Assembly: GCF_018390605.1 (NCBI RefSeq)
Contig: NZ_JAHBGD010000024.1
Span: forward strand, 62,001-126,000
From: Ancylobacter defluvii
GTDB lineage: Bacteria; Pseudomonadota; Alphaproteobacteria; Rhizobiales; Xanthobacteraceae
Length of the DNA stretch: 64,000 nt
Direction of reading: 5' to 3'
Shown here: piece by piece, positions 1 to 64,000 of the stretch
Numbering within the stretch: position 1 is the first letter of the stretch
Layout of the letters: each line of letters starts with the position of its first letter
The notes under the pieces: generated by a model
The model's database searches: none
Told to the model about the DNA's origin: nothing
The model's input: only the letters and a program-made list of their open reading frames with translations
Made by a program: the position numbers and the translations under genes

Positions 1-1
1 C

Positions 2-253
2 GAGGCGATCGGCGCCGCGCCGGCGGGACGCCATGTCCAGCAGGCCTGGCTCGACCTCGACGTGGTCCAGTGCGGCTATTGCCAGTCCGGCCAGATCATG
101 TCGGCGGCGGCGCTGATCGCCGACACCAAGGCGCCGACCGATGACGACATCGACAACGCCATGTCCGGCAATATCTGCCGCTGCGGCACCTATGCCCGCA
201 TCCGCGAGGCGGTGAAGCTCGCCGCGGCGTCGCTTGCCAGCGAAACCAAGTGA
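2..253 (+). CDS. iorA: (2Fe-2S) subunit of isoquinoline 1-oxidoreductase-type molybdenum hydroxylase, C-terminal part
   Basis: Only the last 83 residues are inside the window; the reading frame is open to the left edge and ends at the TGA at 251-253. The visible part is the all-alpha second [2Fe-2S] domain of the xanthine oxidase family: it has the CGYCQSGQ motif and then the NICRCGTY motif, so four cluster cysteines are present. In this family the small subunit passes electrons from the molybdenum subunit to an acceptor. The large subunit gene begins 7 bases downstream on the same strand, so the two form an operon. Substrate cannot be told from this fragment; isoquinoline, nicotinate-like heterocycles or aldehydes are all possible. 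Confidence 0.9.
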
Positions 254-260
254 GGCGACC

Positions 261-2471
261 ATGCTGAACGCTTTCGCTCCCGCCCGCACATCTTCCGAGG
301 CGCCGGAATTCGCCGAGACGCCGGCCGCCGGCCTGTCGCGCCGCAGCTTTCTCGTCGCCGGGCTTGCCGCCGGCGGCGGTCTCCTCCTCTCGATCGGCCT
401 GCCGAAATTCGCCGGCGAGGCGCTGGCGGCCGACGGTCCGTTCGCGCCGGACGCCTTCATCCGCATCGGCAGCGATGGCGCCGTCACCCTCGTCATGCCG
501 CAGGTCGAGATGGGTCAGGGCACCTACACCTCGCTGCCGATGCTGATCGCCGAGGAACTGCAGATCGACCTGTCCCAGGTGCGGCTGGAACATGCGCCGC
601 CGGACGACAAGCTCTACGGCAACCCGGCGATCGGCTTCCAGGTCACCGGCGGCTCCACCTCGATCCGCGGCTTCTATGAGCCGCTGCGCAAGGCGGGAGC
701 CAGCGCGCGCACCATGCTGGTGGCGGCGGCGGCGCAGATGTGGGGGGTCGATCCGGCCGCCTGCGATGCCGCGCACGGCGTCGTCCTGCATCCCGCCTCC
801 GGTCGGCAGGCGAGCTATGGTTCGCTCGCCGAGAAGGCGGCGGCGATGCCGGTGCCGAAGGATGTCGCGCTGAAGCCGGTGGACAAGTTCACCCTGATCG
901 GCACCCCGGCCAAGCGCCTCGACGCCGCCGGCAAGGTCGACGGCACCGCCGCCTATGGCATCGACGTCAAGCTGCCGGGACTGAAGGTCGCCACCGTCGC
1001 CGCCTGTCCCGTATTCGGCGGCAAATTGAAGAGCGTCGACGACACCGATGCGCGGGCAGTGAAGGGCGTGCGGCAGGTCGTCAAGCTCGACGACGCCGTC
1101 GCCGTGGTCGCCGATCATATGGGCGCGGCCAAGAAGGGTCTCGCGGCGCTGAAGATCGAGTGGGACGAGGGGCCGAACGCCACGCTCTCCACCGAGGAGA
1201 TCGTGCGGCAGATGGAAGCGCTGGCCGCCACCGGGCCGGGGGTCGACGACAAGAAGGTCGGCGATGTCGAGGCCGCCGAGCGCGCCGCCGCCCGGACCGT
1301 GAAGGCGACGTACCAGATGCCGTTCCTCGCCCATACCACCATGGAGCCGCTGAACTGCACCGTGCATGTCCGCCCCGATGCCTGCGAGGTGTGGGTCGGC
1401 TCGCAGGTGCTGAGCCGGGCGCAGGCGACCGCTGCCGAGGTCACCGGCCTGCCGCGCGAGAAGGTGACGGTGCATAACCACCTGCTCGGCGGCGGCTTCG
1501 GCCGGCGCCTCGAGGTCGACAGCGTCACCCAGGCGGTGAAGATCGCCAAACAGGTCGATGGGCCGGTCAAGGTGGTGTGGACGCGCGAGGAGGACATCCA
1601 GCACGACATCTACCGCCCCTATTATTACGACCAGTTCGCCGCCGGCCTCGACGCGCAGGGCAAGGTGACGAGCTTCCGCCACCGCGTGGTCGGCTCTTCC
1701 ATCGTGGCGCGCTGGCTGCCGCAGGCCTTCACCAACGGCCTCGATTTCGACGCGGTGGACGGCGCCGCCGGCCCCTATGGCTTCGCCAATCTGCATGTCG
1801 ACTATGTGCGGCACATGCTGCCGCAAGGCCTGGAAACCGGCTGGTGGCGCGGCGTAGGCGTCACCCACAACGCCTTCGTGGTCGAGGGCTTCGTGGACGA
1901 GCTCGCCGTCGAGGCCAAGGCCGATCCGGTGGCGTTCCGCCGCGAGCTGCTGGCCAATGATGCACGGGCGCGCGGCGTGCTCGATCTGGCGGCGCAGAAG
2001 GCCGGCTGGAGCGGTGCCCTGCCGGCGCGCAGCGGACGCGGCGTGTCGCTGCTGCTCGGCTTCGGCACCTATATGGCGCAGGTCGCCGAGGTGGAGATCG
2101 GCAAGGACGGCGCGGTGAAGGTGTCGCGCATCGTCTGCGCGGTGGATTGCGGCGTGGTGATCAACCCGGACACGGTGAAGGCGCAGGTGCAGGGCGGCAT
2201 CGTCTACGGCCTGTCGGCGGCGCTCTACGGCCAGATCACGCTGAAGGACGGGCGCGTCGAGCAGAGTAATTTCGACAGCTACCAGGCGCTGCGCATCGAG
2301 GAGATGCCGGCGATCGAGGTGCATATCGTCGAGAGCCGCGAGGCCCCGGGCGGTATCGGCGAGCCCTCGACCTCGGGGGTCGCCCCCGCGGTGGTCAATG
2401 CGGTGTTCGCCGCCACCGGGCAGCGCCTGCGGCAGCTGCCGATCGACCCGGATCGGCTGAAAGGCGCGTAA
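261..2471 (+). CDS. iorB: Molybdopterin-binding large subunit, isoquinoline 1-oxidoreductase beta / aldehyde oxidase type
   Basis: A 736-residue catalytic subunit of a molybdenum hydroxylase, the usual length for IorB-type proteins. I chose the ATG at 261; a TTG at 234 in the same frame lies inside iorA. The N-terminus has a twin-arginine signal (SRRSFLVAG, arginines 27 and 28, then a hydrophobic stretch), which implies folded export to the periplasm with cofactor bound. A GGGFGRR molybdopterin-contact motif lies near residue 410 and the C-terminal GIGEPSTSG segment, carrying the family's conserved active-site glutamate, near residue 697. It should hydroxylate a heterocycle or aldehyde using water oxygen, passing electrons to the IorA clusters. 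No XdhC-like maturation gene follows directly. Substrate is unknown. Confidence 0.9.
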
Positions 2472-3071
2472 CCGCGTCCGCGATGGAGAGGGCGCGGCCG
2501 GCCTGCTCTATCGTGGCGGAAACGGGCGGGAACGAGAGCCATGGACCAGCGGGTCGGCACCGACATCAGCGCGGGCACCGTGCGGCCTGCCGACTGCCTT
2601 CGGTGAGGCGGTCGTCACGGTGCTGTTCGCGCCGAAGCGGATCTTCGCCCGTGACAACGCGACGGAAGCAGCCGCCGACCCAGCGCAGCTTCATAGGCCA
2701 TGCCGGCGCACGCCACGGTGTTGGCGAGCCTTGCCATCGCCTCTTAACTTCCCGCCCCGCAACGCTGGGGGTAGCGATCACCACCGCCATTCGCTCCGGC
2801 GCTGATCACCGGTCGATTGCTGCCAGCCTCCATCCCTGCCCCAGCCCCGTGCCCCTGCCCCTGCCCCCGCCGCGCCAGCCGCCACATCGCTCCGCCCCTG
2901 ATCGATGCACGCCATCCCTGCGCTGTCCGCCCCCTTGTCGGGGTGGCGGATGCGCCTTGCCGGTTTGCCCGGCGCCGGTAATTCACCCCGCTCGCCGGGC
3001 AGTTGGCAGATGGGAAACGCCTTCCCATATGCGCGGAGCACGGTTCCCCAGGGAGCCGCTTGGAGGCCTTC
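2472..3071. other. 600-base intergenic region with no convincing gene
   Basis: Frames here lack family-like sequence and codon bias. A 21-codon ORF at 2541-2606 is preceded by GAGAG but has no recognisable product. A C-rich low-complexity run of short CCCTGCC/CCCCTG units lies at about 2834-2871. The right end carries the candidate promoter for hsp20-lon. The rest may be decayed sequence. Confidence 0.5.
3002..3030 (+). promoter_or_regulatory. Candidate heat-shock (sigma-32-like) promoter of hsp20-lon
   Basis: GTTGGC at 3002-3007 is followed after 14 bases by TTCCCATAT at 3022-3030. This resembles the RpoH pattern (CTTGAAA, 11-16 bases, CCCCATNT), most clearly in the -10 half. It overlaps a perfect inverted repeat ATGGGAA-5-TTCCCAT at 3010-3028. 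It lies about 40 bases upstream of the hsp20 start, where a heat-shock promoter would be expected. The -35 match is weak. Confidence 0.35.
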
Positions 3072-3485
3072 ATGCGAAATTCAGATCCGCGGCTGTGGAT
3101 GTGGTCCGAGGCGCTCGCCATGGTGTCGCGAGCCGAGCGCCTGCGCGGGCAGATGTTCCAGCCGGCTCCCGCACCGCAGCGCGGCCGGGCGGTCCATTGG
3201 GAGCCGCCGGTCGATCTCATCGAGACCGAGCACGAGCTCCTGGTCTTCGCGGCGCTGCCGGGCGTCGATCCCGACCGCATCCAGGTGACGATCACCGCCG
3301 GCACGCTGGTGTTGTCCGGCGACCGGGTGCTGCCGCCTGAGCTGCGCACCGCCACCATTCATCGCCTCGAACTGCCGCAAGGCCGCTTCGAGCGGCAAAT
3401 CTCGCTGCCGCCCGGCCGCTATGAGGTTGCCCGACCCCGCATGGTCAATGGCTGCCTCGTCGTCGCGCTGCGCAAGCTGGCCTGA
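3072..3485 (+). CDS. Small heat-shock protein, Hsp20/alpha-crystallin family
   Basis: A 137-residue ATP-independent holdase that binds unfolding proteins. The alpha-crystallin domain runs from about residue 45 to the C-terminus: VDLIETEHELLVFAALPGV, then an ITAGTLVLSGDR strand pair and a final NGCLVVALRK strand. The classical I-x-I/V tail after the domain is absent, so oligomer assembly may differ. Start ATG at 3072 is preceded by GGAG. The lon gene follows after 11 bases, which couples a holdase to an ATP-dependent protease in one transcript, as seen in other alphaproteobacteria. Confidence 0.88.
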   Translation: MRNSDPRLWMWSEALAMVSRAERLRGQMFQPAPAPQRGRAVHWEPPVDLIETEHELLVFAALPGVDPDRIQVTITAGTLVLSGDRVLPPELRTATIHRLELPQGRFERQISLPPGRYEVARPRMVNGCLVVALRKLA

Positions 3486-3496
3486 GGGGATTTCAC

Positions 3497-5926
<2,430 letters not shown>

Positions 5927-5946
5927 GCCAGCCTCCGACCAACGAG

Positions 5947-5981
5947 ACCCGGCGCCGGTCCCATCGGGCCGCGCGCCGGGT
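5947..5981 (+). terminator. GC-rich hairpin after lon
   Basis: Arms ACCCGGCGC (5947-5955) and GCGCCGGGT (5973-5981) pair perfectly 20 bases after the lon stop. There is no clear T tract, so it may be a weak or Rho-assisted terminator, or a 3' end stabiliser. Confidence 0.5.
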
Positions 5982-6147
5982 TCATGACGGTAGCGGCCAG
6001 GCAGCGACGTCCCCGATCGGGGCACGCAGACCATCACGCTGGTCTGGTGCAGCGGGCGTCGCGAGGAGGCGGCGCGGCGCATCGGGCTGCGTCTCCGGCG
6101 AAAGGGGCGGTTGAGACCGCTCCGGGCACCCGCGACGGCGCGACGCG

Positions 6148-6654
6148 TCAGTGATTTATCGCAATAATGGCGATCCTGCCCTCGTCACCAATGCCCGAGA
6201 ACCAGATTTCGCCATTGCCGATCATCACTCCCCGCCAATTGGCGAACAGCGTCGGGTAGCTCTGGGCGGCGACGGCCTGCTTGATCTTGGCGGTGACGAT
6301 CTTGTCGTAGCTGGCGACGAAATGCGCCGCGTCCCGGATGGTCGCGGCCTTGCCGTCGATCCGGGTCTTGAAAGGGTAGTCGACCATACCAGCCACCCCG
6401 GCACGGTCATCGGCGGCGACCGCCTGCTTCAGCGCGTGGAGGAAATCCTGATAGGGCTGGTGGCTGCCGAACAGCGTGTCGAGCGTGCCGTCCATCTCGG
6501 CGGCGGTCTGGGCGCTGGCCGGCGCCGCAGCGCCCACAAGGCACGCAGCCATCAGCACCGCGATGGCGCCGTATCGCCGGCGGCGCCCGACATTCGCCCT
6601 TGAGGCAGGAAACCGTGCGGCACCGGCCGTGCGGAAGATCGAAAACCCAGCCAT
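6148..6654 (-). CDS. Hypothetical secreted protein
   Basis: About 168 residues. After a basic stretch there is a hydrophobic segment (GAIAVLMAACLVGAAAPASAQ) ending in an AxA-type signal peptidase site, so the mature protein of about 120 residues should be periplasmic. The mature part (DYPFKTRIDGK, ANWRGVMIGNGEIWFSGI) resembles small secreted bacterial proteins of unknown function; the fold looks NTF2/SnoaL-like but this is inference. I used the ATG at 6654; a GTG at 6696 would add 14 residues and the signal may begin later. It converges on lon, with about 220 bases between the stops. Confidence 0.65.
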   Translation of the reverse strand: MAGFSIFRTAGAARFPASRANVGRRRRYGAIAVLMAACLVGAAAPASAQTAAEMDGTLDTLFGSHQPYQDFLHALKQAVAADDRAGVAGMVDYPFKTRIDGKAATIRDAAHFVASYDKIVTAKIKQAVAAQSYPTLFANWRGVMIGNGEIWFSGIGDEGRIAIIAINH

Positions 6655-6833
6655 CTCCCGGCCCACTCCATTCACCCGTTCCGGGGACGGGATCACGCCC
6701 GGCCATTTTCAAGGCCCGTGCGCCGACAGGCCCGAATACCGCCGGACTTTGCTCGACTGCCTCCGTTTTGACAACCGCGCCCCTCGCCACCCGCCCCCTC
6801 CTCCAGCCGCCAGCAACCGGGAACGCAACCCTG

Positions 6834-6888
6834 CCCTTGCCCGCCAGGCCCTTGCCCGCCAGGCCCTTGCTCCCCGGGCCCTTGCCGG
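6834..6888. repeat. 15-base tandem repeat, 3.7 copies
   Basis: Two exact units of CCCTTGCCCGCCAGG (6834-6848, 6849-6863), a diverged third (6864-6878) and a partial fourth (6879-6888). The array lies about 60 bases upstream of the TRIC-type gene and could vary in copy number. Confidence 0.8.
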
Positions 6889-6946
6889 CCGAAGCTGCGA
6901 AGCGGACGGCGGCCGTTCGGGTGGCCAGGAGAGCGGATCGGGAAAG

Positions 6947-7576
6947 ATGAATTCGGCGGAACTCATTCATGTCCTCTATCTCATCGCCATCGTCGCCGAG
7001 GCGATGACCGCGGCGCTTGCCGCCGGCCGCCGGCAGATGGACTGGTTCGGGGTGGCGCTGCTCGGCTGCGTCACCGCGCTCGGGGGCGGCTCGGTCCGCG
7101 ATGTGCTGCTCGGCCGCCACCCGCTGTCGTGGATCGAGAACCCCTCTTATCTGTTGATCACCAGCGGCGCGGCGCTGGCGACCATCCTCATCGCCCGCCA
7201 CATGCGCCATCTGCGCCGGCTGTTCCTGTTCCTCGACGCGGTGGGGCTGGTGGTGTTCACCATCATCGGCTGCAACATCGCCAGCGGCCTCGATATGCCG
7301 CTCATCATCGTCATCGCCTCCGGCATGATCACCGGCTGCGTCGGCGGCGTGCTGCGCGACATTCTGTGCGCCGACGTGCCGCTGCTGTTCCGCGCCGAGC
7401 TCTATGCAACCGTGTCCATCGTCACCGGCGCGCTCTATGTCGGCGGGCAATGGTGGGGGCTGCCGCACCAGCCGGTGATGATGGCGGCGATGCTGACCGG
7501 CCTCGCCCTGCGGCTTCTCGCCCTGCGTTTCGGCTGGAGCATGCCGAAATTCACCTATACCGAATCGCTGCACTGA
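6947..7576 (+). CDS. TRIC-type / UPF0126 (YicG-like) membrane protein
   Basis: A 209-residue inner-membrane protein with about seven hydrophobic helices, built as an internal duplication: GGGSVRDVLLGRHPL in the first half and GGVLRDILCADVPLLF in the second. This duplicated G-x-x-RD motif marks the UPF0126 family, whose members include bacterial trimeric intracellular cation-selective (TRIC) channels. Length is typical. Start ATG at 6947 has GGGAAAG upstream. It stands alone, facing away from the secreted-protein gene on its left. Conducted ion and regulation are not visible. Confidence 0.88.
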   Translation: MNSAELIHVLYLIAIVAEAMTAALAAGRRQMDWFGVALLGCVTALGGGSVRDVLLGRHPLSWIENPSYLLITSGAALATILIARHMRHLRRLFLFLDAVGLVVFTIIGCNIASGLDMPLIIVIASGMITGCVGGVLRDILCADVPLLFRAELYATVSIVTGALYVGGQWWGLPHQPVMMAAMLTGLALRLLALRFGWSMPKFTYTESLH

Positions 7577-7600
7577 AGCCGCCGGGCGAGCCGCCGCCGG

Positions 7601-8947
7601 TCAGCCCGCCACCGCCTCGCGGGCCAGGAAGAACCGATTTTCCGGGCGCGGCAGGCCGAGATGCTCGCGCAGCGTCGTGCCCTCATAGTCGCGGCGGTAG
7701 ATGCCGCGCCGCTGCAGTTCCGGCACCACCTTGTCGACGAAGTCGTCCAGCCCGGCCGGCAGGAACGGGAAGGTCACGTTGAAGCCGTCGGAACCCTCGG
7801 TCTCCAGCCATTCCTCCATCTCGTCGGCGATGCTCCGCGGCGTGCCGACGAAGGCGAGGCCGGAATAGCCGCCGAGCCGCTGCGCCAGCTGGCGCACGGT
7901 GAGGTTCTCGCGGCGGGCCAGCTCGATCACCCGCTCGCGGGCGCTGCGGCTGGCATTGGTCTCCGGCACCTCGGGCAGCGGCCCGTCCGGGTCGAAGCCC
8001 GAGGCGTCATGGCCGAGCGCGATGGAGAGCGAGGCGATGGCGCTGTCGTAATGCACCAGGCCGTCGAGCTTCGCCCGCTTGGCGCGGGCCTCCTCGACGC
8101 TGTCGCCCACCACCACGAAGGCGCCCGGCAGGATCTTGAGATGGTCGCGCGGCCGCCCGAGCCGGTCGAGCCGGCCCTTCACATCGGCATAGAAGGCGCG
8201 GCCCGCCGCGAGATCGGGAGCCGCGGCGAAGATCGCCTCCGCGGTCTCGGCGGCGAGCTGGCGCCCCGGTTCGGAGGCGCCCGCCTGCACGATCACCGGC
8301 CAGCCCTGCACCGGCCGGGCGATGTTGAGCGGCCCGCGCACCGAGAAATAGGGCCCCTTGTGGTTCAGCACATGCAGGCGCGACGGATCGAAGAACAGCC
8401 CGCTCGCCGGGTCGCGCGGAAAGGCGTCGTCGGCGAAGCTGTCCCACAGGCCGGTGACGGTGTCGTAGAACTCGCGGGCGCGGACATAGCGCTCGTCATG
8501 CTCCATGTGGTCGTCGCGGCCGAAATTCAGCGCCGCATCGGGGTTGGAGGTGGTGACCACGTTCCAGCCGGCGCGGCCGCCGCTGATATGGTCGAGCGAG
8601 GCGAAGCGCCGGGCGATGTGGTAGGGCTCCTCGAAGGTGGTCGAGGCGGTCGCCACCAGCCCGATCCGCGACGTCACCATCGCCAGCGCCGAGAGCAGGG
8701 TGAACGGCTCGAAGGAGGTCACGGTCTGGCTGCGCTTCAGCGCCTCCACCGGCATGTTCAGCACTGCGAGGTGGTCGGCCATGAAGAAGGCGTCGAACTT
8801 GCCCTCCTCCAGCTTCTGCGCCAGCCGGACGATATGGCCGAGGTTGAAATTGGCGTCCGGCCAGGCGCCGGGATAGCGCCAGGCGCCTGTGTGGAGGCTC
8901 ACCGGCCGCATGAAGGCGCCGAGATGAAGCTGCTTGCGTGTGCTCAT
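7601..8947 (-). CDS. LLM-class flavin-dependent monooxygenase, NtaA/SnaA/DszA type
   Basis: A 448-residue TIM-barrel FMNH2-dependent oxygenase of the nitrilotriacetate monooxygenase subfamily. Diagnostic stretches are GAWRYPGAWPDANFN near the N-terminus, LATASTTFEEPYHIARRFASLDHISGGRAGWNVVTT in part near residues 98-135, and GWPVIVQAGASEPGR in the middle. Family members need a separate flavin reductase to supply FMNH2; none is adjacent. Relatives act on nitrilotriacetate, EDTA, dibenzothiophene sulfone or alkanesulfonates, so the substrate is open. No transporter genes flank it. The start follows GGGGA. Confidence 0.85.
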   Translation of the reverse strand: MSTRKQLHLGAFMRPVSLHTGAWRYPGAWPDANFNLGHIVRLAQKLEEGKFDAFFMADHLAVLNMPVEALKRSQTVTSFEPFTLLSALAMVTSRIGLVATASTTFEEPYHIARRFASLDHISGGRAGWNVVTTSNPDAALNFGRDDHMEHDERYVRAREFYDTVTGLWDSFADDAFPRDPASGLFFDPSRLHVLNHKGPYFSVRGPLNIARPVQGWPVIVQAGASEPGRQLAAETAEAIFAAAPDLAAGRAFYADVKGRLDRLGRPRDHLKILPGAFVVVGDSVEEARAKRAKLDGLVHYDSAIASLSIALGHDASGFDPDGPLPEVPETNASRSARERVIELARRENLTVRQLAQRLGGYSGLAFVGTPRSIADEMEEWLETEGSDGFNVTFPFLPAGLDDFVDKVVPELQRRGIYRRDYEGTTLREHLGLPRPENRFFLAREAVAG

Positions 8948-9129
8948 GCCATGTATTCCCCGATGCCGGTGCGCGCGGCGCGAGCCTTATAGCTATGGGG
9001 CAAAGTCGCAGCCGCAAGCGGTAGCAGGAGGACTTATCGGTATCGCCTTGCCGGAGGGGCACGCGGGCGAGGCCCCGGCAGGCGGGCGCGAGGCGCCGCC
9101 GCCGGAGGCAAAGGCCCTATGCCCCTGCG

Positions 9130-9792
9130 TCAGCTCTCGCTGCGCTGGGGCAGCACCGGCCGCCGCCGGCGCGGCGCCGGCTTCGCGACCTTGTGAAGGA
9201 TGACCGACGTCACCACCAGGAACACCACCGTCATGGCGCCCATCACCGCCAGCCATTCCATGCTGCCGAAGCTGCCCAGGCTCGACGCCGCGTGCCCGGC
9301 AAGCCAGCCCGGCGACAGCATCAGCCCGGCCCAGGCGAAGGCGGAGGTCACATTGGCCAGCTGAAACTGCCGGTGCTTCATCGCCATCATGCCGGCGACG
9401 AGCGGAATGGTCGAGCGGACGGGGCCGAGGAAACGGCCGAAGAACACCGAGGCGAAACCATAGCGCCGGAAGAACAGCCGCGCCCGCGCCACGCTCGGCC
9501 GATATTGGGCGAGCGGCCATTTATAGACGAGGCCCCGGCCGACGCGGCGCCCCAGCATATAGGAGACGGCATCGCCGAGGATGGCGCCGATGATCGAGCC
9601 GGCCAGGATCGGCAATGGCTCGACGATCCCCGAGCCCATCAGCCCGCCGATCACCATCATCAGCGCGGTGGCGGGAATGAACAGGCCGACGATGACCAGG
9701 GATTCGCCAAAGGCGACGATGCCCGCGACGAGAAGGGCGTAGGATTGATGCGTCTCGATGAGAACGCCGATCTGCCCGATGAATTGTTCCAT
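9130..9792 (-). CDS. DedA-family inner-membrane protein
   Basis: A 220-residue polytopic protein of the DedA/SNARE-associated superfamily. The conserved block near residues 120-145 (FFGRFLGPVRSTIPLVAGMMAM) and the acidic residue in GESLVIVGLFIP early on are family hallmarks. DedA proteins are linked to undecaprenyl-phosphate or phospholipid flipping and membrane potential maintenance. The C-terminus ends with a basic tail (PAPRRRRP). AAAGAG precedes the start, and a perfect 14-base palindrome lies 27 bases upstream, suggesting regulated expression. Confidence 0.88.
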   Translation of the reverse strand: MEQFIGQIGVLIETHQSYALLVAGIVAFGESLVIVGLFIPATALMMVIGGLMGSGIVEPLPILAGSIIGAILGDAVSYMLGRRVGRGLVYKWPLAQYRPSVARARLFFRRYGFASVFFGRFLGPVRSTIPLVAGMMAMKHRQFQLANVTSAFAWAGLMLSPGWLAGHAASSLGSFGSMEWLAVMGAMTVVFLVVTSVILHKVAKPAPRRRRPVLPQRSES

Positions 9793-9818
9793 GCAAACTC
9801 TTTGTGCTCGATCCGTGC

Positions 9819-9832
9819 GTCAAACGTTTGAC
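9819..9832. promoter_or_regulatory. Perfect 14-base palindrome upstream of dedA
   Basis: GTCAAACGTTTGAC is self-complementary, with an A/T-flanked central CG resembling LacI-family operators (AANCGNTT). It is 27 bases before the dedA start codon. Candidate operator; the cognate regulator is unknown. Confidence 0.45.
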
Positions 9833-10058
9833 ACCGCGCCCGCCGCCAACGGATCGGCTCCACTTGCCCCGCCAGGCGGGCGCGACCATAGCAGCCGCCA
9901 CGCCGCGCGCGAGCAACCGGGCGATCAAAACGCAGCTAGCTTCTCCTTACGCAGCGGCGTTCACCACGCCGGCAGCCACGGAATGCGAGTGAATGTGGCG
10001 GCATCGCCTGCCTTCCCGCATGGCCACGATATTGATGAGCCTGTCTCACTATCACATG

Positions 10059-10079
10059 GAAATAATAGCGGATTATTTC
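10059..10079 (+). promoter_or_regulatory. A/T-rich inverted repeat upstream of the SDR gene
   Basis: GAAATAAT and ATTATTTC flank a 5-base spacer, in a locally A/T-rich patch 76 bases before the SDR start. It contains a T-N11-A arrangement (T10063, A10075), the LysR-box pattern. The LysR gene on the far side of the SDR is a candidate binder. Confidence 0.45.
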
Positions 10080-10154
10080 ACCTGAACGAGCCAGGTACCG
10101 TCTCTCCATCAACACGGCGCCGCGCTGCGGAGCCCCAGACAGATGGAGATCGTC

Positions 10155-10997
10155 ATGCGTACATGGTTCATCACCGGCGCCTCGCGCGGCTTCGGCGCCC
10201 TCATCGCCGGTGAGGCGCTCGCCGCCGGCGACAACGTCGTCGCCACCGCCCGCGATCCGCGCACCGTCATCGACACGCTCGGCGAGCATCCCCGCCTGCT
10301 CGCCGTCGCCCTCGACGTGAACGACGAAGCGCAGGCCTTCGCCGCCGCCGGCGAGGCGGTGAAGCGCTTCGGCCGCATCGACACGCTGGTCAACAATGCC
10401 GGCTTCGGCCTGCTCGGCGCGGTGGAGGAATCCAGCGCCGCCGAGGTGGAGCGGGTGTTCCGCACCAATGTGTTCGGCCTGCTCAACGTCACCCGCGCCG
10501 TGCTGCCGCATATGCGCCGCCAGCGCGCCGGGCATGTCATCAACATCTCCTCGCTCGGCGGCTACGGCGCCTATCATGGCTGGGGCGTCTATGGCGCCAC
10601 CAAATTCGCGGTGGAAGGCCTGTCGGAGGCGCTGGCGCAGGAACTCGCCCCGCTCGGCATCGCGGTGACGGTGGTGGAGCCCGGCTTCTTCCGCACCGAC
10701 TTCCTCGACGAGCGCTCGCTGGTGAAAACCCGCGCCGAGATCGCCGACTATCACGAGACCGTCGGCGTCATGCGCAGCTTCGCCGCCAGCGCCAACCACG
10801 CCCAGCCCGGAGACCCGGCCAAGCTCGCCAAGGCCTTCATGACTCTGGCCAATGCCGAGAAGAAGCCGCTGCGCCTGCCGCTCGGCAGCGACGCGGTGGC
10901 CCGGATCGAGGACAAGCACGCCTTTGTCGAGGGCGAACTCGCCCAATGGCGCGCCCTCGCCGTCTCCACCGACCATGACGACCAGGCCGTTGCCTGA
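10155..10997 (+). CDS. Short-chain dehydrogenase/reductase (classical SDR)
   Basis: A 280-residue Rossmann-fold NAD(P)-dependent oxidoreductase. TGASRGFG at residues 7-14 binds the cofactor; NNAG, the catalytic serine in ISSLGGYG and the YGATK active site follow in the expected order. The arginine after the glycine motif hints at NADP preference. Start ATG at 10155 is favoured over 10143 because GGAGA sits 4-5 bases before it. It converges on a LysR gene and has a palindrome upstream. Substrate cannot be predicted. Confidence 0.88.
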   Translation: MRTWFITGASRGFGALIAGEALAAGDNVVATARDPRTVIDTLGEHPRLLAVALDVNDEAQAFAAAGEAVKRFGRIDTLVNNAGFGLLGAVEESSAAEVERVFRTNVFGLLNVTRAVLPHMRRQRAGHVINISSLGGYGAYHGWGVYGATKFAVEGLSEALAQELAPLGIAVTVVEPGFFRTDFLDERSLVKTRAEIADYHETVGVMRSFAASANHAQPGDPAKLAKAFMTLANAEKKPLRLPLGSDAVARIEDKHAFVEGELAQWRALAVSTDHDDQAVA

Positions 10998-11008
10998 ACA
11001 AGCCGGGA

Positions 11009-11037
11009 CCGCGCGGCAGGACCCGCCTGCCGCGCGG
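11009..11037. terminator. Bidirectional hairpin between SDR and LysR genes
   Basis: A perfect 12-base stem CCGCGCGGCAGG/CCTGCCGCGCGG with a 5-base loop lies between two convergent stops and should end transcription from both sides. T tracts are poor. Confidence 0.65.
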
Positions 11038-11040
11038 CGC

Positions 11041-11946
11041 TCAATCTTGGCGCGAAGACCCCGCCCCGCGCGAATAATCGATGAAGCTGCGCAGCGTCGC
11101 CGGCATCTGCCGTCGGCTCGGGTAATACAGATAGAAGCCGGGATAATGCGGGCACCAGTCCTCCAGCACCCGGACGAGCGTCCCGCTGGCGAGATGAGGG
11201 CGCACCTGCGCCTCGAACAGATAGGCCATGCCGGCGCCGTCGAGTGCCGCCTCCAGCATCAGGTCCTGTTCGCTCAGGGTCAGCGGGCCATCCACCTCGA
11301 CCGCGACCTCCTCGCCGCCGCGCTCGAATTCCCACGCATAGAGGCCGCCGCCGGGGAAGCGGAAGCGGATGCACGGCTTGTCCCGCAATTCGCGCGGATC
11401 CTGCGGCGTGCCGTGGCGGGCGAAATAGCCGGGCGAGCCGACCACCGCAAAGGCATGGCGCGGTCCGATCGGCACGGTGAGCATGTCGGCGGCGATGTTC
11501 TCGCCGAAGCGGATGCCGGCATCGAAGCCATCAGCCACGATATCGACCAGGGCGTCGCTGACCGCCAGCTCGACCCGGATATCGGGATAGGCGGCCATGA
11601 ACCGCGTCAGCAGCGGCATCAGCACCAGCCGCGCGCAGAGCCGCGGCGCGTTGAGGCGCAGCGTGCCGAACGGCCGGTCGCGAAAGAGGTTCAACTCGTC
11701 GATGGCGTCATGGATGTCGCGGAAGGCGGGGTTCACCCGGCCGAACAGGCGTCCGCCCGCCTCGGTCAGCGCCACGCTGCGGGTGGTGCGGTTGAACAGC
11801 CGCACCCCGAGCCGCTCCTCGAGGAGGCGCATCGAATGGCTGAGGGCGGAGGGTGTCACCCCCAGTTCGGCCGCCGCGCGGCGAAAACTGCCCTGCCGCG
11901 CGATGGCGAGGAAGACACCGAGATCGGCCGGATCGATAGTGGCCAT
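11041..11946 (-). CDS. LysR-family transcriptional regulator
   Basis: A 301-residue regulator. The N-terminal winged helix-turn-helix spans about residues 1-60 (FLAIARQGSFRRAAAELGVTPSALSHSMRLLEERLGVRLF is the core, shown here only as a landmark in pieces: GSFRRAAAELG and SALSHSMRLLE). The rest is the LysR substrate-binding fold with the CrgA/YafC-like GTLRLNAPRLCAR opening. I chose ATG 11946 rather than upstream starts because the HTH begins at once. It converges on the SDR gene, which it might regulate through the A/T-rich inverted repeat at 10059. Confidence 0.9.
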   Translation of the reverse strand: MATIDPADLGVFLAIARQGSFRRAAAELGVTPSALSHSMRLLEERLGVRLFNRTTRSVALTEAGGRLFGRVNPAFRDIHDAIDELNLFRDRPFGTLRLNAPRLCARLVLMPLLTRFMAAYPDIRVELAVSDALVDIVADGFDAGIRFGENIAADMLTVPIGPRHAFAVVGSPGYFARHGTPQDPRELRDKPCIRFRFPGGGLYAWEFERGGEEVAVEVDGPLTLSEQDLMLEAALDGAGMAYLFEAQVRPHLASGTLVRVLEDWCPHYPGFYLYYPSRRQMPATLRSFIDYSRGAGSSRQD

Positions 11947-12092
11947 TGCTGAGATTATCTCGCCAATCGAGCTTTTTACATCAGCGAGATTGCACAATGT
12001 GACGGCGCGAAGCCAGCAGGCTTTTCGTCCCCGCGCGTCCAGTCTTTCGAGCAGGCTGGCCTGATCGTACACCGCACCGGTCCGCCGCGCGG

Positions 12093-12860
12093 CTACCGGT
12101 CGCGGCAGGGAAACTCCTGCGCATGCACGGTGACCCCGCCCTCGCCGGCGAGGATCACCGCATAGGCCGGCGGCTCGAAGCTCACCCGGTGCGGTCCGGT
12201 AAAGGCAAGCGCCGACTGGTGGTTGGTGCTGCGCACGGTGGCGAAGGGGATGCCGTCGCAATGGCCGCTGGTCAGCCGATGCACATGGCCGGCGAAGAGG
12301 TGACGCACATTGCCGTGCCGGCGCAACACCGCCAACAGCCGGCCGGCATCGGCAAGTCGTGAACTGTCCAGCGAGGGAATGCCAATTTCCACCGGCGGAT
12401 GATGCAGGAAAATCAAAGCGTTGCGCGCTCCTGCAAGCGCCGCGTCGAGCCAGCCGAGCCGCGCGTCGCAGAGCCGTCCTTCGACATGGCAGGGCTCATG
12501 GGTATCGAGCAGCAGCACCCGCCACCCGTCGAGGTCGACGGCGGACTGCACGAAACCTCCCTCCCCGAGCCCGTCAGGGAAGGCGCCGGCAAAGGCGGCG
12601 CGGTCGTCATGGTTGCCCATCATCAGCCGATACGGCGCCTTCAGCACGACGAGACGCTCGGCCAGCGCCGCATAGGCTGCCGGCTCGCCATTGTCGGTGA
12701 GGTCGCCGGAGAACACCACGAGATCGGCATCCCCATGGTGGCGGTTGAGGTCGGCAATGCAGTCCTCCAGCCGCGCCAGCGGGTCGGAACCGTGCAGCGT
12801 CCCGCCCGGCAGGACGAGATGCAGATCACTTACCTGAATGATCTTGCACGCGTTTTTCAC
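12093..12860 (-). CDS. Calcineurin-type metallophosphoesterase (class III phosphodiesterase, GpdQ/CpdA-like)
   Basis: A 255-residue cytoplasmic phosphodiesterase without signal peptide. The metal ligand motifs appear in order: D12-L-H14, GDLTDNG, GNHDD, LHHPP and GHVHR. This set defines the CpdA/GpdQ subfamily, which cleaves cyclic nucleotides or glycerophosphodiesters with a dimetal centre. It is the last gene of the importer operon: its GTG start overlaps the IMPase stop by four bases (GTGA). Because the operon also has an importer and a monophosphatase, cleavage of an imported phosphodiester is more likely than cAMP turnover. Exact substrate is inferred, not shown. Confidence 0.85.
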   Translation of the reverse strand: MKNACKIIQVSDLHLVLPGGTLHGSDPLARLEDCIADLNRHHGDADLVVFSGDLTDNGEPAAYAALAERLVVLKAPYRLMMGNHDDRAAFAGAFPDGLGEGGFVQSAVDLDGWRVLLLDTHEPCHVEGRLCDARLGWLDAALAGARNALIFLHHPPVEIGIPSLDSSRLADAGRLLAVLRRHGNVRHLFAGHVHRLTSGHCDGIPFATVRSTNHQSALAFTGPHRVSFEPPAYAVILAGEGGVTVHAQEFPCRDR

Positions 12861-13666
12861 GCCGTCCTCTCCAGCCGCGTGGCCTCGATCAGTGCCAGCA
12901 CCTCGTCGCGCAGCTGCGGCGCGCAGCCGATCACCGGGCCGCCGGCGATCAGGTCGCCGGCTTCGAAATCATTGGTCCAGCCCCCGGCCTCGCGGATCAG
13001 GCACAGGCCGGCAAGGCAGTCCCAGGCATTGATATGCGGCTCGTAATAGGCGGCGAGACGCCCGCAGGCGACATGCGCCAACCCCAAAGCCCCGGAACCG
13101 TGGCGCACGAACATGCCGCCTGCCGCCAGCAACCGCTCGATGAAACCGGTCACCGCACGCGGCGGCACCCGACCATTGGCGCCGACGCTCACCAGCCCGT
13201 GGCGCAGATCATTGCCTGCATCGACGCGGATCGTCTCGCCGTTCAGCGTCGCCCCCCGTCCGGCGATGGCACGGAACAATTCGCCCGCCGTAGGATCGAA
13301 TATGAAGCCGGCCACCGTCTTCCCGTCGCGCATCAGTGCCAGCGAGATGCACCAGTTACGGATGCCGTGCAGGAAGCAGCTGGTGCCGTCGATTGGATCG
13401 AGAACCCAGACATATCCTGAGGTCGACGGCGTGAAACCATATTCCTCGCCAAGGAAGCCGTCGTCGGGAAACGCCGCGCCTACCCGCTGGCGCACCCGTT
13501 GCTCCACCTCGCGGTCGGCTATGCTCACCACGTCCTGCCCACCGGTCTTGGCCTCGACGGCGAGGCTGGCGACCTTCGCAAAATAGCCGAGCGCCAGAGC
13601 CCCGGCCTCATCGACGAGAACGCCCGCGACATCGAGGCGAACGGCAAGGGAATCAGGCTGCGTCAC
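12857..13666 (-). CDS. Inositol monophosphatase-family enzyme
   Basis: A 269-residue Mg-dependent, lithium-sensitive-type phosphatase. Metal ligands are visible: E74-E75 in GEEYG, D90-P-I-D93-G-T in WVLDPIDGT, and the aspartate in INAWDCLAG. Start: GTG at 13666, overlapping the LacI stop in GTGA; the longer upstream frame is inside lacI. It should release phosphate from a sugar or inositol phosphate produced by the phosphodiesterase encoded next. Histidinol phosphatase or PAP phosphatase activities also occur in the family, so substrate assignment rests on context. Confidence 0.88.
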   Translation of the reverse strand: MTQPDSLAVRLDVAGVLVDEAGALALGYFAKVASLAVEAKTGGQDVVSIADREVEQRVRQRVGAAFPDDGFLGEEYGFTPSTSGYVWVLDPIDGTSCFLHGIRNWCISLALMRDGKTVAGFIFDPTAGELFRAIAGRGATLNGETIRVDAGNDLRHGLVSVGANGRVPPRAVTGFIERLLAAGGMFVRHGSGALGLAHVACGRLAAYYEPHINAWDCLAGLCLIREAGGWTNDFEAGDLIAGGPVIGCAPQLRDEVLALIEATRLERTA

Positions 13667-14715
13667 GAAGGCACTCCGTTGTGTGTCGGGGTAGTGAAAG
13701 GGGCGAGCGTACTCGCCCGCTCGACGAATACCGCCTGCAGCCGCGCCGTCGAAGGCGCCGCGGCGGGGTCGGTGAGCCGGCGATCGAGATGGGCAATCGT
13801 GCGGGCGGCGATCTCCGCCGGATCCTGCCGGAAGGTGCTGAGGCAGTAGGCGTCCCAGCTTGCTTCGGGAATGTCGTCGAAGCCGATCACCGCCACGTCT
13901 TCCGGCACACGCAGGCCGAAGCGACCACGCACAGCGTCCATAAGCCCGCACGCAACAAGATCATTGACGCAGAATATCGCCTGCGGCCGTTCCGATCCTG
14001 CGAACAGCTGTCCGGCCACCGCCTGCCCGCCGGCATAGTCGGTATCGGCTCCGCGCGCGGAAGCGACCTGCGCGCCCTGACGCCGGGCTTCGTCGACGAA
14101 GGCCCGCTCGCGCTCGACGATACTCGGCGTTCCCGAGGCCGAGCCGGCCAGCCCCAGCCGCGTCAGGCCCCGTGCCACGAACAGTCGCGCCGCCGCACGC
14201 GCCGCGCCGTCATTGTCGATCCGCACATGATCGCAGCCAGGCTCGGAGCGGCCGATGGAGATCAGGGGCTGTCCGTTGCGGCGGGCCAGTTCGACGAAGG
14301 AAGCCGGCGGCGAGCCGGACAGGATGATCGTCGCTTCGGCGCGGTAGCCGAACAGCGCCGCCTGCGCCGCCTCCAACTCCGCCGGCGACGAGCCGGTATT
14401 GATGAGGAACGGCACATTGCCGCGCCGGATGAGCGCCGCTGTCAGCGTGGAGACGAGATGGGCGCGGAAGCCGACCTCCGGCTTTGTGGCCACCAGCCCA
14501 ACCAGCCGGCTGCGATTGGCGAGCAACCCGCGCGCCAGGTCGTTGACCTGATAGCCGAGCTCGGCCGCCGCCCGCATCACCTTCTCGCGCGTCTCCGGCG
14601 CGACACTGGCCCCCGGCGTGAAGGCACGCGACACCGCCGAGCGCGAGACACCGGCCCGCTCCGCCACCTGCTGCGCGCTGACAAAGCCGCGCGCGCCGTC
14701 TTCGAGAAGGGGCAT
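13663..14715 (-). CDS. LacI-family transcriptional regulator of the phosphodiester-uptake operon
   Basis: A 350-residue repressor. The N-terminal HTH with hinge helix is at about residues 12-65 (SAQQVAERAGVSRSAVSRAF, then ARGLLANRS), followed by a periplasmic-binding-protein-like effector domain (LVGLVATKPEVGF, VIGFDDIPEASW). It lies inside the operon it probably controls, 2 bases after the second permease and overlapping the IMPase gene, so repression would be autoregulated. A perfect 16-base palindrome beside the first gene's start is the best operator candidate. The effector is probably the imported compound or its phosphorylated breakdown product. Confidence 0.9.
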   Translation of the reverse strand: MPLLEDGARGFVSAQQVAERAGVSRSAVSRAFTPGASVAPETREKVMRAAAELGYQVNDLARGLLANRSRLVGLVATKPEVGFRAHLVSTLTAALIRRGNVPFLINTGSSPAELEAAQAALFGYRAEATIILSGSPPASFVELARRNGQPLISIGRSEPGCDHVRIDNDGAARAAARLFVARGLTRLGLAGSASGTPSIVERERAFVDEARRQGAQVASARGADTDYAGGQAVAGQLFAGSERPQAIFCVNDLVACGLMDAVRGRFGLRVPEDVAVIGFDDIPEASWDAYCLSTFRQDPAEIAARTIAHLDRRLTDPAAAPSTARLQAVFVERASTLAPFTTPTHNGVPS

Positions 14716-14717
14716 GG

Positions 14718-15569
14718 TCAGCGGCCGACCTTCGACAGCACGTCGGATTTGAGGAAGCGTTCCACCACCAGCATGAAGCCGATGGAGGGGATGAGCAGCA
14801 GCAGCGCGGTGATCGACGCCACCTGGTAGTTGCCGCCCGCCCCGGCAGTGTAGAGCAGCAGCGGCAGCATGTTCACGTCGGGCGCGCCGACGAAGTAGCT
14901 GCCGGTGAACTCATCAAGCGACTCCAGAAACACGAAGATCGCGCTGGCGAGCAGCCCCGGCGCCGCCAGCGGCAGCGTCACGTCGAGAAAGGCCCGCAGC
15001 GCCCCGGCGCCAATGGAGCGCGCCGCCTCCTCCAGTTCCGCATCGATGGCGGAGAAGGCGGCAGTGGCGATCCACACCGCATAAACGAGGCCGTGAGTGA
15101 CATGCACCAGCACCACGCCCGGAATCGTGCCGTTGAGGCCCAGCTGGTAGAACAGCCGCGCGACATTCACATAGACCGTCAGATTGGGGAACGCCTGCGG
15201 GATGAGGAAGGCGATGAGGATCGCCGCCCGGAACGGCAGCCTGAGCCGCGCCAGCGCATAGCCGGCGGGAATGGCGAGCGCCAGCGCCACCACCACGGTC
15301 AGCCCCGCCACGATGAGGCTGTTGGCCAGAGAATCCATCGCATTGCCGCGTGCCGCGAACACCCGGCCCCAATAGCTGAAACCGTAGTCGAGCGGCAGGG
15401 CATGCGGGAAATACCAGCGCTCCGCCACCGTCCACAGCACCAGATTGGCCAGCGGCCCGAAGATGACAAAGGCGATGAGCCCGAGCACCATACCGCGTGG
15501 GATCCACCAAAGATCAAGGCTCAGGACGGGACGCCCCGCCGGGGTGGCCGCGATGCCGGCACGTGCCAT
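14718..15569 (-). CDS. ABC transporter permease, second membrane subunit
   Basis: A 283-residue inner-membrane subunit with about six helices. The EAA loop that docks on the ATPase is EEAARSIGAGALRAFLDVTLP near residue 190. It belongs to the family of binding-protein-dependent permeases that serve spermidine/putrescine, Fe3+, 2-aminoethylphosphonate and phosphodiester importers. Its ATG overlaps the stop of the first permease by one base (TGATG), so translation is coupled to a gene that carries a frameshift, which could lower expression of this one. Confidence 0.88.
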   Translation of the reverse strand: MARAGIAATPAGRPVLSLDLWWIPRGMVLGLIAFVIFGPLANLVLWTVAERWYFPHALPLDYGFSYWGRVFAARGNAMDSLANSLIVAGLTVVVALALAIPAGYALARLRLPFRAAILIAFLIPQAFPNLTVYVNVARLFYQLGLNGTIPGVVLVHVTHGLVYAVWIATAAFSAIDAELEEAARSIGAGALRAFLDVTLPLAAPGLLASAIFVFLESLDEFTGSYFVGAPDVNMLPLLLYTAGAGGNYQVASITALLLLIPSIGFMLVVERFLKSDVLSKVGR

Positions 15570-16389
15570 CACGCCTTCTCCCTCACGCTGTGACGGAGAT
15601 ATACCCACGCTACCCCGGCGCTGGCGATCAGCGAGACCACCCCGAGCGCGTTGGCGACGCCATAATCGCCATAGGCATTGATGCGAAAGGCGATGTCGGC
15701 GGTGATCATGGTGGGCGACTGGGCGTTGATCATCAGCGGCACCGACAGCACCGACATCATGGTGACGAAGGAGAGCACCAGCGCCACCATCAGCGTGCCC
15801 GCCACTTGCGGCACCAATATTTCCGCAAGGATACGCAGCCGCGACGCCCCGAGATTGCGCGCCGCCTCGAGGGTGCCGCGATCGACCGAGGCCATCGCTC
15901 CGGCGACCAGCAGGGCGACGAAGGGGGTTTGCTTCCACACGAAGGCGATGACGATGCCGCGCCAGTCCAGCAGGCTCGTCGCCTCCAGGGGAGTGATCAA
16001 CCCGCACCGATCAGCACATTGTTCATCAGCCCGTTCTTGGCCAGAAAGGTGCGCAGCACCTGACCGACAACGATGAAGGGGATGAACATCGGCCAGCGGT
16101 AAAGCCAGCGCAGCAAGGCAACCGCGCGCGGATTCTCGCCGAGCGTCAGATAGCCGCCAATGGCGATGGCAAGCCCACCGATGATCGCCGTCGACAGGCC
16201 GACGATCATCAGCGTGAACAGGATATCCGAGGTGTAGAGCTCGAAGGTCTTGACGAAGTTGCCGAAACCGAACTCGCCCCCGACCTCGAAGGCGCCGGCC
16301 ACCGAAACGGCCAGCGGCACCACGAACAGCAGGAGGATCACCGCAAGGGCGGGCAGGACCAAGATCAGTCCCAGGAGGGGCGTCGGCAT
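15569..16389 (-). pseudogene. ABC transporter permease, first membrane subunit, disrupted by a one-base frameshift
   Basis: Two overlapping frames together encode one permease of about 273 residues. The N-terminal part runs from ATG 16389 (MPTPLLGLILVLPALA) to LMNNVLIGAG and then hits TGA at 15997-15999. The C-terminal part continues in another frame with LITPLEATSLLDWRGI and carries the EAA loop EAARNLGASRLRI. Adding one G at the G-run complementary to 16001-16003 joins IGAG to LITPLEA exactly. A one-base deletion, a sequencing error or programmed slippage are the options. An alternative start at 16437 would add 16 hydrophilic residues. All flanking genes are intact and translationally coupled, which argues for a recent or artefactual change. 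Confidence 0.85.
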
Positions 16390-16455
16390 GTCGGATGTCC
16401 GGGGAGAAAAGGGAGCACCCTCGCCGGGCGCTCCCATCCACTAAGCCAGACGTGC

Positions 16456-17607
16456 TCAGTTGGTGGCCTGGCGCTCATAAGCCTCGAGGATCGCGCTGTT
16501 ATAGGGCGCGATCGGGAACGGCTTGCCACTCTTGGCGAGGTCTTCCGGCGTCACGTCGGTGAACAGCTTGTTCCAGGTAGCCTTGTCGAGCTCCGGCTGC
16601 ACATATTGCGCATCGATGCCGGGATACCAGTTGAAGCGCTTCACGATACCCTCGGCCTGCACCTTCGGGCTGGTGGCGAGCTCGACGAACTTCTCGGCCA
16701 GTTCCTTGTTCGGGCTCTTGGCCGGGATGACATAATGCATCGGCTGGCCGGGCATGCCGGGCGCCGGCAGCACCAGCTTGAAGTCCGGCGGCAGCTGGCC
16801 ATTGGCCTGCCAGGAATAGAACATGTCGACCCATACCGGGCCCATGGCGATCTCGCCGCGCGACAGCAGATCGAGCGTGCCGGCATTGCCGGGGGTAAGC
16901 GTCGCATTCTTGGTGAAATCACGCAGCGAGGAGAAGGCGGCATCCCACTTCTTGGTCTCGGCCTCTTCGAAGGGGCCGTTCATCAGCTTCTGCGCGTCGC
17001 CATCGCCGAAGGCATAGATCCAGCCCATCACGAAGCTGACGCCCGAGGCGCCGCCCTTGATGCCGTTATAGCCGAACTGCTTGGGGTGGGCCTTCGCCCA
17101 TTCGGCGAGCTCGGCGTAGCTCTTGGGTGGGTTCGGCACCAGCGCCGGGTTGTAGGCGATGGCGGTCTGGCTGTTGAACATCGGCATGACGAAACCGGTC
17201 ACCTTGGTGCCCAGCGCCATGTCGGCATTGGCGCGGCTCACCAGCTTGCCGGTGGAGATCTTGTCGCGATAGGCCTCGAGATAGTCACCCTTGATCATCG
17301 GGCCGACGAACTTCTCGTGCACCACCGCGACATCGGTATCCCAGCTGGCGACGCCCGCCTGCTTCTGTGCCTCGAAGCGCTCGACAACTTTCTGCGAACC
17401 GGCATCGCCCGGCCCGGTGCCGACCACGCGCACCGTGTTGCCGGGATACTGTGCCTCGAACAGCGGTGCGAGATACTGGTTCACATAGTCGACCATGTTC
17501 TGATCGCCGGCGGTGATGACAGTGAGCTCGGCAGCGAAGGCGGGCGCGACGGGAAGGCCGAGCGCCAGCGTCGTCGAAACGAACGCGGTCTTGAGGAAGC
17601 TCTGCAT
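16456..17607 (-). CDS. ABC transporter periplasmic substrate-binding protein (family 1)
   Basis: A 383-residue secreted binding protein. The signal peptide is MQSFLKTAFVSTTLALGL onward to APAFA, with cleavage before AELTVIT. The mature fold has two lobes (AELTVITAGDQNMVDYVN at the start, TAIAYNPALVPNPPKSYAELAEW at the hinge) typical of proteins annotated for spermidine/putrescine, iron, thiamine or phosphonate uptake. A strong AAAAGGAG precedes the ATG. The gene lies between the ATPase and permease genes, and the two phosphate-removing enzymes downstream suggest the ligand is a phosphorylated organic compound. Confidence 0.88.
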   Translation of the reverse strand: MQSFLKTAFVSTTLALGLPVAPAFAAELTVITAGDQNMVDYVNQYLAPLFEAQYPGNTVRVVGTGPGDAGSQKVVERFEAQKQAGVASWDTDVAVVHEKFVGPMIKGDYLEAYRDKISTGKLVSRANADMALGTKVTGFVMPMFNSQTAIAYNPALVPNPPKSYAELAEWAKAHPKQFGYNGIKGGASGVSFVMGWIYAFGDGDAQKLMNGPFEEAETKKWDAAFSSLRDFTKNATLTPGNAGTLDLLSRGEIAMGPVWVDMFYSWQANGQLPPDFKLVLPAPGMPGQPMHYVIPAKSPNKELAEKFVELATSPKVQAEGIVKRFNWYPGIDAQYVQPELDKATWNKLFTDVTPEDLAKSGKPFPIAPYNSAILEAYERQATN

Positions 17608-17640
17608 GGATCGGGCTCCTTTTGGGGATCGGGACGCGTG

Positions 17641-18792
17641 TCAGGTTGCTTGGAGAAGCCGCTCCGTCGGCTCGTGGGCGACGTGCGGAGGAAGGGGGAG
17701 CCCCCGTTCGGGGGCCGGAAGGTTGAAGAGGAACAGCTTGTCGCCGGGGATGCGCAGCCGCACCGGCGCGCCGACCTCGAAGGACCGGGCTGCATCGGCG
17801 AACAAGGACTCGTCGCCAACCCGCACCGAGTGTCGCCAAGCGCCGCCGAGATAGCTCGCCGTCTCGATATGGCCGCTGAACTCCAGCTCGCCCGCGACCG
17901 GCGCCGGCGCATCGATTGCCACCAGTTCCGCCGCCTCGGCCCGGAAGCGTGCCTCCATCGGCCCGCTCTGCAGTTTCCGCCCGCCGAGCGGCAATGCGGC
18001 ACCGGCGTCATGTGGACCGGCCGTGATCCACAGCGTGCCGCCGGCGATGCGCCCATAAAGGGTCAACGCGTTTTCCGCCCCCATAAAGGCGGCAACGAAG
18101 GCGCTGGCCGGCCGGTTGTAGACCTCTTCCGGCGTGCCCTGTTGGGCGATGCGGCCGGCATCCATGATGACGACGCGATCTGCCATCGCCATCGCCTCCT
18201 CGCGGTCATGGGTGACGATGATCGCGGTGATGCCGAGCCGCTTCTGCAAGGCGCCGATCTCGTGGCGCACCTTCAGCCTTATGCGGGCGTCGAGATTGGA
18301 GAGCGGCTCGTCGAGCAGCAGGATCTGCGGATCGATCGCCAGCGCCCGTCCGAGAGCCACGCGCTGGCGCTGGCCGCCGGAGAGCGCCGCCGGCTTGCGG
18401 GCTCCCAGCCCTTCCAGGCCCAGCAGCGCCTCGATTTCCGCCACTCGCCGATCGATCACGGCGCGCGAAAGCCGCTTCAGCTTCAGCCCGTAGCCGATAT
18501 TCTTCGCCACGCTCATATGCGGCCACAGCGCATAGGACTGGAAGACCAGCGCCATGCCGCGCCGGTCGGCCGGCAGCCGCGTCACGTCGCGCCCGGCGAC
18601 CGCGACCATTCCTTCGGAGGGCGCGACGAACCCGGCGATGCTGCGCAGCAACGTGGTCTTTCCGCAGCCGGAGGCGCCGAGCAGCGCCACGAACTCGCCC
18701 TTGCGGATGGTGAGCTCAAGCCCATCCAGCACCCGCGTCGCGCCATAGCCGACGGAAAGATTACTGACCTCGAGGAAGGCGTCGTCGTTCAT
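17641..18792 (-). CDS. ABC transporter ATP-binding protein (PotA/UgpC type)
   Basis: A 383-residue importer ATPase. Walker A is GASGCGKTT near residue 38, the signature is LSGGQRQRV, Walker B is ILLLDEPLSNLD, and the switch histidine is in VTHDREEA. A C-terminal regulatory TOBE domain (about residue 235 onward) is typical of PotA/UgpC/MalK ATPases. I used ATG 18792, preceded by AAGGGG; a GTG at 18807 would start inside the palindrome. It is the first gene of the seven-gene operon, with the candidate LacI operator directly upstream. Confidence 0.9.
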   Translation of the reverse strand: MNDDAFLEVSNLSVGYGATRVLDGLELTIRKGEFVALLGASGCGKTTLLRSIAGFVAPSEGMVAVAGRDVTRLPADRRGMALVFQSYALWPHMSVAKNIGYGLKLKRLSRAVIDRRVAEIEALLGLEGLGARKPAALSGGQRQRVALGRALAIDPQILLLDEPLSNLDARIRLKVRHEIGALQKRLGITAIIVTHDREEAMAMADRVVIMDAGRIAQQGTPEEVYNRPASAFVAAFMGAENALTLYGRIAGGTLWITAGPHDAGAALPLGGRKLQSGPMEARFRAEAAELVAIDAPAPVAGELEFSGHIETASYLGGAWRHSVRVGDESLFADAARSFEVGAPVRLRIPGDKLFLFNLPAPERGLPLPPHVAHEPTERLLQAT

Positions 18793-18801
18793 TCCAGCCC
18801 C

Positions 18802-18817
18802 TTGCACAGCTGTGCAA
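18802..18817 (-). promoter_or_regulatory. Perfect 16-base palindrome, candidate LacI operator of the operon
   Basis: TTGCACAGCTGTGCAA is fully self-complementary and ends 10 bases from the ATPase start codon. Position and symmetry fit a repressor site that would block initiation. The LacI gene within this operon is the obvious candidate binder. Confidence 0.6.
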
Positions 18818-19145
18818 CGCAGGGCGCAAAACAGCGACGCCCGCGGACCGGAACTAGCCTCTCATCATTGCAGTCGGATGACGGCCGCTCCGTTCACGAG
18901 CGCCGCTCCAGATGGTGGACGGTCGCAAGCCTAGCAGCGAGCCGTCGACCGGTCGGTAAAAGGAGATAATTGCGAGAGCGGCCATCACCGACCGTCACAT
19001 GGTTCGGCCGCCCGGAAGGCCACCGAATAGACGGAGGGCCCGCACGTGACGCCCTATCAAATCGACACGAGGGCAATCGCCACGAATAACCGAGGATCGG
19101 GCACGGGAACACGCGCCGCCGCTACGCCAGAGCCTCGCGTGAAGC
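18818..19145. other. Intergenic region, nothing recognised
   Basis: About 330 bases between the importer operon promoter and the YegP-like gene. Short frames here lack family resemblance. Operon promoter elements should lie within the left 100 bases, but no clear -35/-10 pair stands out. Confidence 0.5.
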
Positions 19146-19183
19146 CGGTCCGCACGGCAGGCCATTGCCCGCCGTGCGGACCG
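19146..19183 (-). terminator. Strong hairpin downstream of the YegP-like gene
   Basis: CGGTCCGCACGGC (19146-19158) pairs perfectly with GCCGTGCGGACCG (19171-19183), 5 bases beyond the stop of the gene. No T tract follows on either side, so it may act with Rho or protect the 3' end. Confidence 0.55.
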
Positions 19184-19188
19184 CTGCG

Positions 19189-19377
19189 TCAGACATCCAC
19201 CTTGGTCAGATCGACAACAGTCGCGCCGGGGGCGTTCTTCTTGATCGATTCGATGGCGCTCAACGCCGACGCCTTGGCCTTGTAGCCCTCTGACGAAAAC
19301 ATGCTTTCGCCGTTAGACGCCTTGAACCGGAACCGGAATTCGCCGGACTTATCCTTGTAGACCTCGAACTTGTACAT
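19189..19377 (-). CDS. YegP-like DUF1508 protein
   Basis: A 62-residue protein with one DUF1508 repeat: YKFEVYKDKSGEFRFRFKASNGE, then SEGYKAKASALSAIESIKKNAP. The fold is a small beta-beta-alpha sheet unit; E. coli YegP has two such repeats, so this is a single-repeat version, common in alphaproteobacteria. Function is unknown. GAGGCGGGG precedes the ATG. It is 73 bases downstream of lepA on the same strand and may be cotranscribed. Confidence 0.88.
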   Translation of the reverse strand: MYKFEVYKDKSGEFRFRFKASNGESMFSSEGYKAKASALSAIESIKKNAPGATVVDLTKVDV

Positions 19378-19450
19378 TTCCCCGCCTCGTCATTTTAGAC
19401 GTTAGGCAGTCATGTCAGCACGAATTGGTGCGCTTGGGTAGCGGTGGAGA

Positions 19451-21256
19451 TCAGTCGTCCACCTTGAGCGCGGCGATGAAGGCTTCCTGCGGAATCTCGA
19501 CGCGACCGAACTGGCGCATCTTCTTCTTGCCTTCCTTCTGCTTCTCCAGAAGCTTGCGCTTACGGGTGATATCACCGCCATAGCATTTGGCGGTCACGTC
19601 CTTGCGCAGGGCGCGAATGGTCTCGCGGGCGATGATCTTGGCGCCGATAGCGGCCTGGATCGGAATCTGGAACAGATGCTGCGGAATCAAATCCTTCAGC
19701 TTCTCGCACATCGCGCGGCCACGATATTCGGCGCGCGAGCGATGCACCAGCATGGACAACGCATCCACCGGCTCGGCATTGACGAGGATCGACATCTTCA
19801 CGAGATCGCCCTCGCGATAATCGGTGATGTGGTAATCGAACGAGGCATAGCCCTTCGAGATCGACTTCAGCCGATCGTAGAAATCGAACACCACCTCGTT
19901 GAGCGGCAAGTCATAGGTGACCATGGCGCGCGCGCCGACATAAGTGAGCTCAATCTGGTTGCCGCGCCGATCCTGGCAGAGCTTGAGCACCGCACCGAGA
20001 TATTCATCCGGCGTGAGGATCGTGGCGCGGATCCACGGCTCGCGGATCTGTTTGATCTTCACCACGTCCGGCATGTCGGCCGGGTTGTGCAGGTCGAGCA
20101 CCGTGCCGTCGTTCATCTCGATCTCGTAGATGACCGAAGGGGCGGTGGCGATGAGATCGAGGTTGAACTCGCGCTCCAGCCGCTCCTGGATGATCTCCAG
20201 ATGCAGCAGCCCGAGGAAGCCGCAGCGGAAGCCGAAGCCGAGCGCGGCCGAAGTCTCCATCTCGAAAGAGAAGGACGCATCATTGAGCCGCAGCTTGCCC
20301 ATCGCCGCGCGCAGATCCTCGAAGTCGGCGGCATCGACCGGGAACAGGCCGCAGAACACCACCGGCTGCGCCGGCTTGAAGCCCGGCAGCGCCTCGGCGG
20401 TGGGGCGCTTCTCCTCGGTGACGGTATCGCCGACGCGGGTATCGGCGACCTCCTTGATCGACCCGGTAAGGAAGCCGATCTCGCCGGGACCGAGCTCGGC
20501 CATCGCCGTCAGCTTGGGCGTGAACACGCCGACACGATCGACGTCATAGGCGGCGCCGGTGCGCATCATCTTGATGCGCATGCCCTTCTTCATCACGCCG
20601 TCGACGATGCGCACCAGCACCACGACACCGAGATAGACGTCGTACCAGCTGTCGACCAGCAGCGCTTTCAGCGGCGCTTCGCGGTCGCCCTTGGGCGGCG
20701 GCAGGCGGGTGACAATGGCTTCCAGCACGTCGGGAATGCCGAGGCCGGTCTTGGCGGAGATCAGCACGGAATCGGAGGCATCGAGGCCGATGACGTCCTC
20801 GATCTGTGCCTTAACCTTGTCCGGCTCGGCGGCGGGCAGGTCCACCTTGTTGAGGACCGGGACGATCTCGTGATTGTTGTCGATGGCCTGATAGACGTTC
20901 GCCAGCGTCTGCGCCTCGACGCCTTGCGAGGCATCGACCACCAGTAGCGAGCCCTCGACGGCGGCAAGCGAGCGGTTCACCTCATAGGCGAAGTCGACAT
21001 GGCCGGGGGTGTCGATGAGGTTCAGGATGTAATCCTTGCCATCCTTCGCCCTGTAGGACAGCCGCACCGTCTGTGCCTTGATGGTGATGCCGCGCTCGCG
21101 CTCGATATCCATGTTGTCGAGCACCTGATCGGACATCTCACGCTCGGACAGCCCGCCCGTGATCTGGATCAGGCGGTCGGCGAGAGTCGACTTCCCATGA
21201 TCGATGTGGGCGACGATGGAGAAGTTGCGAATGTTGGCGACGGGCTCGGTGCTCAT
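19451..21256 (-). CDS. lepA: Elongation factor 4 (ribosomal back-translocase LepA)
   Basis: A 601-residue translational GTPase, full family length. The G1 loop AHIDHGKS is at residues 16-23; the effector region has the [13 protein letters not shown] segment, then DTPGHVDF (G3) and NKVDLPAA (G4). The C-terminal LepA-specific domain includes the [18 protein letters not shown] stretch that inserts toward the peptidyl transferase centre. LepA binds ribosomes and affects translation initiation and elongation under ionic or stress conditions. The upstream neighbour is divergent. Confidence 0.97.
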
Positions 21257-21360
21257 GGCGCGCGGGATAGCACTGGCGGTGCGCGGTCACAAGCACGGCA
21301 ACGCCTTGCCCGCGGGCATATGATCGACCACATTCGCCGCACCTGTTCCATGGAGCCGTT

Positions 21361-21996
21361 ATGCCTGAGCTCAAGATCGCCGTCGTCCCCGTCACTCCCT
21401 ATCAGCAGAACTGCTCCATCGTCTGGGATGAAAAGACCAAACGCGGCGCGGTGATCGATCCCGGCGGCGATCTTCCACGCATTCTCGCGGCGCTGGAAGA
21501 ACTCGAAGTGACGCCGGAAAAGATCGTGCTCACCCATGGCCATATCGATCACGCCGCCGGCGCGGCCGATCTCGCCGAGCAACTGAAGGTCCCGGTGGAA
21601 GGCCCGCATATCGGCGACAAATTCCTGCTCGACGACCTGCCAAGTGCCGGGGAGCGCACCGGCATTCCCGGCAAGGCGGTGACGCCCGACCGCTGGCTGG
21701 AGGAAGGCGACAGCGTCGACATTGGCGGCCTTCTGTTCGAGGTGCTGCATGTGCCAGGGCATACACCGGGTCATGTCGTGCTGGTGAACCGCGACAATGC
21801 CTTCGCCCTTGTCGGCGACACATTGTTCCAACGTTCCGTGGGCCGAACCGATTTTCCCTATGGCGACCACGACCAGCTGATTTCCGGCATCAAGACTAAG
21901 CTGCTGCCACTGGGAGATTCTGTCACCATCCTGCCCGGCCATGGCAGCGCCTCGACCATCGGTACGGAAAAGCGGACCAACTCCTTCATCCGGTGA
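21361..21996 (+). CDS. Metallo-beta-lactamase-fold hydrolase (glyoxalase II-like)
   Basis: A 211-residue zinc hydrolase. The HxHxDH motif is H59-G-H61-I-D63-H64, with later ligands in PGHTPGH, GDTLF and PGHGS. This subgroup (YcbL-like) is annotated as hydroxyacylglutathione hydrolase-like and often has thioesterase activity. It is shorter than true GloB, lacking the C-terminal glutathione-binding helical domain, so glyoxalase II activity is not assured. Divergent from lepA. Confidence 0.9.
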   Translation: MPELKIAVVPVTPYQQNCSIVWDEKTKRGAVIDPGGDLPRILAALEELEVTPEKIVLTHGHIDHAAGAADLAEQLKVPVEGPHIGDKFLLDDLPSAGERTGIPGKAVTPDRWLEEGDSVDIGGLLFEVLHVPGHTPGHVVLVNRDNAFALVGDTLFQRSVGRTDFPYGDHDQLISGIKTKLLPLGDSVTILPGHGSASTIGTEKRTNSFIR

Positions 21997-22084
21997 TTTT
22001 CGTCAGGTTGAAGCGAACGTTACTCGCGCGGCAGCGCAGCACGACCGATCATGCCGGGAAGCCTCACGCTGGGGAGCTTTCCAC

Positions 22085-22942
22085 ATGCCGTCATCCTCGT
22101 GCCTGCGCCGCATCCAATCCGGCCTGATCGCACTCGCCTTGTCATGTGTCGCCGTCCCCGCCCTCGCCCAGGCGGATCGGTGCCCGAAACTGGTGGCGGA
22201 GGCGCCGGCCCGCATCATTCCTGCGGCGTTCCGTCTTCCCGCAGCCCCGCAGGAAGCTTTGTTCCGGCTCGCCGCCGGAGCTTCCGACGAGGTGACGCTG
22301 AACTATATCGGCCACTCCACCTTCCTGATCGAGACGGCTGGCGGCGTCACGGTTGCCACCGACTATAACGACTATGTTCATCCCGACGTCGTTCCCCGTG
22401 TCGCCACCATGAACCGGGCGCACTCGACGCACTACTCGCTCAACCCGGATCCCGGCATTGAATATGTATTGAAAGGCTGGAGCGACACGCCCGGCCAGCC
22501 GGCGCGCTACGATCTCGACGTCGGCGACCTCTGGGTCGGCAATCTGGCCACCAATACCCGCGACTGGGAGGGTGGCACGACCCGCAACGGCAATTCGATC
22601 TTCGTTTTCCGCGCCGCGGATCTATGCATCGCCCATCTCGGCCATCTGCACCACACGCTCACCGAGGACGATATTGCCGCGCTCGGCCGCATCGATGTCG
22701 TGCTGGCTCCGGTCGATGGCAGCTACACGCTGGATGTCGACGGCATGGTCGAGGTGCTGCGGTCGCTGGAATCGCCGCTGGTCATCCCCATGCACTACTT
22801 CAACGAGACGACGCTGAACGCTTTCCTCAATCGCCTCGGCGCACGTGAATTCGTCGTCGAACGCAATGCCAGCTCGACCTTGTCGGTTTCACGCGAGAGC
22901 CTGCCAGGCAAGCCGACGGTCATCGTGCTGCCCCAGCGCTGA
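22085..22942 (+). CDS. Secreted metallo-beta-lactamase-fold protein, UlaG/YtnP-like
   Basis: A 285-residue protein with a signal peptide (LIALALSCVAVPALAQA). The mature part opens with LNYIGHSTFLIET, typical of UlaG-like metal-dependent hydrolases, and later has AHLGHLHHTLT and a PMHYFNETT segment carrying a candidate metal-binding histidine. The canonical HxHxDH is not visible after the first strand; MNRAHSTHYS occupies its place, so metal binding may differ. GGGGAG lies 9 bases before ATG 22085. Its 3' end overlaps the convergent GGDEF/EAL gene by 23 bases. Role unknown. Confidence 0.8.
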   Translation: MPSSSCLRRIQSGLIALALSCVAVPALAQADRCPKLVAEAPARIIPAAFRLPAAPQEALFRLAAGASDEVTLNYIGHSTFLIETAGGVTVATDYNDYVHPDVVPRVATMNRAHSTHYSLNPDPGIEYVLKGWSDTPGQPARYDLDVGDLWVGNLATNTRDWEGGTTRNGNSIFVFRAADLCIAHLGHLHHTLTEDDIAALGRIDVVLAPVDGSYTLDVDGMVEVLRSLESPLVIPMHYFNETTLNAFLNRLGAREFVVERNASSTLSVSRESLPGKPTVIVLPQR

Positions 22943-25013
22943 ACGCCCTCATCTCGCGGCGCCTGCGCTGCGAGAGCCAGGCCGTCGCAGCGTCGGCCGC
23001 CATTGGACGGCCGAACAGATATCCCTGCCCGCATTCACAGCCGAGTTCCCGCACGGCCGTCGCCTGCTCCTCGGTCTCGATGCCCTCGGCGAGGACCCGC
23101 ATGCCGAGATCGCGGCCGAGCGCGGCAACGGCGCGCACGAGCGCGCGGTCCTCGACCGAATCCACCATCTCGACGATGAACGACCGATCGAGCTTGATGG
23201 TGTCGACCGGCAACCGGCGCAGATGCATGAGGGAAGCGTGACCGGTGCCGAAATCGTCGAGCGCGATGGAGAAGCCCTGGCGGCGAAGTTCCACCAGCGC
23301 CTCGACGACGGCCTCGCCGCGCACCCCGAAGGTGACGGTTTCCGACACCTCGAACTCGATCTGCGCGGGATCGATGCCGGCGGCGAGGATGGCGCTCGCC
23401 AACCCGGCTATGTTGGCCCCCAGCTGGAAATTGTTGCGCGAGAGATTGATGGCGATGCGGCCGGGATCGATCCCGGCTTCCTGCCAGAGCTGAATCTGTC
23501 GGCAGACCTGCTGGATGACGAAATCGCCGATGGGCACCATGAGGCCGATGCTTTCGGCCTGCTGGAGAAAATCGCCAGGCAGTAGCAGACCGCGCGTCGG
23601 ATGGCGCCACCTCAACAACGCCTCGAAGCCGAGGGGCCGCCGGTCCGCGACCGTCACCAGCGGCTGATAATACACCTCGAAGGCGCCGGAGGTCAGCGAG
23701 GCTCGCAGATCCTCGATGCACTTGTAGCGCTCGTCGGCCGCCCGGCGCATGCTGACGTCGAAGAGCTGGATACGATGGCCTTCGTCCGCCTTGGCGGCAT
23801 AGAGCGCCAGATCGGCATTGCGCTGCAGGGCATCGGGATTGCTGCCGTCGCGCGGCCACAGCGCGATGCCGAAGCTGGCGCTGACGGTCAGCCGGGTGGC
23901 GGTGAACGGCTCTTCGATGGCCGCCATCAATGCCCGCCGGATGTCATCGGCGCGAGCGGTCAATGCCTCCGGCGCGGAGAGACCCGGCAGGATCACCGCG
24001 AACTCATCGCCGCCGAGCCGTGCGCAGACATCGTGCGCGCCCGCGCAGGCCGACAGCCGCTTGCCGACCTCGAGCAGCACCGTGTCGCCGACCGCGTGCC
24101 CGTAGCTGTCGTTGATGTCCTTGAAGCCGTTGAGATCGATGACAAGGAGGCCGCCGACCGCACCGGGGACGGCCATCGCGCGATCGAGCCGGTCGGCGAA
24201 GCGACGTCGGTTGGCAAGGCCGGTCACCACATCATAGCCAGCATAGAATTCGGCGCGGCTGGTAGCCTCAACTCGATCGGTGACATCCCGCTGATTGACC
24301 AGCACCGAGAGGCAGCCGGTCACCGGATCCGTAGTGGTCCGGGCATCGATACCGTGCCAGCGCCGGCCCTTCGCCGTGTCGACGACGAAGTCGCCGGACA
24401 CCGTTCGCCCCATGAAGGCATCCGGCCGATCCGGGTCCTGCGCGATGACACGCTGCCACATATGCGCGCCTTCTGCCGGGTCGGCGAACAACGAGACGAA
24501 ACGGCATCGTTCAGCCGGGAAGCTCGCTTCGGCGGACGGGTTTCGGTAGGTGACCCATCCCTCCTCGTCGAACAGCAGCACGTTCACCAGCGTGTGGCGC
24601 AGCGCCTCACCCGCGCGCAATTCGTCGGTGGAACGCGCATAGTGCTCGACCTCCATCAACAGGCCGACATTGCCATTGTCGAGCCGCACGCCGCTCATCA
24701 GCGCATCGACGGTGAACGGCCGGGGCTTGGGATAGAAAGTCCACCGATCAGCAACGATCTCGCCGGCGGAAATCCGTTCGATCAGCCGGCCGAGGCGCTG
24801 GCGCATGGCGTCGGAATGTGGCGTGAAGTCGCGCGCATAGAACTCGCCTTCCTGCCCCGGCTCGACGCCCCACAGTTGCAGCGCCGCACTGTTGGCGAAA
24901 TGCTTGCGCATGCGGCCGGCATCGAGGATCCACACCGGCCGCTGAAGCATTTCCAGCCCTTCCGTCCGACAGAGCGGAAGGCTTTGCGCAAACAGACTAC
25001 CGGTACCCACCAT
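22920..25013 (-). CDS. PAS-GGDEF-EAL cyclic-di-GMP signalling protein
   Basis: A 697-residue cytoplasmic protein; no membrane segment is evident. The N-terminal region has PAS-like units (RPVWILDAGRMRKHFANSAA near residue 25, then LLFDEEGWVTYRNPSAEASF near 155). The GGDEF domain has an intact LGGDEFAV near residue 334 with preceding DLNGFKDIND, so diguanylate cyclase activity is possible. The EAL domain has EALLRW near residue 463, DDFGTGHASL and the KLDRSF segment, so phosphodiesterase activity is also possible. No RxxD inhibitory site is obvious. Target pathway is unknown; there are no motility or polysaccharide genes next to it. Confidence 0.92.
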   Translation of the reverse strand: MVGTGSLFAQSLPLCRTEGLEMLQRPVWILDAGRMRKHFANSAALQLWGVEPGQEGEFYARDFTPHSDAMRQRLGRLIERISAGEIVADRWTFYPKPRPFTVDALMSGVRLDNGNVGLLMEVEHYARSTDELRAGEALRHTLVNVLLFDEEGWVTYRNPSAEASFPAERCRFVSLFADPAEGAHMWQRVIAQDPDRPDAFMGRTVSGDFVVDTAKGRRWHGIDARTTTDPVTGCLSVLVNQRDVTDRVEATSRAEFYAGYDVVTGLANRRRFADRLDRAMAVPGAVGGLLVIDLNGFKDINDSYGHAVGDTVLLEVGKRLSACAGAHDVCARLGGDEFAVILPGLSAPEALTARADDIRRALMAAIEEPFTATRLTVSASFGIALWPRDGSNPDALQRNADLALYAAKADEGHRIQLFDVSMRRAADERYKCIEDLRASLTSGAFEVYYQPLVTVADRRPLGFEALLRWRHPTRGLLLPGDFLQQAESIGLMVPIGDFVIQQVCRQIQLWQEAGIDPGRIAINLSRNNFQLGANIAGLASAILAAGIDPAQIEFEVSETVTFGVRGEAVVEALVELRRQGFSIALDDFGTGHASLMHLRRLPVDTIKLDRSFIVEMVDSVEDRALVRAVAALGRDLGMRVLAEGIETEEQATAVRELGCECGQGYLFGRPMAADAATAWLSQRRRREMRAFSAGAAR

Positions 25014-25173
25014 TCATGCCGCCGCCGATACGGCTTGCCTTGCCGCGTATCCACGGCGCAACGTACGAGCAATTAGTTACCGCAGCAATGTCGCCATCGC
25101 GCTCCAGCCCCAGCAAGTTGGGGGCATTCCGGCTTCAGCCGTCATAGGGCGTATACGACCGCAATAACCTCTC

Positions 25174-26460
25174 TTAGGCGGGGGCGTAGGAAGCTGGGTC
25201 GACCACACCCGGGCGCCCCGGCAGATCGAGCACGCTGGCGCGAGGCGTGCCTTCGGCGATGACCCGCCCCCGCCGCACCACGAACAGCCGCGCCGCCTTC
25301 AGCCGGATCGCCTCGATCGGATCGGCGGCCTGCAGCACCACCAGATCGGCGTTGCAGCCGGGCGCGATGCCGTAGCCCTCCAGCCCCATGATGCGGGCGG
25401 GGTTCGTGGTCACCGCTTCGAGGCACCAGGTCATCGCCTCGCGAGACGTCATCTGGCCGACATGCAGCGCCATGTGGGCAACCTCCAGCATGTCGCCGGA
25501 ACCGAGCGAGTACCAGGGATCCATCACGCAATCATGGCCGAAGGCGACATTGACCCCGGCGGCGCGCAGCTCCGGCACCCGCGTCATGCCACGCCGCTTC
25601 GGATAGCTGTCGTGCCGCCCTTGCAGGGTGATGTTGATCAACGGATTGGCAATGGCATGCACGCCCGCCTCGGCGATCAGCGGAAGGAGCTTCGAGACGT
25701 AATAATTGTCCATGCTGTGCATGGAGGAGAGATGCGAACCAGCCACGCGGCCCTGCAACCCCAGCCGCTGCGTCTCGTAGCTCAGCGCCTCGATATGACG
25801 GGAAAGCGGGTCGTCGGTCTCGTCGCAATGGATATCGACGCGCAGCCCGCGCTCGGCGGCGATCTCGCACAATGCCTTCAGCGAGGCGGCGCCGTCGGCC
25901 ATGGTGCGCTCGAAATGCGGGATGCCGCCGACGACATCGACGCCCATGTCGAGAGCGCGAACGAGGTTCCGGGCGGCGCCCGGCGAACGATAATAACCGT
26001 CCTGCGGGAAGGCGACGAGTTGCAGGTCGATATAATCCTTTACCTTCTCCCGCACATCGAGCAACGCCTCGACCGCCAGCAGCCGATCGTCACAGACATC
26101 GACATGCGAGCGGATGGCGAGGAGTCCCTGGCTGACCGCAAGGTCGCAATAGCGCAATGCCCGTTCGATCACCGCGTCATGGGTCAGCAGCGGCTTCAAT
26201 TCGCCCCACAGCGCGATGCCTTCGAGCAGCGTGCCGGACTCGTTCATCCGTGGCAGGCCAAGCGAGAGCGTCGCGTCCATGTGAAAGTGCACATCGACGA
26301 AAGGCGGGCTCACCAGCCTGCCCCCGGCGTCGATCACCCGGCCGGCTTCCGCCTCGATGCCGGCTTCGACGGCGACGATACGCCCGCCCTCGCAGGCAAT
26401 ATCCAGACCCGAACGCCCATCCGGCAGGCGGGCGTTCCTAACGAGAAGATCGACGCTCAT
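25174..26460 (-). CDS. codA: Cytosine deaminase
   Basis: A 428-residue amidohydrolase, close to the E. coli CodA length. Metal ligands are H58-F-H60 (VHFHMD), the H/E pair in DIHCDETDD, and the aspartate in FGHDCVMDPWYSLGSGDML, which closely follows the E. coli active-site region. It converts cytosine to uracil and ammonia, and relatives also act on isocytosine or creatinine. The ATG at 26460 overlaps the permease stop by four bases (ATGA), so it is the last gene of the BMP-type nucleobase importer operon. That linkage supports a salvage role for imported pyrimidines. Confidence 0.92.
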   Translation of the reverse strand: MSVDLLVRNARLPDGRSGLDIACEGGRIVAVEAGIEAEAGRVIDAGGRLVSPPFVDVHFHMDATLSLGLPRMNESGTLLEGIALWGELKPLLTHDAVIERALRYCDLAVSQGLLAIRSHVDVCDDRLLAVEALLDVREKVKDYIDLQLVAFPQDGYYRSPGAARNLVRALDMGVDVVGGIPHFERTMADGAASLKALCEIAAERGLRVDIHCDETDDPLSRHIEALSYETQRLGLQGRVAGSHLSSMHSMDNYYVSKLLPLIAEAGVHAIANPLINITLQGRHDSYPKRRGMTRVPELRAAGVNVAFGHDCVMDPWYSLGSGDMLEVAHMALHVGQMTSREAMTWCLEAVTTNPARIMGLEGYGIAPGCNADLVVLQAADPIEAIRLKAARLFVVRRGRVIAEGTPRASVLDLPGRPGVVDPASYAPA

Positions 26461-27401
26461 CGTTGTCCCTTGAAATACGGCTTCATCAAAGCGCGCGGAT
26501 AGTCGGCACGCCGCGCCACCAGCACAAGCGCGGCAATTGAGAAAAGATAGGGTAGCATCAGGAAGATCTGGCTCGGCACCGCACCGCCGGTGATGGTTTG
26601 CAGGCGCAGCTGATAGGCATCCAGCGCCCCGAACAGCAGAGCCCCGACCAGCGCCTTGCCCGGTCGCCAGGAGGCAAAGACGGTGAGCGCGATACACACC
26701 CAGCCGCGCCCGTTGATCATGCCGAAATAAAAGGCATTGAAGGCCGAAAGCGTAAGGAAGGCGCCGCCCAGCGCCATCAGCGCCGAGCCGGCCATCACCG
26801 CGCCGATGCGCAGTCCGACGACGGAAAGGCCCTGCGCCTCCACCGCCTCGGGATTGTCGCCCACCGCCCGGATGGCGAGACCGAGCGGGGTACACGCCAG
26901 CACCAGTGCCAGGACGGCGACGCTGGCGAAAGCGAGCACGGTGAAGGCGGTTTGCTGGCCAAGGATCGGACCGACGAACGGCAGGTCGCGCAGCATGGGC
27001 AGATCAAGCGGCGAAAAAGGCTCGATGCGCGGCGGCGTCGCGACATTGGGAAAGGCGACCCGGTAGCCGAAATAGGCCACCGAGGTCGCCAGCAAGGTCA
27101 CGCCAATGCCGGTGACGTGCTGGGAGAGGCCGAGAGGCACGGTGAGCACGCCGTGGATCAGCCCGAACAACGCCCCGACCAGCGCCGCCACCAGCACGCC
27201 GCCCCAGAGCGGCAGGCCGAGATAGACGGCCAGCCAGCCAGACATCGCACCGGCGACGAAAATACCCTCGATCCCCAGATTGAGGACGCCCGCGCGCTCG
27301 CAGAGCAATGCCCCCAACACGCCGAAGATCAACGGCGTGGCGATGCGGATGGTCGCGGCCCAGAAATTGGCCTGGGTCAGAATCTCCAGCGCGGCCCACA
27401 T
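26457..27401 (-). CDS. Nucleoside/nucleobase ABC transporter permease (YufQ-like)
   Basis: A 314-residue membrane protein with eight to nine helices. The landmarks CERAGVLNLGIEGIFVAGAMSG near residue 35 and ESAVGDNPEAVEAQG-like loop (RAVGDNPEAVEAQGLSV) identify the BPD_transp_2 family used for nucleoside and nucleobase uptake. It overlaps the upstream permease by one base (TGATG) and codA by four. It pairs with the next listed permease to form the channel. Confidence 0.9.
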   Translation of the reverse strand: MWAALEILTQANFWAATIRIATPLIFGVLGALLCERAGVLNLGIEGIFVAGAMSGWLAVYLGLPLWGGVLVAALVGALFGLIHGVLTVPLGLSQHVTGIGVTLLATSVAYFGYRVAFPNVATPPRIEPFSPLDLPMLRDLPFVGPILGQQTAFTVLAFASVAVLALVLACTPLGLAIRAVGDNPEAVEAQGLSVVGLRIGAVMAGSALMALGGAFLTLSAFNAFYFGMINGRGWVCIALTVFASWRPGKALVGALLFGALDAYQLRLQTITGGAVPSQIFLMLPYLFSIAALVLVARRADYPRALMKPYFKGQR

Positions 27402-28468
27402 CAGGCGGTCTCCCGGCGCACGAAGACGATGCGAAAACGGGCCAAAAGCCCGCCGATGAGCACGCTGAGCAGCGACAGCGCGACCACCAGATCGGCGAGA
27501 TAGTTGGAGACGCCGATGGCCCGGCTCATCGAATCCGCACCGACGAACACACCGGCGATAAAGATTGCCGCCGGGATGACGCCCAGAGGCGAGAGGTTCG
27601 CCAGCGTCGCCACCACGATGCCGGCATAGCCGAAGCCGGGCGAGAGGTCGGCGGTCAGGTACCCTTTAAGCCCCGCGACTTCGCTTGCCCCGGCCAGCCC
27701 CGCCAGCCCACCGGACAGAAGCCCCACCAGCGCCATGGCCTTGCCCACCGGGAGGCCGGCATAGCGGGCGGCGCGGGCGTTCTCGCCCACGGCGCGGATG
27801 CGGAAGCCCCAGACGGTACGGGTGATCAGTACATGCAAGGCGACGGCGCAGATGACTGCCAGCACCAATCCCCAGTGCAGGCGCAGGCCGGACACCAATT
27901 TGGGGAGGGTCGCCTCGTCCAGCACCGGCGCCGACTGCGGCCAGCCCAGCGCCATCTCGTCCTTCATCGGTCCTTCGAGCATCATCTGCACGAACAGCAG
28001 CATGACGAAGTTGAGCAGGAGAGTGACCACGACCTCGTCGGCGCCGAAGCGCATCTTGAAGAACACCGGCACCAGCAGCAGCGCCGCGCCGGCAAGGGCC
28101 GCGCCGACCAAGACCACCGGCACCAGCAGCGCCGGCGGCAGCTCCAGCAAGCCGGCGCCGAGCGCCACGGTGGCCAGCGCCCCGGCATAAAGCTGTCCCT
28201 CGGCGCCGATGTTCCACAGCCTGGCGCGGAAGGCGATGGCGGCGGCGAGGCCGGTGAAAATGAGCGGTGTCGCGCGCGTCAGCGTCTCGGCGAAGGCAAA
28301 ACCGCTGCCCGCCGCCCCCTCGACCATCAGGCGGAAGGCGGACAGCACCGGTGCGCCGGACAGGGCCAGCGGCACCGCGGTGAGCAGCAGCGCAGCGATG
28401 CCCGCCCCCACCGAGACGGCAAGGGTGAGCCAGACCGGCGTGCGCTCGCGCGGAACGAAGCGGATCAT
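27401..28468 (-). CDS. Nucleoside/nucleobase ABC transporter permease (YufP-like)
   Basis: A 355-residue membrane protein of the BPD_transp_2 family with about nine helices. Its conserved core is ARLWNIGAEGQLYAGALATVA near residue 85 and RAVGENARAARYAGLPV near residue 225. It overlaps the ATPase gene by four bases (ATGA) and the second permease by one. The pair fits uptake of purine or pyrimidine derivatives in Bmp/Yuf-type importers. Confidence 0.9.
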   Translation of the reverse strand: MIRFVPRERTPVWLTLAVSVGAGIAALLLTAVPLALSGAPVLSAFRLMVEGAAGSGFAFAETLTRATPLIFTGLAAAIAFRARLWNIGAEGQLYAGALATVALGAGLLELPPALLVPVVLVGAALAGAALLLVPVFFKMRFGADEVVVTLLLNFVMLLFVQMMLEGPMKDEMALGWPQSAPVLDEATLPKLVSGLRLHWGLVLAVICAVALHVLITRTVWGFRIRAVGENARAARYAGLPVGKAMALVGLLSGGLAGLAGASEVAGLKGYLTADLSPGFGYAGIVVATLANLSPLGVIPAAIFIAGVFVGADSMSRAIGVSNYLADLVVALSLLSVLIGGLLARFRIVFVRRETA

Positions 28469-30048
28469 GCGTCCTCCTCCGCCGTATGGCCGGCCATCAT
28501 CAGGCCGACGATGCGCACGTCGAGGCCTGCCACCTCCATGGCCGGCGACAGATGGCCGGCATGGATCACCGCAATGCGGTCCGATAGCGCAAACAATTCA
28601 TCAAGGTCTTCGGAAATCAATAGAATTCCCGCTCCTCGCCCCCGCGCCGCCAGCAATCGGCGGTGCACGTCGGTGGTGGCGCCGATGTCGAGGCCGCGCG
28701 TCGGCTGATGTGCGAGGATGAGGCGCGGCGCGCGCTCCAGCACGCGGGCCAGCACCACCTTCTGCATGTTGCCGCCGGAAAGCGCCCGGATTGGCGCGTC
28801 GGGGCCGGGGCAGCGTATGTCGTAGTCCCGGATCGCCTGCGCGGCGCGGGCGCGGATCGCCGTGCGGCGCAGCAGCCCGTGCCGCTGGTTCTCCGACGAT
28901 CCGACCGTTTCCAGCACATGGTTCTCGGCGACGCTGAGCGCGCCGATGGTGCCGTCGCGATGACGGTCCTCCGGAATACGACCGACCCCGGCTTTGATCC
29001 GCGTCATCGGGTCGGTACGGGTCGCGGGATATCCGGCAATCTCGCAAATGCCGCTCCGGGCCGCCTTCAGCCCGGCTACCAATGCGGCGAGCGAACCCTG
29101 CCCGTTTCCAGAAACTCCTGCGATTCCAATGATTTCTCCGCCGCGCAGCTCCAGATCGGCCGTCTCCAGCCGATCCCGCTCGCCGGGCGCACCGACAGCG
29201 ACACCGACGAGGCGCAGCACCGGCGCACCGAGGGTCGACGGCGTACGCTCGCGGGCAGGAATCTCGCGTCCGACCATAAGCTCGGCCAGCATCGCCCGGT
29301 CGGCACCCGCAGCCGGGCGATCGGCGACCTTGGCGCCGCCGCGCAGCACCACCACCCGCTCGCAAAGCGCCAGCACCTCGTGCAGCTTGTGGCTGATGAA
29401 AATGACCGCAAGCCCTTTTCCTGCAAGGGTTTTTACCGTAGCGGACAGGCTGTCCGCCTCCTGGGGGGTGAGCACCGCGGTCGGCTCGTCGAGGATGAGC
29501 ACCCGCACGTCGCGATAAAGCGCCTTCAGGATCTCGATGCGCTGCTGCTCGCCGACCGACAGCCGTCCGACCGGCACGTCGAGATCGGCTTCCAGCCCGG
29601 ACTCCTTCATTAGCCGCGCGACCTTCGCCCGTGCGGCTGCCGTGCCGAAGCCGAGGCGCCACAGCGGCACGGTGCCGAGCACGATATTCTCGAAGCCGGT
29701 AAGATTTTCGGCCAGCGTAAAGTGTTGATGCACCATGCCAATTCCGGCATCGAGCGCCGCCTCCGCCGAGCCGCCGGGCAGCGGCGCCAGCCGGCCGGCG
29801 GCGTCGGCGATGTGCACCGTGCCCTCGTCGGCGACGTAATGGCCGAACAGGATGCTCATCAGCGTCGTCTTGCCGGCGCCGTTCTCGCCGAGCAGCGCCA
29901 CGATTTCCCCGGCCCGGACGTCGAGGTCGATGGCATAGTTCGCTACCAGATTACCGAAACGCTTGGTGACGCCGGCCAGCGACAGCACCAGCGGGCGAGT
30001 CTCGTGCGGTGTACGATCCGGTTGATCGGGTGCAGTCGGCGCGATCAT
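28465..30048 (-). CDS. Nucleoside/nucleobase ABC transporter ATP-binding protein, two ATPase domains (YufO-like)
   Basis: A 527-residue fused double ATPase. The first domain has an intact Walker A (GENGAGKTT near residue 55), signature LSVGEQQR and Walker B VLILDEPTAVL. In the second, Walker A is degenerate (GVSGNGQGSL), the signature is LSGGNMQK and the Walker B region reads ILAHQPTRGLD, so only one site is likely fully hydrolytic, as usual in this family. AGG lies 6 bases before the ATG. A 600-base repeat mosaic separates it from the binding-protein gene. Confidence 0.9.
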   Translation of the reverse strand: MIAPTAPDQPDRTPHETRPLVLSLAGVTKRFGNLVANYAIDLDVRAGEIVALLGENGAGKTTLMSILFGHYVADEGTVHIADAAGRLAPLPGGSAEAALDAGIGMVHQHFTLAENLTGFENIVLGTVPLWRLGFGTAAARAKVARLMKESGLEADLDVPVGRLSVGEQQRIEILKALYRDVRVLILDEPTAVLTPQEADSLSATVKTLAGKGLAVIFISHKLHEVLALCERVVVLRGGAKVADRPAAGADRAMLAELMVGREIPARERTPSTLGAPVLRLVGVAVGAPGERDRLETADLELRGGEIIGIAGVSGNGQGSLAALVAGLKAARSGICEIAGYPATRTDPMTRIKAGVGRIPEDRHRDGTIGALSVAENHVLETVGSSENQRHGLLRRTAIRARAAQAIRDYDIRCPGPDAPIRALSGGNMQKVVLARVLERAPRLILAHQPTRGLDIGATTDVHRRLLAARGRGAGILLISEDLDELFALSDRIAVIHAGHLSPAMEVAGLDVRIVGLMMAGHTAEEDA

Positions 30049-30202
30049 GGAGAGCCTTTCTCAACCTTCGACCTTTGAGGAAGCGGCCGCGGAAGCGGAC
30101 CGGCCATTCCCTCACCCCCATTCCTCTCCATCGAACTCGGCGGTTGCCGAGTTTGGGGCCGGGAGATGGGAGCTTCGACGGTGCCTCCCCTTCTTTCCCT
30201 AT

Positions 30203-30247
30203 CCCCGCTGGGGGAGAGGTTGCCCGCGCCGCGGGTCGGTGAGGGGA
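30203..30247 (-). repeat. Two-hairpin dispersed repeat, copy 1 (inverted)
   Basis: Read on the minus strand it begins CCCTCACCGACCCGC, folds a CCCGC/GCGGG hairpin and then a CCTCTCCCC/GGGG-type hairpin, matching the copies at 32683, 37171 and 41537. Confidence 0.75.
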
Positions 30248-30292
30248 GACACCATTTGGAGGCGCCGAAGACCCCTCACCCCACCCCTCTCC

Positions 30293-30320
30293 GTCAAAAC
30301 CGAATGCTTTCGGTTTTGAC
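30293..30320. repeat. Perfect 12-base hairpin with TGCT loop
   Basis: GTCAAAACCGAA, loop TGCT, TTCGGTTTTGAC. The hairpin at 32796-32819 has the same loop and layout with compensating stem changes. Confidence 0.75.
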
Positions 30321-30649
30321 CATCCGGATGCCGAACTCGACAACAGCCGAGTTCGGGGCCGGGAGAGGGAGCCGCCAGATCCGATCCCCACCGCCTTTTC
30401 CTCTCTCCGGTAGAGAAAGGTGGTCCGCGGAGTGGGGCGCCAAGGACCACACGATTGCGGAGCCGAAGAGCCCTCACTCCACCCTCCCCCCGACGGGGAG
30501 AGGGTGCCGCCAGATCCGGCGTCCGTCACCCTTTCCTCTTCCCATAGGGAGAGGTCGCCCGCGGCGCGAGGAGGGCGGCTCCCTCCTCATCCGGCCGCAG
30601 GCCTCACAAGGTCGACCTCACGGAGGCGACACCCGACAAGATCAGCGCC

Positions 30650-31687
30650 TCACATCGTCGACTTGGGTTCGGCGTCGTTGACGTTGACCCGGAACATGCC
30701 GTCCTTGATCTCCTTCTCGCGCACCAGCACCAGCTCGATCACCTCCGGCGGCACCTGCTTGGGGTCGAGGGTGGCGAGGCTGGCGCCGCCATGCGCCATA
30801 TAGGAGAACGGGCCGTAATCCTCGGCGGCGAAGGTGCCGTCCATCACCGCCTTGACGGCGCGATCGATGGTCGGCTCCATGTGCCACAACGCCGAGGCGA
30901 TCACGGTGCCGGGATACTGGGCGGAGGTGTCGATCACATTGCCGATCGCCTTCACCCCGCGCTCCTTGGCGGCATCGGAGACGCCAAAGCGCTCGGCGTA
31001 GAGAATGTCGGCGCCCTTGTCGATCTGGGCGAACGCGGCCTCCTTGGCCTTGGGCGGATCGTACCAGGAGTTGATGAAGGTCACGAGGAACTTCACGTTC
31101 GGGTTCACCGACAGCGCGCCCTCCATGAAGGCCTGCATCAGCCGGTTCACTTCCGGTATGGCATAGCCGCCGACCAGGCCGATGATGTTCGATTTGGTGG
31201 TCTTGCCCGCCACCATGCCGGTAAGGAAGGATGGCTCGTGGATGAAGTTGTCGAACACCGAGAGGTTCGGCTTGGTGGGGCCGAAGGAGGAGCCCATCAG
31301 ATAGGCGGTGCCGGGATAATCCGCCGCCACCTTGCGGGCCGGACGCTCCACCGCGAAGATCTCGCCCAGCACCAGATCAGCGCCCTCCTGCGAATATTGC
31401 CGCATCACCCGCTCATAGTCGGTATTGGCGACGTTCTCGGAGAATTTGTAGGTGATGTCGCCGCGCGCCTCGGCGGCCTTCAGCGCCTTGTGGATGCGCG
31501 AGACCCACTGCTGCTCCACCGGCACGGTATAGATCGCCGCTACCTTGATCGGCTTCGCCTTCGCCGCCACCGCGACGCCGCTGAAGCCGCCGAGCACCAG
31601 CGCCCCGGCGCCGAGGGCCAGCAGCTGGCGGCGATCGACGATCCCCGACGAAAAAAGTGGCACGGTTTCGGTTGATTTACGCACCAT
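30650..31687 (-). CDS. BMP-family (Med/PnrA-like) ABC transporter substrate-binding protein
   Basis: A 345-residue periplasmic protein. Start ATG 31687 has GGGGAGAA upstream; earlier ATGs are in leader sequence. The N-terminus DRRQLLALGAGALVLGG is a plausible twin-arginine signal, ending near AVAAKA. The mature domain matches the basic membrane protein family (KVAAIYTVPVEQQWVSRIHKAL, IIGLVGGYAIPEVNR, FINSWYDPPKAKEAA), which binds purine or pyrimidine nucleosides or nucleobases. It is first in the importer operon, separated from the ATPase by palindromic repeats that could favour its higher expression. Linkage to codA suggests cytosine or related bases as ligand. Confidence 0.9.
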   Translation of the reverse strand: MVRKSTETVPLFSSGIVDRRQLLALGAGALVLGGFSGVAVAAKAKPIKVAAIYTVPVEQQWVSRIHKALKAAEARGDITYKFSENVANTDYERVMRQYSQEGADLVLGEIFAVERPARKVAADYPGTAYLMGSSFGPTKPNLSVFDNFIHEPSFLTGMVAGKTTKSNIIGLVGGYAIPEVNRLMQAFMEGALSVNPNVKFLVTFINSWYDPPKAKEAAFAQIDKGADILYAERFGVSDAAKERGVKAIGNVIDTSAQYPGTVIASALWHMEPTIDRAVKAVMDGTFAAEDYGPFSYMAHGGASLATLDPKQVPPEVIELVLVREKEIKDGMFRVNVNDAEPKSTM

Positions 31688-31788
31688 GTTAACTTCTCCC
31701 CGAGCACGGAGCGCGCCTCGCATGCCGCGCCCCTTAACCGACAGTCTATGCGAGCGGCATGCCAATTTCGAACTGTTTGGTCCGAAAT

Positions 31789-32514
31789 TCACCGCTTCCG
31801 CCGCTCGTCCTCCCAGCAGGCCAGAAGATAGGTGCGAATGAAAGGCGGCATTGCCTCGCCGACATCGTCCGGTCCGCGCGCGACGACGACGTCCTCCAGC
31901 TCGGGGCGCTCCTCGGTGGCCAGGAAGGCACGGATGCGGGCGACGAGTTCGTCGGCGCCCAGCGGGCTGAACAGCTCCCGCATCAGGGCGATGCGCGAGC
32001 CGGCGAACACCCCGGTCCAGCCCGGCGCGATCTCGACCTCATCAGGTGCCAGCCCGGTCTCTTCGCCGAGTTCCCGCAGGACGCTGCCGGCGAGATCGAC
32101 CGTCCCGTCGGGCCGCAGATCGCTGAGATCAGGTGTGCCGGCGGCGAAATAGATGCGCCCGGCATTGGCGGTCCACGACGCCATGCGCCCGAGCAGGAAG
32201 GCACCATCCGCCGCGCGCAGCGCCGCCATGGAGAAGGCGTTGCAAACGCGCTCGTCGGCTTTTTCCTCGCCCGGACAATCGTGCCGCAGCCACCACAGCA
32301 GCGAGGCGAAATCGGCTTCGCGATAGCGGCCGGTGAGCACGCCATCCGCCAGATGATGACGGGCCAGCACCAGGATGCGCCCGTTCCACAGCGAGGGGTT
32401 CCGCTGCAACTGCGCGGCGAAGAAGGCATCTACCTCCGCCCGCCGGCTCTCGGCATAGTCCCAGGCGCCGGGTTCAATCCGCATGTCCAGGCGCTCGAGC
32501 GGCATCACCTGCAT
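31789..32514 (-). CDS. Nudix-like hydrolase
   Basis: A 241-residue protein. The C-terminal half of a Nudix box is clear (VLRELGEETGLA, giving R-E-L-x-E-E-x-G-L), but the glycine and glutamate that should sit 14 and 8 residues before its arginine are leucine and valine, so the box is only half canonical. The N-terminal half (ERLDMRIEPGAWDYAESRRAEVDAFF) is shared with alphaproteobacterial Nudix proteins of unknown substrate. The EE pair needed for metal is kept. It lies 101 bases upstream of the BMP gene on the same strand, but cotranscription is uncertain. An alternative ATG is at 32505. Confidence 0.75.
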   Translation of the reverse strand: MQVMPLERLDMRIEPGAWDYAESRRAEVDAFFAAQLQRNPSLWNGRILVLARHHLADGVLTGRYREADFASLLWWLRHDCPGEEKADERVCNAFSMAALRAADGAFLLGRMASWTANAGRIYFAAGTPDLSDLRPDGTVDLAGSVLRELGEETGLAPDEVEIAPGWTGVFAGSRIALMRELFSPLGADELVARIRAFLATEERPELEDVVVARGPDDVGEAMPPFIRTYLLACWEDERRKR

Positions 32515-32682
32515 CGGATGCTCCGCACGCTCATGCGGCAGCTCCGGCCGGGTGGGAGCGTGTCGTCGCGCGGGGGAGTGGCCGGCACGTACCGCCCCAC
32601 ATGGAGATCGCGCCTTCGCTCCCTCTACCCGAGGAAGAGAGAGTTGGGGCGCGGAAGCTCCCTGGCTCCCCAGCCGCGTCTC

Positions 32683-32730
32683 CCCTCACCGACCCGCTTC
32701 GCGGGCCACCTCTCCCCAACGGGGAGAGGG
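32683..32730 (+). repeat. Two-hairpin dispersed repeat, copy 2
   Basis: CCCTCACCGA, then CCCGC-TTC-GCGGG, then CCTCTCCCC-AAC-GGGGAGAGG. It lies between the PhzF and Nudix genes. The surrounding 32515-32825 stretch has no gene. Confidence 0.8.
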
Positions 32731-32795
32731 AAAGAGAAATGTCGCGCCGGACGGCCGGGCCCAAGGCAAGACCCGAGGGCGCGCCACCTCCGCAG

Positions 32796-32819
32796 CCAAG
32801 CCGGATGCTTCCGGCTTGG
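32796..32819. repeat. Hairpin with TGCT loop, second copy
   Basis: CCAAGCCGGA, loop TGCT, TCCGGCTTGG: a perfect 10-base stem 6 bases from the phzF stop. It may serve as a 3' end stem for that gene. Confidence 0.7.
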
Positions 32820-32825
32820 TGCGCC

Positions 32826-33722
32826 TCAGACATGCAGGACACCTTCGGCCACCACCACGGCCCCGCCACCGATGGTGACGCGGGTCAACGCTCCACCGGC
32901 CACGTCCAGCCCCAGCCGCACCAGGCTCGACCGGCCCATCTCGACGCCCTGGAGGATGTCATAGGCGGTGAAGCCTTCCGCCGGCGTCTCGCCCTGCATC
33001 AGCACCGCCGCCAGCGAAGCCGCCGCCGAGCCGGTGGCCGGGTCCTCGTCGATGCCCATATTGGCGGCGAACATGCGGGCGCGGAAATCGCCCTCCCCCT
33101 CGTCGTCGCGGCAGAACACATAGACGGAATCGGCGGTGCCGCCGAAGGCGCCGATCAGCCGCCCGGCGCTGGGGCTGATGCGGGCGAGCGCCGAGCGCGA
33201 CGCCAGCGGGATGCAGACGAAGGGCACGCCCGCCGAGGCGATCACCGGGCGATAGGCGTCGAAGCCGATATCCGATGTATCGAGACCCAGCGCCTGCGCG
33301 CAGGCTTCCACGCTCGGCGCCTCCTCGTCGAGGATCTCCGGAAGCCGGGGCACGGTGAAGGTGGCGGCGCCGGAGCGCGGGTTGCGCAAGCTCACATGGC
33401 ACGGCACCAGGCCGGCGCCCTCCTCCAGCACGAAATCCGCCGACAGCTCCACCTCGTCGCGCAGCGCGAGCAGGACGGCGGCGCCCACGGTGGGATGCCC
33501 GGCGAAGGGCAACTCGTGATTGGTGGTGAAGATGCGCAGCCTTGCGCGATGATCCGCATCGATCGGCGGCAGCACGAAGACCGTCTCCGACAGATTGAAC
33601 TCGCGGGCGATCGCCTGCATCTGGTTGCCGTCGAGGCCCTCGGAATCGAGGACGACGGCGAGCGGATTGCCCGCAAGGGCGCGGTCGGTGAAGACATCGA
33701 GCACGACGTAGCGGCGGGCCAT
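32826..33722 (-). CDS. PhzF-family isomerase
   Basis: A 298-residue protein of the PhzF/DapF-like fold. The N-terminal YVVLDVFTDRALAGNPLAVV, then EFNLSETVFV (the catalytic glutamate region) and NHELPFAGHPTVG are family hallmarks, repeated in the second half by DEDPATGSAA. PhzF isomerises a phenazine precursor, but most homologues belong to no phenazine cluster, and none is seen here, so substrate is unknown. The start lies 4 bases after the pdxY stop, suggesting cotranscription with pyridoxal kinase. Confidence 0.9.
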   Translation of the reverse strand: MARRYVVLDVFTDRALAGNPLAVVLDSEGLDGNQMQAIAREFNLSETVFVLPPIDADHRARLRIFTTNHELPFAGHPTVGAAVLLALRDEVELSADFVLEEGAGLVPCHVSLRNPRSGAATFTVPRLPEILDEEAPSVEACAQALGLDTSDIGFDAYRPVIASAGVPFVCIPLASRSALARISPSAGRLIGAFGGTADSVYVFCRDDEGEGDFRARMFAANMGIDEDPATGSAAASLAAVLMQGETPAEGFTAYDILQGVEMGRSSLVRLGLDVAGGALTRVTIGGGAVVVAEGVLHV

Positions 33723-33726
33723 GGCC

Positions 33727-34575
33727 TTACAGCTTCTCCGGGGTGAAAACGCGCGAAGGGGTGACGAACTCGTCCTGGGCGGCGACGGTGAGAATCTCCC
33801 GCGAGCCGGCCGCTGCCGTACGGGCAAGCAAACCATAGGCCGAGGACGACGCCTTGCCGAGCGCCTCCGCCGTGGAGTGGCTGCTCTTCCAATGCACGAA
33901 GAACAAGGCCGCGATGGCGTCGCCGGCGCCGTTGACCGAAATGCCGAGCTTGGGCGTGCGCACGCGATAGCAGCCGTCCGGCCCCGAGGCGAGCATGTCG
34001 ATCGAATCGGCGGGGGTGTCCGCCGTATGCAGGCTGGTGACCATGATGACGCGCGGGCCGGTGGCATGCACCGCCTCGCAGGCGCGCCGCGCGTCCTCCA
34101 GCGTCGAGGTGGTGCGCCCGGACAGGAAATCGAGCTCGAATTGATTCGGCGTGATGATATCGGCGGCCGGCACGGCGCGGTCGCGCATGAATTCCGGGAT
34201 GCCCGGCCGGACATACATGCCGGTGTCGATGTCGCCCATCACCGGGTCGCAGCAATAATGCGCGGCGCTGTTGGCGGCCTTGACCCGGCCGACGGCGTCG
34301 AGAATGGCGTCGCCGATCTGCGCGGTGCCCATATAGCCCGACAGCACGCCATCGCAGCGCGGCAGCGCGCCGAGATGATCGATGCCGGCGACGAGATCCT
34401 GGATGTGCTCGGCGCCGAACACCTCACCGCGCCAGGAACCGTAACCGGTGTGATTGGAGAACTGCACCGTCTGCAGCCCCCACACCTCATGGCCGAGCCT
34501 TTGCATCGGGAACATGGCCGATGCGTTGCCCACATGCCCGTAGGCAACCCATGATTGAATGGAAAGGATATTCAT
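33727..34575 (-). CDS. pdxY: Pyridoxal kinase
   Basis: A 282-residue ribokinase-fold kinase for vitamin B6 salvage, making pyridoxal 5'-phosphate. PdxY hallmarks: MNILSIQSWVAYGHVGNASA at the N-terminus, SGYMGTAQIG, CDPVMGD, ADIITPNQFELDFLSG and the anion-hole NGAGDAIAALF with its catalytic aspartate. It is divergent from the amidase gene; the 212-base gap between them should hold promoters for both. It probably cotranscribes with phzF. Confidence 0.92.
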   Translation of the reverse strand: MNILSIQSWVAYGHVGNASAMFPMQRLGHEVWGLQTVQFSNHTGYGSWRGEVFGAEHIQDLVAGIDHLGALPRCDGVLSGYMGTAQIGDAILDAVGRVKAANSAAHYCCDPVMGDIDTGMYVRPGIPEFMRDRAVPAADIITPNQFELDFLSGRTTSTLEDARRACEAVHATGPRVIMVTSLHTADTPADSIDMLASGPDGCYRVRTPKLGISVNGAGDAIAALFFVHWKSSHSTAEALGKASSSAYGLLARTAAAGSREILTVAAQDEFVTPSRVFTPEKL

Positions 34576-34787
34576 CTGCACGCGCCCCGGCCTAGCGAAG
34601 AACGATCCGCGCATAACGCTGCCGATGCAAGGGCACAAACGAAATTAGATGTGCGGATCCATAATGTTGGCGTGCGGAGTGTCGCATGCGATACGCTTTT
34701 GGCCGACAATATCCGGTGCCTCGTCCGGTGCTTCGCCGCGGGCAGCACCCCAACCCCGTCCCCAGCCGAGAGATCGTTCCAGAAATC

Positions 34788-36056
34788 ATGACCGTGATGC
34801 TTTCCGCCTGCGCCCTCGCCGCCGCCATCCGCTCCGGGGACCTTGCCCCCGCCGAGGTTGCGGCCCGTTGCGCCGCGGCGATCGCCGAACGGGAGGAGGA
34901 GATTCGCGCCTTCACCGCCCTCGATCTCGACGCGATGCAGGAGCAGGCGCGGCGCCCCGACCTTGCCGGCTTGCCCCTTGCCGGGTTGCCGGTCGGGGTG
35001 AAGGACGTGTTCGACACCGTCGACTTCCCGACCGCCTACGGATCGCGGGCCTATTGCCGCCACCGCCCGGCCGCCGATGCCCCGGTGGTGCGGATGATCG
35101 CCCGCGCCGGCGGCCTCGTCGCCGGCAAGACCTCCACCACCGAATTCGCCTTCACCGCCCCGACGACCACGCGCAACCCGCACCGCACCGCCCATACGCC
35201 GGGCGGTTCCTCCTCCGGCTCGGCGGCGGCGGTGGCGGCGGGCATGGTGCCGCTGGCCATCGGCTCGCAGACCGCCGGCTCGGTGATCCGGCCGGCCTCC
35301 TATTGCGGCGTCACCGGCTACAAGCCGTCCTTCAAGCTGATCCCGATGCTCGGCAGCAAGACGTTTTCCTGGTCGCTCGACACCATCGGCCTGTTCGCCG
35401 CCGGCGTGGCCGATGTCGCCTTCGGTGCCAGCGCCATCACCGGCCGGCCGCTGGCGATCGACCCGGCCGCCCGGCCGCCGCGCCTCGCCATCGTCCGCAC
35501 CTCGCGCGCCGGCTCGGCGAGCCCCGACGCCGATGCGGCGCTCCATGCGGCGATGCGCGCCGCCGAGCGGGCGCGGGCCAGCATACGGGAGGTCACGCTG
35601 CCGCCCGAGGTGGAGACCGCCGACGACGCCCACGCCATCGTCCAGGCCTATGAGGCGGCGCTCGCCCTCGCCGACGAGTGGGACCGGCATCGCGACCTGC
35701 TGTCGCCGCAGCTGGTCGCCTATCTTGAGCAGGCGACGACGGTGACGCCGGAGGCCTATGATGCGGCGCGGCGCACCACCCGGCTGGCGCGCCACGCCTT
35801 CACCGATCTGGTGGAAGGCTTCGACGCCGTGCTGACCTATTCGGCGCCGGGCGAGGCGCCGGTCGGGCTGGCCTCCACCGGCTCCTCGATCTTCAACCGG
35901 CTATGGACGCTGCTGGGGGCGCCCTGCATCAACGTTGCCGGCTCCACCGGCGCCAGCGGCTTGCCGATCGGCGTGCAGATCGTCGGCCGGTTCGGCCGCG
36001 ACCGCGCCGCGCTCACCGCCGCCGCCTTCGTCGAGAAGGCGATCCGCGCCGCGTGA
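34788..36056 (+). CDS. Amidase signature-family hydrolase
   Basis: A 422-residue Ser-cisSer-Lys amidase. The lysine is in GLPVGVKDVFDT near residue 65, the glycine/serine core is TPGGSSSGSAAAVAAG and the nucleophile lies in IGSQTAGSVIRPA. The C-terminal substrate region is short, ending with INVAGSTGASGLPIGVQIVG. GatCAB glutamyl-tRNA amidotransferase subunit A is unlikely because there are no gatB or gatC neighbours and the protein is shorter. Amide substrate unknown. The stop is 4 bases from the convergent LssY gene. Confidence 0.88.
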   Translation: MTVMLSACALAAAIRSGDLAPAEVAARCAAAIAEREEEIRAFTALDLDAMQEQARRPDLAGLPLAGLPVGVKDVFDTVDFPTAYGSRAYCRHRPAADAPVVRMIARAGGLVAGKTSTTEFAFTAPTTTRNPHRTAHTPGGSSSGSAAAVAAGMVPLAIGSQTAGSVIRPASYCGVTGYKPSFKLIPMLGSKTFSWSLDTIGLFAAGVADVAFGASAITGRPLAIDPAARPPRLAIVRTSRAGSASPDADAALHAAMRAAERARASIREVTLPPEVETADDAHAIVQAYEAALALADEWDRHRDLLSPQLVAYLEQATTVTPEAYDAARRTTRLARHAFTDLVEGFDAVLTYSAPGEAPVGLASTGSSIFNRLWTLLGAPCINVAGSTGASGLPIGVQIVGRFGRDRAALTAAAFVEKAIRAA

Positions 36057-36060
36057 GCGC

Positions 36061-36873
36061 TCATTCGCCGCCGGCCAGCCCCTCGACGCTCTTCCAGAGC
36101 TGGTCCTTCAACCCGACCAAGGGCGGCGGGGCGATGATGGTGGCCGGCCCGGACGCCGGGACGCCGTCGGCGACCAGCCGGCCGAAGCGGACCTCGCCAT
36201 CGGTGTAATAGGGATCGCCGCCGCCATTGCGGCCGAACACCACCGGGCCGAGGCCGGTGACCTGGTAGATGGCGGTGAGCCTATGGGCGCGGTCGAGATC
36301 GGCGATCAGCAGATCGCGCACCGCATCGACATCCGGCCCGATATGATGGGTGACGGCGCCGGTGTAGTGGCTCAGCCCGACGCCGCGATCATAGGTCGCC
36401 GAGCCGAGCCAGACCGGGCGGCGCTCGGCGCCGACGTCCAGCACCTTCCAGAACCGCACATGATCGCGGCGGTCGGCGCTGCGGCCGACCTCCTTCTCGA
36501 AGGCGAGGTCCTCCGGGCGGCCGTCATAATAGAGCGGGCTGACCGGAGCCTTCAGGTCTGGCCGGTCGAGCAGCACCGAGCCGATGATGGCGAGGCTGGA
36601 TTTCAGCGTCACCGGATCGGCGGCGCGCCATCCGGCGGCGTACATGGCGCGGATGACGTCCTCGCGCGAGCCGACGAGGCCGACATCGATGGGATCGCCG
36701 GGGATGCCCTGCTTCGTCTGCGTCACCATCGGCAGGTGCTTGATGCCGGGCTGGTTCTGGTGATGCGTCCACAGGCGCGGCAGCATCACATAGGCCAGCG
36801 CCGCCCAGACGAGGAAGGCCAGCAGGGCCCAATGCCAGATGGGCCGGAGATCGTGCTTCACGGATGGCGGCAT
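36061..36873 (-). CDS. LssY C-terminal domain protein, membrane-anchored
   Basis: A 270-residue protein with one N-terminal transmembrane helix (IWHWALLAFLVWAALAYVML), then a LssY_C domain (about residues 45-260, with DVGLVGSREDVIRAMYAAGW and PVWLGSATYDRGVGLS). LssY-like domains are found next to PAP2 phosphatases or type I secretion genes in other bacteria, but neither is here, so the role is unknown. GAGG lies 8 bases before ATG 36873. Convergent with the amidase, and separated by a repeat-rich gap from metH. Confidence 0.82.
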   Translation of the reverse strand: MPPSVKHDLRPIWHWALLAFLVWAALAYVMLPRLWTHHQNQPGIKHLPMVTQTKQGIPGDPIDVGLVGSREDVIRAMYAAGWRAADPVTLKSSLAIIGSVLLDRPDLKAPVSPLYYDGRPEDLAFEKEVGRSADRRDHVRFWKVLDVGAERRPVWLGSATYDRGVGLSHYTGAVTHHIGPDVDAVRDLLIADLDRAHRLTAIYQVTGLGPVVFGRNGGGDPYYTDGEVRFGRLVADGVPASGPATIIAPPPLVGLKDQLWKSVEGLAGGE

Positions 36874-37108
36874 GCAGGCGCCCTCAGAGGATGGAGACGA
36901 TCGCCCGCCATGCGGGAGAGGCGGGCAGCGTATCGCGCTTCGCACCGGTCGTGCGAGACGTGAGAGAGCCACGGGATGGCGGTCATTGCCGTGGGACGGG
37001 ACAAGGCATCGGATGCCCGGAGCAAACCCGAACATGGCGGTGCCCGACGGCGTTTGCGGGCGCAATCTGCGGCGCATGTGGTGGTCATCCGGTCCGCAGA
37101 ACGACCTT

Positions 37109-37299
37109 CCCCCTCTCCCCCGGGGAGAGGGGTGGGGTGAGGCGCCTTCTTTACTTCCCCATGTTGTCCCCCCTCACCGACCGGCTGCGCCGGCCACCTC
37201 TCCCCAATGGGGAGAGGGAAAGAACAAGGGACGGCGTGGGCACCGGGTTCGTCCAGCGGACCCGCCCGTCTCCCTCTCCCGATGGGGCGAGGAAAGGAA
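37109..37299. repeat. Cluster of palindromic repeats downstream of metH, including copy 3
   Basis: CCCCTCTCCCC and GGGGAGAGGGG flank one C at 37110-37132. A full two-hairpin copy is at 37171-37218 (CCCTCACCGA, CCGGC-TGC-GCCGG, CCTCTCCCC-AAT-GGGGAGAGG). A degenerate stem lies at 37262-37296. The whole gap 36874-37325 has no gene. Confidence 0.8.
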
Positions 37300-37325
37300 A
37301 GCGCGAGGGCGGCAAAGGGCGCGCC

Positions 37326-40007
<2,682 letters not shown>

Positions 40008-40083
40008 GACCGATGCTCTGTCTGCTGGATGACGGAAAGGCGGAGGGTGGGCCGACGCGAGGAAAGCCGGCGCGGCGCGGTGT

Positions 40084-41151
40084 TCATACCCGCATCTCGA
40101 AGGGCTCGAGGCCGGACAGGCGCAGGCGCGGCGCGACCTCGGGGATCGCGCGCGGCGCGTGCGGCGCGACCGCCTTGGCCAGGGCGCCGATATGGTCCGG
40201 CGTGGTGCCGCAGCAACCGCCGACGATGTTGACCAGGCCGGAGGCGGCGAACTCGCCGACCAGCTTCGCCATCGCCTCCGGGCTCTCGTCATAGAGGCCG
40301 AACTCGTTGGGCAGGCCGGCATTCGGATAGGCGCAGACGAAGGTGTCGGCGATGCGCGAGAGCTCGTCGATATGAGCGCGCATCTCCTTGGCGCCGAGCG
40401 CGCAGTTCAGACCGATGGAGAAAGGCTGGGCGTGGCGCAGCGAGTTCCAGAACGCCTCCGGGGTCTGGCCGGAAAGCGTACGGCCCGAGAGATCGGTGAT
40501 GGTGCCGGAGATCATCACCGGCACGCGGATCCGGCGCGCCTCGAACAGCCGCTCGATGGCGAACACCGCGGCCTTGGCGTTCAGCGTGTCGAAGATGGTC
40601 TCGATCAGCAGGAGATCGGCGCCGCCGTCGAGCAGCGCGCCGGCCTGCTCGCCATAGGCGGTGGCGAGTTCATCGAAGGAGGTGGCGCGGAAGCCGGGAT
40701 CGTTGACGTCCGGCGAGATCGAGGCGGTGCGGTTGGTCGGCCCGATGGCGCCGGCGACGAAGCGGCGGCGACCGTCCTTCGCCTCGGCCAGCCTGGCGGC
40801 TTCCTTGGCCAGCCGGGCGCCCTCGAAGTTCAGCTCGTAGACCAGGCTCTCCATGCCGTAATCGGCCATGGCGATGGTGGTGCCGGAGAAGGTGTTGGTC
40901 TCGACCATATCCGCCCCCGCCAGGAAATAGGCGAGGTGGATGTCGCGCACCGCTTCCGGCCGGGTGAGGTTCAACAGGTCGTTATTGCCCTTGAGGTCGC
41001 GGTTCCAGGTCTTGAAGCGCTCGCCGCGATAGCCGGCCTCGTCGAGCTTCAATTGCTGGATCATCGTGCCCATGGCGCCGTCGAGCACGAGGATGCGCTC
41101 GGCGGCGGCCGCGCGAAGGGCGTCGAAGGTGTCGGTCGGCTGAACGGTCAT
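40084..41151 (-). CDS. Homocysteine-binding methyltransferase subunit of split methionine synthase
   Basis: A 355-residue stand-alone homocysteine S-methyltransferase domain, equal to the first module of E. coli Met[18 protein letters not shown] near residue 20 opens the barrel. The zinc ligands that activate homocysteine are the cysteine in GLNCALGA and the CC pair in [17 protein letters not shown] lies 7 bases before the ATG. Together with the 893-residue gene downstream it gives a complete split MetH. Alternatively it could act alone as a MHT-type enzyme, but the arrangement favours the split enzyme. Confidence 0.9.
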
Positions 41152-41162
41152 GGGGCGGCTCC

Positions 41163-41534
41163 TTACTCCCTCTCCCCGTCGGGGAGAGGGGTGGGGTGAG
41201 GGGTGCTCGCGCGCAAAGTTTCCATAATGCGCGCGAGAACGCCCTCGATATTTTCGTTCACTTCGTTATTCCAGAAGCGGATGACGAGATAGCCATGGAC
41301 TTCGATGATCCGGGTCCGTTCGGCATCTGTCTCAGTGGAATGCTGGCCGCCATCGAGTTCGACAGCCAGTTTTGCGTCCGGGCAAAGAAAATCGACGACA
41401 TAGCAACCCACCGGAACCTGGCGGCGGAATTTCCATCCGCCGAGCTGGCGGTTGCGCAGATATGCCCAAAGTCGCTGTTCCGCGTCGGTCTGATCCCGTC
41501 GCAACCGGCGCGCTCTCCATACCCTGCCATCCAT
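41163..41534 (-). CDS. DUF559 protein, Vsr-like endonuclease fold
   Basis: A 123-residue protein. The DUF559 core has [20 protein letters not shown], then [23 protein letters not shown], which keeps the acidic pattern of the Vsr/PD-(D/E)xK nuclease fold, and [13 protein letters not shown]. Function in the family is uncharacterised. The gene is bracketed by dispersed repeats: the copy at 41537-41582 ends just before the ATG and supplies its G-rich ribosome-binding region, and the copy at 41166-41203 encodes the final [11 protein letters not shown] residues. A GTG at 41543 would start within the repeat. It looks inserted between metF and metH. Confidence 0.8.
41166..41203. repeat. Partial palindromic repeat covering the DUF559 gene 3' end
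   Basis: CCCTCTCCCC-GTC-GGGGAGAGGG followed by TGGGGTGAGGGG. This is the right half of the dispersed element, and part of it is translated. Confidence 0.75.
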
Positions 41535-41536
41535 CC

Positions 41537-41582
41537 CCCTCACCCGCCGCTGCGCGGCGACCTCTCCCCCTCGGGGAGAGGT
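41537..41582 (+). repeat. Two-hairpin dispersed repeat, copy 4
   Basis: CCCTCACC, GCCGC-TGC-GCGGC, then CCTCTCCCC-CTC-GGGGAGAGG. It sits just upstream of the DUF559 start. A further degenerate stem is at about 41625-41661. Confidence 0.8.
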
Positions 41583-41670
41583 TAAGTCCGCGTTCGATTA
41601 CGCACCGCCTACCGACTATCCCCTCTCCTCGTCCGGGAAAGGGCCGGGGTGAAAGGCCTCGCTGCCGCCC

Positions 41671-42618
41671 TCACGCCGCCGCCTGGCCCTTGCCGTGCCC
41701 TTCCTTGCCCTGCCCTTCCGCGCCGGCCTGCGGCGGTCGCACGCCGAGCAAATGGCAGATGGCGTAGACGAGGTCGGCGCGGTTCAGCGTGTAGAAATGG
41801 AACTCGGTCACGCCGCGGTCGACGAGATCGAACACCTGCTCGGCGGCCACCGCGGCGGCGATCAGCTTGCGGGTCTCGGGGTCGTCGTCGAGCCCCTCGA
41901 AGCGGCCGGCGAGCCAGGACGGCATGTAGGTGCCGGTCTTCTCCGAGAAATTCCTCGCCTGCTTGAAATTGCTCACCGGCAGGATGCCCGGCACGACGGG
42001 GACCTCGATCCCCCGCGCCCGCACCTTGTCGAGATAGCGGAAATACAGGTCGTTATCGAAGAAGCACTGGGTGATCGCCCGCGTCGCGCCGGCATCGACC
42101 TTGGCGGCGAGGATGTCGAGATCGGCGTCGAAGGACGGGCTTTCCGGATGCTTCTCCGGGTAAGCCGAGACGGAGACTTCGAAATTGGCTATGCGGCGCA
42201 GGCCGGTGACGAGATCGGCCGAGGTCTTGTAGCCCTCGGCATGCGGCACATAGGCCTGCCCTACCCCGCCCGGCGGATCGCCGCGCAGCGCCACGATGTG
42301 GCGCACGCCGGCATCCCAATAGCCGCGCACCACCTCATCCACCTCGCCCTTGGAGGCGGCGACGCAGGTGAGATGCGCCGCCGGGGCAAGGCGGGTCTCC
42401 TTGACGATGCGCTCGACGGTGGCATGGGTGCGCTCGCGGGTGGAGCCGCCGGCGCCATAGGTCACCGAGACGAATTTCGGCGCCAGCGGCGCAAGACGGG
42501 TGATGGAGTTCCACAGCGTGGCTTCCATTTCCGGCGTCTTGGGCGGGAAGAACTCGAACGACACCGCAATCGGCCGTCCGCCGGAGCGGCGGCTGCGGCG
42601 CTCGACATCCGACGACAT
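41671..42618 (-). CDS. metF: Methylenetetrahydrofolate reductase
   Basis: A 315-residue FAD-dependent TIM-barrel enzyme that reduces 5,10-methylenetetrahydrofolate to the methyl donor used by MetH. Hallmarks: SFEFFPPKTPEME near residue 21, FVSVTYGAGGSTRERT, HIVALRGDPP and TQCFFDND. The C-terminus ends in a low-complexity GAEGQGKEGHGKGQAAA tail unlike E. coli MetF. Its ATG overlaps the ArsR-methyltransferase stop (TGATG), so regulator and enzyme are translated together. Confidence 0.95.
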   Translation of the reverse strand: MSSDVERRSRRSGGRPIAVSFEFFPPKTPEMEATLWNSITRLAPLAPKFVSVTYGAGGSTRERTHATVERIVKETRLAPAAHLTCVAASKGEVDEVVRGYWDAGVRHIVALRGDPPGGVGQAYVPHAEGYKTSADLVTGLRRIANFEVSVSAYPEKHPESPSFDADLDILAAKVDAGATRAITQCFFDNDLYFRYLDKVRARGIEVPVVPGILPVSNFKQARNFSEKTGTYMPSWLAGRFEGLDDDPETRKLIAAAVAAEQVFDLVDRGVTEFHFYTLNRADLVYAICHLLGVRPPQAGAEGQGKEGHGKGQAAA

Positions 42619-43628
42619 CAGGCGACCTCCTTATGAGATTTTTCAACAGGCTCCCCGACCGGCTGCCCGGCGCGCGGATCGCGGGCTAACCAGAGAGAAA
42701 CCGTAAGCTTTCCATCGGCTTGCGGGGCAAGCGGGCGATGCGACAGCGGCACCAGCCCGGCCCCGGCCAGCCAATGCTCGACCACTTCCGGCGCGAAGCC
42801 GAGGCGGCGATGCGCGTGCGCCTCGCGCAGGAATTCGAGATCGTGCGGGGCAAAATCGACCACCAGCAGGCGCCCGCCGGGCTTGAGCACCCGCGCCGCT
42901 TCCTTCAGCGCGCGCGGGGCGTCCTCGAGGAAATGCAGCACCTGGTGCACCACCACCACGTCGAAGGCGTCGCGTGGCAGGGCGAGGCTGTAGATATCCC
43001 CCTGCCGTACCGTGCAATTGCGCGCGCCGACGCGTTCCAGATTGGCGCGGGCGACGGTGAGCATATCCGCCGACAGATCGATGCCCACCCCGCGCTCGAT
43101 GCGGGGGGCGAACAGCTCGAGAATGCGGCCGGTGCCGGTGCCGAGATCGAGAAGCGACGATATTTCAATGCCTTGCAGCGCATCGAGAATGGCGTCCTCG
43201 ACCTGCTCGTCGGGAGCGTGCAGCCGCCGCAGCGCATCCCATTCATGGGCATGGGCGCGAAAATAGGCCTGGGCATGGGCGGCGCGGGCGGCGCGCACCG
43301 CCTCCAGCCGCTCATGATCGCGCAGCAGGATGTCGTCGTCCGGCGTCATCAGGGCGAGCAGCGCATCGGTGAGCGCGGCGGCGGGGGTATCGGTGGCGCG
43401 GCGATAGAAAACCCAGCTCGCCTCGCGAAAGCGCTCCACCAGCCCCGCCTCTGCCAACAGCTTGAGATGCCTGGAGATTCGCGGCTGCGACTGGCCGAGG
43501 ATTTCGGTAAGCTCGGAGACGGTCAGCTCGCCCTCGCCCAACAGAGCGAGCAGCCGCAGGCGCGTATCCTCGCCGGCCGCCTTGAGGCCGTCGAGCAAAG
43601 ACGCGAAGCTGAGCGGCGAAGCCGGCAT
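42618..43628 (-). CDS. ArsR-type regulator fused to a SAM-dependent methyltransferase
   Basis: A 336-residue two-domain protein. The N-terminal winged helix (about residues 10-90: TRLRLLALLGEGELTVSELT, then GQSQPRISRHLKLLAEAGLV) is ArsR type but lacks the CxC metal-sensing cysteines. The C-terminal class I methyltransferase fold has LLDLGTGTGRILE and VVVHQVLHFLED. Such fusions next to metF are thought to sense SAM or SAH and control the methionine cycle. ATG 43628 is chosen; an upstream GTG/ATG frame would run through the candidate operator at 43646-43661, which is perfectly symmetric and just before the start. Confidence 0.88.
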   Translation of the reverse strand: MPASPLSFASLLDGLKAAGEDTRLRLLALLGEGELTVSELTEILGQSQPRISRHLKLLAEAGLVERFREASWVFYRRATDTPAAALTDALLALMTPDDDILLRDHERLEAVRAARAAHAQAYFRAHAHEWDALRRLHAPDEQVEDAILDALQGIEISSLLDLGTGTGRILELFAPRIERGVGIDLSADMLTVARANLERVGARNCTVRQGDIYSLALPRDAFDVVVVHQVLHFLEDAPRALKEAARVLKPGGRLLVVDFAPHDLEFLREAHAHRRLGFAPEVVEHWLAGAGLVPLSHRPLAPQADGKLTVSLWLARDPRAGQPVGEPVEKSHKEVA

Positions 43629-43645
43629 GAGACCCTCGTTTAGAT

Positions 43646-43661
43646 ATAAAGATATCTTTAT
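43646..43661 (-). promoter_or_regulatory. Perfect 16-base palindrome, candidate ArsR operator
   Basis: ATAAAGATATCTTTAT is self-complementary and very A/T-rich for this genome. It lies 18 bases before the ArsR-methyltransferase start. Autoregulation of the arsR-metF-metH cluster through this site is the natural reading. TrmO is divergent 100 bases away and could share it. Confidence 0.65.
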
Positions 43662-43760
43662 GTCTTTTCTCAAGGCGATGCAAGCCGCGCGATCTGAGCG
43701 GTGCGATGCTGGCGGTGCGATGCTGGCCCATACGTGCCCGGTGCGGGTGCAGTGAGGTGT

Positions 43761-44303
43761 ATGATGCGTAGGATTTCCACCACCGGGGCGGCCGATCCGG
43801 CCGATTCACCCGAATTCGGGGTGCGGCCCGGCGAGGCGACCTTTCCGCTGCCGGCCTCCCCGGACGCCGGGGTGTACTTCATCGGCCGGCTGCGCACCCC
43901 GTGGACCCACCGCCGGGACTGCCCGAAGAACGGTCGCGAGTCGGAGGCGGTGTGCACCGTCGAGCTCGACCCGGCCCTCGCCCCGGCGCTGGAGGGGCTG
44001 GAAGGCACCACGCATCTCTGGCTGCTCTACTGGATGGACTGCGCGCCGCGCGACCTCGTCGTGCAGGTGCCGCGCAGCTATGGCAAAGGGCGCGGCACCT
44101 TTGCGCTGAGGAGCCCCGCCCGGCCCAACCCGATCGCAATGAGCGCGGTGCGCCTCATCGGCATCGACGGCAACCGGCTTGCGGTGGTGGGGCTCGATTG
44201 CCTCGACGGCACGCCGCTGCTCGACATCAAGCCCTATTTCGCCTCGACGGATTCGCATCCCGAGGCGGTGGTGGGCTGGCATCGCGATCGCGGCGCCGGG
44301 TAA
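43761..44303 (+). CDS. trmO: tRNA (t6A37) methyltransferase TrmO / TsaA family
   Basis: A 180-residue single-domain protein. YaeB/TsaA hallmarks: FIGRLRTPWTHRRDCPKNGRE near residue 40, LEGTTHLWLLYWMD and FALRSPARPNPIAMSAVRL, then the SAM-site DGTPLLDIKPYF. Family members methylate N6-threonylcarbamoyladenosine at position 37 of tRNA. E. coli TrmO has an extra C-terminal domain absent here, so activity is likely but not certain. Start could be ATG 43761 or 43764; GAGG upstream favours the second slightly. Confidence 0.85.
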   Translation: MMRRISTTGAADPADSPEFGVRPGEATFPLPASPDAGVYFIGRLRTPWTHRRDCPKNGRESEAVCTVELDPALAPALEGLEGTTHLWLLYWMDCAPRDLVVQVPRSYGKGRGTFALRSPARPNPIAMSAVRLIGIDGNRLAVVGLDCLDGTPLLDIKPYFASTDSHPEAVVGWHRDRGAG

Positions 44304-44544
44304 CCGCGCCTTTCCGATGAGGTGCCCGCGGACGGCAACAACTTTTCAACGATTTCGAAACCATAATCCTCCGTCGACGTTATGGGATGAGACAGCGATA
44401 CTGTTGCTCATATGCATCGTCCATGCGCTTCGTGCATAGCTGGGGACGGCAAGGCCATTGATGACTTAGTCTTGTCTTGAACCCGCCTTGTTCCTGCGTC
44501 ATGTCCTCGTCGCAAAGGTTGTGGCATTCACTCCAGCAGGCTTG

Positions 44545-45708
44545 ATGATGGTCGTTCGCCTAGGTTTTGCTCCCGCGGTCGCTCTGGCCCTTCTGACGTC
44601 GGTCGGTTCGGCCGGCGCCCAGTCCTATCCCGTCGATGCCGTGCAATCGGCGGAGCCGGTGCCGGGCACCGTCGAGGTGCCGGCGGCCATCGATCCGTAT
44701 GGCACGTCCGGCACCGCGTCGCAGGGCGGCGTCGCCCCGATCATGGCTCCCGCCGCTCCGGCCACTGCCGGCGCGCAGCAGCCGGCCCCGATCTCCGGCT
44801 ATGCCAATGGCGGCAATTCGGCGACCGGCTACCCGACCGGCGCCTATTCCGGCCAGCAGCCCGCCGGCTATCCCGCACAGAGCGCGCCGGGTATGCAGGC
44901 CGCGGCTCCGGCGCAGGCCGGCTACCCGGCCGGCGCCTATTCCGGCCAGCAGCCGGCCGGCTATCCGGCGCCGAGCTATTCCTCGCAGGCCGCCGCGCCC
45001 TATGGTGCGCCGCAGTCGGCCCCGGCCCACGCCGCCGCCCCGGCCTATTCGAACCAGCAGCCGTCCTATTCGGCGCCGCAGCAGCAGGTGACGGGCGCCA
45101 ACGGCGCCTCGGTGGCCATGCTGCCGCCGGAAGACCAGCCGGAAGAGGGGCCGCCGAAGGAACTGCCGGCAAACCTCAAGCGGCAGGTGGTCGACTACGC
45201 GACCACGCAGGCGCCGGGCACCATCGTTATCGATACCCCGAACACCTATCTCTATTACGTGCTGCCCGGCGGCAAGGCCGAGCGCTACGGCATCGGCGTC
45301 GGCCGCGACGGCTTCACCTGGGCCGGTACCGAGAAGATCTCCCGCAAGGCGGAATGGGCCGACTGGCGCCCGCCGGCGGAGATGATCGAGCGCCAGCCCT
45401 ACCTGCCGCGCTTCATGGCCGGCGGCCCCGGCAACCCGCTCGGCGCCCGCACCATGTATCTCGGCGGCACCATCTACCGCATCCACGGCACCAACCAGCC
45501 CTCCACCATCGGCCAGTTCATGTCCTCGGGCTGCATCCGCATGCTGAACGAGGATGTCGAGAACCTGTACGACCGGGTGAAGGTCGGCACCAAAGTGGTG
45601 GTGCTGCCCGGCAACGCGGCCAAGACCGCCGACAGCAGCGCCGCGATGCAGCCGACGCCGGTGAGCACGATCGGCCCGAACGCCGTGCCGAACGTGGCGG
45701 TGCGCTGA
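44545..45708 (+). CDS. L,D-transpeptidase (YkuD family) with repetitive linker
   Basis: A 387-residue exported enzyme. A signal peptide (RLGFAPAVALALLTSVGSAGA) is followed by about 170 residues rich in Pro, Ala, Tyr, Gln and Gly, containing two near-identical 16-residue units beginning GYPTGAYSGQQPAGYP. The YkuD domain begins near residue 230. Its catalytic histidine H314 (IHGTNQPS) and nucleophile C330 (SSGCIRM) are present, so it should make 3-3 crosslinks in peptidoglycan or attach proteins to it. A perfect terminator follows. Start ATG 44545 or 44548; an in-frame ATG at 44488 would place the signal far inside. Confidence 0.88.
   Translation: MMVVRLGFAPAVALALLTSVGSAGAQSYPVDAVQSAEPVPGTVEVPAAIDPYGTSGTASQGGVAPIMAPAAPATAGAQQPAPISGYANGGNSATGYPTGAYSGQQPAGYPAQSAPGMQAAAPAQAGYPAGAYSGQQPAGYPAPSYSSQAAAPYGAPQSAPAHAAAPAYSNQQPSYSAPQQQVTGANGASVAMLPPEDQPEEGPPKELPANLKRQVVDYATTQAPGTIVIDTPNTYLYYVLPGGKAERYGIGVGRDGFTWAGTEKISRKAEWADWRPPAEMIERQPYLPRFMAGGPGNPLGARTMYLGGTIYRIHGTNQPSTIGQFMSSGCIRMLNEDVENLYDRVKVGTKVVVLPGNAAKTADSSAAMQPTPVSTIGPNAVPNVAVR
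44827..44967 (+). repeat. Direct repeat of 48 bases inside the L,D-transpeptidase gene
   Basis: Copies 44827-44874 and 44920-44967, offset 93 bases, in frame, differing only at scattered bases. They encode the duplicated GYPxGAYSGQQPAGYP units of the linker. Confidence 0.8.
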
Positions 45709-45747
45709 CCCCATCGAGCCAGGCGCCGCGGCGCCTCGGATGACATG

Positions 45748-45782
45748 AAAATGGCCCGGACGAGGATCGTCCGGGCCATTTT
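45748..45782. terminator. Perfect 16-base hairpin terminator
   Basis: AAAATGGCCCGGACGA, loop GGA, TCGTCCGGGCCATTTT. The A and T tracts make it a bidirectional intrinsic terminator. A second perfect palindrome, AGGCGCCGCGGCGCCT, lies just before it at 45721-45736. Confidence 0.85.
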
Positions 45783-46110
45783 CGTTTGAGCGCAACGTAG
45801 CGGGTGCCGGGCGGCCTCATCCGGCGTGCGCGCCCCCCCTTCGCGACATCACATCGCGCAACCGGGTTGGTCTCGACGTCCCTCGCGTCACGGCATCGTC
45901 GGTACCGGCAGGACGACGGCGAGCGTTGCATTAGCGTCGCCACGCCTCGTCCGGCTAAAGCGGGTAGATGGCCGGCAACCTTGCTCCGGTCGTGGCTCGA
46001 CGATCTGGAGCCGGAAAGGCAAGCCGGCGGGCGCCGATGGATGGCATCCGGCCGGGTGACATGCCTGAGGCTGGCCTCAGCCACCGCCCACCGGCCCCGC
46101 AGCCTCCGGC
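45783..46110. other. Intergenic region, nothing recognised
   Basis: About 330 bases between a terminator and the MOSC gene stop. Short frames here have no family resemblance or export signals. Confidence 0.5.
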
Positions 46111-46716
46111 TTACCGCCCCCACAGGCGCTGGGCCGGCACGCGCACCTCGATGGCGCTGCCGGCGACGAGGTCGCCGGGGCGCTCCACCCAGGCGACCAG
46201 GCCGCGCCGCCCCCGCGCCGCGTTGACGAAAGCGAGGTCGAGGCCGGTCCGTCCGAGATGATGCCGCGCCACCGCCGCCCCGGCATGGCGGCAGGGCGCG
46301 TTCTCGCCCTCCACCGCCAGGCAGGCGCCGCCGGGAAAATGCAGCCGGGTGCCCGGCGGCAGCGCGGTGAGGTCCGGCAGCCCTTCCACCACCAGATTGG
46401 CGCCGAGCCAGGACGGCTCCACCGTCGGCAGTTCCAGCCGGTGGGCGATGAGCGCGAGTTCGTCCGGCGCCACCAGCGTCAGCTGCCGCGTGTTGCGGAT
46501 CGGGGTGCCGCGCGGATACCACGGCACCCGCGAATCGGCCTTGCGGGTGACGCCGCGATGGCGATCACCGACGAGGCCCTCGAAATCCACCGCCGCCCGC
46601 TCCACCGGGCGGGTGACGAAATCCTCGCCATCGCCGATCAGCAGGAGCGACAGCCGGGCGCCGAGCTTGCGGGCGGCAACGGCGCCATCATCGAACAGCG
46701 GCAGGGTTTCGTTCAT
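46111..46716 (-). CDS. MOSC domain protein
   Basis: A 201-residue single MOSC domain, related to the C-terminal sulfur-carrier module of molybdenum cofactor sulfurase and to YiiM. The family cysteine is in GENAPCRHAG near residue 142. The VDFEGLVGDRHRGVTRKADSR stretch near residue 45 matches the MOSC opening. It may deliver sulfur to a molybdenum enzyme or reduce N-hydroxylated compounds with a partner; neither partner is adjacent. The iorAB enzyme elsewhere in the window needs a molybdenum cofactor, but a link is speculative. Confidence 0.85.
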   Translation of the reverse strand: MNETLPLFDDGAVAARKLGARLSLLLIGDGEDFVTRPVERAAVDFEGLVGDRHRGVTRKADSRVPWYPRGTPIRNTRQLTLVAPDELALIAHRLELPTVEPSWLGANLVVEGLPDLTALPPGTRLHFPGGACLAVEGENAPCRHAGAAVARHHLGRTGLDLAFVNAARGRRGLVAWVERPGDLVAGSAIEVRVPAQRLWGR

Positions 46717-46903
46717 GCACGCGACTCGCCTTGGTGACGGCGGGATTTTAACCTCGCCGCACGACGAAGGAAAAATGCGGACTGCGCGTCGCCGCCTCGC
46801 GCTCTAAGATACCTCCGTTTACCAGCCGCGCACCGGAACCCCGAACCGGGGTGGCGCGTTTGCGATCCGCCGGCGCGGCGCCAGCATGAAGGACGAGATT
46901 CCC

Positions 46904-47494
46904 ATGTCCACTCCGACCGATTCCTTCCCCTCGACGCCGGCACGCTCGCTCGCGGGCCATCTGCACGAATTGCGGGCCAAATGGGGGTGGTTCGTCGCCC
47001 TCGGCATCGTCCTGATCATCGCCGGGGCTATCGCCCTCGGCAGTTCCTACGGCCTGGTGGTCGGCACACTGGTCTCGGTCTACTACATCGGCGCGATGAT
47101 GGTGGTCGCCGGCATCGCCCAGATCTTCCACGCCTTCGCGGTTAAGGGCTGGGGCGGGTTCTTCTTCTGGCTGCTCGACGGCCTGCTCTATCTGGTGGCC
47201 GGCGTCATCGCCTTCACCAATCCCGACCTCGCCGCCGCGGTGCTGACCCTGCTGCTCGGCATCTCGCTGATCGTCGGCGGCCTGTTCCGGCTGGTGGCGG
47301 CGTTCAAGCTGCGGCCGGCGGCCGGCTGGGGCTGGATCCTGTTCTCCGCCGTCATCGCCATCATCCTCGGCATCGAGATCACCGTGCAGTGGCCGATCAA
47401 TTCCATGTGGATTCTCGGCCTGTTCCTCGGCGTCGATCTCATTTTCAACGGCTTCACGGTATTGATGCTCGGGCTTGGACTGAAGAAGACGTGA
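46904..47494 (+). CDS. HdeD-family (DUF308) acid-resistance membrane protein
   Basis: A 196-residue membrane protein with six hydrophobic helices (WGWFVALGIVLIIAGAIAL first, MWILGLFLGVDLIFNGFTVLML last). The duplicated three-helix pattern and the NPDLAAAVLTLLLGISLIVGG segment are typical of HdeD. In enterobacteria HdeD helps at low pH; function elsewhere is unclear. I chose ATG 46904 because AAGGACGAG lies before it; ATG 46886 would add six residues. The opgC gene starts 10 bases downstream. Confidence 0.85.
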   Translation: MSTPTDSFPSTPARSLAGHLHELRAKWGWFVALGIVLIIAGAIALGSSYGLVVGTLVSVYYIGAMMVVAGIAQIFHAFAVKGWGGFFFWLLDGLLYLVAGVIAFTNPDLAAAVLTLLLGISLIVGGLFRLVAAFKLRPAAGWGWILFSAVIAIILGIEITVQWPINSMWILGLFLGVDLIFNGFTVLMLGLGLKKT

Positions 47495-47504
47495 GCGAGG
47501 TTTC

Positions 47505-48770
47505 GTGAGGCAGAGCGCCACCGCCCGACGTGTCGCGCAGGACCCACCGGCCGGCGGGTCCACGGGGACGGCCTATCGTCCCGGTGCGCCGGCCGGATCC
47601 TCGAAGCCGCCAGCCGCCAGCGAGCCGGGCACCGCCCCGGCCCCGCCGGCGGCGAGCGGGCGCGATTTGCGGCTCGACCTGTTCCGCGGGCTCGCTCTGT
47701 GGTTCATCTTCCTGAACCACATTCCCAACAATGTGGTGAACTGGATCACCAACCGGAATTTCGGCTTTTCCGACGCCACCGAGATCTTCGTCTTCATCTC
47801 CGGCTACACCGCCGCCATGGTCTATGGCCGCGAGATCGACCGCTCCGGCACGCTGGTGACCTCGGCGCGCATCCTGCGGCGGGCCTGGCAGCTCTACATC
47901 GCCTTCATCTTCCTGTTCGTGATCTATCTCGCCGAAATCTCCTATGTCGTCGGCTCGTTCTCCAACCCGCTCTACGCGGAGGAGATGGGGGCGCTGCAGT
48001 TCCTCTCCGAGCCGGACGTGGCGCTGGTGCAGGCGCTGCTGCTGAAGTTCCGCCCGGCCAATATGGACGTGCTGCCGCTCTATATCGTGCTGCTCGCCGG
48101 CTTTCCGCCGGTGCTGTGGGCGCTGAAGCGCTGGCCGGACGCCACGCTCGCCGTCTCGGCGCTGGTCTATGCCGTGGCGCTCAATCTCGGCATCAACCTG
48201 CCCGGCTATCCCGACGACCGCATGTGGTTCTTCAACCCGTTCTGCTGGCAGCTGATGTTCGTGTTCGGCGGCTGGTGCGGGCTCGGGGGCAGCGACCGGC
48301 TGGCCGGGCTGATCCTGAACCGGCTGGTCGTGGCGGCGGCGGTGATCTATCTCCTCGTCTCGCTCGCGGTGGTGGTGAGCTGGTGGTGGCGCCCGCTGGA
48401 AGGGCTGGTGCCGGAGGCGATCGGCGTCTTCATCTACCCGATCAGCAAGACCGACCTGTCGCCGCTGCGCTTCCTGCACTTCCTCGCCCTGGCGGTGGTG
48501 GTGGTGAAGCTGGTGCCGGTGGATGCGCGCTGGCTGCGATGGAGGTTGCTGCGGCCGATGATCCTGTGCGGGCAGAACTCGCTGGAAGTGTTCTGCTTCG
48601 GCGTCTTCCTTTCTTTCGCCGCACATTTCGTGTTGAACGAAATCAACGGCTCGCTGGCCATGCAGTTCCTCATGAGCGCGGCGGGCATTGTCCTTATGGT
48701 GGCTCTCTCCGTGCTGTTGTCATGGTATGCTCGCGTGGAGCGCGAGATTGCCGCGCGGAAGTATGGGTAG
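47505..48770 (+). CDS. opgC: OpgC-family membrane acyltransferase
   Basis: A 421-residue membrane protein with about ten helices after a flexible, proline-rich N-terminal 50 residues. GRDLRLDLFRGLALWFIFLNH near residue 52 carries the RxD...R and LNH residues typical of OpgC, and the following SDATEIFVFISGYTAAM is characteristic. OpgC adds succinyl groups to periplasmic osmoregulated glucans. A GTG start has GAGG 5 bases before it. Two secreted SGNH-type proteins follow on the same strand within 26 bases each, so acyl transfer and acyl removal on an envelope glycan may be linked. Substrate may not be OPG itself. Confidence 0.85.
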   Translation: MRQSATARRVAQDPPAGGSTGTAYRPGAPAGSSKPPAASEPGTAPAPPAASGRDLRLDLFRGLALWFIFLNHIPNNVVNWITNRNFGFSDATEIFVFISGYTAAMVYGREIDRSGTLVTSARILRRAWQLYIAFIFLFVIYLAEISYVVGSFSNPLYAEEMGALQFLSEPDVALVQALLLKFRPANMDVLPLYIVLLAGFPPVLWALKRWPDATLAVSALVYAVALNLGINLPGYPDDRMWFFNPFCWQLMFVFGGWCGLGGSDRLAGLILNRLVVAAAVIYLLVSLAVVVSWWWRPLEGLVPEAIGVFIYPISKTDLSPLRFLHFLALAVVVVKLVPVDARWLRWRLLRPMILCGQNSLEVFCFGVFLSFAAHFVLNEINGSLAMQFLMSAAGIVLMVALSVLLSWYARVEREIAARKYG

Positions 48771-48785
48771 ACGGCGCGGATCGAC

Positions 48786-49595
48786 GTGAAACGCACGACG
48801 CTGGGACTGATACTGGCTTGCATGGCGTTGCTGGCGGGCGGCACTGCCTCCCCGGCGCGGGCCGAGCCCGTCTGCGCCGCGCCCTCCGAATTGACCCGCG
48901 CCGGCTTCGGCCTGCCGCGGCTGGCCAAATCGCTCGAGGACAAGACCCCGACCACCATATTGGTGCTCAACTCCTCGACGGTGAGCGAGAAGAAGCTGGC
49001 CAAGACCAGCAGCGACAAGACTTCCGGCGACAAGACCGGCGCCGCCAAGGACGCGGTGCCGCGGCGCTTCCCGAGCTATATCGAGGAGATCCTGCGCGCC
49101 CGCTATCCCGATGGCGGCATCGTGGTGGCGACGCAGACCCAGCCGCGCGCCACCGCGCAGGCGATCCTCACCGTGCTGCCCGACCTGTTGCGCGTCAACA
49201 AGCCATCGCTGCTGATCTGGCAGACCGGCACCTATGACGCCATTCTCGGCGTCGATACCGGCGCCTTCGGCGATGCGGTGGGCGACGGCATCCGCCTCGC
49301 CCACGAGGCCAAGACCGACGTGATCTTGGTCGGTCCGCAATACAGCCCGCGCACCACCTTCGCCTTCGATGTCGCGCCCTATACCAATACATTGCGCTGG
49401 AGCGCGCGCGGCAATGGCGTGCCGTTCTTCGACCGCTACGACATCATGCGCTACTGGCAGGACGAGGGCATTTTCGATCTCGATGCCGACCGCCCCTCCA
49501 CCACCCTGTTCGACGATGTGCATGGTTGCATCGGCCGGCTGCTGGTCGGCATGATCGCCGACGGCGTCGACAAGAAAACCCTCGGCTCCCGCTAA
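48786..49595 (+). CDS. Secreted SGNH-like protein, probably degenerate
   Basis: A 269-residue protein with a signal peptide (LGLILACMALLAGGTASPARA). It parallels the next gene along its length: LAKSLEDKTPTTILVLNSSTV vs its IGSSSTAG block, PSLLIWQTGTYDA vs LVLWQAGVNA, DVILVGPQYSP vs DIVIIDPQYSP, and DDVHGC vs DGFHMND. The block II and III glycine/asparagine residues are missing and a lysine- and serine-rich insert of about 25 residues (KTSSDKTSGDKTG) follows the serine. It may bind rather than cleave its substrate. A GTG start lies 15 bases after opgC. Confidence 0.75.
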   Translation: MKRTTLGLILACMALLAGGTASPARAEPVCAAPSELTRAGFGLPRLAKSLEDKTPTTILVLNSSTVSEKKLAKTSSDKTSGDKTGAAKDAVPRRFPSYIEEILRARYPDGGIVVATQTQPRATAQAILTVLPDLLRVNKPSLLIWQTGTYDAILGVDTGAFGDAVGDGIRLAHEAKTDVILVGPQYSPRTTFAFDVAPYTNTLRWSARGNGVPFFDRYDIMRYWQDEGIFDLDADRPSTTLFDDVHGCIGRLLVGMIADGVDKKTLGSR

Positions 49596-49620
49596 CCTCG
49601 CAACCCCGGCACCCGCAAAG

Positions 49621-50544
49621 ATGCTCCTGACCCGCCTCGCGCTTCTGGGCCTTGTCGCCGCCGCCTCCGCCGCCCCGCTCGCCATCGCGCCGGCCGGCGC
49701 CGCGCAAATGCTGGCGCCGAGCTGCCCGGCCGGCAATGCGGCGCTGACACGCCTGAGCCAGCCGCTGCCGCGTTTCGCCAAGGCGCTGCGCGAGGGCGGG
49801 CCGGTGAAGATCGTCGCCATCGGCTCCTCCTCCACCGCCGGGGCCGGTGCGAGCTCGCGCGCCGCCAGCTATCCGAGCCGGCTGGAAGCGGCGCTGCGCC
49901 AGCGCTTTCCGGGGATCGACGTCACCGTGGTCAACCGCGGCATCAACGGCCAGGACGCGCCGGAAATGCTGGCCCGCTTCAACGCGGATGTGGCGGAGGA
50001 AAAGCCGACGCTGGTGCTGTGGCAGGCCGGGGTGAACGCGCTGTTCCGCGCCAACGGGCTCGCCACCGCCGAGACGCTGATGCGCGAGGCGATCACCCGC
50101 ACCCGGGCGCTGGGGGCCGACATCGTCATCATCGACCCGCAATATTCACCCAAGGTGATCGGCGATGCCGAGGCGCTCGACATGCTGCGGCTGCAGCAGC
50201 GCGTCGCCGACGAGGAAGGGGTGGGCGTGTTCCACCGCTTCGCGCTGATGCGCGAGTGGCACGAGGCGAAGGGGCTGGCCTTCGACGCCTTCACCTTCAA
50301 GGACGGCTTCCACATGAACGATTTCGGCTATGAGTGCTTCGCCAAGGGGCTTGGCGGCTCGCTCGCGGCCAATGTCGACAGCCAGCTGCGCTCGGCCGAT
50401 GTCAGCGTGAACCCGGCCTCGCTGGCCAAGCCGGTCAAGGCGGGCACCGCCATTCCCGGCGCGGCGGCGACGACCGGGAAGACCACGGCTCCGGCGGCCG
50501 GGACCGCGCCGGAAGGGCTGCCGGAGAGCACGCTGACGCCGTGA
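49621..50544 (+). CDS. Secreted SGNH/GDSL-type hydrolase
   Basis: A 307-residue protein with a signal peptide ending near PAGAA. SGNH blocks are visible: serine in VAIGSSSTAGAG near residue 68, glycine/asparagine in VNRGINGQDAPEM, the WQAGVNAL block and the catalytic D/H pair in DGFHMNDFGY near residue 220. The C-terminal 60 residues are Ala/Pro/Thr-rich. Such enzymes remove acetyl or other acyl groups from polysaccharides. It is 25 bases after its degenerate paralog, and a clear terminator follows, closing the opgC operon. Confidence 0.85.
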   Translation: MLLTRLALLGLVAAASAAPLAIAPAGAAQMLAPSCPAGNAALTRLSQPLPRFAKALREGGPVKIVAIGSSSTAGAGASSRAASYPSRLEAALRQRFPGIDVTVVNRGINGQDAPEMLARFNADVAEEKPTLVLWQAGVNALFRANGLATAETLMREAITRTRALGADIVIIDPQYSPKVIGDAEALDMLRLQQRVADEEGVGVFHRFALMREWHEAKGLAFDAFTFKDGFHMNDFGYECFAKGLGGSLAANVDSQLRSADVSVNPASLAKPVKAGTAIPGAAATTGKTTAPAAGTAPEGLPESTLTP

Positions 50545-50556
50545 TGGCGCGGGGCG

Positions 50557-50583
50557 GACGGCTGCCTGGTGGCGCCGTCTTTT
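50557..50583 (+). terminator. Intrinsic terminator of the opgC operon
   Basis: GACGGC-T-GCC, loop TGGT, GGC-GCCGTC forms a 9-base stem with one bulge, followed by TTTT. It starts 12 bases after the SGNH stop. Confidence 0.8.
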
Positions 50584-50803
50584 CTCGACGCCTCGATAAA
50601 ACGAACCGGACTGTCGGCCGCCTCGATCATCCCGACCTACGGTAGAAGCCGCGATTGCGAGCGGCCTGTTGCCGAACATCGCTCCGTGGCCGAATCCGGC
50701 CATAGCTTTCCATCGTCGTGAACTCGGGACCGCCTTCCGCGCTCCATTTTCTCCCGACATGCCGTTTCAGTGGCGATTACGGTGGAATTCCCCCCACGCA
50801 GGA

Positions 50804-51211
50804 ATGAGCGAATTTTCAGTGTCCGTTATCAGCCACATCACATTGGGCACCAACGACAAGCATCGTTCGGCGGAATTCTATGACGCCGTGCTGGGAGCGA
50901 TCGGTTTTTCCAGATTGCCCAAGCCGCCGGAAAAGCCCCTGGCCTATGAACGCGATGGCCAGATGCCGACCATCTACATCTACACGCCGCAGGACGGCCG
51001 CCCGGCAACATGGGGAAATGGAACCCACATTGCCTTCATCGCCGACACGAAGGCACAGGTTCGCTCCTTCCATGAACAAGCCCTGAAACTGGGAGGAAAG
51101 AACGAGGGAGAACCCGGGCCGCGGCCGCACTATGGCCCGAACTATTACGCGGCCTATGTGCGCGATCCCGATGGGAACAAGCTGCAGGCGGTTTGCTATG
51201 CGGCGGAATGA
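50804..51211 (+). CDS. VOC-family (glyoxalase/bleomycin resistance fold) protein
   Basis: A 135-residue paired beta-alpha-beta-beta-beta protein. ISHITLGTNDKHRSAEFYDAVLG at the N-terminus and AAYVRDPDGNKLQAVCY at the C-terminus are typical. The H in SHITLG and the acidic residue near the end of the second repeat could ligate metal. Homologues are annotated as glyoxalase-like or antibiotic-resistance-like without proven substrates. Start is ATG 50804; the RBS is weak. It stands alone between the terminator and the convergent O-methyltransferase. Confidence 0.82.
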   Translation: MSEFSVSVISHITLGTNDKHRSAEFYDAVLGAIGFSRLPKPPEKPLAYERDGQMPTIYIYTPQDGRPATWGNGTHIAFIADTKAQVRSFHEQALKLGGKNEGEPGPRPHYGPNYYAAYVRDPDGNKLQAVCYAAE

Positions 51212-51274
51212 GCGCTGAAGCTCCGGCACTATCTCGTCGAGCAGGTGATTCCACCCGATCGGAAAGGGCTCCGC

Positions 51275-51940
51275 TCACACCACCAGCGCGAGGGCGAAGC
51301 CGTCATAGCCCTTGGAGCCGACCGTCTGGATGGCGGTGGCGACGAGGCGCGGCTCGGCGGCGACTTTCTCCATGAAGCGGCGAATGCCCAGAACCGATTC
51401 GTCGGTGCTGGCCGGATCGGCAGCACGGCCCTCGCGCACCACATTGTCGGCGACGATCACCGTGCCGGGATGCGACAGGGCCAGAGCGGCGTCGAGATAA
51501 TGCGGGTTATTCGGCTTGTCGGCGTCGATGAAGACGAGGTCGAACGGCGCCTCGCCCGCCGCGATCATCGCCGCCAGCGTCGCACGGGCGGGACCGACAC
51601 GCACCTCCACCCGGTCCGCCAGCCCGGCACGGGCGATATTGGCCCGGGCCACCTCGGCATGGTGCGGATCGAACTCCAGCGTGACGAGACGACCCTCCGC
51701 CGGCAGGGCGCGGGCCAGCCAGATGGTGGAATAGCCGCCGAGCGTGCCGATCTCCAGAATGCGCCGGGCGCCGCGCATCAGCGCCAGCAGCATCAGCAAC
51801 TTGCCCTGATTCGGCGCGACGTTGATCGCCCGCAGGCCGGCGGCCTCGCTCGCCTCCAGCGTCGCCGCCAGGGCCTCGTCCGGCGGCAGCAGCGTCTGCT
51901 CGATCCACGCGTCGACGCGCGACCAGGCTGGCTGGCTCAC
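51275..51940 (-). CDS. SAM-dependent O-methyltransferase (family 3, CCoAOMT-like)
   Basis: A 221-residue class I methyltransferase. The SAM site is ILEIGTLGGYSTIWLARALP near residue 62; FDLVFIDADKPNNPHYLDAAL near residue 130 carries the metal ligands D and N seen in catechol/caffeoyl-CoA O-methyltransferases. VIVADNVVREG also fits. Substrate unknown. The GTG start overlaps the stop of the small gene upstream by four bases (GTGA), so the two are translated together. Confidence 0.88.
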   Translation of the reverse strand: MSQPAWSRVDAWIEQTLLPPDEALAATLEASEAAGLRAINVAPNQGKLLMLLALMRGARRILEIGTLGGYSTIWLARALPAEGRLVTLEFDPHHAEVARANIARAGLADRVEVRVGPARATLAAMIAAGEAPFDLVFIDADKPNNPHYLDAALALSHPGTVIVADNVVREGRAADPASTDESVLGIRRFMEKVAAEPRLVATAIQTVGSKGYDGFALALVV

Positions 51941-52248
51941 TCGTCGTCCCCGCGATCGGAGAAGGCGCCGCCGAAGCGCTTTATCACCGCCTCGCGGGCG
52001 GCGAGCACCTTCTTATCGTAATCGATCGCCATCGGCTCGGTGAGCACGCTCTCCAGCCCGGCCAGCAGCGCCCACAAGGCCGGCACCTCTGCCTCGTCCT
52101 CGACGAATTCGGCCAGCGCGTCGCCGTCGCCGTCATCGACGGTGCGAGAGAGGAACTCGAACAGCACCACCGCCACCGAGCGGTCGACGTGCAGGACGAT
52201 CTCCTCGGAGGATTTGTCGGTCGGGCCGGTGGACGGCTTGGCGGCCAT
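51937..52248 (-). CDS. Small acidic protein of unknown function
   Basis: A 103-residue protein without signal peptide or membrane helix. It is acidic in the middle (SRTVDDGDGDALAEFVEDEAE) and ends with KVLAAREAVIKRFGGAF. It shows no catalytic motif. The ATG at 52248 is preceded by GGAGAG. It overlaps the O-methyltransferase gene in GTGA, which makes a functional link to that enzyme, for example as a partner or regulator, possible but unproven. Confidence 0.75.
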   Translation of the reverse strand: MAAKPSTGPTDKSSEEIVLHVDRSVAVVLFEFLSRTVDDGDGDALAEFVEDEAEVPALWALLAGLESVLTEPMAIDYDKKVLAAREAVIKRFGGAFSDRGDDE

Positions 52249-52408
52249 GTGATGCTCTCCACGTTTCACTTCATTCCTCTCATTTTCCAGCGCCCCGCGC
52301 CACACGCATTCGCGAGAACCTGCTATCGCGGGCGAACTTGCTTTCGCGGGAACTTGCCTTCATGTGGCGGCCATGCTGGTTCAGCCGGCAAACATGAGGA
52401 GACCGGCG

Positions 52409-53320
52409 GTGAGCGCGGAAACAGACCTCCACACGGTGCGCGACTTTCTGCGCTACGCGATCAGCCGCTTCAACGCCGCCGGGCTGAGCTACGGCCACGG
52501 CACGACGCGGGCGCTCGACGAGGCGGCCTTCATCATCCTGGAGGCGCTGCACCTGCCGGTGGACGAGCTGGAGCCGTGGCTCGACGCCCGCCTGACCGGC
52601 GGCGAGCGCGCCCGTCTCGCGCGGCTGATCGACGAGCGCTGCCGCACCCGCACGCCGGCGGCCTACCTGCTCGGCCGCACCTATATTCGCGGGGTGCCGT
52701 TCAGGAGCGACACGCGGGCGATCGTGCCGCGCTCCTTCATCGGCGAGCTGATGGCCGGCCATTTGTTCGGCGGCGAGGGCTTCTCGCTGGTGCCGGAGCC
52801 GGAGGCGGTCGGGCGGGTGCTCGATCTGTGCACCGGCTCGGGCTGCCTCGCCATTCTCGCGGCGATGCTGTTCGAGAACGCCGAGGTGGATGCGGTCGAC
52901 CTGTCGCCGGACGCGCTGGCGCTGGCGGCGGAGAATGTGGCGCTGCACCAGATGGAAGGCCGGGTGCGCCTGCACCAGGGCGACCTGTTCGCGCCGCTCG
53001 GCGGCCAGCGCTACGACCTCATCATCACCAACCCGCCCTATGTCGATGCCGAGGCCTGCGCGGCGCTGCCGGCGGAATACCGCCACGAGCCGATGCTCGC
53101 CTTCGATGGCGGGCCGGACGGGCTCGACATCGTGCGGCGCATCCTCAAGGAGGCGCCCCGCCACCTCGCCCGCGACGGCGGGCTGATCTGCGAGATCGGC
53201 ACCGGCCGGGAAATCCTCGAAGCCGAATATCCCGATCTGCCGTTCCTCTGGCTCGATACCGAGGACAGCGAGGGCGAGGTGTTCTGGCTGTCGGTGGGGG
53301 ATTTCGCCGCCGCGCGATGA
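52409..53320 (+). CDS. prmB: 50S ribosomal protein L3 N5-glutamine methyltransferase
   Basis: A 303-residue methyltransferase. The NPPY motif at residues 208-211 (LIITNPPYVD) methylates a glutamine side chain; the SAM loop is VLDLCTGSGCLAILAA. The N-terminal helical domain opens with TVRDFLRYAISRFNAAGLSYGHGT, which separates PrmB from PrmC. I chose GTG 52409 because GAGGAG lies about 8 bases before it; ATGs at 52364 and 52394 are upstream alternatives. It is divergent from the small acidic protein gene. Confidence 0.9.
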   Translation: MSAETDLHTVRDFLRYAISRFNAAGLSYGHGTTRALDEAAFIILEALHLPVDELEPWLDARLTGGERARLARLIDERCRTRTPAAYLLGRTYIRGVPFRSDTRAIVPRSFIGELMAGHLFGGEGFSLVPEPEAVGRVLDLCTGSGCLAILAAMLFENAEVDAVDLSPDALALAAENVALHQMEGRVRLHQGDLFAPLGGQRYDLIITNPPYVDAEACAALPAEYRHEPMLAFDGGPDGLDIVRRILKEAPRHLARDGGLICEIGTGREILEAEYPDLPFLWLDTEDSEGEVFWLSVGDFAAAR

Positions 53321-53428
53321 GCAGCCGCGCAAGGTGGGGACAAGCCGGGGCCGCACGGCGCGCCGCCGGATTTCCGCCATGGGAGGCGGTTGCTGTGCGG
53401 GGCAAAGCAACCGCCCGTGAGGAAGCCC

Positions 53429-54268
53429 ATGTGCCGCCTGCCCGCCCTCGCCCCGTTCACGTTTGTCCCGTTCGCGCTCGCCCCGTTCACGCTTGCCCTG
53501 CTGCTCGCGTCACCCGCCGGTGCCGCGACGCTGTGCACCGCCCTCGCCGACGCCGCCACCGGCAAGGTGCTGACGCAGGACGGCCCCGGCTGCGAGGCGC
53601 GGGTGAGCCCGGCCTCCACCTTCAAGATCCCGATCGCGCTGATGGGCTACGACGCCGGCATCCTGACCGACGCGCATGCTCCCTCCTGGCCCTACAAGCC
53701 GGGCTATCCCGCCTGGCGCAAGGAGTGGAAGCGCGACACCGACCCGACCTACTGGATGCAGGAATCGGTGGTCTGGTACTCGCAGGAGATTACCCGCACG
53801 CTCGGCATGGAACGCTTCCGCGCCTATGTCGACGGCTTCGGCTACGGCAATGAGGACGTCTCCGGCACCAGGGGCAAGAAGGACGGCCTGACCGAATCCT
53901 GGCTCTCCACCTCGCTCGCCATCTCGCCCACGGAGCAGCTCGGCTTCCTCGGCCGCATGCTGCGCGGCGAATTGCCGGTGTCGAAGCGGGCGGTAGAGAT
54001 GACGGCCGAGATCCTCCGCGTCGGCACCACGCCGAATGGCTGGCAGGTGCATGGCAAGACCGGCATGGGCTTCGCCCGCGACGCCAACGGCAAGCCGGTA
54101 CGCGGCAAGCCCTATGGCTGGTTCGTCGGCTGGGCGACCAAGGACGGGCGCAGCGTGACCTTCGCCCGGCTCGACCGCGACGCGGCGCGGCAGGACACGC
54201 CGACCAGCTGGCGCGCACGCGACGCCATGCTGGCCGAGCTGCCGGGGATGCTCGACGCGGTGAAGTGA
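53429..54268 (+). CDS. Class D (OXA-type) beta-lactamase
   Basis: A 279-residue periplasmic serine hydrolase. All class D motifs are present: S63-T-F-K66 with the nucleophile and carbamylation lysine, S113-V-V, Y139-G-N, and K210-T-G, plus WFVGWA near residue 227. The signal peptide is unusual, with a duplicated FALAPFT/ALAPFTF pattern. GAGGAAG precedes ATG 53429. It is near a lytic transglycosylase gene, which suggests a cell-wall-linked role, but its size and motifs fit a hydrolysing enzyme. Codon usage matches neighbours, so no recent acquisition is evident. Spectrum cannot be predicted. Confidence 0.9.
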   Translation: MCRLPALAPFTFVPFALAPFTLALLLASPAGAATLCTALADAATGKVLTQDGPGCEARVSPASTFKIPIALMGYDAGILTDAHAPSWPYKPGYPAWRKEWKRDTDPTYWMQESVVWYSQEITRTLGMERFRAYVDGFGYGNEDVSGTRGKKDGLTESWLSTSLAISPTEQLGFLGRMLRGELPVSKRAVEMTAEILRVGTTPNGWQVHGKTGMGFARDANGKPVRGKPYGWFVGWATKDGRSVTFARLDRDAARQDTPTSWRARDAMLAELPGMLDAVK

Positions 54269-54302
54269 GGACGCCGGGAGCGTGACGTGAGGGGATCGCC
54301 CC

Positions 54303-55532
54303 TCACCCGCCGCGCATGTGCTTCAGTACCGCGGCGTCGGGCCAGCAATCGAGCGCGAGGCCGTTGGCCTTCTGATAGGCGCCGAGCGCGGCGCGGGTCT
54401 TCATGCCGGCCTTGCCGTCGACCTTCTCATTGTAGAAGCCCTCGCGGGTGAGCACCTTCTGCATGAATTCAAGGTCGCGGGTCTTCACCAGCGCGATCTG
54501 CTGCCAGTCCCGCGCGAAGGGGCGGTCATCCTCGATGCGGTCGGCGAGGTGGCCGACATAGAGCACGTAGAGATCGGCGAAGTTGTAGCTCTTCAGCACG
54601 AAATAATTGGCCGGGGTCAGGAAGGCCGGGCCGAACGGGCCGGCGGGCATGATGATCGAGGCCGGGTCCTTCATCGCCGCCGGCGGGATGCGGCGGCCAT
54701 CCGCCACCTTCACGCCGCGCTTCAGCCAATCGGCGATCGGCAGTGTGACGGCGGGCTCGGCCTGCGTGCAATCGAAGCCGGCCGGCACGGCGATCTCGTA
54801 GGCCCAGCGCCGGCCGGGCTGCCAGCCCTCCTCGCGCAGCAGGCTGGCGGTGGCGGCCAGCGCCTCCGGGATCGAAGTCCAGATATTGGCGGTGCCGTCG
54901 CCGTCGAGGTCGACGCCGTATTTCAGGTAGCCGGTCGGCATGAACTGGGTGAGGCCCATGGCGCCGGCCCATGAGCTCTTCATGTCGGCACGCCGGACAT
55001 GGCCTTCGTCGAGAATCTTCAGCGCGGCGAGGAACTCGGCGCGGAACTCGTCCTTGCGGCGGCCGACATAGGCCTGCGTCGCCACGACGCGCAGGGCGTC
55101 GTGGTTGAGTTTAGCCGCACCGTAGGAGGTCTCGCGGGCCCAGATGGCGAGCAGGATCGAGCCCGGCACGCCGAAGCGCCGCTCGATGGCGGCGAGTTCG
55201 CCGCTATACTGCGCCGCGAGCTTGCGCCCGCGCGCCGCGTAGTTGCCGATCGCCTTGTCGGAGAGATAGGCGGCCGGGGTCTGCACGAACTCGGCCTGGC
55301 CGGAGGGCTTTTGCGGCTTGCCGGGAATGGCGAGGTCGGGGAGCGAGTAGTCGGGCTCCAGCCCCCTGGCCTCGCGCTCGAAACTGGCGCGCGAGATGCC
55401 CATCTGCTGCGCTGCCGGCCATTGCGCGGCGAGCCAGCGGTCGAAGGCGGCGTCCGCCCGGGCGGCGGCGGGCGCGCCGATCGCGGCGGACAGGGACAGG
55501 AAAACGACGGCGAAGCGGGTCAGGATGCGCAT
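54303..55532 (-). CDS. Lytic murein transglycosylase, MltB family
   Basis: A 409-residue exported enzyme with a signal peptide (FAVVFLSLSAAIGAPAAARA). The SLT_2 domain spans about residues 25-320: the catalytic glutamate lies in LLAIWARETSYGAAK and the substrate loop in AGAMGLTQFMPTGY. A C-terminal peptidoglycan-binding domain (FYNEKVDGKAGMKTRAALGAYQK) anchors it. No lipobox is present, so it should be soluble, closer to SltB. It cleaves glycan strands with anhydromuramic acid formation. AGGGCGC precedes the ATG. Convergent with the beta-lactamase. Confidence 0.92.
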   Translation of the reverse strand: MRILTRFAVVFLSLSAAIGAPAAARADAAFDRWLAAQWPAAQQMGISRASFEREARGLEPDYSLPDLAIPGKPQKPSGQAEFVQTPAAYLSDKAIGNYAARGRKLAAQYSGELAAIERRFGVPGSILLAIWARETSYGAAKLNHDALRVVATQAYVGRRKDEFRAEFLAALKILDEGHVRRADMKSSWAGAMGLTQFMPTGYLKYGVDLDGDGTANIWTSIPEALAATASLLREEGWQPGRRWAYEIAVPAGFDCTQAEPAVTLPIADWLKRGVKVADGRRIPPAAMKDPASIIMPAGPFGPAFLTPANYFVLKSYNFADLYVLYVGHLADRIEDDRPFARDWQQIALVKTRDLEFMQKVLTREGFYNEKVDGKAGMKTRAALGAYQKANGLALDCWPDAAVLKHMRGG

Positions 55533-55663
55533 GCGCCCTATTTAGCCCAGCGGGTGCGACATGGAAAATCACCGCCGGTTCATGAACGGCTGTCGGATCG
55601 ACGCGCCGCCGATCGTCCTTGGGGGGCCGGCGCCGAGGCCGGCGAGCAACGGGAGAGAAAACG

Positions 55664-56143
55664 ATGGGACTGAAGCAGGCGATCACGCCCTATCTGTGGT
55701 TCGACACCCAAGCCGAGGAGGCGGCGCGGTTCTACGTATCGGTGTTCCCCAATTCGCGCATCCTCACGGTGGCGCGCTATTCGGAACTCGGCCCCGGCCC
55801 GGAGGGCAGCGTGATGGTGGTGCTGTTCGAACTCGACGGCATGCAGTTCGGCGCCATCAATGGCGGAACGGTGTTCAAGCTCAGCGAGGCCACCTCCTTC
55901 CTGATCGACTGCAAGACGCAGGAGGAGATCGACTTCTACTGGGAGAAGCTCGGCGCCGGCGGCCTGTACCAGCCCTGCGGCTGGGTGAAGGACCGCTTCG
56001 GCCTTTCCTGGCAGGTCAATTCGAGCGCCCTCGTCGAGAAGGCGCATGCCGACCCCGCCACCTCGCGGCGCGTGATGGAGGCGATGATGCAGATGACCAA
56101 GATCGACCTCGCGGTGCTGCAGAAGGCGGCAGAGGGGGCGTGA
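55664..56143 (+). CDS. VOC-family PhnB-like protein
   Basis: A 159-residue protein of the group once labelled 3-demethylubiquinone methyltransferase-like, now VOC/PhnB. ITPYLWFDTQAEEAARFYVSVFPNS at the start and GWVKDRFGLSWQV near residue 107 are hallmarks. GGGAG lies upstream of the ATG. Activity unknown. Confidence 0.88.
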   Translation: MGLKQAITPYLWFDTQAEEAARFYVSVFPNSRILTVARYSELGPGPEGSVMVVLFELDGMQFGAINGGTVFKLSEATSFLIDCKTQEEIDFYWEKLGAGGLYQPCGWVKDRFGLSWQVNSSALVEKAHADPATSRRVMEAMMQMTKIDLAVLQKAAEGA

Positions 56144-56472
56144 GGCGCGCGGCGCAACCGGCGGGCGTCACCACTGACCGGCGTCACGGGCAGGGACAAT
56201 CGAGGTGCGGTGCCTCGCCCGGCTTGCCGGCCTCGACCCATGCGAGTTTGCCGCGCAGGAAGGCGAGAGCGGCGTCGAGCCGGGCCACGAATGGCGTCGC
56301 GCGACAGGCCGGTGCTCCGATATCAGCATGCGGTGCCCCTCGACCTTGGACTACACTTGTCGCTCGCGCTGGATGACCACGCCATGGCGGCGCTGGAGCC
56401 GCTGGCGGCGGCGGTCCAGGGCCTGGCGATCCAGGCCGGCCGCGCGGCGGCTAGGAGGGCGCCCGCGCGCGG
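56144..56472. other. Intergenic region with one doubtful small ORF
   Basis: A 61-residue ORF at 56291-56476 (MASRDRPVLRYQHAVPL) reads through ALDDHAMAALEPLAAAV, giving amphipathic helices, and overlaps the tam stop on the other strand. I cannot tell it from chance in this GC-rich sequence. Nothing else was found. Confidence 0.35.
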
Positions 56473-57249
56473 CTAGCGCACCGCGACGATGAACAGGCGC
56501 GGGAAACGCAGCAGCACCTTGCCATCCACCCGCGCCGGATAGGCCTGCGCGATCCGCGCGGTGTAGGCGGCGAGGAAGGCCTCGCGCTCGGCGGCGTCGA
56601 GCGGATCGAGATAGGGGCGCAGCGCCGTCGACTTGAACCACTCGACGATGGCGGGCGCGCCGTCGAGGGCGTGCTGATAATGGGTGTGCCAGATCTCGAC
56701 CTGCCGGGCGACCGGCTTCAGCAGATCATAATAGGCGCCGACCGCGGGCAGCTCGTCGCGGGTGGCGCCGGCGATCTTGCCCGCCCATGGCCCCTCCGCC
56801 GCGGTTTCCGCCATCAGCACATGCGAGGGCTCGGCGACGTTGTCGGGCATCTGCACCGCCAGCACGCCGCCCTCGGGCAGCGCCTCGAGGAGGCGGACCA
56901 GCACGGCGGGATGATCCGGCACCCACTGGAACACGGCGTTGCCGAAGACGAGGTCGGTGCCGGGCTCGGGCGCCCAGGTGCCGACATCGGCGACGGCGAA
57001 GCGCGCGGACGGCAGGCGCTCGCTCGCCTGCTTCACCATGTTGGGCGAGGAATCGATGCCGAGCACCTCGGCCTGCGGCCAGCGCTCCGCCAGCAGCTGG
57101 GTGGAGTTGCCCGGCCCGCAGCCGATATCGACGATGCGGCGGGGGGCGGCCAGCGGAATTTGCGCCACCAGATCGCGCGGCGGGCGCGTGCGCTCGTCCT
57201 CGAACTTCAGGTAGAGGCTCGGGTTCCAGTCTTCCGATGCGGTGCGCAT
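56473..57249 (-). CDS. tam: Trans-aconitate 2-methyltransferase
   Basis: A 258-residue class I methyltransferase, matching the Tam family throughout: [20 protein letters not shown] at the N-terminus, [14 protein letters not shown] site near residue 41, [13 protein letters not shown] and [14 protein letters not shown], and [11 protein letters not shown]. It methylates trans-aconitate, a spontaneous aconitate isomer that inhibits aconitase, and so detoxifies it. GGAGG lies 7 bases before the ATG. Confidence 0.92.
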
Positions 57250-57348
57250 ATGCGGTCCTCCGTTGCGGGCGGAACATGCCGCAGCGGGGGTGCCGCGCCA
57301 AGCCGGGCGGGAAGAACGTCGTTCTTTTCTGGCCTTGCATGGCCAAAG

Positions 57349-57382
57349 AAAAGGCCGGCGCGGAGCGTCCGGCCGGCCTTTT
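57349..57382. terminator. Bidirectional hairpin after ettA
   Basis: AAAAGGCCGG (57349-57358) pairs with CCGGCCTTTT (57373-57382), 20 bases beyond the ettA stop. T tracts on both strands fit an intrinsic terminator. Confidence 0.75.
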
Positions 57383-57401
57383 CAACGTCGCGAGGTGTGC
57401 C

Positions 57402-59057
<1,656 letters not shown>

Positions 59058-59144
59058 GAGCCAGATCCTGCGCATCTGCGCGTGGGGCGCGCGCCGCGGT
59101 CATGCCGACGACGGGCTTGGTGCCGGGGAGAAAGGGTTTGCGCG

Positions 59145-59699
59145 CTATGTAGACCGCGCACCGGTGGGCGGCAAGACCACCGGACCGGCCTGCGGCGCCA
59201 GCGGCACCGGGAAGCTGCGGATTTCCGCCGCCGCCGCCGGGAAGCGGGCCACCAGCGCCTCCTCCTCGCCGAGCTCGACATCCTCAGGCTCGACGCCGGG
59301 CCATTCGGTGCTGGCGCCGAGAAACCAGCGGCCGCCGGCAAGCAGCCGCGCCGTGTGGAAGGTGCCGCCGGGAATATAGAGCTGCACCCGCTGGCCGGCG
59401 GCGAGATCGGGGCCGACCACGACGCGCTCGATGCCGCCATCCTCGCGCATCAGCAGCACATCCAGCGGGTCGCCGAGATAATAGTGATAGAGCTGGTGGT
59501 TGAAGATGCGGTGGAGCTGTACCGGCGCCTGCGGCGTCACCAGGAAATACAGCGCCGAGCCCATCGGCCGCCCGCCCTCGAACGGGGCCGGCAGCCCGCC
59601 GGGCGCGATGCGCTCGCCGGCGACGTAGGTCAGCCGCACGAAGCCGCAGGTCGCGCCGGGCGAAAGATCGAGCAGCGCGATAACTTCGTCGGCGGTCAT
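59145..59699 (-). CDS. DUF985 cupin-like protein
   Basis: A 184-residue beta-barrel protein. MGSALYFLVTPQAPVQLHRIFNHQLYHYYLGDPLD (in pieces: ALYFLVTP, HRIFNHQLYHYY) and LYIPGGTFHTARL are DUF985 hallmarks. Histidines in these blocks could bind metal or a sugar-like ligand. Homologues have been compared to sugar epimerases and uronic-acid cupins, but function is unproven. GGAGGGAATGGC precedes ATG 59699. It lies upstream of, and divergent from, the trehalose cluster. Confidence 0.85.
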   Translation of the reverse strand: MTADEVIALLDLSPGATCGFVRLTYVAGERIAPGGLPAPFEGGRPMGSALYFLVTPQAPVQLHRIFNHQLYHYYLGDPLDVLLMREDGGIERVVVGPDLAAGQRVQLYIPGGTFHTARLLAGGRWFLGASTEWPGVEPEDVELGEEEALVARFPAAAAEIRSFPVPLAPQAGPVVLPPTGARST

Positions 59700-59905
59700 G
59701 CCATTCCCTCCGGTCCGGGAAACCATCCTATCGCGCCGCACCGATCCCGCCACCGACAAGCCGCGCCGGGGACGGCACTTTCCTGCTCCGGTATTGGAAC
59801 GCCACCGCTCGCTGCGCGTTAAGGCCATGCTGCATGGCAGCGAAGGGGAGTCTGCGCCTATCATAGCACCTCCCTGCACGGGTCCGAGGCTTGTATAGGG
59901 TTGGC

Positions 59906-60691
59906 ATGTCGAGAGTACGCACCGCACCAGGATACGGCACGCACCCCACGCCCCGATCGGATTGGGCCCTCTTCCTCGATATTGACGGCACGCTGATCGA
60001 GCATGCCGACCATCCGGAAGGGATCACCATCCCCGAGAATCTGCCGACGCTGCTGATGCAGTTGCAGACCAGCTTCGCCGGCGCGGTGGCGCTGGTTTCC
60101 GGACGCACCGTCGAGTGGATGGACCGCCGCTTCGCCCCCGCCAGGCTCGCCGCCGCCGGCCAGCATGGCGCCGAGCTGCGGCTGGATCCGAACGGCAAGA
60201 CGGTTCCGCTGGCCATCCCTTCCTGGCGCCAGCGCCTGGAGCAGGAGCTCGAAGCCGCGCTGCAGGCGTGGCCGGGGGTCTATCTCGAGCACAAGCCGTT
60301 GTCGCTGGCGGTGCATTACCGCGCGGTGCCGCAGTTCGAGGCCGAGGTGAAGGCGACGATCGCCGTCATCACCAACCGGCTCGGCTCGGATGTCGAATTG
60401 CTGGCCGGCCGCTTCGTGGTGGAAATCCGCCAGATCGGCCTCACCAAGGGAACCGCGGTCAAGCGCTTCCTCGAAACCTCCCCCTTCGCCGGCCGGCTGC
60501 CGGTGTTCGTCGGCGACGACGTGACCGACGAGGACGGCTTCGGCGCCGTGAAGGCGGCCGGCGGGCTGGCGGTGGCGGTCGGCCCGCGCCCGACCGACCA
60601 GGCAGATTTCCGGCTCGGCGATCCGGGCGAAGTACGTTTCTGGCTCGCGTCGGTGGTCGCCGAGAGCATGAAGGCGGAGGCCGCGCGATGA
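59906..60691 (+). CDS. otsB: Trehalose-6-phosphate phosphatase
   Basis: A 261-residue HAD-superfamily phosphatase that releases trehalose from trehalose 6-phosphate. D25-I-D27-G28-T29 is the catalytic motif; SGRTVEWMDRRF and GDDVTDEDGFGAVK follow as motifs II and III. ATG 59906 is favoured with AGGG upstream; a TTG at 59891 is an alternative. Its stop overlaps the GH15 start in ATGA, so the three trehalose genes are one translational unit. Confidence 0.95.
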   Translation: MSRVRTAPGYGTHPTPRSDWALFLDIDGTLIEHADHPEGITIPENLPTLLMQLQTSFAGAVALVSGRTVEWMDRRFAPARLAAAGQHGAELRLDPNGKTVPLAIPSWRQRLEQELEAALQAWPGVYLEHKPLSLAVHYRAVPQFEAEVKATIAVITNRLGSDVELLAGRFVVEIRQIGLTKGTAVKRFLETSPFAGRLPVFVGDDVTDEDGFGAVKAAGGLAVAVGPRPTDQADFRLGDPGEVRFWLASVVAESMKAEAAR

Positions 60692-62484
60692 GCTCCAATC
60701 TCAATCTCGCCGCCATCGGCAACGGCACCATCGCCGCGCTGGTCGACCCGAACGGCCGCATCGCCTGGTGCTGCTGGCCGCGCATCGACGGCGACCCGCT
60801 GTTCTCGGCGATGCTCGGCGGCGAAGAGCCGGAAGGCGGCTTCTTCGATGTGCTGCTCGACGGGCAGGTGAAGGCGACGCGCCGCTATCGCGAGAACACC
60901 GCCATTATCGAGACGACGCTGGAGAACGCCGACGGCGCCAAGCTGCGCATCACCGACTTCGCGCCTCGCTTCAAGCTCTACGACCGCATCTACCGCCCGG
61001 CGACGCTGGTGCGGCGTATCGAGCCGCTGGCCGGGAACTGCCGCGTCACCATCCGCCTGCGCCCGCATTTCAACTGGGGCGAACAGTCGCCGAAGCCGGT
61101 GCGCGGCTCCAATCATATGCGCTTCGCCGGCGACGACTTCGCGGTGCGTGCGACCACCGACCTGCCGATCGTCTACATCGCCGAGGAACGGCCCTTCGTG
61201 CTGAGCCGGGCGGCGACCATCGTGCTGGGGCCGGACGAGCCCTTCGCCAATTCGCTCACCGACACCGTCCGCTCCTTCGAGGAGAAGACGCGGGACTATT
61301 GGTGGGAATGGGTACGCTACCTCTCGATTCCCTTCGAATGGCAGGACGCGGTGATCCGCGCCGCCATCTCGCTGAAGCTGTGCGCCTATGAGGAAACCGG
61401 CGGCATCGTCGCCGCGCTGACAACCTCGATCCCCGAGGCGCCGCACTCGATCCGCAACTGGGACTACCGGCACTGCTGGCTGCGCGACAGCTATTTCACC
61501 GTGCGGGCGCTCAACCTGCTGGGCGCCACGCGGACGATGGAAGACTATATCCGCTACCTCACCACGGTGATCGCCTCCGAGCCGTCCGGGCGGCTGGCGC
61601 CGGTCTATTCCATCGTGCCCGGCACCCAATTGGAGGAGCGCTTCGCGCCCGCTTTGCCCGGCTTTCGCGGCATGGGGCCGGTGCGGGTCGGCAACCAGGC
61701 GGCCGAGCAGGTGCAGAACGACGGCTACGGCCATGTGGTGCTGGCGGCAACGCAGATGTTCTTCGACCACCGGCTGCCGAACCGCGGCGACCGGGCGCTG
61801 TTCGAGCTGCTGGAAGGCGTCGGCGCGCGGGCGGCGGAATTCGCCTTCGAGCCGGATGCCGGCCTGTGGGAGCTGCGCGGCAAAAGGCGCGTGCACACCT
61901 TCTCGGCGGTGATGAGCTGGGCGGCCTGCGCGCGGCTCGCCCGCATGGCCCGCGTGCTGGAGCTGCCGGACCGCGCCAGCCACTGGAAAGAGCAGGCGAC
62001 GGCGATCCGCACCCGCATCCTCTCCTTCGCGTGGAACGAGGAGATGAAGAGCTTCGTCGATGCCGAGGAGGACGGGCAGATCGATGCCAGCCTGCTGCTG
62101 CTCGCCGATCTCGGCTTCGTGCGGCCGGACGACCCGCGTTTCATCGCCACGGTGGAGCGGGTCGGCAGGGACCTGAAGCGCAACGGCTACATGATGCGCT
62201 ATGCCGGCGAGGACGATTTCGGCCTGCCGGAGACGTCGTTCACCATCTGCTCCTTCTGGTACGCCAACGCGCTCGACATGATCGGCCGGCGCGACGAGGC
62301 GCGCGAGATGTTCCAGAGCCTGCTCGACCGGCGCAACGAGGCCGGGCTACTCTCCGAGGACATCGACAATCAGACGCTGGAACTGTGGGGCAATATTCCG
62401 CAGACCTATTCGATGGTGGGGCTCATCGACACGGCCATGCGCCTGTCGAAGACATGGGAGGAAGCGTTCTGGCGCGGCTCGTAA
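60688..62484 (+). CDS. Glycoside hydrolase family 15 protein (glucoamylase- or trehalase-like)
   Basis: A 598-residue soluble protein. The N-terminal beta-sandwich is about residues 1-200 (AALVDPNGRIAWCCWPRIDGDPLF) and the (alpha/alpha)6 barrel follows (PHSIRNWDYRHCWLRDSYFTVRALN in pieces near residue 252). The NWDYR and WLRD residues form part of the active site, and the later GLWELRGKRRVHTFSAVMSW region with glutamate after LWE fits the general acid. Bacterial GH15 members include trehalases and glucodextranases. Sitting between otsB and otsA, it most likely acts on trehalose or an alpha-glucan linked to it, but this is inference. Confidence 0.88.
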   Translation: MSSNLNLAAIGNGTIAALVDPNGRIAWCCWPRIDGDPLFSAMLGGEEPEGGFFDVLLDGQVKATRRYRENTAIIETTLENADGAKLRITDFAPRFKLYDRIYRPATLVRRIEPLAGNCRVTIRLRPHFNWGEQSPKPVRGSNHMRFAGDDFAVRATTDLPIVYIAEERPFVLSRAATIVLGPDEPFANSLTDTVRSFEEKTRDYWWEWVRYLSIPFEWQDAVIRAAISLKLCAYEETGGIVAALTTSIPEAPHSIRNWDYRHCWLRDSYFTVRALNLLGATRTMEDYIRYLTTVIASEPSGRLAPVYSIVPGTQLEERFAPALPGFRGMGPVRVGNQAAEQVQNDGYGHVVLAATQMFFDHRLPNRGDRALFELLEGVGARAAEFAFEPDAGLWELRGKRRVHTFSAVMSWAACARLARMARVLELPDRASHWKEQATAIRTRILSFAWNEEMKSFVDAEEDGQIDASLLLLADLGFVRPDDPRFIATVERVGRDLKRNGYMMRYAGEDDFGLPETSFTICSFWYANALDMIGRRDEAREMFQSLLDRRNEAGLLSEDIDNQTLELWGNIPQTYSMVGLIDTAMRLSKTWEEAFWRGS

Positions 62485-63911
62485 TCGTTTCAAACCGGGT
62501 GGCCTCGCCGAAGGAGCGCGGGGCCAAGGCAGGTGGGCTGGCCGTTGCCCTGCGCGAGGCGCTGAACAAGCGCGGCGGGCTGTGGTTCGGCTGGAGTGGC
62601 GAGACTCAGGTCGACCCGCCGAGCGAGCCCAAGGTGTTCCGATCCGGCAAGGTGACCTACGCGCTGCAGACCCTCGATCCCGAGGACCAGCGCGCCCACT
62701 ATGCCGGCTACGCCAATGGCACATTGTGGCCGCTGTGCCATTACCGGCTCGGCCTGCTCAATTTCCGCCGCACCGACTGGGAAGGCTACCGGCGGGTGAA
62801 CGCCACCTTCGCGCGGGCGCTGATGCCGCTGCTGAAGCCCGACGACATCGTCTGGGTGCATGATTACCACTTCATCCCGCTGGCGAGCGAATTGCGCGCG
62901 CTCGGCTTCGAGGGGCGGATCGGCTATTTCCATCACATCCCCTTTCCGACGCCGGAAGTGTTCCTCACCCTGCCCTCGCATGCGGCGCTGGTACGGGACC
63001 TGTCGCGCTACGACCTCGTCGGGCTGCAGACAGAGCATGATGTGCGGGCGCTGCTCACCTATGTGTCGAGCGAGGCGCGCGGCTGGATCGCCCCCGGCGG
63101 CGTGGTCGGCCTGCGCGACCGGCGCTTCCGCATCGCCACCTACCCGATCGGCATCGACGCCGACGCCTTCGTGCACGACGCCGAGGCTGCCGCCGGCAGC
63201 GAAGAGGAAGAGCGGCTGAAGGCCAGCCTCGCCGGACGGGCGCTGGCGGTCGGCGTCGACCGGCTCGACTATTCCAAGGGGCTGCCGAACAAGTTCGCCG
63301 CCTTCGGCGAGTTGCTCAAGAGCCATCCGGAACGGCGCTCCACCGTCACCATGATGCAGGTCGCCCCGCTCAGCCGCAGCGAGGTGACGGAGTATCAGGC
63401 GCTGCGGCGCGAGCTGGAGGAGCTGGCCGGCGCGATCAACGGCGAATATGCCGAGTTCGACTGGGTGCCGCTGCGCTATCTCAACCGGCCGTTCCAGCGC
63501 GCGACGCTGGCCGCCATCTACCGCACCGCGCGGCTCGGCGTGGTGACGCCGCTGCGCGACGGCATGAACCTCGTCGCCAAGGAATATGTGGCGGCACAGA
63601 ATCCGGAAGATCCGGGCGTGCTGGTGCTCTCCCGCTTCGCCGGCGCCGCCGACGAACTCTCCGGCTCGGTGATCGTCAATCCCTACGACGTCGAGGGCAT
63701 GGCGGACGCGCTCAACTCGGCGCTGTCCATGACGCTCGGCGAGCGCAAGGACCGCTGGCGCGCCAACATGGAGAAGGTGACGCGCAACACCATTCACAGG
63801 TGGTGCGAAACCTTCATCACCGATCTTTCGGGGGTTGACGGCTACGGGGCTGGCGTCGAACCTGCGCGGAGCCTTCCCGCTCCGAAGAAGGCGACGCGCG
63901 GCCGGAACTGA
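62454..63911 (+). CDS. otsA: Alpha,alpha-trehalose-phosphate synthase
   Basis: A GT20 glycosyltransferase of about 485 residues that joins UDP-glucose and glucose 6-phosphate into trehalose 6-phosphate. Hallmarks: [11 protein letters not shown] at the N-terminus, [38 protein letters not shown] and [18 protein letters not shown] 62454 overlaps the GH15 gene by 31 bases and would add five residues before [14 protein letters not shown] at 62469 would give exactly the usual [11 protein letters not shown] start and has GGGAGG 7 bases upstream, so it is a serious alternative. Confidence 0.93.
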
Positions 63912-64000
63912 GCGGTCGCCGTCTTGACGACCGACATCTCCCGCCCCTCCCGACCTCAACCTATCGGCGACGCATGTGGCAGGTTCCTCCTCAGCCGGTG

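What the first reader, a model, noticed from the sequence alone, without database searches (positions are those of the whole stretch)
12093..18792. Seven-gene operon that looks like an importer plus two-step phosphodiester degradation pathway
The sequence shows, in one tightly coupled operon, an ATPase, binding protein, two permeases, LacI regulator, IMPase-like phosphatase and calcineurin-type phosphodiesterase, with two GTGA overlaps joining the last three genes. GpdQ-like enzymes cleave glycerophosphodiesters and IMPase releases phosphate from inositol phosphates; both are established activities of the families. Inference: the importer brings in a phosphodiester such as glycerophosphoinositol, which is cleaved and then dephosphorylated. 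I know of no fully described system with exactly this gene set.
Basis: partly seen in the sequence, partly recalled or inferred. Interest (0 to 1): 0.78.

Follow-up and report, generated by a model that had tools for sequence, protein, structure and literature searches.

The report
LacI-controlled phosphodiester uptake and breakdown operon
A soil bacterium carries a switchable gene set that probably imports a small phosphate diester and takes it apart in two steps; relatives swap the importer and the enzymes but keep the same kind of switch, which points to a family of phosphate-ester scavenging systems that I did not find described.

Summary
The seven-gene operon is real and its coordinates are right. 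One flaw was missed: the first permease is frameshifted here, although intact in 80 of 80 named related loci. The genome is an Ancylobacter (Hyphomicrobiales). In 99 distinct loci with this binding protein, the diesterase slot holds a SpdA/GpdQ-type metallophosphodiesterase (39), a plant-CPDase-like 2H cyclic phosphodiesterase (31), PhoD with a HAD-family protein (4), or none of these (25). An unsupervised scan found a putative LacI operator, the 16-bp palindrome TTGCACAGCTGTGCAA, just before the first gene and once in the genome. The same site and LacI clade accompany other ABC importers paired with GDPD+IMPase, metallo-beta-lactamase+DSP-like phosphatase, or (AfuA-like sugar-phosphate importers) IMPase alone. 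So this looks like one cassette of a LacI-controlled organophosphate-scavenging family. The substrate is not settled. Glycerophosphoinositol is weakened because IolB is absent from 18 of 18 same-genus genomes tested. A vicinal cyclic phosphate, or a diester with a neighbouring hydroxyl, fits the enzyme swaps best. No function was measured.

The parts
18802..18817 (.). putative LacI operator, perfect 16-bp palindrome TTGCACAGCTGTGCAA
   Evidence: Palindrome scan of 100 upstream regions (window plus 99 loci, two of them duplicate places): core CACAGCTGTG in 42, CACAGCCGTG in 25, CACAGCTGCG in 13. One site in the own genome. TGCACNNNNGTGCA lies within 420 bp 5' of the ATPase match in 69 of 80 named loci.
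17641..18792 (-). ABC transporter ATPase (MalK/UgpC/PotA type)
   Evidence: PF00005 117.6 bits, TOBE_2; below the cut-offs of the UgpC, PotA and PhnT2 models.
16456..17607 (-). periplasmic solute-binding protein, YnjB-like, with a signal-peptide-like N-terminus (by eye)
   Evidence: SBP_bac_8 82.6 bits; 494 relatives by tblastn in genome contigs, best 80 kept; predicted fold matches sugar, polyamine, iron and Ugp-type binding proteins.
15569..16437 (-). permease A, broken in this assembly by a frameshift near 16000 (pieces 15997-16437 and 15569 to about 16004)
   Evidence: intact in 80 of 80 named loci.
14718..15569 (-). permease B
   Evidence: BPD_transp_1 54.5 bits; start ATG at 15569.
13663..14715 (-). 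LacI-family repressor with the stretch SRSAVSRAFTPGASVA in its DNA-binding domain
   Evidence: PF00356 and PF13377; lies in the 54-row LacI clade, support 99/85.
12857..13666 (-). IMPase-family phosphomonoesterase (GTG start, GTGA overlap with LacI)
   Evidence: PF00459 175.5 bits; start and overlap.
12093..12860 (-). class III (calcineurin-type) phosphodiesterase, SpdA/GpdQ/Rv0805-like (GTG start, GTGA overlap)
   Evidence: PF00149 58.4 bits; SpdA model 239.6 bits, cut-off 400; PDB Rv0805 3e-26 and the 2zo9/3d03 phosphohydrolase 2.3e-25 (GpdQ, name recalled).

Best explanation
The operon is an inducible organophosphate-scavenging cassette. The ABC importer brings in a small phosphodiester. 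The SpdA/GpdQ-type enzyme opens it to a phosphomonoester. The IMPase-family enzyme removes the phosphate, and the freed alcohol or sugar is used as carbon. The LacI protein represses the operon at the 16-bp palindrome just before the first gene and is probably released by the phosphomonoester intermediate. Gene content, order and conservation, the palindrome and the cassette swapping are shown; import direction, the two reactions, repression at the palindrome and the inducer are inferred. Best guess for the substrate: a vicinal cyclic phosphodiester (2',3'-cyclic nucleotide, glycerol 1,2-cyclic phosphate, inositol 1,2-cyclic phosphate) or a diester with a neighbouring hydroxyl. Estimated likelihood: about 0.75 for a phosphodiester pathway, about 0.45 for this substrate class.
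For: (1) Diesterase slot, window plus 100 loci (two of the 100, L142 and L143, are the same places as L080 and L063, so 99 distinct): SpdA-like PDE 39, CPDase-like 31, PhoD 4, none 25 (40, 31, 5, 25 with duplicates); no row carries two of these labels. Starred branches of the binding-protein tree force at least 3 changes of the CPD label and 7 of the PDE label. The CPDase-like protein's only PDB match is Arabidopsis cyclic phosphodiesterase, 1.9e-14. S. meliloti SpdA hydrolyses 2',3'-cAMP but has no detectable activity on 3',5'-cAMP, with a poor Km of 3.7 mM (PMC4222275, abstract and passages). (2) Phosphatase-family genes recur: IMP in 17 of the 101 rows, a HAD-family hydrolase beside PhoD. 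(3) Operator: all 17 exact sites in 16 of 297 order genomes lie in loci with ABC-importer genes (coordinates). (4) Cassette logic (68 loci): one binding-protein type with GDPD in 15 of 15 (IMPase in 12 of these), a second with GDPD+IMPase in 7 of 7, a third with MBL+DSP in 7 of 7; AfuA-like (9.9e-92 to the sugar-phosphate binder 4r72) with IMPase in 8 of 9 and a diesterase in 0 of 9. (5) All 41 LacI rows of these sister cassettes fall in one clade with 12 window-type rows, support 99/85. (6) Matches to a Na/Pi transporter (PF02690 confirmed in L166) lie in 5 of the 68 loci, as expected if phosphate is left over.
Against: No assay. 25 of 99 distinct loci have none of the three diesterases in place, including 15 named loci with LacI only and 2 with neither; whether an enzyme lies elsewhere in those genomes was not tested. 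IMPase is found in only 14 of the 80 named loci. Two distant loci (L128, L130) have a CPDase-like gene and also a different metallophosphodiesterase on the opposite strand, so exclusivity is not absolute. Six distant relatives of the importer have a LacI outside the clade. The binding-protein model is only moderate (pLDDT 77) and its matches do not pick a ligand. Permease A is broken in this very assembly.
Confidence: 0.72

Rival explanations
1. Glycerophosphoinositol importer and degradation pathway: PDE gives inositol phosphate plus glycerol, and IMPase frees inositol.
For: IMPase family name; sister LacI cassettes pair GDPD with IMPase; glycerol kinase is in 18 of 18 same-genus genomes tested, so the glycerol half could be used.
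Against: IolB is absent from 18 of 18 same-genus genomes tested, including 5 that carry the binding-protein gene (one search read). IMPase is found in only 14 of 80 named loci of this type. The CPDase replacement favours cyclic or vicinal-hydroxyl esters.
Confidence: 0.12
2. Salvage of 2',3'-cyclic nucleotides from RNA decay: PDE gives 3'- or 2'-nucleotides, and the IMPase-like enzyme gives nucleosides.
For: SpdA and Rv0805 act on 2',3'-cyclic nucleotides (PMC4222275, passages); the replacing enzyme matches a plant cyclic phosphodiesterase. Within 18 same-genus genomes, nucleoside hydrolase PF01156 occurs in 3, all carriers of the binding-protein gene (3 of 5 carriers, 0 of 13 others).
Against: The three are close relatives (binding proteins 92 to 100% identical to the window's), so shared descent may explain the overlap. 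The test was post hoc. I recognised no nucleoside genes beside the loci that I looked through.
Confidence: 0.2
3. Polyamine, iron or 2-aminoethylphosphonate importer with two unrelated hydrolases caught in the operon.
For: Databases name some relatives 'putative spermidine/putrescine'. The fold matches PotD and ferric binders as well as sugar binders. PhnT2 is the top ATPase model.
Against: The PotA, PhnT and PhnT2 scores lie below the model cut-offs. The hydrolases are repeatedly replaced by others of related activity, and the LacI clade tracks phosphoesterases.
Confidence: 0.1
4. A cyclic-nucleotide signalling module in which the PDE ends a 3',5'-cAMP signal and the importer is incidental.
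For: The PDE shares the family of the 3',5'-cAMP phosphodiesterase model PRK11148 (91.5 bits).
Against: PRK11148 cut-off 225 not met, while the SpdA model scores 239.6; SpdA has no detectable 3',5'-cAMP activity (PMC4222275, abstract). The CPDase and PhoD replacements, and GDPD and MBL in sister cassettes, do not fit such a role (inference).
Confidence: 0.04

Closest known systems
acc (agrocinopine catabolism) operon of Agrobacterium
   Same: ABC importer for a phosphodiester, phosphodiesterase AccF, putative phosphatase AccG, and a repressor (AccR) whose effector is the phosphomonoester product (PMC4526662, passages).
   Different: Plant-tumour opine substrate on a Ti plasmid. I fetched no acc sequence, so protein families were not compared. 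No LacI clade or operator like this one appears in the passages read.
SpdA of Sinorhizobium meliloti
   Same: Same class III PDE family, 239.6 bits to its model.
   Different: Below the equivalog cut-off of 400. SpdA is described at the cyaD1 signalling locus (abstract), and the word transport does not occur in that paper's main text.
AfuABC sugar-phosphate importer
   Same: A sister cassette of the same LacI clade uses an AfuA-like binding protein with IMPase alone. The AfuA ligand residues H205, D206 and E229 (PMC4546632, passages) appear matched in L178 when I count along the alignment.
   Different: The window importer is a different binding-protein type and carries a diesterase.
LacI-family regulons surveyed in 344 genomes (PMC4052901)
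   Same: 16-bp even palindrome, local regulon linked to an importer.
   Different: The terms phosphodiester, glycerophospho and phosphatase do not occur in its main text (passages). A central CG pair is typical there; here the centre is GC (passages).
ugpBAEC-ugpQ
   Same: Importer plus diesterase for glycerophosphodiesters (recalled).
   Different: The UgpC model cut-off is not met (315.6 of 432); no GDPD in the window operon.

Membership tests
Class III metallophosphodiesterase (Metallophos) | Family profile and metal-ligand motifs (DxH, GD, GNHD, GHxH; motif names recalled) | tested here: met
   PF00149 58.4 bits, cut-off 21.5; SDLH, GDLTD, GNHD, HHPP and GHVH read in the sequence.
SpdA equivalog | Score at or above NF050112 cut-off 400 | tested here: not met
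   239.6 bits.
IMPase family | Inositol_P profile; LDPIDGT and WD motifs (recalled) | tested here: met
   175.5 bits, cut-off 27; LDPIDGT and AWD read.
Inositol-1-monophosphatase equivalog | NF008027 cut-off 332 | tested here: not met
   114.7 bits.
sn-glycerol-3-phosphate importer Ugp | UgpC model NF008653 cut-off 432 | tested here: not met
   315.6 bits.
Spermidine/putrescine importer | PotA equivalog NF006987 cut-off 482 | tested here: not met
   305.2 bits.
2-aminoethylphosphonate importer | PhnT2 TIGR03265 cut-off 457.7 | tested here: not met
   340.5 bits.
LacI organophosphate clade (proposed here) | LacI inside the supported clade | tested here: met
   54-row clade, 99/85.
LacI organophosphate clade (proposed here) | TTGCAC-N4-GTGCAA palindrome before the operon | tested here: met
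   18802-18817.
acc-type phosphodiester system | Regulator released by the phosphomonoester product | not testable with these tools
   Reported for AccR; not measured here.
AfuA-type sugar-phosphate binder | Window binding protein related in sequence to AfuA | tested here: inconclusive

The most novel reading that the evidence does not exclude
One clade of LacI repressors, with the operator TTGCAC-N4-GTGCAA, defines an undescribed regulon family of Hyphomicrobiales for living on phosphate esters. The switch is kept while importer, diesterase and monoesterase are exchanged as matched cassettes: monoester importers with phosphatase only, diester importers with diesterase plus phosphatase, sometimes with a phosphate transporter. 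The window operon is its cyclic-phosphodiester branch and would give SpdA-type and bacterial CPDase-type enzymes a physiological role.
Probability: 0.55. Interest if true: 0.7.

Novelty: new variant of a known kind. Interest (0 to 1): 0.57.

Why it matters
Much of the organic phosphorus in soil is phosphate esters (recalled), yet relatives of this importer are labelled 'polyamine', 'maltose' or 'uncharacterized' in databases. A conserved switch that marks organophosphate cassettes would let such importers be re-annotated from sequence, predicts which take monoesters and which take diesters, and offers a physiological substrate for SpdA-type enzymes, whose role the authors of PMC4222275 call elusive (abstract).

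Tried and rejected
Binding-protein ligand by structure: the model (pLDDT 77) matches 1,197 PDB chains at Foldseek E 0.001 or better, with sugar, polyamine, iron, sugar-phosphate and glycerophosphocholine binders nearly tied; no ligand inferred. Sequence search of PDB with the binding protein gave weak matches, MalE best at 3.5e-5.

Neighbouring catabolic genes as a substrate clue: a GlpD-like gene lies divergently in L021 and L022 only, not pursued. IolB absent, GlpK in all 18, nucleoside hydrolase in 3 of 18: suggestive at most.

Class-wide operator search: 1 of 385 genomes, the own one. So at exact match the palindrome was not seen outside the order.

A simple enrichment test on the HTH signature alone was weaker than the tree: either phosphoesterase type in 32 of 44 signature loci against 4 of 16 others, diesterase alone 23 of 44 against 4 of 16, p 0.08. 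The non-signature group included GDPD loci (L206, L208, L210) whose HTH my pattern missed, so I rely on the tree and the palindrome instead.

Literature searches that found no description of such a set. One search ranked mostly irrelevant papers. The library lacks most subscription journals. Passages of PMC7356202 (agrocinopine chemistry) added nothing new.

Limits of the LacI survey: of 101 LacI matches in 297 order genomes I fetched 60 by hand. Of the 41 left out, by my reading, 15 were window-type by LacI identity (53% or more), 8 were already held and 18 were of low rank. The reference proteins for the cassette table were taken from some of the same loci. 'None' in that table means no tblastn match to my reference set, so unfamiliar esterases there would be missed. 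For the LacI tree I hand-picked 86 loci, 20 of them window-type; the script dropped 6 (L129, L132, L137, L168, L181, L227). L196 and L197 were labelled window-type by LacI identity only: no importer was found beside either, and L197 has the PDE in two pieces around transposase-like ORFs. The palindrome counts cover whole loci of 15 to 19 kb for the sister cassettes, and its shuffles keep base composition only.

Full report
What is there. The window is part of a 5.28-Mb genome whose nearest named relatives are Ancylobacter species (same-genus genomes). On the minus strand, 18792 to 12093, lie an ABC ATPase, a solute-binding protein, two permeases, a LacI repressor, an IMPase-family protein and a calcineurin-type phosphodiesterase. 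The last three genes are joined by two exact GTGA overlaps. The first permease is split by a frameshift at a place that five congeners read straight through; it is intact in 80 of 80 named loci. I cannot tell an assembly error from a fresh mutation.

Conservation. The binding protein has 494 tblastn-confirmed relatives in the genome-contig collection, of which the best 80 were kept. Among 101 near genomes 8 had a match at E 1e-30, all of the same genus; in a wider draw, 36 of 397 order genomes had one at E 1e-40, 17 of 141 genera. All 80 named loci have both permeases beside the binding protein and 77 have the LacI gene; gene-by-gene order was listed, where my simple gene caller fused or missed some genes.

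The diesterase slot. By tblastn, the 80 named loci divide into PDE+LacI 22, PDE+IMP+LacI 13, CPD+LacI 23, IMP+CPD without LacI 1, PhoD+LacI 4, LacI only 15, neither 2. The LacI-only group includes L043, which has a weaker PDE match (38%) 8 kb away. CPD is a 2H phosphoesterase with Pfam CPDase and 2'-5' RNA ligase matches, and its only PDB match is the Arabidopsis cyclic phosphodiesterase. PhoD lies upstream with a HAD-family hydrolase. Adding the window and 20 more loci gives PDE 40, CPD 31, PhoD 5, none 25; two of the 20, L142 and L143, are the same contigs as L080 and L063, so the distinct counts are 39, 31, 4 and 25. On the binding-protein tree, starred branches force at least 7 changes of the PDE label and 3 of the CPD label, so exchange happened repeatedly. 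Against strict exclusivity: L128 and L130 carry, beside the CPD gene, a different metallophosphodiesterase on the opposite strand. Two loci, L066 and L144, carry IMP and CPD together, the same functional set as the window with another diesterase. SpdA of S. meliloti cleaves 2',3'-cyclic nucleotides, not detectably 3',5'-cAMP, with Km 3.7 mM for 2',3'-cAMP (PMC4222275; abstract and passages), so its true substrate is open.

The operator. An unsupervised scan for palindromes upstream of the ATPase in 100 regions (window plus 99 loci) gave one clear winner: core CACAGCTGTG in 42, CACAGCCGTG in 25 and CACAGCTGCG in 13. In the window the full palindrome TTGCACAGCTGTGCAA is at 18802-18817, nine bases before the ATPase start codon. 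It occurs once in the genome; 16 of 297 order genomes have an exact copy, and the reversed control pattern is 0 in the listed rows. A class-wide draw added none (1 of 385, the own genome). Eight of the 16 genomes have it before this same operon. The other eight led to new loci (L162 to L169).

Sister cassettes. Those eight loci hold other ABC operons, seven with a LacI gene of 37-47% identity to the window's (no LacI match in L168), and phosphoesterase genes nearby; in L167 only a DSP-like match was found. Pfam on chosen members confirms metallo-beta-lactamase, GDPD, Inositol_P, Metallophos, and a Na/Pi cotransporter with PhoU domains; the DSP-like proteins match DSPc at E 1e-5 to 1e-7 but below its cut-off. 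The MBL protein's best PDB match is a ribonuclease, TTHA0252, at 1.8e-12. A survey by LacI similarity found 101 matches in 76 of 297 genomes. I fetched 60 of these loci and joined them with the 8 operator loci. In these 68 loci the binding-protein type and the enzyme set go together: SGb with GDPD 15 of 15 (IMPase in 12), SGa with GDPD+IMPase 7 of 7, SMBL with MBL+DSP 7 of 7, S166 with MPE+DSP+IMP+Na/Pi 3 of 4, AfuA-like with IMPase 8 of 9 and no diesterase in 9 of 9; 26 loci had no such binding protein, 23 of them with no phosphoesterase match either. Two AfuA-like proteins match the sugar-phosphate binder AfuA at 9.9e-92 and 1.1e-90, and AfuA is shown to bind sugar phosphates (PMC4546632, abstract start and passages). 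That the likely monoester importers go without a diesterase, while the other cassettes have one, is the strongest single argument for the reading.

One switch. In a maximum-likelihood tree of 81 LacI proteins, one clade of 54 (support 99/85) holds all 41 LacI rows of the sister cassettes and 12 window-type rows, plus one row without a cassette, L195, which sits beside a molybdate-type binding protein. By my count 49 of the 54 lie beside an importer and at least one phosphoesterase; the exceptions are L024, L191, L195, L196 and L197. Twenty rows without cassettes and six distant window-type loci with another LacI fall outside. The next branch, L201, has an IMPase, an AppA-like histidine acid phosphatase and a UhpC/GlpT-like transporter beside it, again organophosphate genes. 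Among cassette loci that were not fetched by the palindrome, TTGCACNNNNGTGCAA occurs in 17 of 34 against 0 of 26 non-cassette loci and 0 of 60 shuffled; NTGCACNNNNGTGCAN in 29 of 34 against 3 of 26 (two of which, L197 and L201, are the borderline cases above) and 2 of 60 shuffled.

Substrate. For this genome: no IolB in 18 of 18 same-genus genomes tested, glycerol kinase in 18 of 18, and nucleoside hydrolase in 3, all carriers of the binding protein but close kin. This lowers glycerophosphoinositol as a carbon source here and leaves cyclic nucleotides and glycerol-type cyclic or linear diesters. I could not resolve it further.

What it works like, and what it is. It works like the acc system of Agrobacterium, where an imported phosphodiester is cut by AccF, a phosphatase AccG is predicted, and the phosphomonoester is the effector of the repressor AccR (PMC4526662, passages). 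It is not shown to be a member of that system. It fails the cut-offs of the SpdA, inositol-1-monophosphatase, UgpC, PotA and PhnT2 models. A 344-genome survey of LacI regulons does not contain the terms phosphodiester, glycerophospho or phosphatase in its main text (PMC4052901, passages). My paper searches found no description of such a gene set, within a library that lacks most subscription journals.

Noticed in passing
window 15990-16010: Permease A is frameshifted here although intact in 80 of 80 named loci; likely an assembly error or a very recent mutation.
   Followed up: yes
L166:6759-14083; L182:4317-11242; L189:2330-8937: A gene set of two IMPases, a DSP-like phosphatase, a Na/Pi cotransporter-like gene (Pfam-confirmed in L166) and a long metallophosphoesterase beside a LacI of the same clade: looks like organophosphate use with phosphate movement.
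   Followed up: partly
L201:4749-9765: AppA-like histidine acid phosphatase, UhpC/GlpT-like MFS transporter, IMPase and a LacI just outside the clade: a possible phytate or sugar-phosphate set.
   Followed up: partly
L197:6483-8576: The phosphodiesterase gene beside a window-type LacI is in two pieces around transposase-like ORFs.
   Followed up: no
L021:5979-7613 and the matching place in L022: A gene that looks like GlpD (my reading; Pfam says DAO) lies divergent to the operon in a Mesorhizobium and a Paramesorhizobium.
   Followed up: no
L217 (L140 holds the same place): importer and GDPD+IMPase cassette: One genome has the window-type importer converging on a GDPD+IMPase cassette of the same LacI clade.
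   Followed up: partly
L045, L053, L054 (cluster c66 upstream of the ATPase): A conserved secreted-looking protein of about 500 aa (no Pfam match for the L045 copy) precedes the operon in three Rhizobium-group loci.
   Followed up: no
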